Positions 1 to 29,118 of a stretch of 29,118 nt of DNA are shown piece by piece. The notes beneath the pieces are model-generated. The model was given only the letters and a program-made list of their open reading frames with translations. It was not told the DNA's origin and ran no database searches. Source of the stretch: a virus; IMG/VR virus record IMGVR_UViG_3300033148_003050, positions 1-29,118 of that record, one strand, 5' to 3'. A program made the position numbers and the translations under genes. Numbering within the stretch: position 1 is the first letter of the stretch; each line of letters opens with the position of its first letter.

Positions 1-1
1 A

Positions 2-307
2 ATAGGGAACAGACATCAAGCCCCTTTTTCTTCTTTTAATGGACAAATAGATAATCTAAGTATTTACAACCGTGCCCTCTCCGCTTCTGAAATAGCCCAA
101 CTCTACCGAGAGCCATTTGCAATGTTTAGGAGAGAGTCAGGGTTCTGGGTGCCTTCGGGAGAGCCGCCAGTAGGGACAAATATGAAAATAAACATAGGAG
201 ATGTTTGGAAAGATGTAGAGTCAATAAAAATTAATATCGGAGATGCTTGGAAGGATGTCTCGGAGGTTAAACAAAATATAGGAGATTCGTGGAAAACGGT
301 ATTTTAA
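2..307 (+). CDS. LamG-type tail/fibre protein, C-terminal part
   Basis: This is an open 5' partial gene in frame 2 of the window. The first ~40 residues hold the typical end of a LamG/concanavalin-like jelly-roll domain: GQIDNLSIYNRALSASEIAQ followed by LYREPFAMF. Such domains in phage tail proteins usually bind glycans or decorate the virion. After a short linker come three tandem ~14-residue repeats, (K)INIGD-WKDV, ending in NIGDSWKTVF at the C-terminus. Repeats of the type 'xNxGxxWKxV' are common at the ends of phage tail or fibre proteins, but their role is unknown to me. The missing N-terminal half could be the gene starting at 28896 if the genome is circular. LamG assignment is confident; host-receptor binding is inference. 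Confidence 0.8.
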   Translation: MGNRHQAPFSSFNGQIDNLSIYNRALSASEIAQLYREPFAMFRRESGFWVPSGEPPVGTNMKINIGDVWKDVESIKINIGDAWKDVSEVKQNIGDSWKTVF

Positions 308-316
308 AGGTCTAAA
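305..316 (+). promoter_or_regulatory. TAAAGGTCTAAA intergenic element, copy 1
   Basis: The stop codon of the preceding gene runs directly into AGGTCTAAA, followed by an A-rich stretch. The first A after the stop is 26 bases before the next ATG (334). Identical to the copy at 2274. Function unknown; it is too far from the ATG to be a Shine-Dalgarno site. Confidence 0.5.
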
Positions 317-333
317 TTAAATAAAACAAAAAT

Positions 334-480
334 ATGAACTTAAATAAAGAACAAATTAAAAATCTATTAGTATTCTTAAATAGGACTCAACTTAACGGAC
401 AAGAGGCGGAAGTTTTAGTTCAAATAAAGATGATATTAGTTAAAGAGTTAGAAGAACAACCTAAAGTAGAACCAAAATGA
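334..480 (+). CDS. Small hypothetical protein, 48 aa
   Basis: A 48-residue reading frame, MNLNKEQIKN...EQPKVEPK, mostly helical and charged in character, with no motif I recognise. It starts 26 bases after the TAAAGGTCTAAA element and its TGA stop overlaps the ATG of the next gene (ATGA), which argues for translational coupling with the holin-like gene that follows. There is no clear Shine-Dalgarno sequence. The position between a tail-protein gene and lysis-type genes suggests a minor role in lysis or virion assembly, but nothing in the sequence shows it. Confidence 0.6.
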   Translation: MNLNKEQIKNLLVFLNRTQLNGQEAEVLVQIKMILVKELEEQPKVEPK

Positions 481-707
481 ATCCAGATATAATACAATTA
501 GGTGCTATTGGAATTATCTTTTTATTCGCAGTTAAAGAGTTCTTTAGTTATTTGAAATCCCGCAAAAATGGCGGGGGATTAACAAGGGAAGTTAAGATAA
601 TAGGTGAAAACCATTTAGAACATATGTATGATGAAATGAAGCGACAAACAGAACAACACGAAAAAATGATAATAGTTTTAACTAAAATAGAGACAAAATT
701 AAAATAG
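477..707 (+). CDS. Holin-like membrane protein, 76 aa
   Basis: Residues about 5-26 (IQLGAIGIIFLFAVKEFFSY) form one membrane segment preceded by a very short N-terminus. A basic stretch (LKSRKNGGG) follows, then an amphipathic, probably coiled-coil C-terminal half (ENHLEHMYDEMKRQTEQHEK). This one-helix-plus-coiled-coil layout is common among small phage lysis-region proteins such as holin or XhlA-like proteins. Lysis-type enzymes lie 1.1-2.3 kb downstream. The start is fixed by the ATGA overlap with the previous gene. Holin function is inference; it could equally be another small inner-membrane protein. Confidence 0.6.
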   Translation: MNPDIIQLGAIGIIFLFAVKEFFSYLKSRKNGGGLTREVKIIGENHLEHMYDEMKRQTEQHEKMIIVLTKIETKLK

Positions 708-728
708 TTCTTTTAGAAAGGGGATAAA

Positions 729-944
729 ATGTTTATCTATCACTTAATTCAGGTAGGTCAGGTTTTCCAGTTTCTAACATCAAACTGGGAAAAGTCAATA
801 ATTAAAATAACTGTTAAGAACGGAAAGGAGGTAGTATTTGACGATATACTTATAGATAGCATTGTTAAAGTGAACAGTGTATACAAGTATATTTTGGAGA
901 ACTGGTCTAACAATAAAGTCCAAGTTTTCTACAAAGCACCTTAG
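729..944 (+). CDS. Hypothetical protein, 71 aa
   Basis: A 71-residue soluble protein (MFIYHLIQVG...VQVFYKAP) of alternating beta-type segments with no family I recognise. Unlike most genes here it has a recognisable ribosome binding site: AGAAAGGGG sits about 5 bases before the ATG. The TAG stop overlaps the foot of a perfect hairpin (945-962), and 100 bases later a strong promoter starts a new transcription unit, so this gene probably ends the transcription unit coming from the tail and holin genes. Confidence 0.6.
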   Translation: MFIYHLIQVGQVFQFLTSNWEKSIIKITVKNGKEVVFDDILIDSIVKVNSVYKYILENWSNNKVQVFYKAP

Positions 945-962
945 GGTCGTTTAATTACGACC
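945..962 (+). other. Perfect hairpin directly after the stop codon
   Basis: GGTCGT pairs with ACGACC around the loop TTAATT. The stem begins in the base after the TAG stop. No T-run follows, so it is not a standard intrinsic terminator; it may protect the mRNA 3' end or be part of the larger structured block up to 1133. Its first bases, TAGGGTCG, resemble the AGGTC elements found after other stop codons. Confidence 0.55.
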
Positions 963-970
963 GCCAAAAA

Positions 971-1043
971 AGGGAACGGGATAGGTAAGAATCACACACA
1001 TCATAGATTGTAAAGCGATTCAAGCCCCCCGTTCCCTACCTAT
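971..1043 (+). other. Long-range inverted-repeat block, possible structured RNA
   Basis: GGGAACGGG (971-979) is perfectly complementary to CCCGTTCCC (1028-1036). The six bases just after the first arm, ATAGGT (980-985), are complementary to ACCTAT (1038-1043), just after the second arm. A small hairpin ACATC-ATA-GATTGT lies between. The two long pairings cannot both form in a simple compact pseudoknot because the connecting loops are too short, so they may be alternatives. The end looks superficially like a tRNA 3' half (GATTCAAGCC followed by an acceptor-like strand), but no cloverleaf can be drawn. Confidence 0.4.
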
Positions 1044-1050
1044 TGACAAG

Positions 1051-1079
1051 TTGACAAGCATCTTTAGAAATCTTATAAT
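1051..1079 (+). promoter_or_regulatory. Consensus sigma70-type promoter before HNH gene
   Basis: TTGACA (1051-1056), 17-base spacer, TATAAT (1074-1079): a perfect match to the bacterial housekeeping consensus. The eight bases TTGACAAG occur twice in tandem (1043-1050 and 1051-1058). The expected start, about seven bases after the -10 box, is near 1086, exactly where a pseudoknot-forming sequence begins. Confidence 0.85.
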
Positions 1080-1085
1080 GAAGGT

Positions 1086-1133
1086 GGGTAGGTCATTTTT
1101 TATGCCCACCAAGACCTACCCGTTAAGGTGGGC
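1086..1133 (+). promoter_or_regulatory. Pseudoknot-forming 5' leader of HNH gene
   Basis: Stem 1 pairs GGGTAGGTC (1086-1094) with GACCTACCC (1113-1121), nine perfect pairs. Its loop contains GCCCACC (1104-1110), which pairs perfectly with GGTGGGC (1127-1133) downstream, seven pairs. Connecting loops are 9, 2 and 5 bases, so an H-type pseudoknot is possible, with the last loop somewhat tight. The 3' strand contains the only purine-rich ribosome-binding-like sequence (AAGGTGGG) before the ATG at 1149. A leader that opens and closes over this site could control translation of the nuclease. The ligand or trigger, if any, is unknown. Confidence 0.65.
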
Positions 1134-1148
1134 TTTAATTATAAGATT

Positions 1149-1721
1149 ATGTCTTACAAAGATAAAGAAAAAGAAAAACAACATAGCAAAGAATATTATT
1201 GGAAAAATAAAGAAAAGATACAGCAAAGGTGTAAAAGATATCGTCAAAAGAATAAAGAAAAAATAAGATTAAAAAACAAAGAATGGTATCAGAAAAATAA
1301 AGATAGAATAGCTCAATGGCAAAAAGAATACAATAAAGAACATAGAAAAGAAAGAAACCAATATAATAATGAATATTATCATAAGCATAGGAAAACAGAT
1401 GTTAAGTTTCGTTTAAATGATAGTATAAGAACTTATGTTTGTCGGTCTTTAAAAGGAAAGAAAGCAGGTAGAAAATTGAGAGAGATACTTGAATATTCTA
1501 CTAATGATTTAATAAAACATCTTGAAGCACAATTTGATGAAAATATGTCTTGGGATAACTATGGAAGTTATTGGGAAGTTGACCACAAAAAACCAATTTA
1601 TTTATTCAATTTTACTTCTCCAGAAGATTTAGAGTTCAAGGAATGTTGGGCTTTAAAAAATCTTCAGCCAATGGAGAAAATCGCTAACAGAAAAAAGGGG
1701 AATAGATATCACCATTTATAG
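1149..1721 (+). CDS. HNH endonuclease with lysine-rich repeat N-terminus, 190 aa
   Basis: The N-terminal ~85 residues are irregular repeats of the form 'YYxKNKEKI' (KEYYWKNKEKIQQ, EWYQKNKDRIAQW, EYYHKHRKT), typical of a group of phage HNH proteins and likely to form basic DNA-binding helices. The C-terminal half has an HNH-like core: WEVDHKKPI (catalytic-type D-H), then LKNLQPMEKIANRKKGN, with the N and final basic positions of such nucleases. I choose ATG 1149 over the in-frame GTG at 1128 because the GTG lies inside the pseudoknot strand. The gene has its own consensus promoter and a structured leader, unlike its neighbours, which fits a mobile selfish nuclease. The actual target is unknown. 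Confidence 0.8.
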   Translation: MSYKDKEKEKQHSKEYYWKNKEKIQQRCKRYRQKNKEKIRLKNKEWYQKNKDRIAQWQKEYNKEHRKERNQYNNEYYHKHRKTDVKFRLNDSIRTYVCRSLKGKKAGRKLREILEYSTNDLIKHLEAQFDENMSWDNYGSYWEVDHKKPIYLFNFTSPEDLEFKECWALKNLQPMEKIANRKKGNRYHHL

Positions 1722-1755
1722 ACATAAAGCATTTTATCTGCGGTATTCCCCCCGC
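1697..1755 (+). promoter_or_regulatory. Hairpin whose whole loop pairs with upstream gene end
   Basis: GCGG (1740-1743) pairs with CCGC (1752-1755), leaving the eight-base loop TATTCCCC (1744-1751). That loop is perfectly complementary to GGGGAATA (1697-1704) inside the 3' end of the HNH gene. The element ends five bases before the ATG at 1761, so either fold could affect initiation of that gene, and ribosomes finishing the HNH gene would cover one strand. The short stem makes this less certain than the other elements. Confidence 0.4.
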
Positions 1756-1760
1756 ATTAT

Positions 1761-2276
1761 ATGAAATTAACAATGTTTAAAAAGTTAGGAACAGAGTTAG
1801 GTAAATCAAGCGTTTATTTTCTAAAAACGGCTTTTGGTATAAAGCCAATAGTCCGTACTAAAAGTGAGTTAGTCCAGATTGTATGGGATAAAACAGGCAT
1901 ACCAGCATATTCAGCAGATAAGAAGCATTATTTTATTGATTGGAAAACTTGGGAGCAACTTATTTTCTATGACTGGACAGATAAGAAAAAGTATCTTAAA
2001 GACAGAGCCGATTGTGATAATTTTTCATCATCTTTCTGTGCCCGAATGTCTGAAATATATGATTTGAATACAGCAGGGCGATTATTCTGTGATGTTTATG
2101 ATAAGGACACAGATAAGAAATTAGCAGGACATGTGGCGGTGCTAATAGTAGATAAAGACAAACGGGTTTTCTTAATGGAAAGTCAAACAGATAAGTGGAT
2201 AGAAATAACTAATCAGAACCAAAGGTTAGTAATAGGACAATGGAGATATTCCTTGAGATATTCTCGCTTCAACTAA
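1761..2276 (+). CDS. Papain/transglutaminase-like cysteine protein, putative lysis-region enzyme, 171 aa
   Basis: A plausible Cys-His-Glu/Asp set is visible: Cys85 in DRADCDNFS, His124 in KLAGHVAVL and Glu140 in FLMESQTD, in the order and spacing of the papain/transglutaminase-like fold as used in several phage proteins and in MOA-type lectin peptidase domains. Trp-rich segments precede the cysteine (IDWKTWEQLIFYDWTDKK). No signal peptide is obvious. It lies between an HNH gene and a small holin-like gene and may cut peptide cross-links in the cell wall or process virion proteins. The catalytic fold is likely; the substrate is a guess. It begins six bases after a small hairpin and has no Shine-Dalgarno sequence. 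Confidence 0.6.
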   Translation: MKLTMFKKLGTELGKSSVYFLKTAFGIKPIVRTKSELVQIVWDKTGIPAYSADKKHYFIDWKTWEQLIFYDWTDKKKYLKDRADCDNFSSSFCARMSEIYDLNTAGRLFCDVYDKDTDKKLAGHVAVLIVDKDKRVFLMESQTDKWIEITNQNQRLVIGQWRYSLRYSRFN

Positions 2277-2285
2277 AGGTCTAAA
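2274..2285 (+). promoter_or_regulatory. TAAAGGTCTAAA intergenic element, copy 2
   Basis: Same twelve bases as at 305, again starting with the stop codon of the gene before. The following ATG (2303) is again 26 bases after the first A past the stop. Confidence 0.5.
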
Positions 2286-2302
2286 CCAATAAAAATAATA
2301 AT

Positions 2303-2488
2303 ATGAAAATGCTAATTTTTCTAAATAGTGAGAAAAAGATTCACAGAGTTTTGAGACGAGCTATTGTAGTAGGAGTGTTGAGTGCTGTTGCTGTGGTAGC
2401 TAATGCCTTTGTAGATGTAGCCCCGATTTATATTATTCCTGTGATTACAGCAGTTCTGGCGGCTATTGATAAATATATCAGGAAATAA
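2303..2488 (+). CDS. Small two-helix membrane protein, putative holin, 61 aa
   Basis: A basic N-terminus (SEKKIHRVLRR) leads into two hydrophobic segments, roughly residues 19-36 (RAIVVGVLSAVAVVANAF) and 40-55 (APIYIIPVITAVLAAI), ending in the charged tail DKYIRK. Two closely spaced membrane segments with charged ends are the usual build of class II phage holins. Neighbours are a cysteine peptidase-like gene and, 550 bases downstream, a transglycosylase-like gene, which supports a lysis role. The ATG follows the AGGTC element; there is no Shine-Dalgarno sequence. Size and topology fit; the holin assignment is inference. Confidence 0.6.
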   Translation: MKMLIFLNSEKKIHRVLRRAIVVGVLSAVAVVANAFVDVAPIYIIPVITAVLAAIDKYIRK

Positions 2489-2528
2489 GTTATTCACATC
2501 TTGACAAGCCCGCTAGATTTGGTATAAT
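2488..2528 (+). promoter_or_regulatory. Promoter with upstream box, start at the ATG
   Basis: TTGACA (2501-2506), 16-base spacer, TATAAT (2523-2528). The ATG at 2536 is the eighth base after the -10 box, so the mRNA should begin at or within a base of the start codon. Upstream lies AGTTATTCAC (2488-2497), nearly repeated before the promoter at 3563 (AGTTATTAAC). The stretch TTATTCACA (2490-2498) also matches the DnaA-box consensus TTATNCACA. Confidence 0.8.
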
Positions 2529-2535
2529 CAGGGGT

Positions 2536-2757
2536 ATGGCACAAGTAATGTTTCCGAAACAATTGTTTTATGATACCCAAAGATTAAATCCTTACTGGAG
2601 TTCTTTTACTTGCTTCTGTGAAGTGGTAAAAGGCAAGAAGTATTTAAGAAGACCCACAATTACAAAGTGGTTTAATGAACTAGTTGAAAAGGATGATTAT
2701 GGAAAAAGAGATAAAGGTGAGTTATTGGGTTTCTTATTTTCTCTGGTGAAAGAATAA
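2536..2757 (+). CDS. Hypothetical protein from a probably leaderless mRNA, 73 aa
   Basis: MAQVMFPKQL...FLFSLVKE is a 73-residue soluble protein with aromatic and basic residues (YWSSFTCFCEV, KKYLRRPTITKWF) and no family I can name. Its importance lies in the promoter: the predicted transcription start falls on or next to its ATG, so ribosomes would have to load on a leaderless message. It may be a small early regulator or host-takeover protein, a role often filled by such genes, but that is inference. It is followed by a pseudoknot-type element with a T-run (2776-2807). Confidence 0.55.
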   Translation: MAQVMFPKQLFYDTQRLNPYWSSFTCFCEVVKGKKYLRRPTITKWFNELVEKDDYGKRDKGELLGFLFSLVKE

Positions 2758-2775
2758 TCGGGGAAGTTATATGGG

Positions 2776-2807
2776 ACAGAAAACCTTAAATCTGTTTTTT
2801 ATAAGGT
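2776..2807 (+). promoter_or_regulatory. Compact H-type pseudoknot with T-run
   Basis: ACAGA (2776-2780) pairs with TCTGT (2791-2795). The loop contains ACCTTA (2783-2788), which pairs with TAAGGT (2802-2807). Linkers are 2, 2 and 6 bases, the classic geometry of an H-type pseudoknot. The first stem is immediately followed by a run of T (2795-2800), so the same bases could act as a weak intrinsic terminator that pseudoknot formation would compete with. It lies between the genes at 2536 and 2850. Confidence 0.5.
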
Positions 2808-2820
2808 AAAACAAGGGAAG

Positions 2821-2831
2821 TAGGGTCTAAC
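2821..2831 (+). promoter_or_regulatory. Variant AGGTC-type element (TAGGGTCTAAC)
   Basis: TAGGGTCTAAC differs by one or two bases from the TAAAGGTCTAAA elements. The GGGTC begins 27 bases before the ATG at 2850, the same distance as in the other copies, although here it does not directly follow the stop codon of a gene. Confidence 0.35.
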
Positions 2832-2849
2832 TGGTACTTTGTATCAACT

Positions 2850-3287
2850 ATGCCGAAATACAACAATAAACGCCTCATTCTATATATAGTTCTACTAATT
2901 GCTATCCTTATTATTTGGTGGATAATATCTGGGTTTTTATTTGATGAAAGTACCCCCGAAACACAACTAATGGATTGCTTTACCGCCCAGGTAAATATGC
3001 CTTATTATGTGCGGACATATACTCTTGGAACTATTATTGAACAAGTTATAATTTGTGAAAGCGGCGGGAATCATTATGATAGCAATGGTGAAATACTTAG
3101 AGGAAAAGCAGGCGAATGGGGATTATGTCAATTCAAACAGAAAACTTGGGATATGTTTAATAAGGAAAGAGGAACTAATCTTGATATAGAAAGCAAGGAA
3201 GACCAGTTAGATATGATAAATTGGGCATTTGAAAAAGGTTATCAATATCATTGGACGTGTGCTAAAGGTCTTAATCAAATAAATTAA
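2850..3287 (+). CDS. Membrane-anchored lysozyme/lytic transglycosylase-like protein, 145 aa
   Basis: Residues about 9-30 (LILYIVLLIAILIIWWII) form an N-terminal membrane anchor or signal-anchor. The rest resembles a small soluble-lytic-transglycosylase domain: the catalytic-type Glu70 in VIICESGGN, then GKAGEWGLCQFKQKTW, then a helix ending in an aromatic/Cys motif (YQYHWTCA). Such enzymes cleave glycan strands of peptidoglycan; with a signal anchor it could be held inactive in the membrane until holins act. The last residues (AKGLNQIN) look like an accidental extension: their codons form a TAAAGGTCTTAA element one frame away. Enzyme class is likely, exact bond cleaved is not shown. Confidence 0.75.
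   Translation: MPKYNNKRLILYIVLLIAILIIWWIISGFLFDESTPETQLMDCFTAQVNMPYYVRTYTLGTIIEQVIICESGGNHYDSNGEILRGKAGEWGLCQFKQKTWDMFNKERGTNLDIESKEDQLDMINWAFEKGYQYHWTCAKGLNQIN
3263..3274 (+). promoter_or_regulatory. TAAAGGTCTTAA element inside the transglycosylase gene end
   Basis: The element is read through in frame as A-K-G-L near the C-terminus of the gene at 2850. AGGTC starts 26 bases before the ATG at 3292, and the following bases (AATCAAAT) match the copy at 28424 (CAATCAAAT). Confidence 0.45.
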
Positions 3288-3291
3288 AATT

Positions 3292-3462
3292 ATGCCAAAG
3301 AAAAAAGTAATAAAGAAAGTAGTAAAGAAGAAAGTAAAAAAAGTAAAACCAGAAACTCCTGTAGAATCTCCTGTGGAAACTCCCGAAGTTCCTAAAGCTC
3401 CTGTGGGATTACCAACAGATGACCCAGTAAACGCTCCACAACAAGTTGGATTACCAGTTTAA
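3292..3462 (+). CDS. Lysine-rich small protein with Pro/acidic tail, 56 aa
   Basis: The first 19 residues are almost only K and V (MPKKKVIKKVVKKKVKKVK), resembling histone H1-like tails; the rest is proline- and acid-rich (ETPVESPVETPEVPKAP) and ends in two GLP motifs (PVGLPTDDP, QQVGLPV). The strongly basic front suggests binding to DNA, RNA or teichoic-acid-like polymers; the disordered tail gives no fold. It is the last gene of the lysis transcription unit, four bases after the transglycosylase stop and just before two hairpins, the second a terminator. Function unknown. Confidence 0.65.
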   Translation: MPKKKVIKKVVKKKVKKVKPETPVESPVETPEVPKAPVGLPTDDPVNAPQQVGLPV

Positions 3463-3494
3463 GCGGGACATATAGCATTCTATATACTTCCGCT
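3462..3494 (+). other. Hairpin before the terminator
   Basis: AGCGG pairs with CCGCT, and inside it ATATAG pairs with CTATAT around a CATT loop. It begins in the stop codon of the lysine-rich gene and is directly followed by the terminator hairpin. It may block 3' exonucleases or strengthen termination. Confidence 0.5.
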
Positions 3495-3501
3495 ATCCTC
3501 G

Positions 3502-3545
3502 CCCCAGCCAGTTTCATAAGTCCTATGAAATCCGCTGGGGTTTTT
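3502..3545 (+). terminator. Strong intrinsic terminator ending the lysis unit
   Basis: CCCCAGC (3502-3508) pairs with GCTGGGG (3534-3540). Inside, TTTCATA (3512-3518) pairs with TATGAAA (3524-3530) around AGTCC. Five T follow (3541-3545). It separates the lysis block from the next promoter, which begins less than 20 bases later. Confidence 0.92.
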
Positions 3546-3550
3546 GTTCG

Positions 3551-3592
3551 AGTTATTAACTATTGACAAGCGTCAATGCTTTATGATAGAAT
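3551..3592 (+). promoter_or_regulatory. Promoter with upstream box, start at the ATG
   Basis: TTGACA (3563-3568), 18-base spacer, TAGAAT (3587-3592). The ATG at 3599 is the seventh base after the -10 box, so a leaderless mRNA is expected. AGTTATTAAC (3551-3560) matches the box upstream of the promoter at 2501. The -35 hexamer sits in an inverted repeat TTGAC-AAGC-GTCAA, a possible operator. Confidence 0.75.
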
Positions 3593-3598
3593 AGAAGT

Positions 3599-4069
3599 AT
3601 GACCAGAAAAGAAATGATGATACAGCTAAAAGACAAAAGATATACTTATCAAGCAATAGGCGATATTTTTGGTATAAGTCGTCAAAGAGTTCATTCTATT
3701 ATTACTGGATATAAATCTCCTTGTGATAAAAAAATAACAACACGAATTTTACCTGGATGGAAAGCAAGTGGAATTTATAATAGTAAAGGATTGGGTAAAT
3801 TCACTGGGACAGATTTCTTGGCAGAATTAGTAAGAAGGAGAGATAATTATACTTGTCAGATATGCGGAAAAGTATGGCAAGAAGGACAAAGAAGATTTGA
3901 TACCCATCATTTAGATGAAGAAGATGAAAATAATCATACTTATGAGAATTATAAAAAGCTTGATAGAATGATTACTTTGTGTCATAAGTGTCATATGAGT
4001 TTGAAACATATAAAAAGAAAAATGGCAAAAATAAGAAATAAAAGGTTTTCCACTGTTAGGGGGGGTTGA
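3599..4069 (+). CDS. HTH-HNH endonuclease, 156 aa, probably leaderless
   Basis: Residues about 15-40 (TYQAIGDIFGISRQRVHSII) form a helix-turn-helix. From about residue 85 comes a zinc-bound HNH nuclease: CQICGKVW, then FDTHHLDEEDENN, then TLCHKCHMSLK, giving four zinc cysteines and the His-His catalytic type. The protein therefore couples sequence-specific DNA binding to cutting, as in phage homing nucleases. It follows the lysis terminator and has its own promoter whose start coincides with the ATG. The next gene, another HTH protein, is also driven by a start-codon promoter. It may be an autonomous mobile nuclease or a regulator; the first is more likely. Confidence 0.8.
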   Translation: MTRKEMMIQLKDKRYTYQAIGDIFGISRQRVHSIITGYKSPCDKKITTRILPGWKASGIYNSKGLGKFTGTDFLAELVRRRDNYTCQICGKVWQEGQRRFDTHHLDEEDENNHTYENYKKLDRMITLCHKCHMSLKHIKRKMAKIRNKRFSTVRGG

Positions 4070-4093
4070 CAATGTCGCTGGCTTTGCTATAAT
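4044..4093 (+). promoter_or_regulatory. Promoter before HTH gene, start at the ATG
   Basis: TTGACA (4066-4071), 16-base spacer, TATAAT (4088-4093), ATG at the seventh base after it. Twelve bases before the -35 lies GGTTTTCCAC (4044-4053); the promoter at 10554 has AGTTTATCCAC the same twelve bases upstream. The two promoters may therefore share a regulator. The upstream box lies in the end of the HNH gene. Confidence 0.8.
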
Positions 4094-4099
4094 GGGAGT

Positions 4100-4327
4100 A
4101 TGATGAGAAAAAGAGACAAAGAGTTAATAAGTATTAGAGATGAAGTAATCTGTTCAGCGTGGGAAAGATATAAGAACCAGATAAGTATGGATGAACTTGC
4201 TGGTTTTTTTAATATATCACTTAAGAGTATTTATCGGATAATAGCCCAAAAATCGGGCTACCCTATTAAAAAGAAACCAACTAAAAAACAAATAGATAAT
4301 TTAATAAAGATAATCAGAAAATCTTAA
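4100..4327 (+). CDS. Small helix-turn-helix protein, 75 aa, probably leaderless
   Basis: Residues about 30-50 (ISMDELAGFFNISLKSIYRIIAQ) give a clear helix-turn-helix of the resolvase or sigma-region-4 type. The ends are basic (MMRKRDKE at the front, PIKKKPTKKQIDN at the back). There is no catalytic domain, so a DNA-binding regulator is the natural reading. Its own promoter shares an upstream box with the promoter before the capsid operon (10554), so it could be an autoregulated switch for late genes; this is inference. Two starts are possible, ATG 4100 or 4103. With 4103, GGGAG would lie four bases upstream, but the predicted mRNA starts at 4100. Confidence 0.7.
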   Translation: MMRKRDKELISIRDEVICSAWERYKNQISMDELAGFFNISLKSIYRIIAQKSGYPIKKKPTKKQIDNLIKIIRKS

Positions 4328-4336
4328 AGGTCGAAC
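4325..4336 (+). promoter_or_regulatory. TAAAGGTCGAAC element
   Basis: Again the element starts with a stop codon. It differs from the consensus at two positions and lies 33 rather than 26 bases before the next ATG (4361), the outlier in spacing. Confidence 0.4.
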
Positions 4337-4360
4337 ACAAATAATTAACAAAATAAAGAT

Positions 4361-4561
4361 ATGACTAAAGAACAAATACAACGAGTTATAAAGATTTGGG
4401 GCAAGAACTATAAGCCAAGTGATGTACCTGTCTTATGGAGGGAAGAAAGAGAGAACTATATGAAAGATAAGTATACTCCTGATTTAGAAGAATTAGACGG
4501 ACACGCTGAAGAAGTTAGTGGAAAAGCTGAAGAAGCCGAAGATAAATTAAGGTATCAGTAA
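4361..4561 (+). CDS. Hypothetical protein, 66 aa, paralogous tail with gene at 4853
   Basis: MTKEQIQRVI... is a charged, helical protein. The N-terminus (VIKIWGKNYKPSDVPVLWREERENYM) is unlike anything I recognise. The last residues, GKAEEAEDKLRYQ, closely match the end of the protein at 4853 (REKQAEDKLNYQ), and both genes end with the same junction, TAA-T-ATG. This points to shared cassette ends rather than shared function. It is the first gene after the HTH regulator's unit and is followed two bases later by a 45-residue gene. Confidence 0.55.
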   Translation: MTKEQIQRVIKIWGKNYKPSDVPVLWREERENYMKDKYTPDLEELDGHAEEVSGKAEEAEDKLRYQ

Positions 4562-4562
4562 T

Positions 4563-4700
4563 ATGTTTTACGAATTACACACCTCAAAATGGAGCTTAGA
4601 GATGATAGCCGAGAACTTCCAAGATTGGCTATATCAAAGCTGTATTGAGAGGGATAAAGAGGAAAGAGAAAAAGAGGAAGAAGAGGAATTAACAAGTTAA
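4563..4700 (+). CDS. Small acidic helical protein, 45 aa
   Basis: MFYELHTSKWSLEMIAENFQ, then DWLYQSCIERDKEEREKEEEEELTS. The first half is amphipathic with aromatic residues, the second a highly charged helix. No family is recognised. It starts one base after the previous stop in the common TAAT-ATG junction. Its stop codon (4698-4700) overlaps the first bases of the pseudoknot strand of the structured RNA that follows, so ribosomes ending here would cover that strand. Translation of this gene could thus influence the RNA fold. Confidence 0.55.
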   Translation: MFYELHTSKWSLEMIAENFQDWLYQSCIERDKEEREKEEEEELTS

Positions 4701-4842
4701 TGAGTCATCTTCGGGGGATAAGAATCGGGGCTTACAAAGAACTTTTTAATGGTAGGGGTGACTCATTCCATTAAGGGGATTCCAAGTAAGTTCATCTGGC
4801 GAAAGCGAGATGTCAAAAATCCCAATTCTTTTTCCCCGAAGA
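4699..4842 (+). ncRNA. Candidate structured RNA or cis-regulatory element: three-way junction with pseudoknot
   Basis: Positions 4708-4730 pair with 4820-4842 in a 23-base-pair helix in constant register, with only a T-T (4719/4831) and a C-A (4726/4824) mismatch and two G-U pairs. Inside are two hairpins. Hairpin A spans 4731-4790: CTTAC/GTAAG, GAA/TTC, then an 11-pair stem ending TTAATGG/CCATTAA. Hairpin B spans 4793-4812: CATCT/AGATG, a G-G mismatch, GC/GC and a GAAA tetraloop. The loop of A contains TGACTCATT (4759-4767), perfectly complementary to AATGAGTCA (4699-4707), just 5' of the closing helix. G-U pairs and the GNRA loop only make sense on the plus strand. The helix ends ten bases before the ATG at 4853. 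I cannot match it to a known family; it could be a riboswitch-like leader, a protein-binding element or a free RNA. Confidence 0.75.
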
Positions 4843-4852
4843 AACTAAAACT

Positions 4853-5221
4853 ATGATTAAACAAAAAACAGACCAAGAATGGTCAAAAATAAGGTTTCAA
4901 AATAGTTTAGGGCCCCAAATTGGCGGAATTGGGCACGATGTGGCTGTTTATATGGCGGCTGGGCTTGAACCTACTAAAAAGAATATAGATAATGTTAAGA
5001 AATGGATTGATACTTTATATGAAATAGCAGAGCAAAAGAAAGCCCAACTAACAGAAGTAAAACCCCTAAATATAGAAAAGGCAGTAAAACTGGGAGATAA
5101 GTGGAGAAAAGAAACTAAAATCGGCTATGAAGAAAATACAGAAGAAATAAACAAAAAGATACAATCAGAAGTAGATGAGGGCAGAGAAAAACAAGCTGAA
5201 GATAAACTTAACTATCAATAA
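4853..5221 (+). CDS. Hypothetical protein, 122 aa, behind the structured RNA
   Basis: The N-terminal part (WSKIRFQNSLGPQIGGIGHDVAVYMAAGLEPTKKNIDNVKKW) is a compact helical domain; the C-terminal half is charged coiled-coil with the ending QAEDKLNYQ shared with the gene at 4361. I do not recognise the family; helical proteins of this kind occur among small phage accessory genes. The structured RNA ends ten bases before the ATG, so this is the most likely regulated gene. There is no Shine-Dalgarno sequence apart from GAAGA within the closing helix. The stop is followed after one base by the next ATG. Confidence 0.6.
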   Translation: MIKQKTDQEWSKIRFQNSLGPQIGGIGHDVAVYMAAGLEPTKKNIDNVKKWIDTLYEIAEQKKAQLTEVKPLNIEKAVKLGDKWRKETKIGYEENTEEINKKIQSEVDEGREKQAEDKLNYQ

Positions 5222-5222
5222 T

Positions 5223-5555
5223 ATGAGTTATTATCCTGAATACAAAACAAACTGGGTCAAAGAACTGCCGCAAGGAACTTGTCCTGCTTGTGAGTCCGCA
5301 GAAGTAGAAGATAATAGCTTTACTGATAAAAAAGGAAAACGCTGGGAGAGTGTTAAGTGCGAGAGTTGTAGAACTAAATGGATTAAAAGTCAGGGTTTTG
5401 GGGGAGTAAGTAAAAAAGAAAATACAAGAGACCAGATTTTAATGAGTGAAATACAAGCACTTAGCAAGAAGTTTGAAGATTTTGAGGCTGGCTTTGCTGA
5501 TAAAATGGCTAATTTAAAGAAGATATTAATTATTATTAGCGATAAGATAAAATGA
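5223..5555 (+). CDS. Zinc-ribbon protein with coiled-coil tail, 110 aa
   Basis: The N-terminal half carries a zinc ribbon with CPAC near residue 20 and CESC near residue 44 (TCPACESAEV, SVKCESCRTKW), separated by a beta-hairpin. The C-terminal half (SEIQALSKKFEDFEAGFADKMANLKKI) is coiled coil. I start it at ATG 5223, which sits in the standard TAAT-ATG junction after the preceding stop; a longer frame exists upstream but would overlap that gene by 47 bases. The TGA stop overlaps the next ATG. A nucleic-acid-binding role is plausible for the ribbon but not shown. Confidence 0.6.
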   Translation: MSYYPEYKTNWVKELPQGTCPACESAEVEDNSFTDKKGKRWESVKCESCRTKWIKSQGFGGVSKKENTRDQILMSEIQALSKKFEDFEAGFADKMANLKKILIIISDKIK

Positions 5556-5875
5556 AAGAAGAAATAAAAGTAAGTTACAACGGAAGATACCCTAATTCTT
5601 GTTCTGGAACATTAAAGATTTGGGTTGAAGATAAATTGATTTATAATAAAAAGTTTTGTTGTCGTTCTACTGGAAGTGTGTGGTTTGATGATAGTTGGGA
5701 CGAACATGTAGAAGAAGGAGAATTGATTTGGGAAGATGCTAATTTGGGAGATGCTAATTTGAGAGATGCTGATTTTTATCATACCAAGTTTTATGGAAAG
5801 GGCGGGACTACTAAAATAAAGAAAGAACAAATAGATGATTTCTTAAAGGCACTGGGAATTATAGTAGAGATATGA
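5552..5875 (+). CDS. Hypothetical protein with short pentapeptide-repeat stretch, 107 aa
   Basis: The front part (SYNGRYPNSCSGTLKIWVED, then STGSVWFDDSWDEHVEEGEL) belongs to a small phage protein type I have seen as 'hypothetical', with conserved cysteines and a W-F-D-D motif. It is followed by DANLGDANLRDADFYHTKF, three pentapeptide-type repeats (A-D/N-L/F), at DNA level tandem copies of 'gatgctaatttg'. The end is helical. Start and stop are fixed by ATGA overlaps on both sides, so it is co-translated with its neighbours. Function unknown. Confidence 0.6.
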   Translation: MKEEIKVSYNGRYPNSCSGTLKIWVEDKLIYNKKFCCRSTGSVWFDDSWDEHVEEGELIWEDANLGDANLRDADFYHTKFYGKGGTTKIKKEQIDDFLKALGIIVEI

Positions 5876-6135
5876 ATAAAGAGATAATAAAAGAGTTTGA
5901 AAAAAGATTTCCAAATAAAAGCGACCCAGAAAGAGGGATATTTTTTACTGGTTATACTATGGATGATGTAGTTCCTTTCATAGATAACCTATTAAAAGCC
6001 CAAAAACAAGAACTGGCGGAGAAGATAGAGGGATTTGAAAAAAAACTTAAAGAATCACAGGGATATTTTATCAGACAAGCATATTTTAGAGAACTCTGGG
6101 AAGCATTAGAAGATATTAACCAATTATTAAAATAG
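5872..6135 (+). CDS. Coiled-coil accessory protein, 87 aa
   Basis: A short globular start (KEFEKRFPNKSDPERGIFFT) leads into a coiled coil with AQKQELAEKIEGFEKKLKES and ends INQLLK. The protein at 6137 has the matching segments (KAQKQDLLKQVEEI, then INQLLK), so the two are tandem paralogues. The 3' end codes the first copy of the AATTATTAAAATA repeat that recurs between the following genes. The ATG overlaps the previous TGA. Such charged coiled-coil proteins recur in groups in phage genomes; their role is unknown. Confidence 0.55.
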   Translation: MNKEIIKEFEKRFPNKSDPERGIFFTGYTMDDVVPFIDNLLKAQKQELAEKIEGFEKKLKESQGYFIRQAYFRELWEALEDINQLLK

Positions 6136-6136
6136 T

Positions 6137-6541
6137 ATGAATAAAGAAAAAATAATAGAGAAAATAATAGAGATATTAAATAAAAGAAATTATATTAGTG
6201 AATTTCCTAATAAAGGAGGAAGTGTTTTAATAGATCATAGAAAAGAAAACTTAACAGATAAACAAAAAGCCAACCAGATTTTCGGGCTATTTAAAAGAGA
6301 TAGAAAAGCCCAAAAACAAGACCTATTAAAGCAGGTAGAGGAGATAATAGAAACTCATTCTTTTCGTTGTAGTAAAGTGGCAACAAGTGTGAATGAATTA
6401 AGAGAGAAAATTAACCAATTATTAAAACAAGATACGAGTAAAGAAAAACAAAAGTGCTTAATCTGTAAGAAAGAAGTTCCATTAGAGAAAAGAATATATA
6501 CGCATAAAGAAGGTTTTATTTGTAGAAATTGTTGGTTTTAA
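6137..6541 (+). CDS. Coiled-coil protein with C-terminal zinc ribbon, 134 aa
   Basis: The N-terminus repeats EKIIEKIIEILNKR; the middle (KAQKQDLLKQVEEIIETHSF, then LREKINQLLK) is paralogous to the gene at 5872. After INQLLK, where the paralogue stops, the protein continues with QDTSKEKQKCLICKKEVPLE and a second pair CRNCW, a CxxC...CxxC zinc knuckle. This suggests that a zinc-ribbon module was joined to the end of a duplicated coiled-coil gene. It starts one base after the previous stop. Function unknown; metal binding is likely. Confidence 0.55.
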   Translation: MNKEKIIEKIIEILNKRNYISEFPNKGGSVLIDHRKENLTDKQKANQIFGLFKRDRKAQKQDLLKQVEEIIETHSFRCSKVATSVNELREKINQLLKQDTSKEKQKCLICKKEVPLEKRIYTHKEGFICRNCWF

Positions 6542-6639
6542 AAGAAATGAAAATACTTAATCATCTTTACAGAAACATAAGATTATTCATAATCACCAAC
6601 TTATTAAAGAAAATATTAACCAATTATTAAAATAGAGAT
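6542..6639 (+). pseudogene. Remnant of a third coiled-coil paralogue
   Basis: The last part of this gap reads in frame as ENINQLLK-stop (up to TAG at 6633-6635), the same end as the two preceding paralogues, but no start or upstream domain remains. A 27-codon frame (6547-6630, MKILNHLYRN...) in another phase is possible but has no supporting feature. The most likely reading is a deletion remnant left by cassette exchange. Confidence 0.45.
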
Positions 6640-6831
6640 ATGAGTAAAACAAAATTAAAAGAGCCAATCGTATTAAGTAAATGCTGTAATGATGAAGTTG
6701 ATTTTGAGGGTGGTGGGTATATTGGAGAAGAAATAGTCCCCGTATATGAAGTTTGTAAAAAATGTGGCTGTGAATGTGAAGTTAAAAGAATAGTGCCAAA
6801 GGGTTGGAAAGACGAAGAAATACCTTTTTAG
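6640..6831 (+). CDS. Small zinc-binding protein, 63 aa
   Basis: LSKCCNDEVDFEGGGYIGEE, then YEVCKKCGCECEVKRI. Two cysteine clusters (CC near residue 15, CxxCxCxC near residue 40) resemble a common type of very small phage protein with the pattern 'CCxxxV...C..CG..C', probably a zinc ribbon. It starts after the repeat-derived leader AATTATTAAAATAGAGAT. Its neighbours are other small accessory genes. A metal-binding fold is likely, the role unknown. Confidence 0.6.
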   Translation: MSKTKLKEPIVLSKCCNDEVDFEGGGYIGEEIVPVYEVCKKCGCECEVKRIVPKGWKDEEIPF

Positions 6832-6892
6832 CAATTATTAAAATAAAGGGTAGGGACAATTTGTCCCCCCCCCCAAGCAATTATTAAAATAA
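6831..6892 (+). repeat. Hairpin with ten-base C run between two 16-bp direct repeats
   Basis: GCAATTATTAAAATAA occurs perfectly at 6831-6846 and 6877-6892. Between them, GGGACA (6853-6858) pairs with TGTCCC (6862-6867) around ATT, and the C's continue to a run of ten (6865-6874). A second GGG upstream (6848-6850) can pair with the extra C's. It resembles a small inserted element or a slipped duplication. The C run is a likely site of sequencing or replication slippage. Confidence 0.6.
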
Positions 6893-6929
6893 TACCTTAG
6901 CCCCGAAAAAATAAGGGTTGAGAAAAAAT

Positions 6930-7217
6930 ATGGTAGAAGATATGTCAGAGGAAGAGCGAGCTCCTTTAACACAATCTCTTTTAAAGGAAAAAGCGAAAAG
7001 ATTAGTTAGTGTTGTAGCAAGATTAGAAAGAGAGATTTTAGAGTTAGAGGATAGATTGACGCCAATAATGAAGGACTTTCCTAAAGAGGAAAAAGAACAA
7101 AGTAAGGAAAAAGCAGGTATGCCTTTAAGAATAAGTAAAACAATGAGCGAGGCAATAGAAAAGTTAGATGAAATCAGCGGTAGAATAAAAAAGATGATGA
7201 CAAATTTGGAAATCTAA
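6930..7217 (+). CDS. Coiled-coil hypothetical protein, 95 aa
   Basis: MVEDMSEEERAPLTQSLLKE begins a protein that is almost entirely helical, with a strong coiled-coil part (VARLEREILELEDRLTPIMK) and a basic end (GRIKKMMTNLEI). I take ATG 6930; an in-frame TTG lies four codons upstream. No catalytic motif or known family. The ~100 bases upstream hold the repeat pair and C-run hairpin and no clear ribosome binding site. The next gene follows behind the sixth copy of the AATTATTAAAATA repeat. Confidence 0.55.
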   Translation: MVEDMSEEERAPLTQSLLKEKAKRLVSVVARLEREILELEDRLTPIMKDFPKEEKEQSKEKAGMPLRISKTMSEAIEKLDEISGRIKKMMTNLEI

Positions 7218-7242
7218 CCTTCCAGTAATTATTAAAATAGAG

Positions 7243-7608
7243 ATGAAAAGCAAGAAACAACAATTAAGGGATAAAGCAGATAAACTTTGGAAACAAGTAA
7301 TAATAGGAAACAAAACTCTATGCGAGGTATGTGAGAATGAACCGATAAATACCGCTCATCACTTTTATACTCGGTCAAACTTCGGGCATTTAAGATATAA
7401 TATAAATAACGGTATCGCTATTGGAAAAGAATGCCACTTTGCTCATCACCACAAGGGAGACCCTTCAATTCACGCAAGAATAATAAAAAAGCGAGGTTTT
7501 AAATGGTATGAAGATTTGCGGGATATATCAAGAGAAAAACCAGCGAGTTATCAGAGTATTAAGTATTATTTGGAAACAATAGAACAATTAAATAATATAG
7601 AGCAGTAA
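7243..7608 (+). CDS. HNH-type zinc nuclease related to NinG/Rap-like proteins, 121 aa
   Basis: The core is CEVCENEPINTAHHFYTRSN, then LRYNINNGIAIGKECHFAHH: a zinc-type CxxC, an A-H-H in the place of the catalytic His, an L-R-Y-N...N-N-G segment and a second metal part (KECHFAHHH). The order recalls phage recombination nucleases of the NinG/Rap group and other small HNH proteins encoded before terminase genes, where HNH proteins often assist packaging. It is 940 bases upstream of the small terminase. Nuclease fold likely; whether it acts in recombination or packaging cannot be told from sequence. Confidence 0.65.
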   Translation: MKSKKQQLRDKADKLWKQVIIGNKTLCEVCENEPINTAHHFYTRSNFGHLRYNINNGIAIGKECHFAHHHKGDPSIHARIIKKRGFKWYEDLRDISREKPASYQSIKYYLETIEQLNNIEQ

Positions 7609-7613
7609 AACAT

Positions 7614-7751
7614 ATGAAGAAGATACCAAAATGGGTAAAAGAACCAGCATTATGGAGAACTTGTGAGTTTATTTGTAGTAAAGCGGGGGAAAAGAAACTC
7701 ATAGAATATATTAGAAGATTTGACCAAATATATAAAACCCAAAAAGAATAA
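7614..7751 (+). CDS. Small basic hypothetical protein, 45 aa
   Basis: MKKIPKWVKEPALWRTCEFI, then CSKAGEKKLIEYIRRFDQIY and KTQKE. A single basic, probably helical domain with two cysteines and three tryptophan/phenylalanine anchors. No family recognised. It starts five bases after the HNH stop and ends 20 bases before a GC-rich hairpin. Real coding is supported by position and the uninterrupted gene-sized frame in a gap that would otherwise be empty. Confidence 0.5.
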   Translation: MKKIPKWVKEPALWRTCEFICSKAGEKKLIEYIRRFDQIYKTQKE

Positions 7752-7772
7752 ATAAATCTATATGAAGAAAAA

Positions 7773-7790
7773 ACCCCGATTACTCGGGGT
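7773..7790 (-). terminator. Terminator-like hairpin oriented to the minus strand
   Basis: ACCCCGA pairs with TCGGGGT around TTAC, seven perfect pairs. On the minus strand it is followed by six T (plus-strand A run 7768-7773); on the plus strand no T run follows. It would stop antisense transcription rather than the plus-strand genes. No minus-strand gene is nearby, so the role may be simply a stem-loop between genes. Confidence 0.45.
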
Positions 7791-7852
7791 GCAAAATACA
7801 TAATTTTAGCTTCTAATAAGTAAGACGAGATTTTTGGCAAATCATTACACTT

Positions 7853-7957
7853 ATGAATGAAATACATTCAATAGAACAATTCATTATATTTTTAATAGTC
7901 GGAACAATGTTTTTCTTTTGCTTCTGGCAAGAAAGGGATGAAAATAGACAAAAATAA
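7853..7957 (+). CDS. Single-helix membrane peptide, 34 aa
   Basis: MNEIHSIEQFIIFLIVGTMF, then FFCFWQERDENRQK. One hydrophobic segment (residues ~9-25) between a short acidic front and a charged tail. Its end overlaps the start of the next membrane-protein gene by 20 bases. Small one-helix proteins before terminase genes can be holin-like or superinfection-exclusion proteins; the sequence does not say which. Confidence 0.5.
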   Translation: MNEIHSIEQFIIFLIVGTMFFFCFWQERDENRQK

Positions 7958-8357
7958 ATTAGCTAATTCCTATTTTGATTTTGCAACAAGAGAACATAGA
8001 GGAGGATATTGGATTGGTAGACTCCAGTATTATTTATCTCCATTTCGTAATTGGACAGCAAAATTAGGCACTGTAGCATTTATTAAGATATTATTTCCAA
8101 GCTTTCCTTATTATATAACCTTTATAATTGTTATGGCATATAATATAATAGGATTTTATTCAATACTTATTATAAAACTATTTATCGGCAGATGGGATGA
8201 AAGAAAGGGAATATGGAAAAGACATAGCGAATACAATGCAAAAAAAGAACATCTATCTCCTTTCAATGTTGAACTTAGAAAACAATTAGAAGAGCATACA
8301 AAGGCATTAAGCGAATTAACTGGGCGGGAGATACCTAATTATCTTAAGAAGTATTGA
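7938..8357 (+). CDS. Membrane protein, 139 aa
   Basis: After an aromatic-rich amphipathic front (YFDFATREHRGGYWIGRLQY) come hydrophobic segments around residues 45-85 (FPYYITFIIVMAYNIIGFYS, then ILIIKLFIG), probably two membrane helices, and a soluble helical tail (VELRKQLEEHTKALSELTG). Its ATG is preceded by GAAAGGG without spacing. I do not recognise the family. The stop codon (8355-8357) overlaps the -35 box of the promoter that leads into the packaging genes. Confidence 0.6.
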   Translation: MKIDKNKLANSYFDFATREHRGGYWIGRLQYYLSPFRNWTAKLGTVAFIKILFPSFPYYITFIIVMAYNIIGFYSILIIKLFIGRWDERKGIWKRHSEYNAKKEHLSPFNVELRKQLEEHTKALSELTGREIPNYLKKY

Positions 8358-8381
8358 TAAATAATAAATTAAAGGTATAAT
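8354..8381 (+). promoter_or_regulatory. Promoter before the packaging genes
   Basis: TTGATA (8354-8359), 16-base spacer, TATAAT (8376-8381). The ATG at 8390 is nine bases after the -10 box, so the leader would be only a base or two long. It overlaps the end of the membrane-protein gene and is the nearest promoter to the terminase genes. Confidence 0.6.
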
Positions 8382-8389
8382 AAAATAAT

Positions 8390-8527
8390 ATGGAAGATAC
8401 AGATAAATATGTGGTATTAAAAGAACGGGGTTTATTATATGCCAAACTACATTTTGATTATTATATCCCATCTTTTATAGCAGAGATTATTGTTTGGATT
8501 TATTTTAAAATAATTAATTCCAGATAA
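8390..8527 (+). CDS. Small membrane-type protein, 45 aa
   Basis: MEDTDKYVVLKERGLLYAKL is a soluble front, followed by HFDYYIPSFIAEIIVWIYFK and IINSR, an amphipathic to hydrophobic helix of about 20 residues that could lie in or on the membrane. No family recognised. It begins one or two bases after the predicted transcription start of the packaging promoter and ends 17 bases before the small terminase gene. Confidence 0.5.
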   Translation: MEDTDKYVVLKERGLLYAKLHFDYYIPSFIAEIIVWIYFKIINSR

Positions 8528-8544
8528 ACTGGATAAAAACTGGT

Positions 8545-8886
8545 ATGCCACAACAAGACACACAATTTAAATCGGGGGCAGAATGGAAAGGGAATGCTAA
8601 AGGCAGGCCTAAAGGAAAGACCATTAAGGAGTTAGTAAGAGAATGGTTAGAAGACCACCCAGATGATATGAAAGCATTTGTAGAGCATTTTGTTAAGAAG
8701 AATAAAGAGTTAGCTTGGCAAATGTTAGAAGGCCGCCCTCAACAAGATATAACTTCGGCAGGAGAAAAGATTATTCCTGTCCCTATTTTAGATGTATCAA
8801 AGAACCCAAGCAACAACAAAGATACAGAAACTGACAAAGAGGGTGAGAATCGTTCAGGGGGGGACATCAGCCAGCAAAACAGTTAG
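8545..8886 (+). CDS. Terminase small subunit-like protein, 113 aa
   Basis: FKSGAEWKGNAKGRPKGKTI matches the opening of small terminase/DUF5681-type proteins ('F..G...N..GRPKG'), followed by helices (IKELVREWLEDHPDDMKAFV) and the Q-M-LEGRP segment typical of this family. The role is recognising phage DNA and loading the packaging motor. The reading frame continues 95 bases into the large terminase gene; the last ~30 residues (DTETDKEGENRSGGDISQQN) are low-complexity and probably tolerated because that DNA must encode the Walker A motif of the partner. Assignment rests on the N-terminal motif and gene order. Confidence 0.75.
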   Translation: MPQQDTQFKSGAEWKGNAKGRPKGKTIKELVREWLEDHPDDMKAFVEHFVKKNKELAWQMLEGRPQQDITSAGEKIIPVPILDVSKNPSNNKDTETDKEGENRSGGDISQQNS

Positions 8887-9973
8887 CATAATAATCTACT
8901 TGATAGCTCTGGCTCAAAGTGATGTAGTAAAGACCCTTACAAGTATAGTATCTGAATCATTCCCTCATTTGAGAAGAGGAGCAGAACGGGACTTTTTGAA
9001 TATAATGAAAGAGCATCACTATTTCAAAGACAAGCTGTGGGATAAGACAAACCATACATATACTTTTGAAACAGGTTCAGTAATAGAGTTCTTTTCTGTT
9101 GACCAGCCCGAAAAGGTAAGAGGAGCAAGGCGGGATAGGCTATTTATCAATGAAGCTAATAATGTTCCTTTCTATGCTTTTGAAGAGTTAGAGGTAAGAA
9201 CCAAAGATATTATCTTTATTGACTATAATCCGACCAATGAGTTTTGGGTATTCACAGAAGTAATGCCAAAGAGAGATGATGTAGAAACTATCATATTGAC
9301 ATACAAGGATAATGAGGCGTTAAGCAAAGAGATAGTTGATTCAATAGAACAGCGTAGGAATAGAAGGGATTGGTGGCAGGTTTATGGATTAGGACAGTTA
9401 GGAGTAATAGAGGGCAGGATTTACAAGGATTGGAAGATTATTGATGAGATACCCCACGAAGCAAAGTTAGAGAGATATGGATTGGACTTTGGCTATTCAA
9501 ATGATCCTACGGCTATAGTAGGAATTTATAAATACAATCAGGGCTTTATTTTAGATGAGATAGTATTTCAAAAGGGTTTGAGTAATAAACAGATTGTTGA
9601 TGCTTTACAAACCCAAACACAAGCATTGGTAATAGCTGATTCAGCAGAACCAAAGAGCATTGACGAAATTAAAAGTTATGGCATACCTATACTTCCAACT
9701 ATTAAAGGAAAAGACAGCGTTTGTCAGGGAATACAATATGTTCAAGACCAGAAGATAAGTATTACCAAGCGGAGTGTAAATATAATTAAGGAGTATAGGA
9801 ACTATTTATGGGAAATGGATAAAGACGGCAGAACCCTTAATGTTCCAGAACATCAATTCTCTCATTCAATGGACGCAATAAGATATGGAATGGCATATAA
9901 TATAAACTATGAGAAGCCATTAGACCAGTTTAAACATAATTTAAATGTTAGAGAGGAGAACTCAACAAAATGA
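8792..9973 (+). CDS. terL: Terminase large subunit, 393 aa
   Basis: This is the ATP-driven DNA packaging motor and nuclease. Walker A is GGTSASKT at residues 23-30, Walker B LFINE at 117-121 with catalytic Glu121, and the coupling motif IDYNPT is near 143-148. The C-terminal RNase H-like nuclease shows Asp232 in YGLDFGYSNDP, Asp283 in IADSAEP and Asp361 in HSMDAIRYG. Length is at the short end for the family but all motifs are present. The ATG at 8792 directly follows an in-frame TAG, so no longer form is possible; the Walker A region lies inside the 95-base overlap with the small subunit gene. Its stop overlaps the next ATG. Confidence 0.95.
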   Translation: MYQRTQATTKIQKLTKRVRIVQGGTSASKTVSIIIYLIALAQSDVVKTLTSIVSESFPHLRRGAERDFLNIMKEHHYFKDKLWDKTNHTYTFETGSVIEFFSVDQPEKVRGARRDRLFINEANNVPFYAFEELEVRTKDIIFIDYNPTNEFWVFTEVMPKRDDVETIILTYKDNEALSKEIVDSIEQRRNRRDWWQVYGLGQLGVIEGRIYKDWKIIDEIPHEAKLERYGLDFGYSNDPTAIVGIYKYNQGFILDEIVFQKGLSNKQIVDALQTQTQALVIADSAEPKSIDEIKSYGIPILPTIKGKDSVCQGIQYVQDQKISITKRSVNIIKEYRNYLWEMDKDGRTLNVPEHQFSHSMDAIRYGMAYNINYEKPLDQFKHNLNVREENSTK

Positions 9974-10257
9974 AAATACCAAAACAACTTAAAATAGGGA
10001 ACTTAACTTATAGGATTGGCGAATTATCTGAAGATGATGAGGATAATTATTTTGGTAGAGGTTATTGTTTTCTACAATGGATTAAATTAAGTCCTAAACT
10101 TTCGCAGGAAAGCAAGGAAGAAACACTTTTTCACGAACTCATCCATTTAATTTTAGAGCAATATGGATTTAAAGAACAAAGTAAAGACGAAAAACTTGTT
10201 TCAATTATAGGAAATACAATTTATCAAGTTCTCAAAGATAATGATTTACTGAAATGA
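9970..10257 (+). CDS. Minimal HExxH zinc metalloprotease-like protein, 95 aa
   Basis: The motif HELIH (residues 55-59) with a hydrophobic helix (TLFHELIHLILEQYGF) is the HExxH zinc-protease signature; before it is a beta-rich part (NLTYRIGELSEDDEDNYFGR, then YCFLQWIKLS). Such short ImmA/IrrE- or SprT-like proteins are common near phage packaging genes. A third zinc ligand is not obvious. It overlaps terL by an ATGA and is followed by another ATGA overlap. GGAG lies 11 bases before the ATG. It could process virion proteins or a host repressor; the target is unknown. Confidence 0.65.
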   Translation: MKIPKQLKIGNLTYRIGELSEDDEDNYFGRGYCFLQWIKLSPKLSQESKEETLFHELIHLILEQYGFKEQSKDEKLVSIIGNTIYQVLKDNDLLK

Positions 10258-10454
10258 AAACACCAGTATTTTTAACAGATAAAGAATTAGAGTTATGGAA
10301 ATGGGTAATGAAGAATTACAAGATATTAGATTATGCCCGACAGATAAGATTAGGAAGTACTACATTACATTCAGATAAAGACGGGAATATAAAAGCAAAG
10401 TTTGAGATATGGAGTATGGATAATAAATCTAACGCAAATAAACCGCCCAGATAA
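10254..10454 (+). CDS. Hypothetical protein, 66 aa
   Basis: MKTPVFLTDKELELWKWVMK begins a helical front; the rest (YARQIRLGSTTLHSDKDGNI, then KAKFEIWSM) is strand-like and ends in a polar tail. It resembles small hypothetical proteins with a 'LTDKE..LW.W...N' opening that occur near phage packaging genes, but I know no function. It is the last gene of the packaging cluster; a 230-base regulatory region follows. Confidence 0.55.
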   Translation: MKTPVFLTDKELELWKWVMKNYKILDYARQIRLGSTTLHSDKDGNIKAKFEIWSMDNKSNANKPPR

Positions 10455-10533
10455 ATCATTACCATATTTTGGGGGAAAAGAAATAGAACAAGATTAAATA
10501 GAAGATTTCTTAAGAAGAAGTTTAATAAATAGT

Positions 10534-10582
10534 TTATCCACAGGGTAGAGGACTTGACAAGAGTTTTAGAAAATAGTATTTT
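10534..10582 (+). promoter_or_regulatory. Promoter with DnaA-box-like upstream element
   Basis: TTATCCACA (10534-10542) is a perfect DnaA-box consensus. Twelve bases after its CCAC comes TTGACA (10554-10559), then a 17-base spacer and TATTTT (10577-10582). Upstream box and spacing match the promoter of the HTH gene at 4100. A transcript from here meets a terminator after about 75 bases. Confidence 0.6.
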
Positions 10583-10607
10583 AAAATAACGCTCTATCTT
10601 TACAAAA

Positions 10608-10661
10608 GACGAGCGACAATGAAGCTGAAAAGTTCGGCTGTATTGTTGCTTGTCTTTTTTT
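10608..10661 (+). terminator. Very strong intrinsic terminator before the head genes
   Basis: GACGAGCGACAAT (10608-10620) pairs with ATTGTTGCTTGTC (10642-10654) using two G-U pairs, and the helix continues inward with AGCTGAA/TTCGGCT to a three-base loop: over 20 pairs in one register, followed by seven T. G-U pairs place it on the plus strand. CGCTC (10590-10594), early in the predicted transcript, can pair with GAGCG (10611-10615) in the terminator's 5' arm, a possible weak antiterminator. The gap 10455-10685 holds nothing else I can identify. Confidence 0.9.
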
Positions 10662-10685
10662 ATTAATTAATCGGTGATAAATCAT

Positions 10686-10961
10686 ATGGCAAACACATTC
10701 GTTAATCTTACCGCATCAGGAATAGTTATTCCAGGCGAGGGAGTATTAGAAAGTATGTATGTCAACAATACTTCAGCAGGAACAATGATACTTTATAGTA
10801 GTCCTTCAACAACAGAAAATCTGGGAACTGTTATAGGCACTACGGATATAACTCCTGCGGCTGGTTTTCATTATTTAGGCAATATACATTCCACGCCTGG
10901 AATATATTGTGCTATTGGTGGGACATTAGATGTAACATTTCATATTAAGGAAAGCAATTAG
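10686..10961 (+). CDS. Small beta-rich virion-type protein, 91 aa
   Basis: MANTFVNLTASGIVIPGEGV, then LESMYVNNTSAGTMILYSSP: a beta-sandwich-like protein rich in T, S, G and I, of the kind used as a head decoration or fibre-attached domain; I recognise no specific family, although similar small proteins precede portal genes in other phages. I choose ATG 10686 instead of the in-frame GTG at 10674 because it follows an AT-rich spacer in the usual manner. It is the first gene after the terminator and five bases before the portal gene. Confidence 0.6.
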   Translation: MANTFVNLTASGIVIPGEGVLESMYVNNTSAGTMILYSSPSTTENLGTVIGTTDITPAAGFHYLGNIHSTPGIYCAIGGTLDVTFHIKESN

Positions 10962-10966
10962 GTATT

Positions 10967-12784
10967 ATGAGTAAATATAATCAAACGATTGGCAACAATC
11001 CGATCGGGGAACTCGTCCGAAAGGCTGAGGCGGATTATACTATAGGGGAAACTACTGTTTCCAAATATGTATCAGAGAACTTCTATGAAGACCTTAATAA
11101 GATAGATGCTTATTTAAACTCAAAGCATATTTCAGGAGATAAGGATTCTCTTGATAGGGATAAGCCGTTTTTTAACATTGTCTTGGCAGCCAGAAATATC
11201 TGGTTCAGGGCAACTGACATTGATAGAAAGAATATACGGATTAAAGCTGGGAAATCAAAGGACTTCTTGGCTTCTTTTTTAGCGACAGTTCATTTACAGG
11301 ATTATATGAAAAGAGAAAACTTCGGGCAGTTTCTTAATGACTGGGGATTAACTCTGGCTTCATACAATTCAGCTGTAAGTAAGTTTGTAGAGAAAGGGGG
11401 CAGATTACATACCATAGTTATCCCCTGGCAAAGAATAATAGTTGATTCTATTGACTTTTACAATAATCCCAAAATAGAGATATTAGAATTAACAGAAAAC
11501 CAAATAAGAAAGAACAAAGCATACGACCAAGATATGGTGGATAAGCTGTGTGAAACTATTGCTGCTAGAGAAATTATTGATAAAACCAAAAAGGATAACA
11601 AAGCAGAATACATCAAGTTATATGAGGTTCACGGAGAGCTACCATTATCATATCTTACAGGAGAAGAAGATGACCAAGATGAGTTTGTCCAGCAAATGCA
11701 CGTTATATCATTCGTAGCAGGAAAGGATAAAGGAGATTTTGATGACTTCACTCTGGTTAGCGGTAGAGAAAAGCAAGACCCTTACTTGTTGACCTCTTTA
11801 ATAAGGAATACAGACGGCTCTATCTCTCTTACAGGTTCAGTTAAGAGTTTGTTTGAAGCTCAATGGATGGTAAATCATTCTGTAAAGGCAATAAAAGACC
11901 AACTGGATTTAGTGTCAAAAGTAATCTTTCAGACATCAGACGGAAACTTTGTAGGACAAAATGCTCTGACTAATATAGAAAACGGAGCAATAATGATACA
12001 TAAAGAGAATCAACCTTTAACCCAGATGGCAAACACTTCCCACGATATAACATCATTACAGAACTTCGGACGGCAATGGCAGTTATTAGCTCAAGAATTA
12101 ACTTCAACGCCAGATATTATGAAAGGACAGAATATGCCGTCAGGAACAGCATTCAGACAGGCAGCCATAATCCAGCAAGAATCTCATTCTAACTTTGAGA
12201 TAATGACCGAGAATAAAGGATTGGCGATTGAGGAAATGATGAGAAAATATATAATCCCTTTCCTTAAAAAGAAAATGGATACATCAGAAGAAGTATCAGC
12301 TACTTTAGAGGATTATGATATTACCAAGATTGATTCAATATATATCCCCAATGAGGCAGTCCGCAGGTTTAATAAAAAGTCAGTTGAAGCCGTTATAAAT
12401 AGAACGCAGCTTCCAAACCTTGAACAAGAAGCAATGGGAGTTGAACGGGAATTAGGAGTTTTGGGAAACGAAAGATTCTTTAAGCCATCAGAGATTTCAA
12501 CTAAAACTTGGAAAGATATATTCAAGGACTTTGAATGGATAGCAGATGTAGAGATTACAGATGAAACAATAGACAAAGAACCTGTCTTGACAACTTTGTC
12601 AAGTGTATTGCAAACAATAGCGGGTAATCCTATGATATTACAAGACCCAAATGCTAAAATGCTGTTTAATCATATTTTAGAAGAAACGGGTCGTATCTCT
12701 CCTGTTGAACTATCTATTGCTTCAAATCAAAGGACACCAATATCGCCAACGCAAGAAACAACACAACCAGTAGAAATAAAGTAG
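10967..12784 (+). CDS. Portal protein, 605 aa
   Basis: The portal is the twelve-subunit ring at one capsid corner through which DNA enters and leaves. Evidence is position (after terminase, before scaffold and coat), length typical of short-tailed phage portals, and sequence features: DRDKPFFNIVLAARNIWFRA in the wing region, alternating helix/strand in the middle, and the long helical part with ITSLQNFGRQWQLLAQELTS, followed by the 'TPDIMKGQNMPSGTAFRQAA' stretch seen in such portals. The C-terminus, TGRISPVELSIASNQ, is duplicated with different codons at the end of the following HNH gene. This suggests that the portal 3' end was replaced during a homing event. Confidence 0.85.
   Translation: MSKYNQTIGNNPIGELVRKAEADYTIGETTVSKYVSENFYEDLNKIDAYLNSKHISGDKDSLDRDKPFFNIVLAARNIWFRATDIDRKNIRIKAGKSKDFLASFLATVHLQDYMKRENFGQFLNDWGLTLASYNSAVSKFVEKGGRLHTIVIPWQRIIVDSIDFYNNPKIEILELTENQIRKNKAYDQDMVDKLCETIAAREIIDKTKKDNKAEYIKLYEVHGELPLSYLTGEEDDQDEFVQQMHVISFVAGKDKGDFDDFTLVSGREKQDPYLLTSLIRNTDGSISLTGSVKSLFEAQWMVNHSVKAIKDQLDLVSKVIFQTSDGNFVGQNALTNIENGAIMIHKENQPLTQMANTSHDITSLQNFGRQWQLLAQELTSTPDIMKGQNMPSGTAFRQAAIIQQESHSNFEIMTENKGLAIEEMMRKYIIPFLKKKMDTSEEVSATLEDYDITKIDSIYIPNEAVRRFNKKSVEAVINRTQLPNLEQEAMGVERELGVLGNERFFKPSEISTKTWKDIFKDFEWIADVEITDETIDKEPVLTTLSSVLQTIAGNPMILQDPNAKMLFNHILEETGRISPVELSIASNQRTPISPTQETTQPVEIK
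12586..12603. repeat. Inverted repeat CTTGACAA-CT-TTGTCAAG in the portal gene
   Basis: Eight-base arms separated by two bases, within the coding sequence and 180 bases before the HNH insertion point. Could be an operator or nuclease recognition site, or chance. Confidence 0.3.
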
Positions 12785-12788
12785 AATT

Positions 12789-13406
12789 ATGAATACACAA
12801 TTTAAGGAAGGACAAATACCTTGGAATAAAGGAATACCAATGAATAAAAAAACTAAATTGAAATTAAGTAATTTGTTAAAAGGTAGAAAATTATCCAAAG
12901 AACATAAAAGGAAAATAGGATTAAATGGATTTCATTATGGAATGCTTGGTAAAAAGATGTCAAAAGAAACAAAAGAAAAAATGAGTATAGTTCATAGAGG
13001 AGAAAAATCTCATTTATGGAAAGGAGGAATAACAAAGTTATATGCAAGGATTAGAGGTTCGTTTAAGTATCGTCAATGGGTATCAGATATTTTTACAAGA
13101 GATAATTTTACTTGTCAAAAATGTAGTCAAAGAGGCGGAAAATTACACGCACATCATATAGAACAATTTGCAGTAATAATGAAAAAAAATAATATAAAAA
13201 CATTTGAAGAAGCAATGAATTGTGAAGAGTTATGGAATATAAATAATGGAAGAACACTTTGCTTAAAATGTCATAAAAAAACAGATACATATTTAACAGG
13301 AACTATTAGTCCAGTAGAGTTATCAATAACATCACAGCAACCTGTTCCTCCTGCGGTGAGGCAGTCAACGGTCGGAGCAGAGCAAAAAATAGAACCAATA
13401 CAATAA
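12789..13406 (+). CDS. NUMOD3-HNH homing endonuclease with fused portal remnant, 205 aa
   Basis: The first ~80 residues hold NUMOD3-type DNA-binding repeats (LSNLLKGRKLSKEHKRKIGL, LGKKMSKETKEKMSIVHRGE) and the SHLWKGGI motif. The nuclease core follows: FTRDNFTCQKCSQRGG, KLHAHHIEQF (catalytic His-His) and NNGRTLCLKCHKKT. From residue ~168 the protein continues as TGTISPVELSITSQQ, matching the portal C-terminus; this tail is not part of any HNH family. Almost every codon in the shared stretch differs from the portal copy. The gene thus sits exactly at the portal's end and reads through into the old portal 3' end. It starts four bases after the portal stop. Confidence 0.88.
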   Translation: MNTQFKEGQIPWNKGIPMNKKTKLKLSNLLKGRKLSKEHKRKIGLNGFHYGMLGKKMSKETKEKMSIVHRGEKSHLWKGGITKLYARIRGSFKYRQWVSDIFTRDNFTCQKCSQRGGKLHAHHIEQFAVIMKKNNIKTFEEAMNCEELWNINNGRTLCLKCHKKTDTYLTGTISPVELSITSQQPVPPAVRQSTVGAEQKIEPIQ

Positions 13407-13408
13407 TT

Positions 13409-13510
13409 ATGCCTTTCAAGTCAAAAAAACAAAGAACTTGGATGAGAATAAATAAGCCAAAATTGTATAAAAAGTGGAAAAAGAAGTATGGCACAAGAAC
13501 AAAAAAATAA
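13409..13510 (+). CDS. Small basic phage protein of the MPFKSKKQ type, 33 aa
   Basis: MPFKSKKQRTWMRINKPKLY, then KKWKKKYGTRTKK. This pattern, 'MPFxSKxQRxY/W...KPxxxKxWxKKY', is a widespread very small basic protein in phage head-gene clusters. Its role is not established; binding to DNA or to the scaffold is possible. It overlaps the next gene by 23 bases in another frame and starts two bases after the HNH stop. Recognition of the pattern makes it a real gene despite its size. Confidence 0.7.
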   Translation: MPFKSKKQRTWMRINKPKLYKKWKKKYGTRTKK

Positions 13511-14063
13511 ACAACAGAGACAAATGCGTTATACTAATAATGAATTACAGATAATCAAGAATACTTTTGCAGAGAATGATGATTTATTAAAGCGAATAAG
13601 GAAAGTGATGTTGCAGATGCCCTTGAATACATTAGACCTCTCAATACTGGAATTGGGAAAGAAAAAAGAGGTATTAGATATATTAAGGAAAACATTTCTT
13701 CCTACTTTAGACCCAGATGCACCATTAAACCAAGTTGTAGATTTATGGATGACTATTCAAATTACAGATAAAGAGCCGTTTATAGCATTACCACATCTTG
13801 AAGCAAGAAAGAAACTAATTGAGTATTTAGAACAGCAACTTCGTGTATTAGAGGACAATGGAAAAGAAAAGATAAAGTTTTCTGAATTAGTAATTTTTAA
13901 TAAAGAAACATCTGATAGAGATATATATGTTAATATGATAGTTAGAAATACGATAGTAAATCATATAGAAATGCAACTTGCTATGTTAAAGATATTAGCG
14001 GGAATGAAAAGTGAAACATTAGAAGAAACCCAAGAAAGATTAAAAAAAGATTCGTCAAAATAA
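13488..14063 (+). CDS. Hypothetical head-cluster protein, 191 aa
   Basis: An all-helical, charged protein beginning MAQEQKNKQQRQMRYTNNEL with clear amphipathic helices (LDLSILELGKKKEVLDILRK, ARKKLIEYLEQQLRVLEDNG) and ending in MKSETLEETQERLKKDSSK. No family is recognised. Its place between portal and scaffold suggests a minor head or assembly protein. The gene overlaps the end of the small basic gene before it, so the two are probably coupled. Confidence 0.6.
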   Translation: MAQEQKNKQQRQMRYTNNELQIIKNTFAENDDLLKRIRKVMLQMPLNTLDLSILELGKKKEVLDILRKTFLPTLDPDAPLNQVVDLWMTIQITDKEPFIALPHLEARKKLIEYLEQQLRVLEDNGKEKIKFSELVIFNKETSDRDIYVNMIVRNTIVNHIEMQLAMLKILAGMKSETLEETQERLKKDSSK

Positions 14064-14077
14064 TAAATTAAAATTGT

Positions 14078-14713
14078 GTGCCGACACTCCAAACGGCATT
14101 GAGGTATCCAAACCTCTCCAAATATATGGAACAAAAAATTGAGGACAAAACCTCTCCAAATAATGAGGAAGTCAACGAGCCTGAAACCGTTGAAGAACCA
14201 GAAGTAGGGTTGCCAGCAGACCCTGTGGAGGTTGAACCCAAAGATGATGCTGAAGAAGAAGCAGAAGTTCTTAAACAGAAGAATCAGGAACTTTATGAAC
14301 AGCTTAAGAAGGCAAAGGGTTTTATAAGAGATAAAACAGGAAAATGGGTTAAAAAGGAAGCACCAGTTCCTCCTAAAGAAGTAGAAGGAACAGGTGATAT
14401 ATCCAAGACCGAGCTTTATTCTCTTGTAAAAGCTAATGTGCCTGACGAAGATGTTGATGAAGTAGTAATCTATGCCCGTTCACATAAGATAAGCGTGACT
14501 GAAGCTCTTAAAAAAGACGAAGTCAAAGCTATATTAAAAGTGAAAAACGAGCATAGAAAAACCGCAGAAGCGGCAAATACTGGTTCTTCAAGGTCAGGAA
14601 AGTTAAAAGTTTCTGACGATACTTTAGAAGCTAATGCTTCAAAAGGAAACCTGCCTACGGATGATGCGGGTATAGAAAGACTCGCAAATCTTAAAGCAGG
14701 TAAAAAAGGCTAA
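14078..14713 (+). CDS. Putative scaffolding protein, 211 aa
   Basis: Strongly acidic, low-complexity front (NNEEVNEPETVEEPEVGLPA, then DPVEVEPKDDAEEEAEVLKQ) leading to a coiled coil (KNQELYEQLKKAKGFIRDKT) and a basic C-terminal part ending NLKAGKKG, where scaffolds usually touch the coat protein. Gene order directly before the coat gene supports scaffold function. The start is uncertain: GTG 14078 gives a 16-residue front (MPTLQTALRYPNLSKY), or ATG 14126 would start at MEQKIEDK. Neither has a Shine-Dalgarno sequence. Confidence 0.65.
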   Translation: MPTLQTALRYPNLSKYMEQKIEDKTSPNNEEVNEPETVEEPEVGLPADPVEVEPKDDAEEEAEVLKQKNQELYEQLKKAKGFIRDKTGKWVKKEAPVPPKEVEGTGDISKTELYSLVKANVPDEDVDEVVIYARSHKISVTEALKKDEVKAILKVKNEHRKTAEAANTGSSRSGKLKVSDDTLEANASKGNLPTDDAGIERLANLKAGKKG

Positions 14714-14744
14714 ACAACAGGTCGAGTTTAGAATCGGTGTTGTT
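14713..14744 (+). other. Hairpin before the coat protein gene
   Basis: AACAACA (14713-14719) pairs with TGTTGTT (14738-14744), with a weak inner CGA/TCG. It sits in the 55-base gap before the coat gene start and contains AGGTCGAG. Possibly an mRNA stabiliser or processing site that raises coat expression. Confidence 0.4.
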
Positions 14745-14768
14745 AATTAAATGATAAGATAAAGATTT

Positions 14769-15635
14769 ATGGCTAACACAATAGGAACAACTACTTGGAG
14801 AAACAAATACCGTTCTAATGTTATTGCACAGGCATTGAGGAGAATGTTGATTGCCGAGAAAATCTGTCAAGTTGATAGAACAGACAACAAATACATCTAC
14901 AATCCTTATGGGTCAGCTCCAACTACATTGGTTCAACCATTAGTAGGAACTTACGCTATTTCAACTTATACAACGACTAATGATACCTTGACAGTTACTG
15001 ATGAGTTTATAGTAGCAGAACATATCTATGACTTTGAAGAGACATTGGCAAACTTTGACTTGTTTGCTTCAAGGACAAATGAAATGGCTGCTTCAGTTGC
15101 GACAGCGATTGATAAGTATGTGTTGAATAACCTTCTTGAATTAGGAACAGGCACATATTCAACTCCATCAGGCGGATTTACAACTGCAGCGAACCTGAAT
15201 GTTATTATGTCCAACCTTATTTCAAAGGTAGCAGGATATACTGATGTTTATAAAGGTTTATTCTTGGTTCTTGAAAACTCTGATATTACTGGTGTTATTC
15301 AAGCACAGGCGACCAACGGTTTCTCATTTGCGGATGCAGCTCTTAACAATGGATTTCTTAACTCCTATATGGGAGTAGACATCTATGTTACGAGAGATAG
15401 CACATTCGGTGCTTCTACTGGTGATACATCAGGATCAACAACTTGGTCTAATTCCGATCACAGAGTATTCGGAGTAAAAGGTGTGTCAACCTATGCTGCT
15501 CCAAGAGGGATAAAGTTTGAAGAGAAGATGGTGACTGGAAAGACAGGAAAAGAAGTTGTATGTTATGGCTATACAGGATTTAAGTTGTGGCATACGAAAC
15601 TTGCTTTGATAGTAGATATTACTTTAACAAGCTAG
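14769..15635 (+). CDS. Major capsid (coat) protein, 288 aa
   Basis: Coat proteins of the HK97 fold build the icosahedral head. The gene follows the scaffold gene and precedes head-tail genes. Sequence signs are the N-terminal 'TTWRNKYRSNVIAQALRRML', a beta-rich E-loop-like part (TTNDTLTVTDEFIVAEHIYD), the spine-helix segment with MAASVATAIDKYVLNNLLEL, and the C-terminal P-domain-type stretch VYKGLFLVLENSDITGVI through NSYMGVDIYVTRD. Length is ordinary. The order of surrounding genes suggests a P22 coat-like member, which is inference. The TAG stop is followed at once by tandem stem-loops (15638-15714). Confidence 0.8.
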   Translation: MANTIGTTTWRNKYRSNVIAQALRRMLIAEKICQVDRTDNKYIYNPYGSAPTTLVQPLVGTYAISTYTTTNDTLTVTDEFIVAEHIYDFEETLANFDLFASRTNEMAASVATAIDKYVLNNLLELGTGTYSTPSGGFTTAANLNVIMSNLISKVAGYTDVYKGLFLVLENSDITGVIQAQATNGFSFADAALNNGFLNSYMGVDIYVTRDSTFGASTGDTSGSTTWSNSDHRVFGVKGVSTYAAPRGIKFEEKMVTGKTGKEVVCYGYTGFKLWHTKLALIVDITLTS

Positions 15636-15637
15636 GT

Positions 15638-15714
15638 AACTCCCCTAATTATTGGGGGAGTTGAGAGCGTGCCTCTCACCGATTCACGCTCTCTATTTCC
15701 CCCGTAAAATGGGG
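15638..15714 (+). other. Tandem stem-loops after the coat gene with alternative pairing
   Basis: Hairpin 1: AACTCCCC (15638-15645) with GGGGAGTT (15655-15662). Hairpin 2: GAGAGCGT (15663-15670) with ACGCTCTC (15686-15693). Hairpin 3: CCCC (15700-15703) with GGGG (15711-15714). Alternatively GGGGG (15654-15658) pairs with CCCCC (15699-15703) and encloses hairpin 2 as one long stem, excluding hairpins 1 and 3. No T run follows, so mRNA end protection, processing or an expression step-down between coat and tail genes is more likely than simple termination. Confidence 0.6.
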
Positions 15715-15724
15715 ACAGAAATAT

Positions 15725-15937
15725 ATGGCACAACCAAATCAACTAGACCCAAATATAGATAGAATTAGCTTTCGTAATGGAACAGCAGTTATTACTGGTG
15801 GAGTAGCAGTTGGAGATACGGCTATTAAAACGGATGTTGGAACTTTGGCACCTGGCTCAATTTACATATCTTGCTATAACACAGGAACGATATGGGTTAT
15901 GCAAACTACTACTTGGACGCAATTGACAATTTCCTAA
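15725..15937 (+). CDS. Small beta-rich virion-type protein, 70 aa
   Basis: MAQPNQLDPNIDRISFRNGT begins a protein with GGVAVGDTAIKTDVGTLAPG and YISCYNTGTIWVMQTTTWTQ: glycine/threonine-rich strands of the kind found in small head decoration or fibre-tip domains. No family recognised. It lies directly behind the coat gene's stem-loops, where decoration protein genes often are. The start follows an AT-rich spacer (AAATATATG). Confidence 0.55.
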   Translation: MAQPNQLDPNIDRISFRNGTAVITGGVAVGDTAIKTDVGTLAPGSIYISCYNTGTIWVMQTTTWTQLTIS

Positions 15938-15961
15938 AAGCTGATTTATAGTTTTTTGATT

Positions 15962-15983
15962 TTGCCCAACCTTGTGTGGGCAA
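15962..15983 (+). other. Hairpin TTGCCCA/TGGGCAA
   Basis: Seven perfect pairs (15962-15968 with 15977-15983) around an eight-base loop, 12 bases before the ATG at 15996. No T run follows. Could modulate initiation of the next gene or mark an mRNA end. Confidence 0.45.
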
Positions 15984-15995
15984 GATGAGAAAATT

Positions 15996-16157
15996 ATGAT
16001 AGACAACACAAAAAAAATATCTGATAAAGAAGAAGATAAAATAGAAGCAGATATATCATTAGAGTTTTTAGAGGAATACAAGAAACTTGTTGAGAAATAC
16101 AAGAGAGATTTTGCTCAAGGGGAAGTCCATATAGTAAAAATTGAAAAGATAAAATGA
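15996..16157 (+). CDS. Small charged helical protein, 53 aa
   Basis: MIDNTKKISDKEEDKIEADI, then SLEFLEEYKKLVEKYKRDFA and QGEVHIVKIEKIK. Almost wholly charged helix with a short strand-like end. I start it at ATG 15996, after the hairpin; an in-frame GTG at 15972 would lie inside the hairpin. Its TGA stop overlaps the next ATG, so it is coupled to the 286-residue gene. No function recognised. Confidence 0.5.
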   Translation: MIDNTKKISDKEEDKIEADISLEFLEEYKKLVEKYKRDFAQGEVHIVKIEKIK

Positions 16158-17014
16158 TATTCATAGATTTCTACGCTGTGATTAAACAGAGATTGTTAGC
16201 TGAAAAAACGAATGAAATATTAAAAAGGATTAAAAAACAGCCAAGAGGCAGTGCTGAGAATTATCTGCGTTCTCCAATGGGTTTAGAAAACTCATTAAAA
16301 ATTAAAAATGTAGAATTAGCAAAAGACGGAACAATAAGAACTTATGCTGAGGGTAAGAAAGAACCTTTCAGAATGTATCCAGAAATAAAGAGTGTATGGT
16401 TCACAGCTTATTATAAGAGATTTATTACCTTGATACTTCAGAGCTTGAGTGAAATGGGATTAGTGAAAAAGATTATTACATTATTGGCTATAAAGTTTAA
16501 CTTTCATATATTGTCAAAATGGTTTGAACACATCTTTTTCATATATGAATCAACACGAAAAGATGAGAATTATTCCCAGCCAGTAAAAGAGTTTAGAAGA
16601 GTTTTAAAGGGAAGATTAGACCAAAACTTAATAGATGCATTAGCTTTAATTCTTGAATACGATTCAGCTTACAGATACAGGTTTCAGGATATAGTTATGG
16701 AATTGAATAAGGATAATAAACCTGTTGAAGAGATTATAAGATTATTAGATATTCTTAATAAGAGAGAATGTGGAGATGATTTAAACACAAGAAAAAATAG
16801 TAAATGGGGACAAATGAGAAGATTAGTAAAATTAGGATTCTTCTTCTGTCCCAAGATTAAAAAACAGATGATCGCTATCTTAAGAGATATAAATATAGAT
16901 GAGATAAAGTTTTCAAAAGAGGATATTTATTGGATAGCTGAAGATGGATATCCTTTTCAGGGTATGACTAAAGAAGAGCGAAAAGCGGAGAATAAAAAAG
17001 TTTATGGAGAATAA
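16154..17014 (+). CDS. Hypothetical protein in the head-tail cluster, 286 aa
   Basis: A mainly helical, basic protein: KQRLLAEKTNEILKRIKKQP, a middle with hydrophobic helices (RFITLILQSLSEMGLVKKII, then TLLAIKFNFHILSKWFEHIF) and a C-terminal part with DIYWIAEDGYPFQGMTKEER. No known domain is recognisable and there is no clean membrane segment. It lies between coat and adaptor genes, so it may be a minor virion or assembly protein. It starts in an ATGA overlap with the previous gene and ends five bases before the adaptor gene. Confidence 0.55.
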   Translation: MIFIDFYAVIKQRLLAEKTNEILKRIKKQPRGSAENYLRSPMGLENSLKIKNVELAKDGTIRTYAEGKKEPFRMYPEIKSVWFTAYYKRFITLILQSLSEMGLVKKIITLLAIKFNFHILSKWFEHIFFIYESTRKDENYSQPVKEFRRVLKGRLDQNLIDALALILEYDSAYRYRFQDIVMELNKDNKPVEEIIRLLDILNKRECGDDLNTRKNSKWGQMRRLVKLGFFFCPKIKKQMIAILRDINIDEIKFSKEDIYWIAEDGYPFQGMTKEERKAENKKVYGE

Positions 17015-17019
17015 AATAT

Positions 17020-17727
17020 ATGAGTTTAAGCGCTACAAATATATTCGCTAAGATAAATAGTTCCACAGGAGCAAATGATACATCTTATTCATTGGCTAAT
17101 AAAGCAATAGATGTGAATTTGGCACTTGACGATGCATTAGCTATTATCTTCTCAATAGGAGGTAATTGGCAGTTTGATGATAATAACCATACAGCAGACC
17201 CGATTATTACTACTAACCTTGTTGACGGACAGAGAGATTATCATTTTACTACTGATGAACAGAGCAATGTAATCCTTGATATTTTAAAGGTTATGGTAAA
17301 GAACTCCGCAAGTGGAGTTTTTCAGACTTTAGAAAGAGTGGATATGCAGAGAAATGCTCCTGATAGTATGAATGACGGGCAGAATCTTGAAGGAGTCCCA
17401 ACCAAATATGCTTTAACTGGTAATGGCATATTCCTTGATTTAATACCGAGCTACAATTCAACTAATGGATTAAAAATATATATAAATAGGGAAGCATCAT
17501 ATTTTGCAAGTGATGATACTACTAAAGTTGCTGGCATAGATGGATTATGCCACGACTTTTTATATCTAAAACCCGCTTATGAATATGCGAGGAATCACAA
17601 TCTGGCAGTAAGAGAGGCACTTTTCAGGGATTTACAAGTAGCAATTCAAAAAATTAAAGACAGGTATAAAATAAAAGAAAGAGATGTAATAAGTCGGTTA
17701 ATTCCAAATGTAGAGGATAATCGTTAA
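17020..17727 (+). CDS. Head-to-tail adaptor (P22 gp4-like), 235 aa
   Basis: Proteins of this kind form the ring that joins the portal to the tail in short-tailed phages. The helical front (NKAIDVNLALDDALAIIFSI) is followed by LVDGQRDYHFTTDEQSNVIL and PTKYALTGNGIFLDLIPSYN, the 'D-G-Q-x-D-Y...P..Y.l.gn.i.l.P' pattern I associate with these adaptors, and a C-terminal helix hairpin ending KDRYKIKERDVISRLIPNV. Position after the coat gene agrees with P22-like order. Assignment is by pattern and order. Confidence 0.65.
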   Translation: MSLSATNIFAKINSSTGANDTSYSLANKAIDVNLALDDALAIIFSIGGNWQFDDNNHTADPIITTNLVDGQRDYHFTTDEQSNVILDILKVMVKNSASGVFQTLERVDMQRNAPDSMNDGQNLEGVPTKYALTGNGIFLDLIPSYNSTNGLKIYINREASYFASDDTTKVAGIDGLCHDFLYLKPAYEYARNHNLAVREALFRDLQVAIQKIKDRYKIKERDVISRLIPNVEDNR

Positions 17728-17728
17728 T

Positions 17729-17938
17729 ATGGCATTTACCAATCAGGAAAAATCATATTCTACTTATGCTGGTGCAACTACTTATGTTGTTGGAGATGTA
17801 GTATCTTATATTAATGAGCTATATATCTGTACTGCAGAATCCACAGGAAATCTGCCAACTGATACTGATTATTGGGATGATTATTATACAAATGCGTCAA
17901 AGAACAATATAAGTCCAACTAATCAAACAAAAAGTTAA
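17729..17938 (+). CDS. Carbohydrate-binding-like small protein, 69 aa
   Basis: AGATTYVVGDVVSYINELYI, then CTAESTGNLPTDTDYWDDYY: the spacing of G-D-V-V-x-Y...L-Y-x-C...S-T-G-N-x-P...Y-W is that of chitin-binding type 3/CBM5-12-like modules, which phages use as small surface domains. Aromatic residues for sugar contact are present. The gene follows the adaptor gene by one base in the TAAT-ATG junction and ends two bases before the next. Probably virion-attached; the ligand is unknown. Confidence 0.6.
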   Translation: MAFTNQEKSYSTYAGATTYVVGDVVSYINELYICTAESTGNLPTDTDYWDDYYTNASKNNISPTNQTKS

Positions 17939-17940
17939 AT

Positions 17941-18642
17941 ATGCCACTTTCTTTCCCATTAGACAATCAATCAAAGGGAGCAATAGAACAAGCCCGATTT
18001 GCTGAATTACACGCAAGAAGATTTAAAGGCGGGTTTCCTGTATTTACTTCTACGCCTACTTATACTGGAATTGAAGGAGAGGTTGTGTGGCTATTTACTG
18101 GAGGAGTTTATTCTCTATATGGTTATATTAATGGCGGTTGGAGAAACTTAGCATCCACAGGATTTTTACAAAATATAATAGAGGATACCACTCCACAACT
18201 TGGCGGAGATTTAGACCTGAATGAAAAGAACCTTGATTTAGATGCTGTTCCCAGCACTGACAACACGGGAATAGGAATGATAAGCGATGACATAAACGCT
18301 GGGGAGTCAATAGCGTTTCCGAATCTTGTTTACTTGAAGTCAGACGGAGAATGGTGGAAAGTTGATGCTGACACTGCTGCTACTTGTCAGGGATTGATAG
18401 GAATAGCTTTAGAAACAAAAACAGATGGAAATGCTTGTAAAGTTCTATTAAATGGATTTGTCAGAGATGATGATTGGGATTGGACAATAGGTGGATTGAT
18501 TTACGCAGATGATGACCCAGCTGGCGGATTAACACAAACAGCACCGTCAGGCACAGACGATGTAATTAAAATAATAGGAGTAGCAACCCACGCAGACAGA
18601 ATGTATCTGCACCCTGAAATGACTATGGTTGTCCACGAGTAA
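17941..18642 (+). CDS. Tail fibre or baseplate-type structural protein, 233 aa
   Basis: The middle contains IIEDTTPQLGGDLDLNEKNL, a motif common in phage fibre and structural proteins ('DTTPQLGGDLD'). Around it are beta-rich segments; the C-terminal part (CQGLIGIALETKTDGNACKV, then LLNGFVRDDDWDWTIGGLIY) has the form of a small beta-barrel decoration domain. No enzymatic motif. It is followed after one base by a jelly-roll protein gene. Role in the tail is likely, exact place unknown. Confidence 0.65.
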   Translation: MPLSFPLDNQSKGAIEQARFAELHARRFKGGFPVFTSTPTYTGIEGEVVWLFTGGVYSLYGYINGGWRNLASTGFLQNIIEDTTPQLGGDLDLNEKNLDLDAVPSTDNTGIGMISDDINAGESIAFPNLVYLKSDGEWWKVDADTAATCQGLIGIALETKTDGNACKVLLNGFVRDDDWDWTIGGLIYADDDPAGGLTQTAPSGTDDVIKIIGVATHADRMYLHPEMTMVVHE

Positions 18643-18643
18643 T

Positions 18644-19786
18644 ATGTATATAAACTCAGACATAGCGGAAATAAAATGGGATACATTAGATGGCTGGGTA
18701 GATGAAGACAGTAATGGCGGGGTTTCATCTCTTGATTTTCCTTATACTCAACTTTATCTAAATCTTATAGGAGCAACTGACGATGCTATAGCTTCAAGGT
18801 CTAAAGACATAGGAACAATAGGAACTGGAGATTATTATATTGAGATTAGATTTAAAGGAGATGTATGGGATGGATACGCTGGTAATTATGGATTCCGTTT
18901 ATTAATAGATGCGGGAAGTCAGCGCTTTCTTTGTTATTTGGGAAATGGATATTCTGGTGGAGATGGGCTTTACATAGATGACGGAACTACCAGACCAAGA
19001 GTTATTGATAAAACTTGGGATAATGAGTGGCATACCCTTGTATTCTATATTCATAATAGCCAGACAGATTGTGATATTTGGGTAGATAAAGACCCTTCAG
19101 AAGCAGCAGATGTAACTGACGCAGATTGTAGTGACCAAGCTGCAGCAACAGATGGACTTGTAGTTCTAAATGGTGCTGGAAGTGTTGCTGGGGACGGGGA
19201 ATACCATATAGATTATATACTTATCGGAAGCGATTTAAATAGGACAGATACGGGATGGTGTCAGGCTTCAGCCACAGGAGAAACTTATAATGACTTTGAT
19301 AATGGAGATAGGGCTTATATCACAGATGACAATTATGCTGTTGGCGGTCAACTTGAATATCAAGATTATTACAATTTTGATTTTAGTGTTCCTTCGGGAG
19401 TAAAAATACTTGGAATAGAAGTATCTATAGAAGCCAAAGTAGATACTTCTGAATGCGGTATACAGACAGCCGTAGGAAATCCAGTTTATTCTGCTATTAA
19501 AAATAATTATTGGCCACCAGATTTAGTAGATTATACCAAAACCTATGGCGGTTCAACTGATTTATGGGGAAAAACTTGGGATTCAGATGATTTTACAAAT
19601 GCTAATTTTAGGGTAAGATTTCAGGCTAACTTTGCTGGTGGTGGAACTTGTCTGGTAGACCAAATTAAAGTAAAAGTTTATTATCTTGATGTTTTATCAG
19701 GTTTAAAATCAATTAACGGTGTAGCAGTAGGGTCTATTAAAAGTGTTAATAGTATAGATTCTGCTAATCTTAAAAGTGTAAATTAG
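18644..19786 (+). CDS. Jelly-roll tail protein with C-terminal repeats, 380 aa
   Basis: The first half is a LamG/concanavalin-like sandwich (DYYIEIRFKGDVWDGYAGNY, then NEWHTLVFYIHNSQTDCDIW). A second beta domain follows (YYNFDFSVPSGVKILGIEVS, then DFTNANFRVRFQANFAGGGT). It ends in short repeats, LKSINGVAVGSIKSVNSIDS then ANLKSVN, of the 'KSxNGV/SI' type found at ends of phage fibre proteins. I start at ATG 18644 in the TAAT-ATG junction; an in-frame TTG lies five codons upstream. Likely a glycan-binding tail component. Confidence 0.7.
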   Translation: MYINSDIAEIKWDTLDGWVDEDSNGGVSSLDFPYTQLYLNLIGATDDAIASRSKDIGTIGTGDYYIEIRFKGDVWDGYAGNYGFRLLIDAGSQRFLCYLGNGYSGGDGLYIDDGTTRPRVIDKTWDNEWHTLVFYIHNSQTDCDIWVDKDPSEAADVTDADCSDQAAATDGLVVLNGAGSVAGDGEYHIDYILIGSDLNRTDTGWCQASATGETYNDFDNGDRAYITDDNYAVGGQLEYQDYYNFDFSVPSGVKILGIEVSIEAKVDTSECGIQTAVGNPVYSAIKNNYWPPDLVDYTKTYGGSTDLWGKTWDSDDFTNANFRVRFQANFAGGGTCLVDQIKVKVYYLDVLSGLKSINGVAVGSIKSVNSIDSANLKSVN

Positions 19787-19787
19787 A

Positions 19788-21575
19788 ATGTTAGTTCAAA
19801 TACCAGGAAAAGAAGGCAAGTTTGCCCAAACCAATCAAGGAGAAACATCAGGTAATATCTGGGCTTCTTGGAATTTAGATTTAACTTCTAATCCAGGCAG
19901 AATAAGAGTATCACCCCAGACAACGATGCTTTATTCAAATATAGATAGCACTGCTGTTGTTTATCCAGTTCAAGCTGTTCGTGGGAACTTTGATAATGTT
20001 AAAGAAAGATACTGGGTTGTTGGCGATGATGCAATGGTTAAATCAACTAATACAGCACCAGATATCTCAGCTTGGGAACAAGATGAAACTGCTAACACTC
20101 CAGGCATATCAAGTCATCTTTACGCTGATGCAGTTGAGTTCAACGGCTCTTTAATAGTTTCAGGTGTAGCTGCTGGTGATTTAGCCAAATTAACTGCTGG
20201 AACTTGGGATAAAGTTTGGTGGAAAACAACATTAAGCCAAGTGGCTCTTAATACTGATGTTGGAGTACCATTAGGCAAATCATTTAATAATCTGCTTTTA
20301 ATAGGAAATGAGAATATAGTGGCGACAGTAGAAAGTGATTTTACTACTGTGGATGCAGCCAGATTAACCTTTCCTGTGGAGTTTCAAGTTGTTTGGATAA
20401 GAAGTTCAAGTTCATTGGTCTATTTCGGCTGTAGGAATAAAAACGGAGGTAGGGCAAAAGTATTTATCTGGGATGGATATTCAGAAAACTTTAATTATGA
20501 TTACAAGATAAATGGTTCAGAATGTTATTCTGGTGTAATAAAAGATGAGATTTGCTACACAATGAATGAAAGAGGAGAACTACTGGCATTTACTGGTGGA
20601 GGGTTTACTCAAATAGCAGTATTGCCGATATTTAATTATGATTTTAATTTACAGCCAACTCCTTTCTCAAATAAGATAAATGTCGGCAGGAATGGTATGG
20701 CAGTGCAGGATAATAAGATACATATTTTAATTCAAACAACTGTTGGTGGTTTTAACTCCACAGTTTTAGAAAACCAATTATCAGGTGTATGGGTATATGA
20801 CCCAGAAATAGGATTACATCTTAAGTATTCAATAACAAAAGCCGCTACAGGTGTGATAGATTACGGCTCTCCAACAATAGTAAGGTCAGGTTTTTTACTG
20901 CCAATAGATAAAAATAGCGGAACTTTGCTTATAGGAACTTCTTTATACCTTGCTGACGGGACTACTCCTAATACAATAAGACATGCTATTTTAAAGATTT
21001 TAGATAATGAATCAGATGTTACCTCAAAAGTAGGATATTTTATCACTCCTAAAATACAAGCATCAGAGGTAGAGGAAAACTGGCAAAAGATATATATACT
21101 AATAAAAGCATTTTTAAACAGCACAGATAAGATTTATGTCAAGTATAGAACTGATTTCAAGGACTTTGGAACATTAGGAATGGCACAAACTGCACAACCT
21201 GCAACAACTGCCACTTGGACAGCAACCAATACATTTACAGTGGCAGCAGATGATTTGTCTTTAGTAGCAGTTGGAGATGAAATTGAGATATTAAGCGGAG
21301 AAGGTTCAGGATTATCGGCAAATGTATCAAATATAGATAGCACAGCAGTTGTTATAGATGAAACCGTTACTGGGGCAAGCGGGACAATAAAAATAAGGGC
21401 AAGCAACTGGAAAAAGGTAGGAACTGACATAGCCACACAGGGATTAAGAAACTTTGAATTGCCTTTAGATGCCCGCTCAAGCTGGATACAAATAAAAGTA
21501 ATAATGTTTTTTAAAGGAAAGGAAGAAATAGAAAAGTTGCTTATTAAAAGCGAAGTTCATCAATCTATTAAATAA
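19788..21575 (+). CDS. Tail stabilisation/propeller-like protein (P22 gp10-like), 595 aa
   Basis: A long beta-rich protein with repeated strand blocks each holding a Trp-Asp or aromatic motif (NIWASWNLDLTSNPGRIRVS, VKERYWVVGDDAMVKS, EFNGSLIVSGVAAGDLAKL, GRAKVFIWDGYSENFNYDY), as in beta-propellers. In P22-like phages a similar protein (gp10) plugs the tail and holds the DNA in; place and length agree, but identity is inferred. Near the C-terminus DEIEILSGEGSGLSANVSNI is a fibre-like module. The nine-residue SNIDSTAVV occurs twice, coded by nearly identical DNA (19936 and 21327 regions). Confidence 0.6.
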   Translation: MLVQIPGKEGKFAQTNQGETSGNIWASWNLDLTSNPGRIRVSPQTTMLYSNIDSTAVVYPVQAVRGNFDNVKERYWVVGDDAMVKSTNTAPDISAWEQDETANTPGISSHLYADAVEFNGSLIVSGVAAGDLAKLTAGTWDKVWWKTTLSQVALNTDVGVPLGKSFNNLLLIGNENIVATVESDFTTVDAARLTFPVEFQVVWIRSSSSLVYFGCRNKNGGRAKVFIWDGYSENFNYDYKINGSECYSGVIKDEICYTMNERGELLAFTGGGFTQIAVLPIFNYDFNLQPTPFSNKINVGRNGMAVQDNKIHILIQTTVGGFNSTVLENQLSGVWVYDPEIGLHLKYSITKAATGVIDYGSPTIVRSGFLLPIDKNSGTLLIGTSLYLADGTTPNTIRHAILKILDNESDVTSKVGYFITPKIQASEVEENWQKIYILIKAFLNSTDKIYVKYRTDFKDFGTLGMAQTAQPATTATWTATNTFTVAADDLSLVAVGDEIEILSGEGSGLSANVSNIDSTAVVIDETVTGASGTIKIRASNWKKVGTDIATQGLRNFELPLDARSSWIQIKVIMFFKGKEEIEKLLIKSEVHQSIK

Positions 21576-21576
21576 T

Positions 21577-21963
21577 ATGCCTATAGGAGTTTATAAACAT
21601 CAACCACTTTCAGAAGAAACTAAAATAAAGATGAGTGAAGCTCATAAAGGAATAATACCTAAAAATGTTGGTAAAAGAGAAAAAAGTCCCAGCTGGAAGG
21701 GCGGAAAATACATTAAGAATGATGGATATGTCTATGTTTATAATACAAATCATCCTAACCATAATTCTAATGGTTATATTCGTGAACATCGTCTTATAGC
21801 AGAAAAATATCTTAATAGATTATTAGAAAAATGGGAAATAATACATCATATTAACGGAATTAAGAATGATAATCAACCAGAAAATCTTTATTTATTTAAT
21901 AATATAAATGAACACAAGAAATATCATCATAATTCTTATCAATTAATTTCTAATCTCGTTTAA
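21577..21963 (+). CDS. NUMOD3-HNH homing endonuclease, 128 aa
   Basis: One NUMOD3 motif at the front (LSEETKIKMSEAHKGIIPKN) and the SPSWKGGKYI linker lead to an HNH_3-type core: GYIREHRLIAEKYLNRLLEK, WEIIHHINGIKNDNQPENLY and LFNNINEHKKYHHN. The His-His of IIHHING is the catalytic pair and N-D-N-x-P-E-N-L is the family signature. It sits one base after the tail gene stop and 15 bases before the next gene, in the same strand, as free-standing homing genes do. No duplicated host-gene end is present here, unlike the copy after the portal. Confidence 0.88.
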   Translation: MPIGVYKHQPLSEETKIKMSEAHKGIIPKNVGKREKSPSWKGGKYIKNDGYVYVYNTNHPNHNSNGYIREHRLIAEKYLNRLLEKWEIIHHINGIKNDNQPENLYLFNNINEHKKYHHNSYQLISNLV

Positions 21964-21978
21964 TTCGGTGAAATAAAT

Positions 21979-23691
21979 ATGGCAAAAGATACAATAGCTT
22001 TTCCAACTAAAAAGGAGTTAGAAGGCAAATATACAATTTATAAATCACCTACTACGGCAGTGCCGAAAGCAGGAGAGTTGCCATTTCCAACTACACAAGC
22101 TCAAATGGCTGAATATCAGGGAAAGAAAGCAACTGGAGAATATGCTTTTGAGGGTGGAAAGTGGTATACTCCATCAGCTCCAGCTCCAACTATAACAGCT
22201 GATGATTTAACAACGCCAGTAGCTCCAGTAGTTTTCCCAGAAGAGAAAGAAACAGATGTTCCGTCAGTTACTCCATCTTCGATTTTTCCTGAAAATCCTT
22301 TTCCTGGACAAGAGATAACCGCAGGAAAAGCTATTTATGTATATAATGAAAAAACAGATAGGTGGGAGTCTAAAGATGTTGGAAATGGGGTAGAAGCAGG
22401 GGCAGGGGCTGATGATACATCTGATTATCTTAAAGCATATTTAAAAGATCTTGAACCTCCAACTGACCCTACTGTAGCATATAAAGAAGCAGAAGAAGAA
22501 GCTGGGATAGAAGAAAAGGGAGAAGCATTTATAGAAGCCCAAAGAGAGGTAAAAGCGGCTCAAAGTGAATTAGATTTTATAAACGCAGATATAGCAAGAA
22601 TGGTTGGCGAAACCCAAGTAAGGAAACTCCAAATAGCCAAAGAGCCAATTAGTGCTGGGGCAATAGCTGGTAGAAATATAGTAGAGGAAAGAAGATTGGC
22701 AATTAGAGCTATACCATTACAAGCACAGGCATTAGTAGCACAAGCAAAGATAGCTTCAGCTCAAGGAGATGAGATAATAGCTCAGAATACTCTTAAAATG
22801 GCTCAAGATAGATTAGATAGAGTATTTGATATGCAGTTGGATTATTCGGAGAATCTCCGCAACTATAATAATGATTTAAGAGCAATGGTATATGATATAG
22901 CTTCAGCGAAAGAAAAGCGGGAATTAGATGCTCAAGAGAAAGCAGATGATAGAGCATTTACTTTAATGAGAGACCAAATAGATTATGCTCAATCAGTTGC
23001 CAAGAGTTTATTACAAACTCAACCAGATTTGGCAGCTAAGATTAGTCAGATTGATTGGAGTAAACCTGATGCTTCAGATAAGTTTGCAAGATTACAGGGA
23101 CAGGTAACGCCAGAAGTAGGAAAGATTGGCACTCAAGTAGTTGAAGTTGGAGGAAGAAAGTTATTGATAAATACACAAACAGGAGCAACTATAAGGGATT
23201 TGGGAGCAGCAGACGGTATTCCAGATATAAGTGGTATAACAACATTAACTGGAAAACCTCTTTCTGATACTCAAGCCCTTACTTTTGGATACGGAACAAG
23301 AATGAGTAATGCTAATGTGATAATATCAGAATTAGAAGATGAATTTACTGGAGCTATAGGAATAATTACTGGTCATAAGTGGTTTCCTGGTGTTTTTAAG
23401 ACAGATGATAGATTAAGAATTGAGCAAGCTGAAAGAAACTTTATCAATGCTGTATTAAGGAGAGAATCAGGAGCTGCTATTGCTCCAAGTGAATTTGATT
23501 CAGCTGCTAAACAATACTTTCCTCAACCTGGAGATAGTCCAGAGGTATTAGACCAAAAAGCCGCAAATAGAAAAACAGTAATATCAAACTTTGCTATAGC
23601 TGCTAATGTTCCATTATCTGAAATAACTGGACAAGAAGAAACTCCTACTGGCGAAGGGAGTTATAAAGATTATTTAAAAGCAATAAAATAA
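21979..23691 (+). CDS. Putative internal virion/DNA ejection protein, 570 aa
   Basis: A low-complexity Pro/Thr/Ala front (KWYTPSAPAPTITADDLTTP) is followed by long coiled coil (EAFIEAQREVKAAQSELDFI, then EKRELDAQEKADDRAFTLMR) and a C-terminal domain with the conserved stretch FINAVLRRESGAAIAPSEFD and AKQYFPQPGDSPEVLDQKAA. I have seen this R-R-E-S-G-A-A-I...Y-F-P-x-x-G-D motif in short-tailed phage proteins encoded near the ejection genes. Such proteins travel in the head and help the DNA cross the envelope. Role is inferred from motif, length and the membrane-active neighbour. Confidence 0.6.
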   Translation: MAKDTIAFPTKKELEGKYTIYKSPTTAVPKAGELPFPTTQAQMAEYQGKKATGEYAFEGGKWYTPSAPAPTITADDLTTPVAPVVFPEEKETDVPSVTPSSIFPENPFPGQEITAGKAIYVYNEKTDRWESKDVGNGVEAGAGADDTSDYLKAYLKDLEPPTDPTVAYKEAEEEAGIEEKGEAFIEAQREVKAAQSELDFINADIARMVGETQVRKLQIAKEPISAGAIAGRNIVEERRLAIRAIPLQAQALVAQAKIASAQGDEIIAQNTLKMAQDRLDRVFDMQLDYSENLRNYNNDLRAMVYDIASAKEKRELDAQEKADDRAFTLMRDQIDYAQSVAKSLLQTQPDLAAKISQIDWSKPDASDKFARLQGQVTPEVGKIGTQVVEVGGRKLLINTQTGATIRDLGAADGIPDISGITTLTGKPLSDTQALTFGYGTRMSNANVIISELEDEFTGAIGIITGHKWFPGVFKTDDRLRIEQAERNFINAVLRRESGAAIAPSEFDSAAKQYFPQPGDSPEVLDQKAANRKTVISNFAIAANVPLSEITGQEETPTGEGSYKDYLKAIK

Positions 23692-23692
23692 T

Positions 23693-25243
23693 ATGGCATA
23701 CAAACCTTTAACAAGAGACCAATATCAAAATGCAATAAATTCTGGTTTTAGTCATCAGGATATAATTACTTTTGAAAAAACAAGAAAAGCACAAGAAAAG
23801 AAAGCAGATGATAGGGGATTTTTATCTCGTGTCTGGGAACGATATGCTCAAGCTGGAGAAGACGTTATATCTGGAATTAAAAAAGGAGCAGAAGTATATG
23901 GAGCAGGAATAACTGAAGCAAGAGAAAGAGAAGGATTCTTTGACCCTATTACAGGAAGTTTAAAAGCCGCTGGAGGACTAATAAGGTCTGGATTAAGAAC
24001 GGTAGGAGGAGTAGCTGGAGCAGCATTTGCACCAATAACAGAAGCACCTGGTATTAGACAGACATTAGAATTTGCTGGAGAAAAGATTGCTAAGATTCCA
24101 GGAGTAGAAACAATAGTTCAAAGTTTAACTGACCTATCTAAAAAATATCCAGAAGCAGCAAAAGATGTTCAGAATGTAATTGATATTGCAATAATAGCTG
24201 GTGGTAAAAGAGTTGAAAAGCCAGTTGGTGCTAAAGTAACTAAAGCAGGTGTAAGGATAGAGAAAGCTGGTATTACTTCAAAAAGATTGATAAAAGAAAG
24301 GTTTTCTCAAAGTTTAGTTAGTCCGATTGAAAAAGGAAAGGTTAGATTAGAACAGGTTGGTAGAACAAGAGAAGCTGGTGGATTATTTAAGAGAGATATA
24401 ATTACTCCAACAGCACTTGAACTTAAATCTGCTAAAGAAGTAGCTAAAATACCTGGAATATCTGCTAAGAACACTTTTCAGAAGAACTTTAATCTTGTGA
24501 GAGATTATAATGTTAAACAAGCCAAAAATTTAGCTGATGATATTGCTAAGTATGATTTCACTATTTCTAAGAAATATATTTTAGGTCAATTAGATGATGC
24601 TGCCATAACTCTTAGGCAAAGTCCTTTAATTGTTGGAGATGCAGAGAAGATGGCTAATAAATTATTAGTAGGAGCTAAAAAGTTTATTGAAAATAATAAG
24701 GCAAGTGGTTCTGGTTTATTAAAGGCAAGAAAGCAATTTGATGCTTGGGTGAAAGGACAGAAACCAAAAGTATTTGATGCTAAAGCTGATAATGCTTTTA
24801 CAATAGCCAATGATAGAATTAGACAAACTCTTAATACAATACTTGATGAAAAAGCAATAAATCTTGGGATAAAAGATTCTCTTGGTAGACAATCTTCTCT
24901 TTTTACAGCAATGACAAACATTGCTCCTAAAGCAGCTATAGAAGCAAATACCCCTCTTTATAGAGTATTACAAAGAGTTGGTAAAATACTTGGAACTAAA
25001 AATCGTATGGTTCAAGGAATTGCTGCTGCTGTTGGAATAGGAGGTCTTGGTGCAGCTGCTACATTTGCTCCTGCAGCAGTAGTATTAGGAGGGGTTGGGT
25101 TTATAACATATAAAGCAGGAAGATTAGTAATGAGTCCACAAGTTAGAATTGCATTAGGTAAATTACTACAAAATGCAGGACATTTGATTAGTCCTGCAGA
25201 TAAAAAGATAATTCAAGATGCTATAAAAACCTATTCAAAGTAA
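23693..25243 (+). CDS. Putative membrane-active ejection protein, 516 aa
   Basis: The front is helical and basic (DRGFLSRVWERYAQAGEDVI), followed by a Gly/Ala-rich amphipathic region (GSLKAAGGLIRSGLRTVGGV then AGAAFAPITEAPG) and long helical middle parts. Near the C-terminus is a clear hydrophobic, glycine-rich segment (IAAAVGIGGLGAAATFAPAA then VVLGGVGFITYKAG) that could enter a membrane. Size, composition and place after the preceding putative ejection gene suggest a virion protein that forms part of a channel in the host envelope. It starts after one base (TAAT-ATG). The end overlaps a minus-strand micro-gene by nine bases. Confidence 0.6.
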   Translation: MAYKPLTRDQYQNAINSGFSHQDIITFEKTRKAQEKKADDRGFLSRVWERYAQAGEDVISGIKKGAEVYGAGITEAREREGFFDPITGSLKAAGGLIRSGLRTVGGVAGAAFAPITEAPGIRQTLEFAGEKIAKIPGVETIVQSLTDLSKKYPEAAKDVQNVIDIAIIAGGKRVEKPVGAKVTKAGVRIEKAGITSKRLIKERFSQSLVSPIEKGKVRLEQVGRTREAGGLFKRDIITPTALELKSAKEVAKIPGISAKNTFQKNFNLVRDYNVKQAKNLADDIAKYDFTISKKYILGQLDDAAITLRQSPLIVGDAEKMANKLLVGAKKFIENNKASGSGLLKARKQFDAWVKGQKPKVFDAKADNAFTIANDRIRQTLNTILDEKAINLGIKDSLGRQSSLFTAMTNIAPKAAIEANTPLYRVLQRVGKILGTKNRMVQGIAAAVGIGGLGAAATFAPAAVVLGGVGFITYKAGRLVMSPQVRIALGKLLQNAGHLISPADKKIIQDAIKTYSK

Positions 25244-25324
25244 TAAGCTAAAAATTATACCAAAGACAGCAAAACCTATACCAGCCCATATTAAATATCC
25301 CCAGAATGATAATTCATTTCCCAT
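25235..25324 (-). CDS. Membrane micro-protein on the minus strand, 29 aa
   Basis: MGNELSFWGYLIWAGIGFAV, then FGIIFSLLL. A single hydrophobic helix with a short polar front. It begins 14 bases downstream (in its own direction) of the zinc-ribbon gene's stop and continues the same strand, so the three minus-strand genes could form one unit. Its end overlaps the end of the ejection-protein gene by nine bases, tail to tail. The small size leaves real doubt; a conserved one-helix toxin- or exclusion-like peptide is one possibility. Confidence 0.4.
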   Translation of the reverse strand: MGNELSFWGYLIWAGIGFAVFGIIFSLLL

Positions 25325-25338
25325 AATTTTCGCCAGAT

Positions 25339-25536
25339 TTATTTGAGTAATTTATAAGATTTTAATAATTTGCTGATTTTTATTAGATTTTTCTGTATTA
25401 AAGGTTCAGTTCTTTTAAAGCCCGATTTTAAAACATTGTGATGTTTCGGACATCTAAACTCTTGATAAATACAATTACCAGCTGAAGTTTCTCCAAGTTC
25501 TGGTTCTATTTCTTTATTACAATTATTACAAAACAT
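25339..25536 (-). CDS. Small zinc-binding protein, minus strand, 65 aa
   Basis: MFCNNCNKEIEPELGETSAG, then NCIYQEFRCPKHHNV and a basic helical tail (KISKLLKSYKLLK). CxxC near the start and CPKH further on could hold one zinc ion. It starts three bases after the stop of the topoisomerase-type zinc-ribbon gene and is clearly in its operon. Its direction is opposite to all phage structural genes, which marks the pair as an independently acquired cassette. Function unknown. Confidence 0.6.
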   Translation of the reverse strand: MFCNNCNKEIEPELGETSAGNCIYQEFRCPKHHNVLKSGFKRTEPLIQKNLIKISKLLKSYKLLK

Positions 25537-25539
25537 AAT

Positions 25540-25758
25540 TTATTCAAATCTTTTAAGTTTTTTTTCAAGTTTTCGCCGAATTTTATTAAAATCTTTATGT
25601 TTATCAATCATTTTTTCAGAAACCTTATAAAGACATTGCGGATATTTAGAACAACCCAAGAAATAACCAAATTTGCTCTTTCTTAATCTTAAATTACCAG
25701 AATAACATTTTGGACATCTCTGACCTATTTCTTTTTTAAAACTTGGTATTATTAGCAT
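25540..25758 (-). CDS. Topoisomerase-type zinc-ribbon protein, minus strand, 72 aa
   Basis: RCPKCYSGNLRLRKSKFGYF, then LGCSKYPQCLYKV: the exact layout of the C-terminal zinc ribbons of bacterial topoisomerase I (C-P-x-C ... G-x-F-x-G-C-S-x-Y-P-x-C), here as a free-standing small protein. In topoisomerase these ribbons bind single-stranded DNA. The basic tail (KHKDFNKIRRKLEKKLKRFE) would add nucleic-acid affinity. In-frame stops directly upstream (TAG TAA TAA) fix the start at 25758. It is the first gene of the minus-strand cassette, divergent from the fibre gene across 427 bases of structured, gene-free DNA. It could modulate host nucleic-acid enzymes; that is inference. Confidence 0.72.
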   Translation of the reverse strand: MLIIPSFKKEIGQRCPKCYSGNLRLRKSKFGYFLGCSKYPQCLYKVSEKMIDKHKDFNKIRRKLEKKLKRFE

Positions 25759-25879
25759 AACTTCTTATTACTAAGCCCATAGATAAAAGCTCCTTCTACT
25801 TTTTCTTTTATAGATTGTAAGAAAGAACAGCTTGCTCAAATTGCGACAAAAAGAAAAGTTTGGTTAATCACTCTGACCT

Positions 25880-26150
25880 CCTGAATTTAGACAGGGAAAG
25901 AATGAAACGGGTTTGAACATTTAACCTTTCAACCGCCAGTAGCTTTTCCCAGATTATCTTGCAGTATAGAGCCGTACAAACCTTTTTCAGAAAGCGGCTA
26001 TACTTATCCTTTAATCTTTGAGTTGAAGACAGGTTCACATCTCGGCTGAAGAATAAAGACGATTAGAACGAAAAAGCTACCAAGTCATCACAGAACTTAG
26101 TAGCTAATCCGTCTTTCTTGTTGTAATTTGAGGCTAATAAGCTCTGTGAT
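25880..26150. ncRNA. Candidate structured RNA between the minus cassette and the fibre gene
   Basis: Helices seen, left to right: GGGAAA (25894-25899) with TTTCCC (25945-25950), enclosing CGG-TT-GAA with TTC-AA-CCG (25908-25935); AGTATA..GCCG (25963-25974) with CGGCTATACT (25995-26004), with CTTT/AAAG in its loop; AAAGACG (26055-26061) with CGTCTTT (26110-26116), enclosing AGCTAC..AAGT (26075-26085) with ACTT..GTAGCT (26095-26105). The loop of the last hairpin, ATCACAGA (26087-26094), is perfectly complementary to TCTGTGAT (26143-26150): a pseudoknot. GTAGCTTTT (25939-25947) can instead pair with AAAAGCTAC (26072-26080). The strand is unsettled: one C-A mismatch becomes a G-U pair on the minus strand, while two other marginal pairs favour plus. 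It could be the leader of the zinc-ribbon cassette or a separate RNA. Confidence 0.6.
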
Positions 26151-26170
26151 AACCTATTGATTAACATTAG

Positions 26171-26176
26171 TATAAT
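26171..26176 (+). promoter_or_regulatory. TATAAT box before the fibre gene
   Basis: A perfect -10 hexamer ten bases before the ATG at 26186. No good -35 is found 16-18 bases upstream (GATAAC at best), so activity is uncertain. If used, the transcript would again begin very near the start codon. On the opposite strand TTGACA lies at 26187-26192. Confidence 0.35.
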
Positions 26177-26185
26177 CATAAACAT

Positions 26186-28426
26186 ATGTCAAGTGGAAAA
26201 CTAACTAAAAAACAAAAACTATTAAAAGCAATAAAAGAAGGTAGAGTTATAGACGACATTACTGCCGTGTCTTGGATATTCCAAGAGAAAAAAAGAGATG
26301 AGCTTATCAAAGAGATTATCCCGTTAGCCAAAGGTGATAAGGGTGAAATTGGTTTAACTGGAAAACAAGGAATACAAGGTGTTATTGGTTTAACTGGAAA
26401 AGACGGAAAAGATGGCAAAGATGGCAAAGATGGAATAAAAGGTATTGACGGCAAAACCCCTGTTGCTGGTATTGATTATCCTTATCCAAAAGACGGAAGT
26501 CCTGATACAGGAGAACAGATTGTTGATAAAATAAATAAACTGTCTGAAGATTATCGGATTGATAAAAAACATATTAAAGGATTAGAGGAATTATCAAGAA
26601 AGATTGTAGGAGGAGGAAGCATAGCCAGACACTTTTATCAGTTATTTGATACCCCAGAAAATTATGCAGACAAAACGGGACAATACTTAAGAGTAAATAC
26701 AGGAGAAACAGGATTAGAGTTTTATGATTTAAAAACATATATTGATGATGCTATTGGAGCAGAAAACCTCTGGGATAGAAGTGATAGTACTTTAACACCG
26801 CATAATGCTGGAGATGATGTAAGTTTGAAAGATGATAATTATCTTTATTTTGATACCGCAAAAACAGTTGGGATAGGATATTCTACCGACTTTTCTGATG
26901 TTTGGTTAAAAGGGGGTAATCTTTGGGCAAGTGGTCAGATGTATATTGGTGCCAATGCAGGAGTCGATGGAAGTGGAAATTGGGAACCATATTTTAGATT
27001 GTTAGCAGATGGAAGCACTATATTTCAGAATGTAAGTCAGGGTGATGCTGCAGATAGGCATTATGATATTAATTTTACTGACAGCGTAAGAATAACTTCA
27101 GGGGGGTTACATTTACAAACAAGTGGAAGTAAGAAGGCAATCATAGAAGCAGATAACATAGCCACCTCAGACAAAACCTTCCAATTCCCTAATATAGCAG
27201 GAACTCTTTTAACCACAAACGGGGCTTTAGCTAATATAGATATAGGAGCATATAGTTTTGAAGCCGATACTATTACAGACGGCACTTTAACAATAACAGG
27301 CGGAGATTTATCTACAACAGGTTTCCTTGATATGACAGGTGGACATATTGAAGTGCCAGACCCAGAACACGATTACGATGCTGTTAATTATCAAACATTA
27401 GCTGAAGCAATACCAGGTGGACTTCAGTGGTATTTGTCGAATGACGCAAGTGCTGATGTAGGTAGTTATAAATTACTTGATACTGACAATGACGCTGGTC
27501 AGACAGCAGTAACCGTTGATGGAACATCTGACGGGCAATCAATAGGCAACTGGGTAACTCTTGCTGCAACTCCAGGAGATATAACAATATCACCAGGAAA
27601 TATAACAGCCCACCTATTCGCAAAAGTAGCCAGAGCAGGTTCTACTGATTTCTTATATCAATTAAAGATTCAATTCTACAAAAGGGCATCAGGCGGAACA
27701 GAAACACAATTAGGAGAGGATGTAACTACATTGCCAGTTTTAACAGCAACAACAACCACTTATTATGCCCACGCTCATATTGTAGAACCAGTAGCTTTAT
27801 CGGCTGGCGATAGAATTGTTATAAAGATTACTACAGTTAGAACTGGGTCAGCACCAAGAACAAACGCACAAGTAGTAACGCTCTATATTGGAGATGAAAC
27901 CCCATCACATCTTGACCTTCCAGTAACTTTGGGTATTTTGAGTAGGTATGTTCCCTATACTGGTGCAGATACAACTGTGGCTTTAGGAACACAGAGTATA
28001 ACAATGACTGGTTCTATTTCTGATACGACTAATCGGGTAACTAAACTTTGGGCAACAGATATAGAAAGCACTAACGATATTACGATAGGTGGAACCGCAT
28101 TAGCTTCTACTTATGCCGCAATAGCACAAACAATGTATATCGGGACTACACAGGTTGCTATTAACAGAAGTTCTGCCGCATTAACTTTAGCAGGAATTAC
28201 ACTAACAACTCCTGATATTGGAACGCCATCAGCAGGTGTATTAACTAACTGTACGGCTTTACCAGCAGCCCAAGTTTCAGCAGGAACATTTGCAGGTGCT
28301 TTAGAAGCAGCAGACCACGGAACAGCAGCAACTGACCAAATAATCAATGTCTCTTATGGAACAGGAGAGCCACCTGCGGCAAATACAACAACAATAGGGA
28401 GCTTATTTATAAAATACACAGCTTAA
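26186..28426 (+). CDS. Tail fibre with collagen-like segment, 746 aa
   Basis: Residues 1-50 are a charged helical front (KLTKKQKLLKAIKEGRVIDD), probably the virion anchor. Then come about 14 Gly-X-Y triplets (GDKGEIGLTGKQGIQGVIGL, then TGKDGKDGKDG), which form a collagen-like triple helix, and a fibre motif (GQYLRVNTGETGLEFYDLKT). The rest is beta-rich with repeats of the type 'TDGTLTITGGDLSTTGFLDM' and a lectin-like domain (WYLSNDASADVGSYKLLDTD to VALSAGDRIVIKI), ending IGSLFIKYTA. A trimeric receptor-binding fibre is the natural reading. It starts after the structured intergenic region; its stop leads into another AGGTC element. Confidence 0.82.
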   Translation: MSSGKLTKKQKLLKAIKEGRVIDDITAVSWIFQEKKRDELIKEIIPLAKGDKGEIGLTGKQGIQGVIGLTGKDGKDGKDGKDGIKGIDGKTPVAGIDYPYPKDGSPDTGEQIVDKINKLSEDYRIDKKHIKGLEELSRKIVGGGSIARHFYQLFDTPENYADKTGQYLRVNTGETGLEFYDLKTYIDDAIGAENLWDRSDSTLTPHNAGDDVSLKDDNYLYFDTAKTVGIGYSTDFSDVWLKGGNLWASGQMYIGANAGVDGSGNWEPYFRLLADGSTIFQNVSQGDAADRHYDINFTDSVRITSGGLHLQTSGSKKAIIEADNIATSDKTFQFPNIAGTLLTTNGALANIDIGAYSFEADTITDGTLTITGGDLSTTGFLDMTGGHIEVPDPEHDYDAVNYQTLAEAIPGGLQWYLSNDASADVGSYKLLDTDNDAGQTAVTVDGTSDGQSIGNWVTLAATPGDITISPGNITAHLFAKVARAGSTDFLYQLKIQFYKRASGGTETQLGEDVTTLPVLTATTTTYYAHAHIVEPVALSAGDRIVIKITTVRTGSAPRTNAQVVTLYIGDETPSHLDLPVTLGILSRYVPYTGADTTVALGTQSITMTGSISDTTNRVTKLWATDIESTNDITIGGTALASTYAAIAQTMYIGTTQVAINRSSAALTLAGITLTTPDIGTPSAGVLTNCTALPAAQVSAGTFAGALEAADHGTAATDQIINVSYGTGEPPAANTTTIGSLFIKYTA

Positions 28427-28435
28427 AGGTCTCAA
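28424..28435 (+). promoter_or_regulatory. TAAAGGTCTCAA element
   Basis: Stop codon followed by AGGTCTCAATCAAAT. The first A past the stop lies 27 bases before the ATG at 28454, and the downstream bases match the copy at 3263. Confidence 0.45.
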
Positions 28436-28453
28436 TCAAATTAAAATAATAAT

Positions 28454-28894
28454 ATGTTACCAGAATTTTATCGCTTTAGAGTAAAAAACTCTACAGACCA
28501 AACATTTACTTATGATAATGCCGCCAGAATAGAACTGCACATAACCCCCTGGAAAATGACTTCAGGTGCTATGGCACAAGGCACGATTATATCAGATACC
28601 ACAGCATTCTTAGATTCTGCTGGAACCCTTGCCGCTGACGCTGAAACAGAAGGAGATGTTCACGACAACACATCTAACCTCTACATAGGATTTACAGGAA
28701 CTTTCTACTGTAAGGCAGATGTTACTTCTACCGACGGAACGATGGATTTGTATATGGAGGTTTCTACCGATAATTCAAGATGGCCGTCTGATTTGGCTGA
28801 CTTTGATATTACAACTGATTGTATTTTGATAGCCAAATTAACATTGAGCACGGACGCCGAAGACGAAGACAGAGCTTGTTATGTAGAATTTTAA
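28454..28894 (+). CDS. Tail-associated beta-rich protein, 146 aa
   Basis: MLPEFYRFRVKNSTDQTFTY begins a protein of alternating strands rich in T, S and D (TTAFLDSAGTLAADAETEGD, then LYIGFTGTFYCKADVTSTDG), ending CYVEF. It has the make-up of a small jelly-roll or immunoglobulin-like fibre accessory domain but no identifiable motif. Its place between the collagen-like fibre and a LamG protein suggests a fibre-tip or chaperone-like part. Starts after the AGGTC element; stop and next start are one base apart. Confidence 0.6.
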   Translation: MLPEFYRFRVKNSTDQTFTYDNAARIELHITPWKMTSGAMAQGTIISDTTAFLDSAGTLAADAETEGDVHDNTSNLYIGFTGTFYCKADVTSTDGTMDLYMEVSTDNSRWPSDLADFDITTDCILIAKLTLSTDAEDEDRACYVEF

Positions 28895-28895
28895 A

Positions 28896-29118
28896 ATGGC
28901 TTATCCATATCACAGAATAATTAAGCCACGATTAGGTTCTTTACCAAACAAAGGACATCGCCTTTCAAGAGGTCTTGTCGGCTTATGGCTAATGAACGAA
29001 GGCTCAGGCAATAAAGTCTTTGATTTGAACGGGAATGGGAATATAGGAGCATTTCAAGGTACTGCTCCATCTTGGTCGGCTGGAAAGTTTGGTCCTGCTG
29101 TTCTTTTGCCTGGAACTG
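28896..29118 (+). CDS. LamG-type tail protein, N-terminal part
   Basis: MAYPYHRIIKPRLGSLPNKG is a basic lead, then HRLSRGLVGLWLMNEGSGNK followed by VFDLNGNGNIG and W-S-A-G-K-F-G-P-A-V: the textbook opening of a LamG_3/concanavalin-like domain. The gene is cut by the end of the window after 74 codons. The missing middle and end of such a domain correspond well to the partial gene at the start of the window, which has the matching C-terminal LamG pattern. Direct joining of the two ends gives an immediate stop, so some sequence must be missing between them. Confidence 0.8.
   Translation, partial: MAYPYHRIIKPRLGSLPNKGHRLSRGLVGLWLMNEGSGNKVFDLNGNGNIGAFQGTAPSWSAGKFGPAVLLPGT

Follow-up and report, generated by a model that had tools for sequence, protein, structure and literature searches.

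Transcription attenuators depend on mutually exclusive RNA structures, one of which is an intrinsic terminator. In H-type pseudoknots, e.g. the operator of phage T4 gene 32, a hairpin loop pairs with sequence outside of the hairpin, while the RNase III sites of phage T7 are long stems located between the genes of a polycistronic mRNA. The packaging RNA of phage phi29 combines a long end helix, a three-way junction and a loop that is able to pair. Furthermore, the put RNA of phage HK022 acts by itself on the elongation complex (PMC9378689), and in the plant pararetrovirus shunt, a short ORF ends 7-8 nt before a stem that is followed by a UA-rich landing site (PMC5902531).

Here we analyzed a structured RNA of an IMG/VR virus record of 29118 bases (hereafter the window, i.e., the whole stretch of DNA under analysis). 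Its layout, which consists of a flank strand (X), a long stem (P1) and an inner hairpin (P2) that carries the complement of X (X') in its loop, is repeated in unrelated sequences of related phages.

Structure and position of the element

A 152-nt gap, within which the structured RNA lies, separates a 45-codon ORF (4563-4700) from a 122-codon ORF (4853-5221). The features of this region are:

4563..4700, plus strand: upstream ORF of 45 codons (ORF list), whose stop codon at 4698-4700 overlaps X
4699..4707, plus strand: X, the flank strand AAUGAGUCA, complement of the P2 loop (sequence, descriptor score and shuffle test)
4708..4730, plus strand: 5' strand of P1, with pair probabilities near 1 for most pairs
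4731..4791, plus strand: P2 hairpin of 6 + 3 + 11 pairs with a 3x3 internal loop, a bulge and a 15-nt loop at 4753-4767
4759..4767, plus strand: X', the loop strand UGACUCAUU, an exact reverse complement to X that directly adjoins the 3' strand of P2
4793..4812, plus strand: P3 hairpin with a GAAA tetraloop (fold prediction)
4820..4842, plus strand: 3' strand of P1, including UUCUUUUU at 4826-4833
4777..4833, plus strand: weak terminator-like alternative, GGGAUU (4777-4782) with AAUCCC (4818-4823) enclosing P3, then AAUUCUUUUU
4853..5221, plus strand: downstream ORF of 122 codons, with its start 10 nt past the end of P1

An earlier note, made from the sequence of the window alone, had described P1 (4708-4730 with 4820-4842) as a 23-bp helix in one register. 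The single register was confirmed, but 21 of the 23 positions pair (19 Watson-Crick and two G-U pairs, 4717-4833 and 4730-4820); U4719/U4831 and C4726/A4824 are mismatched, and the MFE fold gives G4730 the partner U4791 rather than U4820. Its other structural observations were recovered, i.e., the fold predicted two hairpins inside the helix, one of them (P3) with a GAAA tetraloop; the strands of P2 (4730/31-4752 with 4768-4791) enclose a loop whose last nine bases are exactly complementary to the nine bases 5' of the helix; and the upstream stop codon overlaps X, with the ATG at 4853 ten bases beyond P1. The stop codon is separated from P1 by 7 nt, and the 10 nt between P1 and the ATG are A/U-rich.

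The region 4690-4860 has an MFE of -61.9 kcal/mol, compared to -36.0 +/- 3.9 for dinucleotide shuffles (z of -6.63), and none of 200 shuffles folded as well. Among 1160 stretches of 150 nt from both strands of the window, the one at 4701 ranked first for both z and energy, which upholds the claim of pairing far beyond chance. The structure between the two small genes is real. Its assignment to plus-strand RNA also held, as the predicted fold of the plus strand is the more stable one (-60.6, vs. -51.1 for the minus strand), with three U-G pairs (4743-4745 with 4775-4777) contributing. We discarded the possibility that the inverted repeats are a mobile element (MITE), given the better plus-strand fold and the absence of a second copy from the record, and a coding explanation was rejected because no ORF of at least 40 aa spans 4701-4852.

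The earlier note had matched this RNA to no riboswitch or ribozyme family, and Rfam 15 at the gathering threshold indeed gave no match in the window or in seven relatives. At a permissive threshold, the best match was snoR60, antisense, at 21.8 bits vs. the 40 needed, and nothing was credible. No homologue was found by searching named phages with the element sequence or by blastn of the window RNA against the relatives, and two exact DNA patterns were not found across IMG/VR. A covariance model (R1), built from the single window sequence and run on ~165 loci (84 sources and 81 more) and 8 records, found nothing beyond the window element itself; it also scored the minus strand of this element at 28 bits, as expected for a long inverted repeat. 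Because there is no sequence homologue, there is no covariation for the window element, whose sequence is not conserved even in comparison to phages with a 77% identical terminase. PHROG and Pfam searches with the upstream ORF gave no match. At the search sensitivity applied, IMG/VR contained no relative of the downstream ORF, which thus yielded none as a search handle; the portal protein yielded two further relatives, L187 and L188, in which a scan for flank-loop elements gave no match.

Occurrence in related phages

Relatives were gathered by terminase, their genes being simple ORF calls, and were scanned for the topology of a flank strand directly followed by a long stem, within which a hairpin loop carries the flank's complement. 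In a fixed-geometry scan, X was required to adjoin P1, and X' to adjoin the 3' strand of the inner hairpin. Since the descriptor thresholds were chosen after the window element had been seen, the result rests on the controls with shuffled sequence and real genomes. Over 1.7 Mb, the fixed-geometry scan gave nine matches of at least 70, vs. none in three block-shuffled copies. These represent eight distinct elements, L007 and L153 being one contig, with scores of 83 (window), 82 (L016), 79 (L158), 76 (L058), 76 (L055), 75 (L096), 73 (L053) and 73 (L007). The window element has the geometry of the flank-loop class and is the top scorer in the 1.7 Mb. A 266-kb control set (lambda, T4, phi29, SPO1, two terminase-related phages and E. 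coli) contained no match of at least 70; two lambda coding segments scored 65-66. A differently built scan gave nine matches vs. none in two shuffles, three of the nine lying wholly inside ORFs and two being the same contig.

Altogether, the layout was found in ~15 intergenic elements of terminase-related uncultured phages, and one relative contig has three such RNAs, each before a different gene. The element sequences are unrelated, except for a trio (L007, L096 and the L158 element at 19436) with a common X, AAACTTCTACA, and loop, GGTTATGTAGAAGTTTCC. Within this trio, P1 is completely different and P2 differs, both still pair, and X and the loop are kept. Outside the trio, the loops have no conserved bases and there is no alignable sequence, and geometry is what the members are seen to share.

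The window layout is repeated in L155 (reverse complement 12281-12390), by an element of the phage of L082, which has a 77% identical terminase. This element begins at the upstream stop codon and consists of X (AATTGGTTGC), a P1 of 17 pairs, and X' (GCAACGAATT, one mismatch) in a 17-base loop, with 11 bases to the ATG. In L071:1931-2025, a CCTTATG/CATAAGG pair was seen by eye in an element that ends a few bases before an ATG; the automatic test placed P1 differently and gave no score. In the element at L002:11376-11447, which lacks a terminator, AAACTTACC/GGTAAGTTT is flush on either side, and a long P1 with a GAAA hairpin is present upstream of the terminase of the same phage (L002:1763-1906). 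Further GAAA hairpins were found in L155 (reverse complement 7561-7660) and L053:6270-6393.

We assessed flank-loop pairing in 17 long-stem elements that, the window excepted, were picked regardless of X. Composition-shuffled flanks paired as well as X:X' of the window with a probability of 0.003, and pairing was also significant in L155 (p of 0.023), L002:11376 (0 of 300 shuffles) and L053:6270 (p of 0.013, not flush). As significance was reached in few of the 17, flank-loop pairing is a property of a subset of intergenic stems. Pairing with the element's own flank did not differ on average from that with the 3' flank over 306 candidate stems, because most of the candidates are noise; several known elements ranked near the top.

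Individual elements had further features. Two tandem copies of X (AAAACTTCTACAACAAAACTTCTACA) precede the hairpin at L007:2983-3007, giving two possible partners for X'. At L158:9890-10045, a terminator hairpin lies upstream; its 3' arm serves as X, its T run forms the 5' strand of P1, and X' in the next hairpin resembles its 5' arm. The element at L096:3594-3700 lies directly before a NUMOD3/HNH homing-endonuclease-like gene. At L125:363-448, a Shine-Dalgarno-like GGGGAGG is located in the 3' strand of P1, directly before an ATG; this is a possible translational version, with a score of 69 that is close to the noise level.

Overlap with intrinsic terminators

In eight elements (L007, L016, L053, L055, L058, L096, L158 at 18126 and L158 at 19436), the 3' strand of P1 also supplies the loop and the upper part of the 5' arm of an intrinsic terminator, with a T run behind it; in L158 (19436), it lies mostly inside the terminator loop. 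A scan that required this overlap gave scores of 90-106 for its best five matches, vs. a shuffled maximum of 74. Because the strand is common to both, the full P1 and the terminator are mutually exclusive, and this sharing of pairing strands is good evidence for switching in the eight elements. When X and X' were held open, P1 plus P2 was favored over the terminator arrangement by ~4 to 15 kcal/mol in seven of the eight, the exception being L158 (19436). With X:X' allowed in a nested fold, X:X' plus terminator dominated at the end in L053 and L158 (19436) and had a large share in L016. Thus, mutually exclusive structures that include an intrinsic terminator, as in attenuators, are present in all eight. 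In the window, we found only the weak terminator-like alternative at 4777..4833 (-15.5 kcal/mol), which ends in a U-rich stretch, is incompatible with P1 and P2 and was not among the terminators listed by a scan of the window, and that scan listed no clear terminator for the element. Extended -10-like sequences were seen by eye near X in L007, L055 and L096, away from upstream ribosomes, so control by a ribosome cannot be general.

Predicted order of folding

Prefix folding, an equilibrium calculation in a nested model without pseudoknots from which the order of events is deduced, gave X:X' a probability of at least 0.8 directly after transcription of X' in 12 of 15 elements, and later strands displaced it. 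The earlier note had described a pseudoknot candidate; these folds do not demonstrate a static pseudoknot, as the nested model predicts a pairing that forms first and is then lost. No linker separates X from P1, and at ~29 bp, the combined length of P2 and X:X' exceeds that of P1 (~22 bp), suggesting that X:X' of the window may be an alternative to the full P1, or transient. This differs from H-type pseudoknots in that the partner of the loop lies directly 5' of a 20-28-pair stem with no loop to span it, which makes full coexistence doubtful.

Genomic context

The large terminase gene of the window (8792-9973) lies ~4 kb downstream of the RNA, and TerL was assigned to ordinary large terminase families. 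A Shine-Dalgarno core was found in 1 of 47 window genes, and several neighboring genes in the operon are separated by 1 nt or overlap by 4. Near-perfect sigma-70 promoters are present at 2501-2536, 3563-3599 and 4066-4100, with the -10 box 5-8 nt before an ATG. Messages from these promoters are probably leaderless, in agreement with the near absence of Shine-Dalgarno sites. The sole close match in the genome collection was a contig binned with a Nanoarchaeia MAG, which may have been misbinned, since the window has bacterial-type promoters.

Other arrangements were observed in the window. The ORFs that flank the RNA region (4361-4561 and 4853-5221) have similar ends, AEDKLRYQ and AEDKLNYQ, followed by TAATATG, and this segment may have arisen by a duplication on both sides of the RNA. 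A repeated TAAAGGTCTNAA followed by an A-rich stretch occurs upstream of start codons at 305-338, 2274-2307, 3263-3296 and 28423-28445, and might be a signal that this phage uses in translation or that is linked to stop codons. At 1051-1135, a 12-of-12 sigma-70 promoter is followed, before an HNH-like gene, by the mutually exclusive complementary blocks GGTGGGTAGGTC, GCCCACC, GACCTACCC and GGTGGGC, which together look like a miniature attenuator; just before this promoter (972-1043) are the H-type-like complementary blocks AGGGAACGGG-ATAGGT and CCCGTTCCCT-ACCTAT. Finally, a long hairpin (15636-15724) follows the window gene that has a weak Phage_capsid_4 match. Such a hairpin is present in nine related phages, the window included, the other loci being L071:15753-15873, L003:12643-12765, L082:8748-8843, L002:10651-10770, L006:6656-6747, L187:7665-7758, L188:13870-13955 and L117:9982-10071. 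Its apical loop is often CCACC(GA)-like, and in L071 and L003, an X/X' pair (ATTAGCTTAATA / TATTAAGCTAAT) overlaps the stop codon.

Discussion

We tentatively propose, at somewhat short of an even chance, that the window element is a cis-acting mRNA switch which refolds as it is transcribed, is sensitive to the occupancy of X and belongs to the recurrent flank-loop set. Folding would proceed in two steps. The emerging X' would pair with X over 7-12 bp; upon arrival of the later 3' strands, P2 and P1 would displace X:X', the exclusion of X:X' by P1 being complete or partial. Whether a terminating ribosome, a protein or an antisense RNA occupies X would then decide which structure wins. In the eight relatives' elements, P1 would serve as an antiterminator that X:X' opposes, resulting in a transcription attenuator. 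In the window, where the terminator seems absent or degenerate, the output would likely be posttranscriptional: P1 might close off the 152-nt gap or shield the start of the next gene, in an operon where Shine-Dalgarno sites are nearly absent, and a ribosome that has reached the upstream stop codon would sit on X. The L155 element, in which the stop codon adjoins X and 11 nt lead to the ATG, matches this layout and was counted for the switch. The earlier note had also suggested a switch, and the idea is plausible in that the same topology recurs and eight relatives' elements share strands with an intrinsic terminator.

These eight elements resemble transcription attenuators in that P1 and the terminator use a common strand and are mutually exclusive, while X:X' competes. 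They differ in the competitor, which is a hairpin loop paired with the strand just 5' of the hairpin, and in having no known leader peptide, protein or ligand; the window element, moreover, has no clear terminator and may be linked to attenuators by geometry only. Like HK022 put, these are cis-acting phage RNAs that may let polymerase pass terminators (PMC9378689). The difference is that an RNA strand of the relatives' elements is itself part of the terminator.

An alternative, which we consider unlikely, is that the element is an RNase III-type processing or stability site between cistrons, as in T7 mRNAs, with P1 being cut or protecting the ends and X:X' being incidental or a folding guide. 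P1, with 21 pairs over 23 positions, has the length of the roughly two-turn duplex of an RNase III site, and of the 59 intergenic regions with a length of 70-260 nt in close relatives, 14 contain a long closing stem (z>3 over shuffles). This reading leaves the flush geometry of X:X' across many elements and the sharing of strands with terminators unexplained, and to our knowledge, neither flank-loop pairing nor terminator sharing has a counterpart in the T7 sites.

It is quite improbable that P1 acts as a bridge for translational coupling by bringing the stop codon at 4698-4700 near the start at 4853 for reinitiation. The 7 nt from stop codon to stem and the 10 nt from stem to start, with an A/U-rich landing stretch, resemble the 7-8 nt and UA-rich landing site of the plant pararetrovirus shunt (PMC5902531); the scarcity of Shine-Dalgarno sites and the close spacing of neighboring genes are in keeping with coupling, and the layout is repeated in L155 and L071. 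However, the placement of stems relative to stop codons was not significant in a random-placement test over 25 stems (p of 0.14), the shunt is a eukaryotic 40S mechanism that is not established in bacteria, and structure directly after a stop codon tends to reduce coupling (PMC12548453). Coupling also assigns no role to X:X'.

A stand-alone RNA excised from the operon transcript, i.e., a phi29-like packaging RNA, an sRNA or a decoy, is very unlikely. The elaborate fold, with its long end helix, three-way junction and loop able to pair, also intermolecularly, recalls the phi29 RNA, and the earlier note had drawn this analogy. Yet the window RNA lies inside an mRNA between genes, the scan of the window listed neither a promoter nor a terminator specific to it, the large terminase of the phage is ordinary and the RNA is not conserved along with it, and relatives have several different elements before different genes, as many as three in one contig; membership in the phi29 class is therefore not supported. 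A new class of ligand-binding riboswitch appears extremely improbable, for although the pseudoknot-like topology and the terminator overlap in relatives recall several riboswitch leaders, no unpaired bases are conserved across elements, the downstream genes are structural genes, endonuclease genes or of unknown function rather than metabolic ones, and Rfam gave no match.

Returning to the refolding switch, it is conceivable, although we hold this with some doubt, that the elements constitute an undescribed class of phage RNA switches, defined by a topology in which a loop pairs with an upstream strand, opposes the basal stem and controls a terminator or access to the next gene, and found, in some phages several times, across a large group of uncultured tailed phages. 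Judging from a limited literature search, the flank-loop set has probably escaped description. If correct, this would reveal a layer of control that is invisible to sequence-based family searches, as geometry alone is kept, and a compact attenuator design that bears on the tuning of operons without Shine-Dalgarno sites. Topology-based scans would then be able to find regulatory RNAs that are missed by Rfam-type models.

Follow-up and report, generated by a model that had tools for sequence, protein, structure and literature searches.

An HNH endonuclease gene of an uncultured tailed phage ends in an apparent displaced C-terminus of the adjacent portal gene

Mobile endonuclease genes that bring along coding sequence for the gene they invade have been described in fungal mitochondria. 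According to the sections of PMC3630166 considered here, the C-termini of atp6, atp9, cox2 and nad3 in Glomus sp. have been replaced by foreign ones that are carried together with an endonuclease ORF. For atp6, the native end is still found downstream, where it matches that of a relative at 91%, and the two copies share 63.5%. The same sections name Allomyces macrogynus atp6 as the first such hybrid case and cite a thesis on mobile ORFs carrying coding sequence (PMC3630166). In T4-like phages, the Seg and Mob endonucleases are associated with intronless homing, and endonuclease genes are found at intron, intergenic and gene-splitting positions, the last exemplified by mobE in Aeh1 nrdA and mobA in T4 gene 60; many Seg and Mob genes lack a promoter of their own (sections of PMC2988022).

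The DNA analyzed here is a virus record of 29,118 bases that represents part of the genome of an uncultured tailed phage; this whole stretch is referred to as the window. The relative loci compared with it carry L-numbers (L070, L103 and so on). The features discussed below are the following.

8792-9973: terminase, by PHROGs match
10967-12784, + strand: portal P0001, between the terminase and the major head protein
10967..12691, + strand: apparently resident portal core, codons 1-575, to T574-G575; 51-71% amino acid identity to relatives
12692..12784, + strand: copy A, the 3' end of the portal gene, closed by a TAG stop of its own; its DNA resembles the L070 portal end no more than expected by chance
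12789-13406, + strand: P0002, the whole NUMOD3/HNH ORF including copy B
12789..13295, + strand: the putative HNH homing-type endonuclease itself, with NUMOD3 and the HNH domain
13296..13406, + strand: copy B, forming the C-terminal part of the HNH ORF together with its stop codon; its DNA matches the L070 portal end
13404..13413, + strand: TAATTATGCC, stop and context also found 3' of the portal in uninvaded L098 and L108
13409..13510, + strand: small ORF MPFKSKKQ..., downstream of the nuclease gene
14769-15635: major head protein, by PHROGs match

P0001 has no PHROG family match and no Pfam family above the cut-off. Its AlphaFold model (pLDDT 70) resembles solved portals in a Foldseek search, with SU10 at 4e-13 and cyanophage Pan3 and T7 also retrieved, and the gene lies between those for terminase and head protein. 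P0001 is thus identified as a portal by its position and modeled fold. In the model of P0001, the last helix but one (561-573) and the last (579-585) lie on either side of the junction, and the nuclease gene P0002 starts four bases past the portal stop codon.

The portal C-terminus (copy A) is ETGRISPVELSIASNQRTPISPTQETTQPVEIK, and the HNH protein ends, directly past its HNH domain, with LTGTISPVELSITSQQPVPPAVRQSTVGAEQKIEPIQ (copy B). A sequence-only reading of this DNA had described the two ends as TG-R-ISPVELSI-A-S and TG-T-ISPVELSI-T-S, and both ORFs and both tails are indeed as it described them, with TG-x-ISPVELSI-x-S as the common motif. It placed the arrangement at 12670-13406; the end is exact and the start slightly early, because the duplicated codons begin at 12686. 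It had also claimed that every codon differs between the copies. This holds for all ten residues that it listed, for which the A/B codons are ACG/ACA, GGT/GGA, ATC/ATT, TCT/AGT and CCT/CCA (T-G-I-S-P) and GTT/GTA, GAA/GAG, CTA/TTA, TCT/TCA and ATT/ATA (V-E-L-S-I), but among all identical residues the codons differ at 10 of 12, since a serine (TCA) and a later glutamine (CAA) share codons in A and B. Between the portal core and its relatives, 31-54% of codons for identical residues are shared (median 42%, n=89). Given this level of sharing, the probability of finding 0 of 10 shared is 0.0004-0.025, and that of finding at most 1 of 11 is 0.0025-0.10. The codon divergence between A and B therefore exceeds chance and is suggestive, but distant portals that diverged naturally could yield the same pattern, and codon divergence alone does not decide the matter.

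Because the compared segments are short and the tails are rich in Q and P, we considered whether the likeness arose by chance or convergence. The window's HNH/portal pair has a C-terminal score of 62, the highest among 107 HNH/upstream-gene pairs, which argues that the resemblance is not due to chance; mismatched HNH/upstream pairs reached a score of 30 in 35 of 11,324 comparisons. Copy B also matches uninvaded portal ends at the DNA level, as described below, and we regard coincidence as having a negligible probability, the lowest of any explanation weighed here.

P0002 has the features of a homing-type nuclease. A NUMOD3 motif (PF07460, 8e-6) is above the cut-off, the HNH domain is matched by PHROG 8446 (7e-14), and the zinc ligands and catalytic H/N/H residues are conserved in the alignment (C109, C112, H123, N153, C158, C161 and H162). 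The Pfam HNH profile scores 18, under its cut-off of 21.4; comparison with the PDB by sequence gave no match, and a structure search retrieved weak HNH folds (best E 0.02). In the P0002 model the HNH domain has pLDDT values above 90, and residues 171-205 have block means of 46-69 and no secondary structure. The portal motif is present in 1 of 110 HNH ORFs, the one being P0002 itself, and nuclease relatives that share its CHKKTD ending stop shortly past this sequence. The motif count and the relatives' early stops rule out that the tail is a native HNH domain. The case that the sequence-only reading had named against itself, a tail conserved throughout this HNH family, is likewise contradicted by the motif count and by the predicted disorder of the tail.

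The tail could instead be a functional module that mimics the portal C-terminus so that the nuclease docks on the packaging machinery. The motif residues are kept in B, and HNH proteins are reported to aid packaging in some phages, according to the sections of PMC12724721 considered here. However, the tail is predicted to be disordered, the NUMOD3 architecture is of the homing type, and at the other loci described below the identity of the tail tracks the insertion site (gene X in L103, another portal in L280 and a third gene in L007). We consider a docking function very improbable. Copy B could also be a true second exon, with A and the nuclease removed by an intron or by translational bypass to give two portal isoforms. 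B is in frame and retains the motif, yet copy A already completes the portal with a stop codon, and the sequence not taken up by the HNH ORF amounts to just ~100 nt, which would not accommodate a group I intron core. An Rfam search of the whole window at the gathering threshold found no intron, and a search of 12400-13700 at E<=5 gave no match, including none to a group I intron core. This arrangement is slightly less probable still than docking.

We then asked which copy is native to the portal. Portal family scans used the best 80 of 230 and the best 80 of 234 relatives, and identical portal ends were collapsed to leave 87-89 distinct ones. Among the relatives used, TG-x-[IV]SP-x-EL closes most members of the portal family, and in an alignment of 46 portals conservation reaches at least 90% at G575 and P579. 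A second motif copy downstream of the portal was found at 0 of 82 relative loci with a strict pattern that missed the own motif of a minority of portals. The closest relative among those used, L070 (71% amino acid identity in the portal), lacks the nuclease. At the DNA level, B aligns with the L070 portal 3' end with a score of 61, which none of 500 codon shuffles reached (9.8 ± 4.5), whereas A scores 10, a value reached by 177 of 500 shuffles (8.8 ± 4.7). Nucleotide identity between the two portal genes is mostly 65-80%, and roughly 70-80% for the majority of blocks, up to about codon 575 and then drops abruptly to 42%. When we reconstructed an empty site in silico by joining the core to B without A and the nuclease, it aligned continuously with L070 (score 125), compared to a score of 59 for the present arrangement of core, A and nuclease. 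Across 88 distinct portal ends, the best DNA matches of B are L070 (44), L103 (38) and L108 (35) with a median of 19; the best match of A is 27 with a median of 18. A counterpart of the small ORF directly follows the portal in L077, which indicates that the nuclease sits within an ancestral portal/small-ORF junction.

Because B matches uninvaded ends and A does not, the empty site aligns, and the post-portal context follows B, it is well supported that B is the displaced resident portal end and A an imported one, with the junction located at the T-G codons. The sequence-only reading had predicted that portal genes of nuclease-free relatives would resemble the downstream remnant, and the L070 scores of 61 for B and 10 for A bear this out. 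None of the 88 distinct portal ends comes from a nuclease-free relative with an A-like DNA end, the finding that would have pointed the other way, and these 88 also hold no match for a donor of A. The history of the window is read from diverged sequences, since no uninvaded locus among those used is closer to the window than 71% amino acid identity.

Similar arrangements were found at other loci. In L103, an HNH gene lies one gene beyond the portal, after a gene that we call gene X. Gene X ends in AAAGATTCCAACAAGTGA and the nuclease in AAAAATTCAAATAAATAATT. In three of three uninvaded relatives, L098 (93% portal identity), L108 and L112, gene X ends with TCAAATAAATA; in L103 this sequence is now the end of the nuclease. 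The last codons of gene X are TCC AAC AAG TGA in L103 versus TCA AAT AAA TAG in L098, so that 0 of 4 are shared, compared to 27 of the 35 upstream positions at which the two genes have the same residue (p about 0.006, hypergeometric); between uninvaded loci 3-4 of these 4 codons are shared. L103 is absent from the high scores of the pair test, and gene X is interrupted in the L103 contig. Together, these comparisons make L103 a well-supported second case, at a different gene. Two tandem copies of the displaced end (AAATTCAAATAAATAATT, GATTCAAATAAATAATT) follow the nuclease at positions 3880-3916 of L103 and may be a scar of repair. L280, from a second portal family, is a further case that is well supported by its sequences: the portal ends VDKLSQLANV and the nuclease IKLSQLADIG, and the uninvaded portals L290 and L291 end VDKLSQLAETA and TDKLSQLAAV.

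These loci bear on the possibility that the end of the target gene was duplicated locally and that the upstream copy A diverged later, by drift or nuclease escape, without import. In L103 the two copies encode nearly the same five residues, with synonymous changes and a different stop codon, and in L280 the copies share most bases, as local duplication would predict. In the window, however, A is without detectable DNA likeness to relatives' ends although the adjoining core and B retain theirs, and A and B differ in length and sequence past the motif. Local duplication is therefore unlikely, but it is the most credible of the alternatives to import.

Two further loci are probable cases by sequence comparison. 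In L099, the C-terminus of the nuclease reads QAPALAP-TAATCGGTGGGG and has the stop context seen in uninvaded L095, and the L099 portal end is unlike that of its nearest kin; we grade this case as probable because its DNA match alone does not rise above the 99.9th percentile of background. In L007, where a third gene is concerned, a 1297-aa upstream ORF and the nuclease both end in KGIS (AAGGGAATTTCGTAG and AAAGGCATCAGTTAA, respectively), and a search for uninvaded relatives of the upstream gene found none. Four of the 107 HNH/upstream pairs have a C-terminal score of at least 28, versus 0.56 expected from mismatched pairs (three pairs with an HNH gene in the upstream position as well had been left out). 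These four are the window and L280, which are verified, L059, which is a candidate, and L042, which looks native; we rejected L042 (LRGWLE/IKGWLE) as a case because its ending was judged to be a native HNH C-terminus. L242, L008 and L005 gave weak candidate matches. L009 was also rejected: its tblastn match extends to residue 205, but the tail is unrelated and stops break the reading frame.

A pattern search of 89 distinct portal loci, 88 of them with at least 600 nt downstream, found an HNH gene directly after the portal only in L099 and L184. L184 is a counter-example, with a nuclease at the same site as in the window and no displaced tail. No clear displaced end was seen in the seven named-phage HNH neighborhoods inspected, out of 28 matching records. 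Displaced ends were found at the protein level, which favors in-frame cases; a search of all three frames, extending as far as 260 nt beyond the nuclease, gave no out-of-frame end scoring above 23, and the seven best were all in the HNH frame. These sequence comparisons show that the layout of nuclease plus displaced end recurs in other uncultured phages and at other genes.

Several other features of these loci were observed. The sequence (A/G)TCGGTGG(A/G) recurs at gene boundaries, for example near the portal stop in L002, L095, L097, L098 and L174. In the interval from -130 to +80 around the portal stop, TCGGTGG is present at 24 of 88 distinct loci, and additional peaks lie near -2200 and +1200; over 617 kb it occurs 92 times on the + strand and 41 times on the - strand, sometimes within an ORF and sometimes after one. 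In three relatives (L077 6042-6662, L096 6079-6594 and L174 6074-6601) an HNH gene immediately precedes the gene for the major head protein, and by gene order this site appears to be a second HNH hot spot in the same operon. At L001 773-3178, the large subunit of terminase (801 aa open frame) appears to carry an intein around Walker A, and at L009 2570-4486 two ORFs, one LAGLIDADG-like and one HNH, break up a capsid-like gene and seem to lie in introns. L284-L288 are the only portal relatives from genome collections, on contigs binned with Parcubacteria, DPANN, other archaea and a bacterium.

As in the fungal mobile ORFs, an endonuclease ORF in the window is accompanied by an apparently foreign C-terminal piece that completes the invaded gene, copy A, whose DNA is unlike relatives' ends; and as there, the native end, copy B, lies downstream and is nearer to uninvaded relatives in DNA than the inserted end (sections of PMC3630166). 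The fungal enzymes described there are LAGLIDADG or GIY-YIG proteins in mitochondria, whereas the window has an HNH protein with NUMOD3 at a phage structural gene, and in the window the native end is fused in frame to the nuclease, supplying its stop codon. The T4-like Seg and Mob genes also lie between phage genes and carry flanking DNA along; in contrast to the window, no displaced gene end fused to a nuclease is described in the sections of PMC2988022 considered, nor in those of PMC10448857 on nucleases at exchange boundaries. The packaging HNH proteins of Skunavirus (HrdP, GVE2-like) share the HNH fold and the position adjoining the portal gene with P0002, which differs in its NUMOD3 homing architecture and portal-derived tail (sections of PMC12724721). 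The HNH fold is also common to the HNH genes of group I introns, but no intron was found in the window. We found no phage case of such a layout in a search that mostly covered open-access papers. In its anatomy the layout corresponds to the mobile ORFs of fungal mitochondria; it occurs here in phages, where the HNH genes are free-standing and no intron was detected.

Based on these comparisons, we estimate a probability of roughly 0.8 that a free-standing HNH gene invaded the portal 3' end, brought copy A and displaced the resident end, B, into its own tail. The sequence-only reading had proposed that a nuclease gene and a divergent portal 3' end arrived together and left the old end fused to the nuclease, and the matches of B but not A to relatives' ends support this. 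We infer that the move was homing. The HNH gene would have entered at the conserved T-G-x-I-S-P codons together with a foreign, differently coded set of the last ~30 portal codons, which would complete the portal frame, and the resident last codons and stop would have been pushed downstream to become an unstructured nuclease tail and stop codon. In such a process the nuclease would cut the portal end of a co-infecting phage. Upstream, the break could be repaired from a phage that carries the nuclease and a divergent portal, through homology within the conserved core of the portal gene, and on the right-hand side the nuclease gene would be joined in frame to the resident end, gaining a stop codon. 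Across the target motif almost all codons of copy A are different, so the invaded allele is probably no longer cut by the nuclease, and the element would be stable in its host. The recoding of the last codons in the close background of L103 makes such resistance of A an attractive idea, though import and selection are not separated there.

A nuclease ORF that ends in its neighbor's old C-terminus would provide a simple DNA signature of past homing into coding sequence, and the same signature would show which gene end is imported. It would tie the homing genes of phages to a mechanism already reported from the mitochondria of fungi, and it suggests that neither an intron nor an intein is needed for a selfish gene to enter an essential virion gene at its end. 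The predictions for the cut site and for the resistant allele are precise enough for testing. We tentatively suggest, as a generalization that is rather less likely to hold than the history of this locus, that phage HNH genes may have another way into essential genes besides introns and inteins. They would target conserved 3' ends, carry a recoded, nuclease-resistant ending and use the displaced ending as stop and tail. The recoded end would then serve as both repair and immunity, and the cassette could move between phages and genes.
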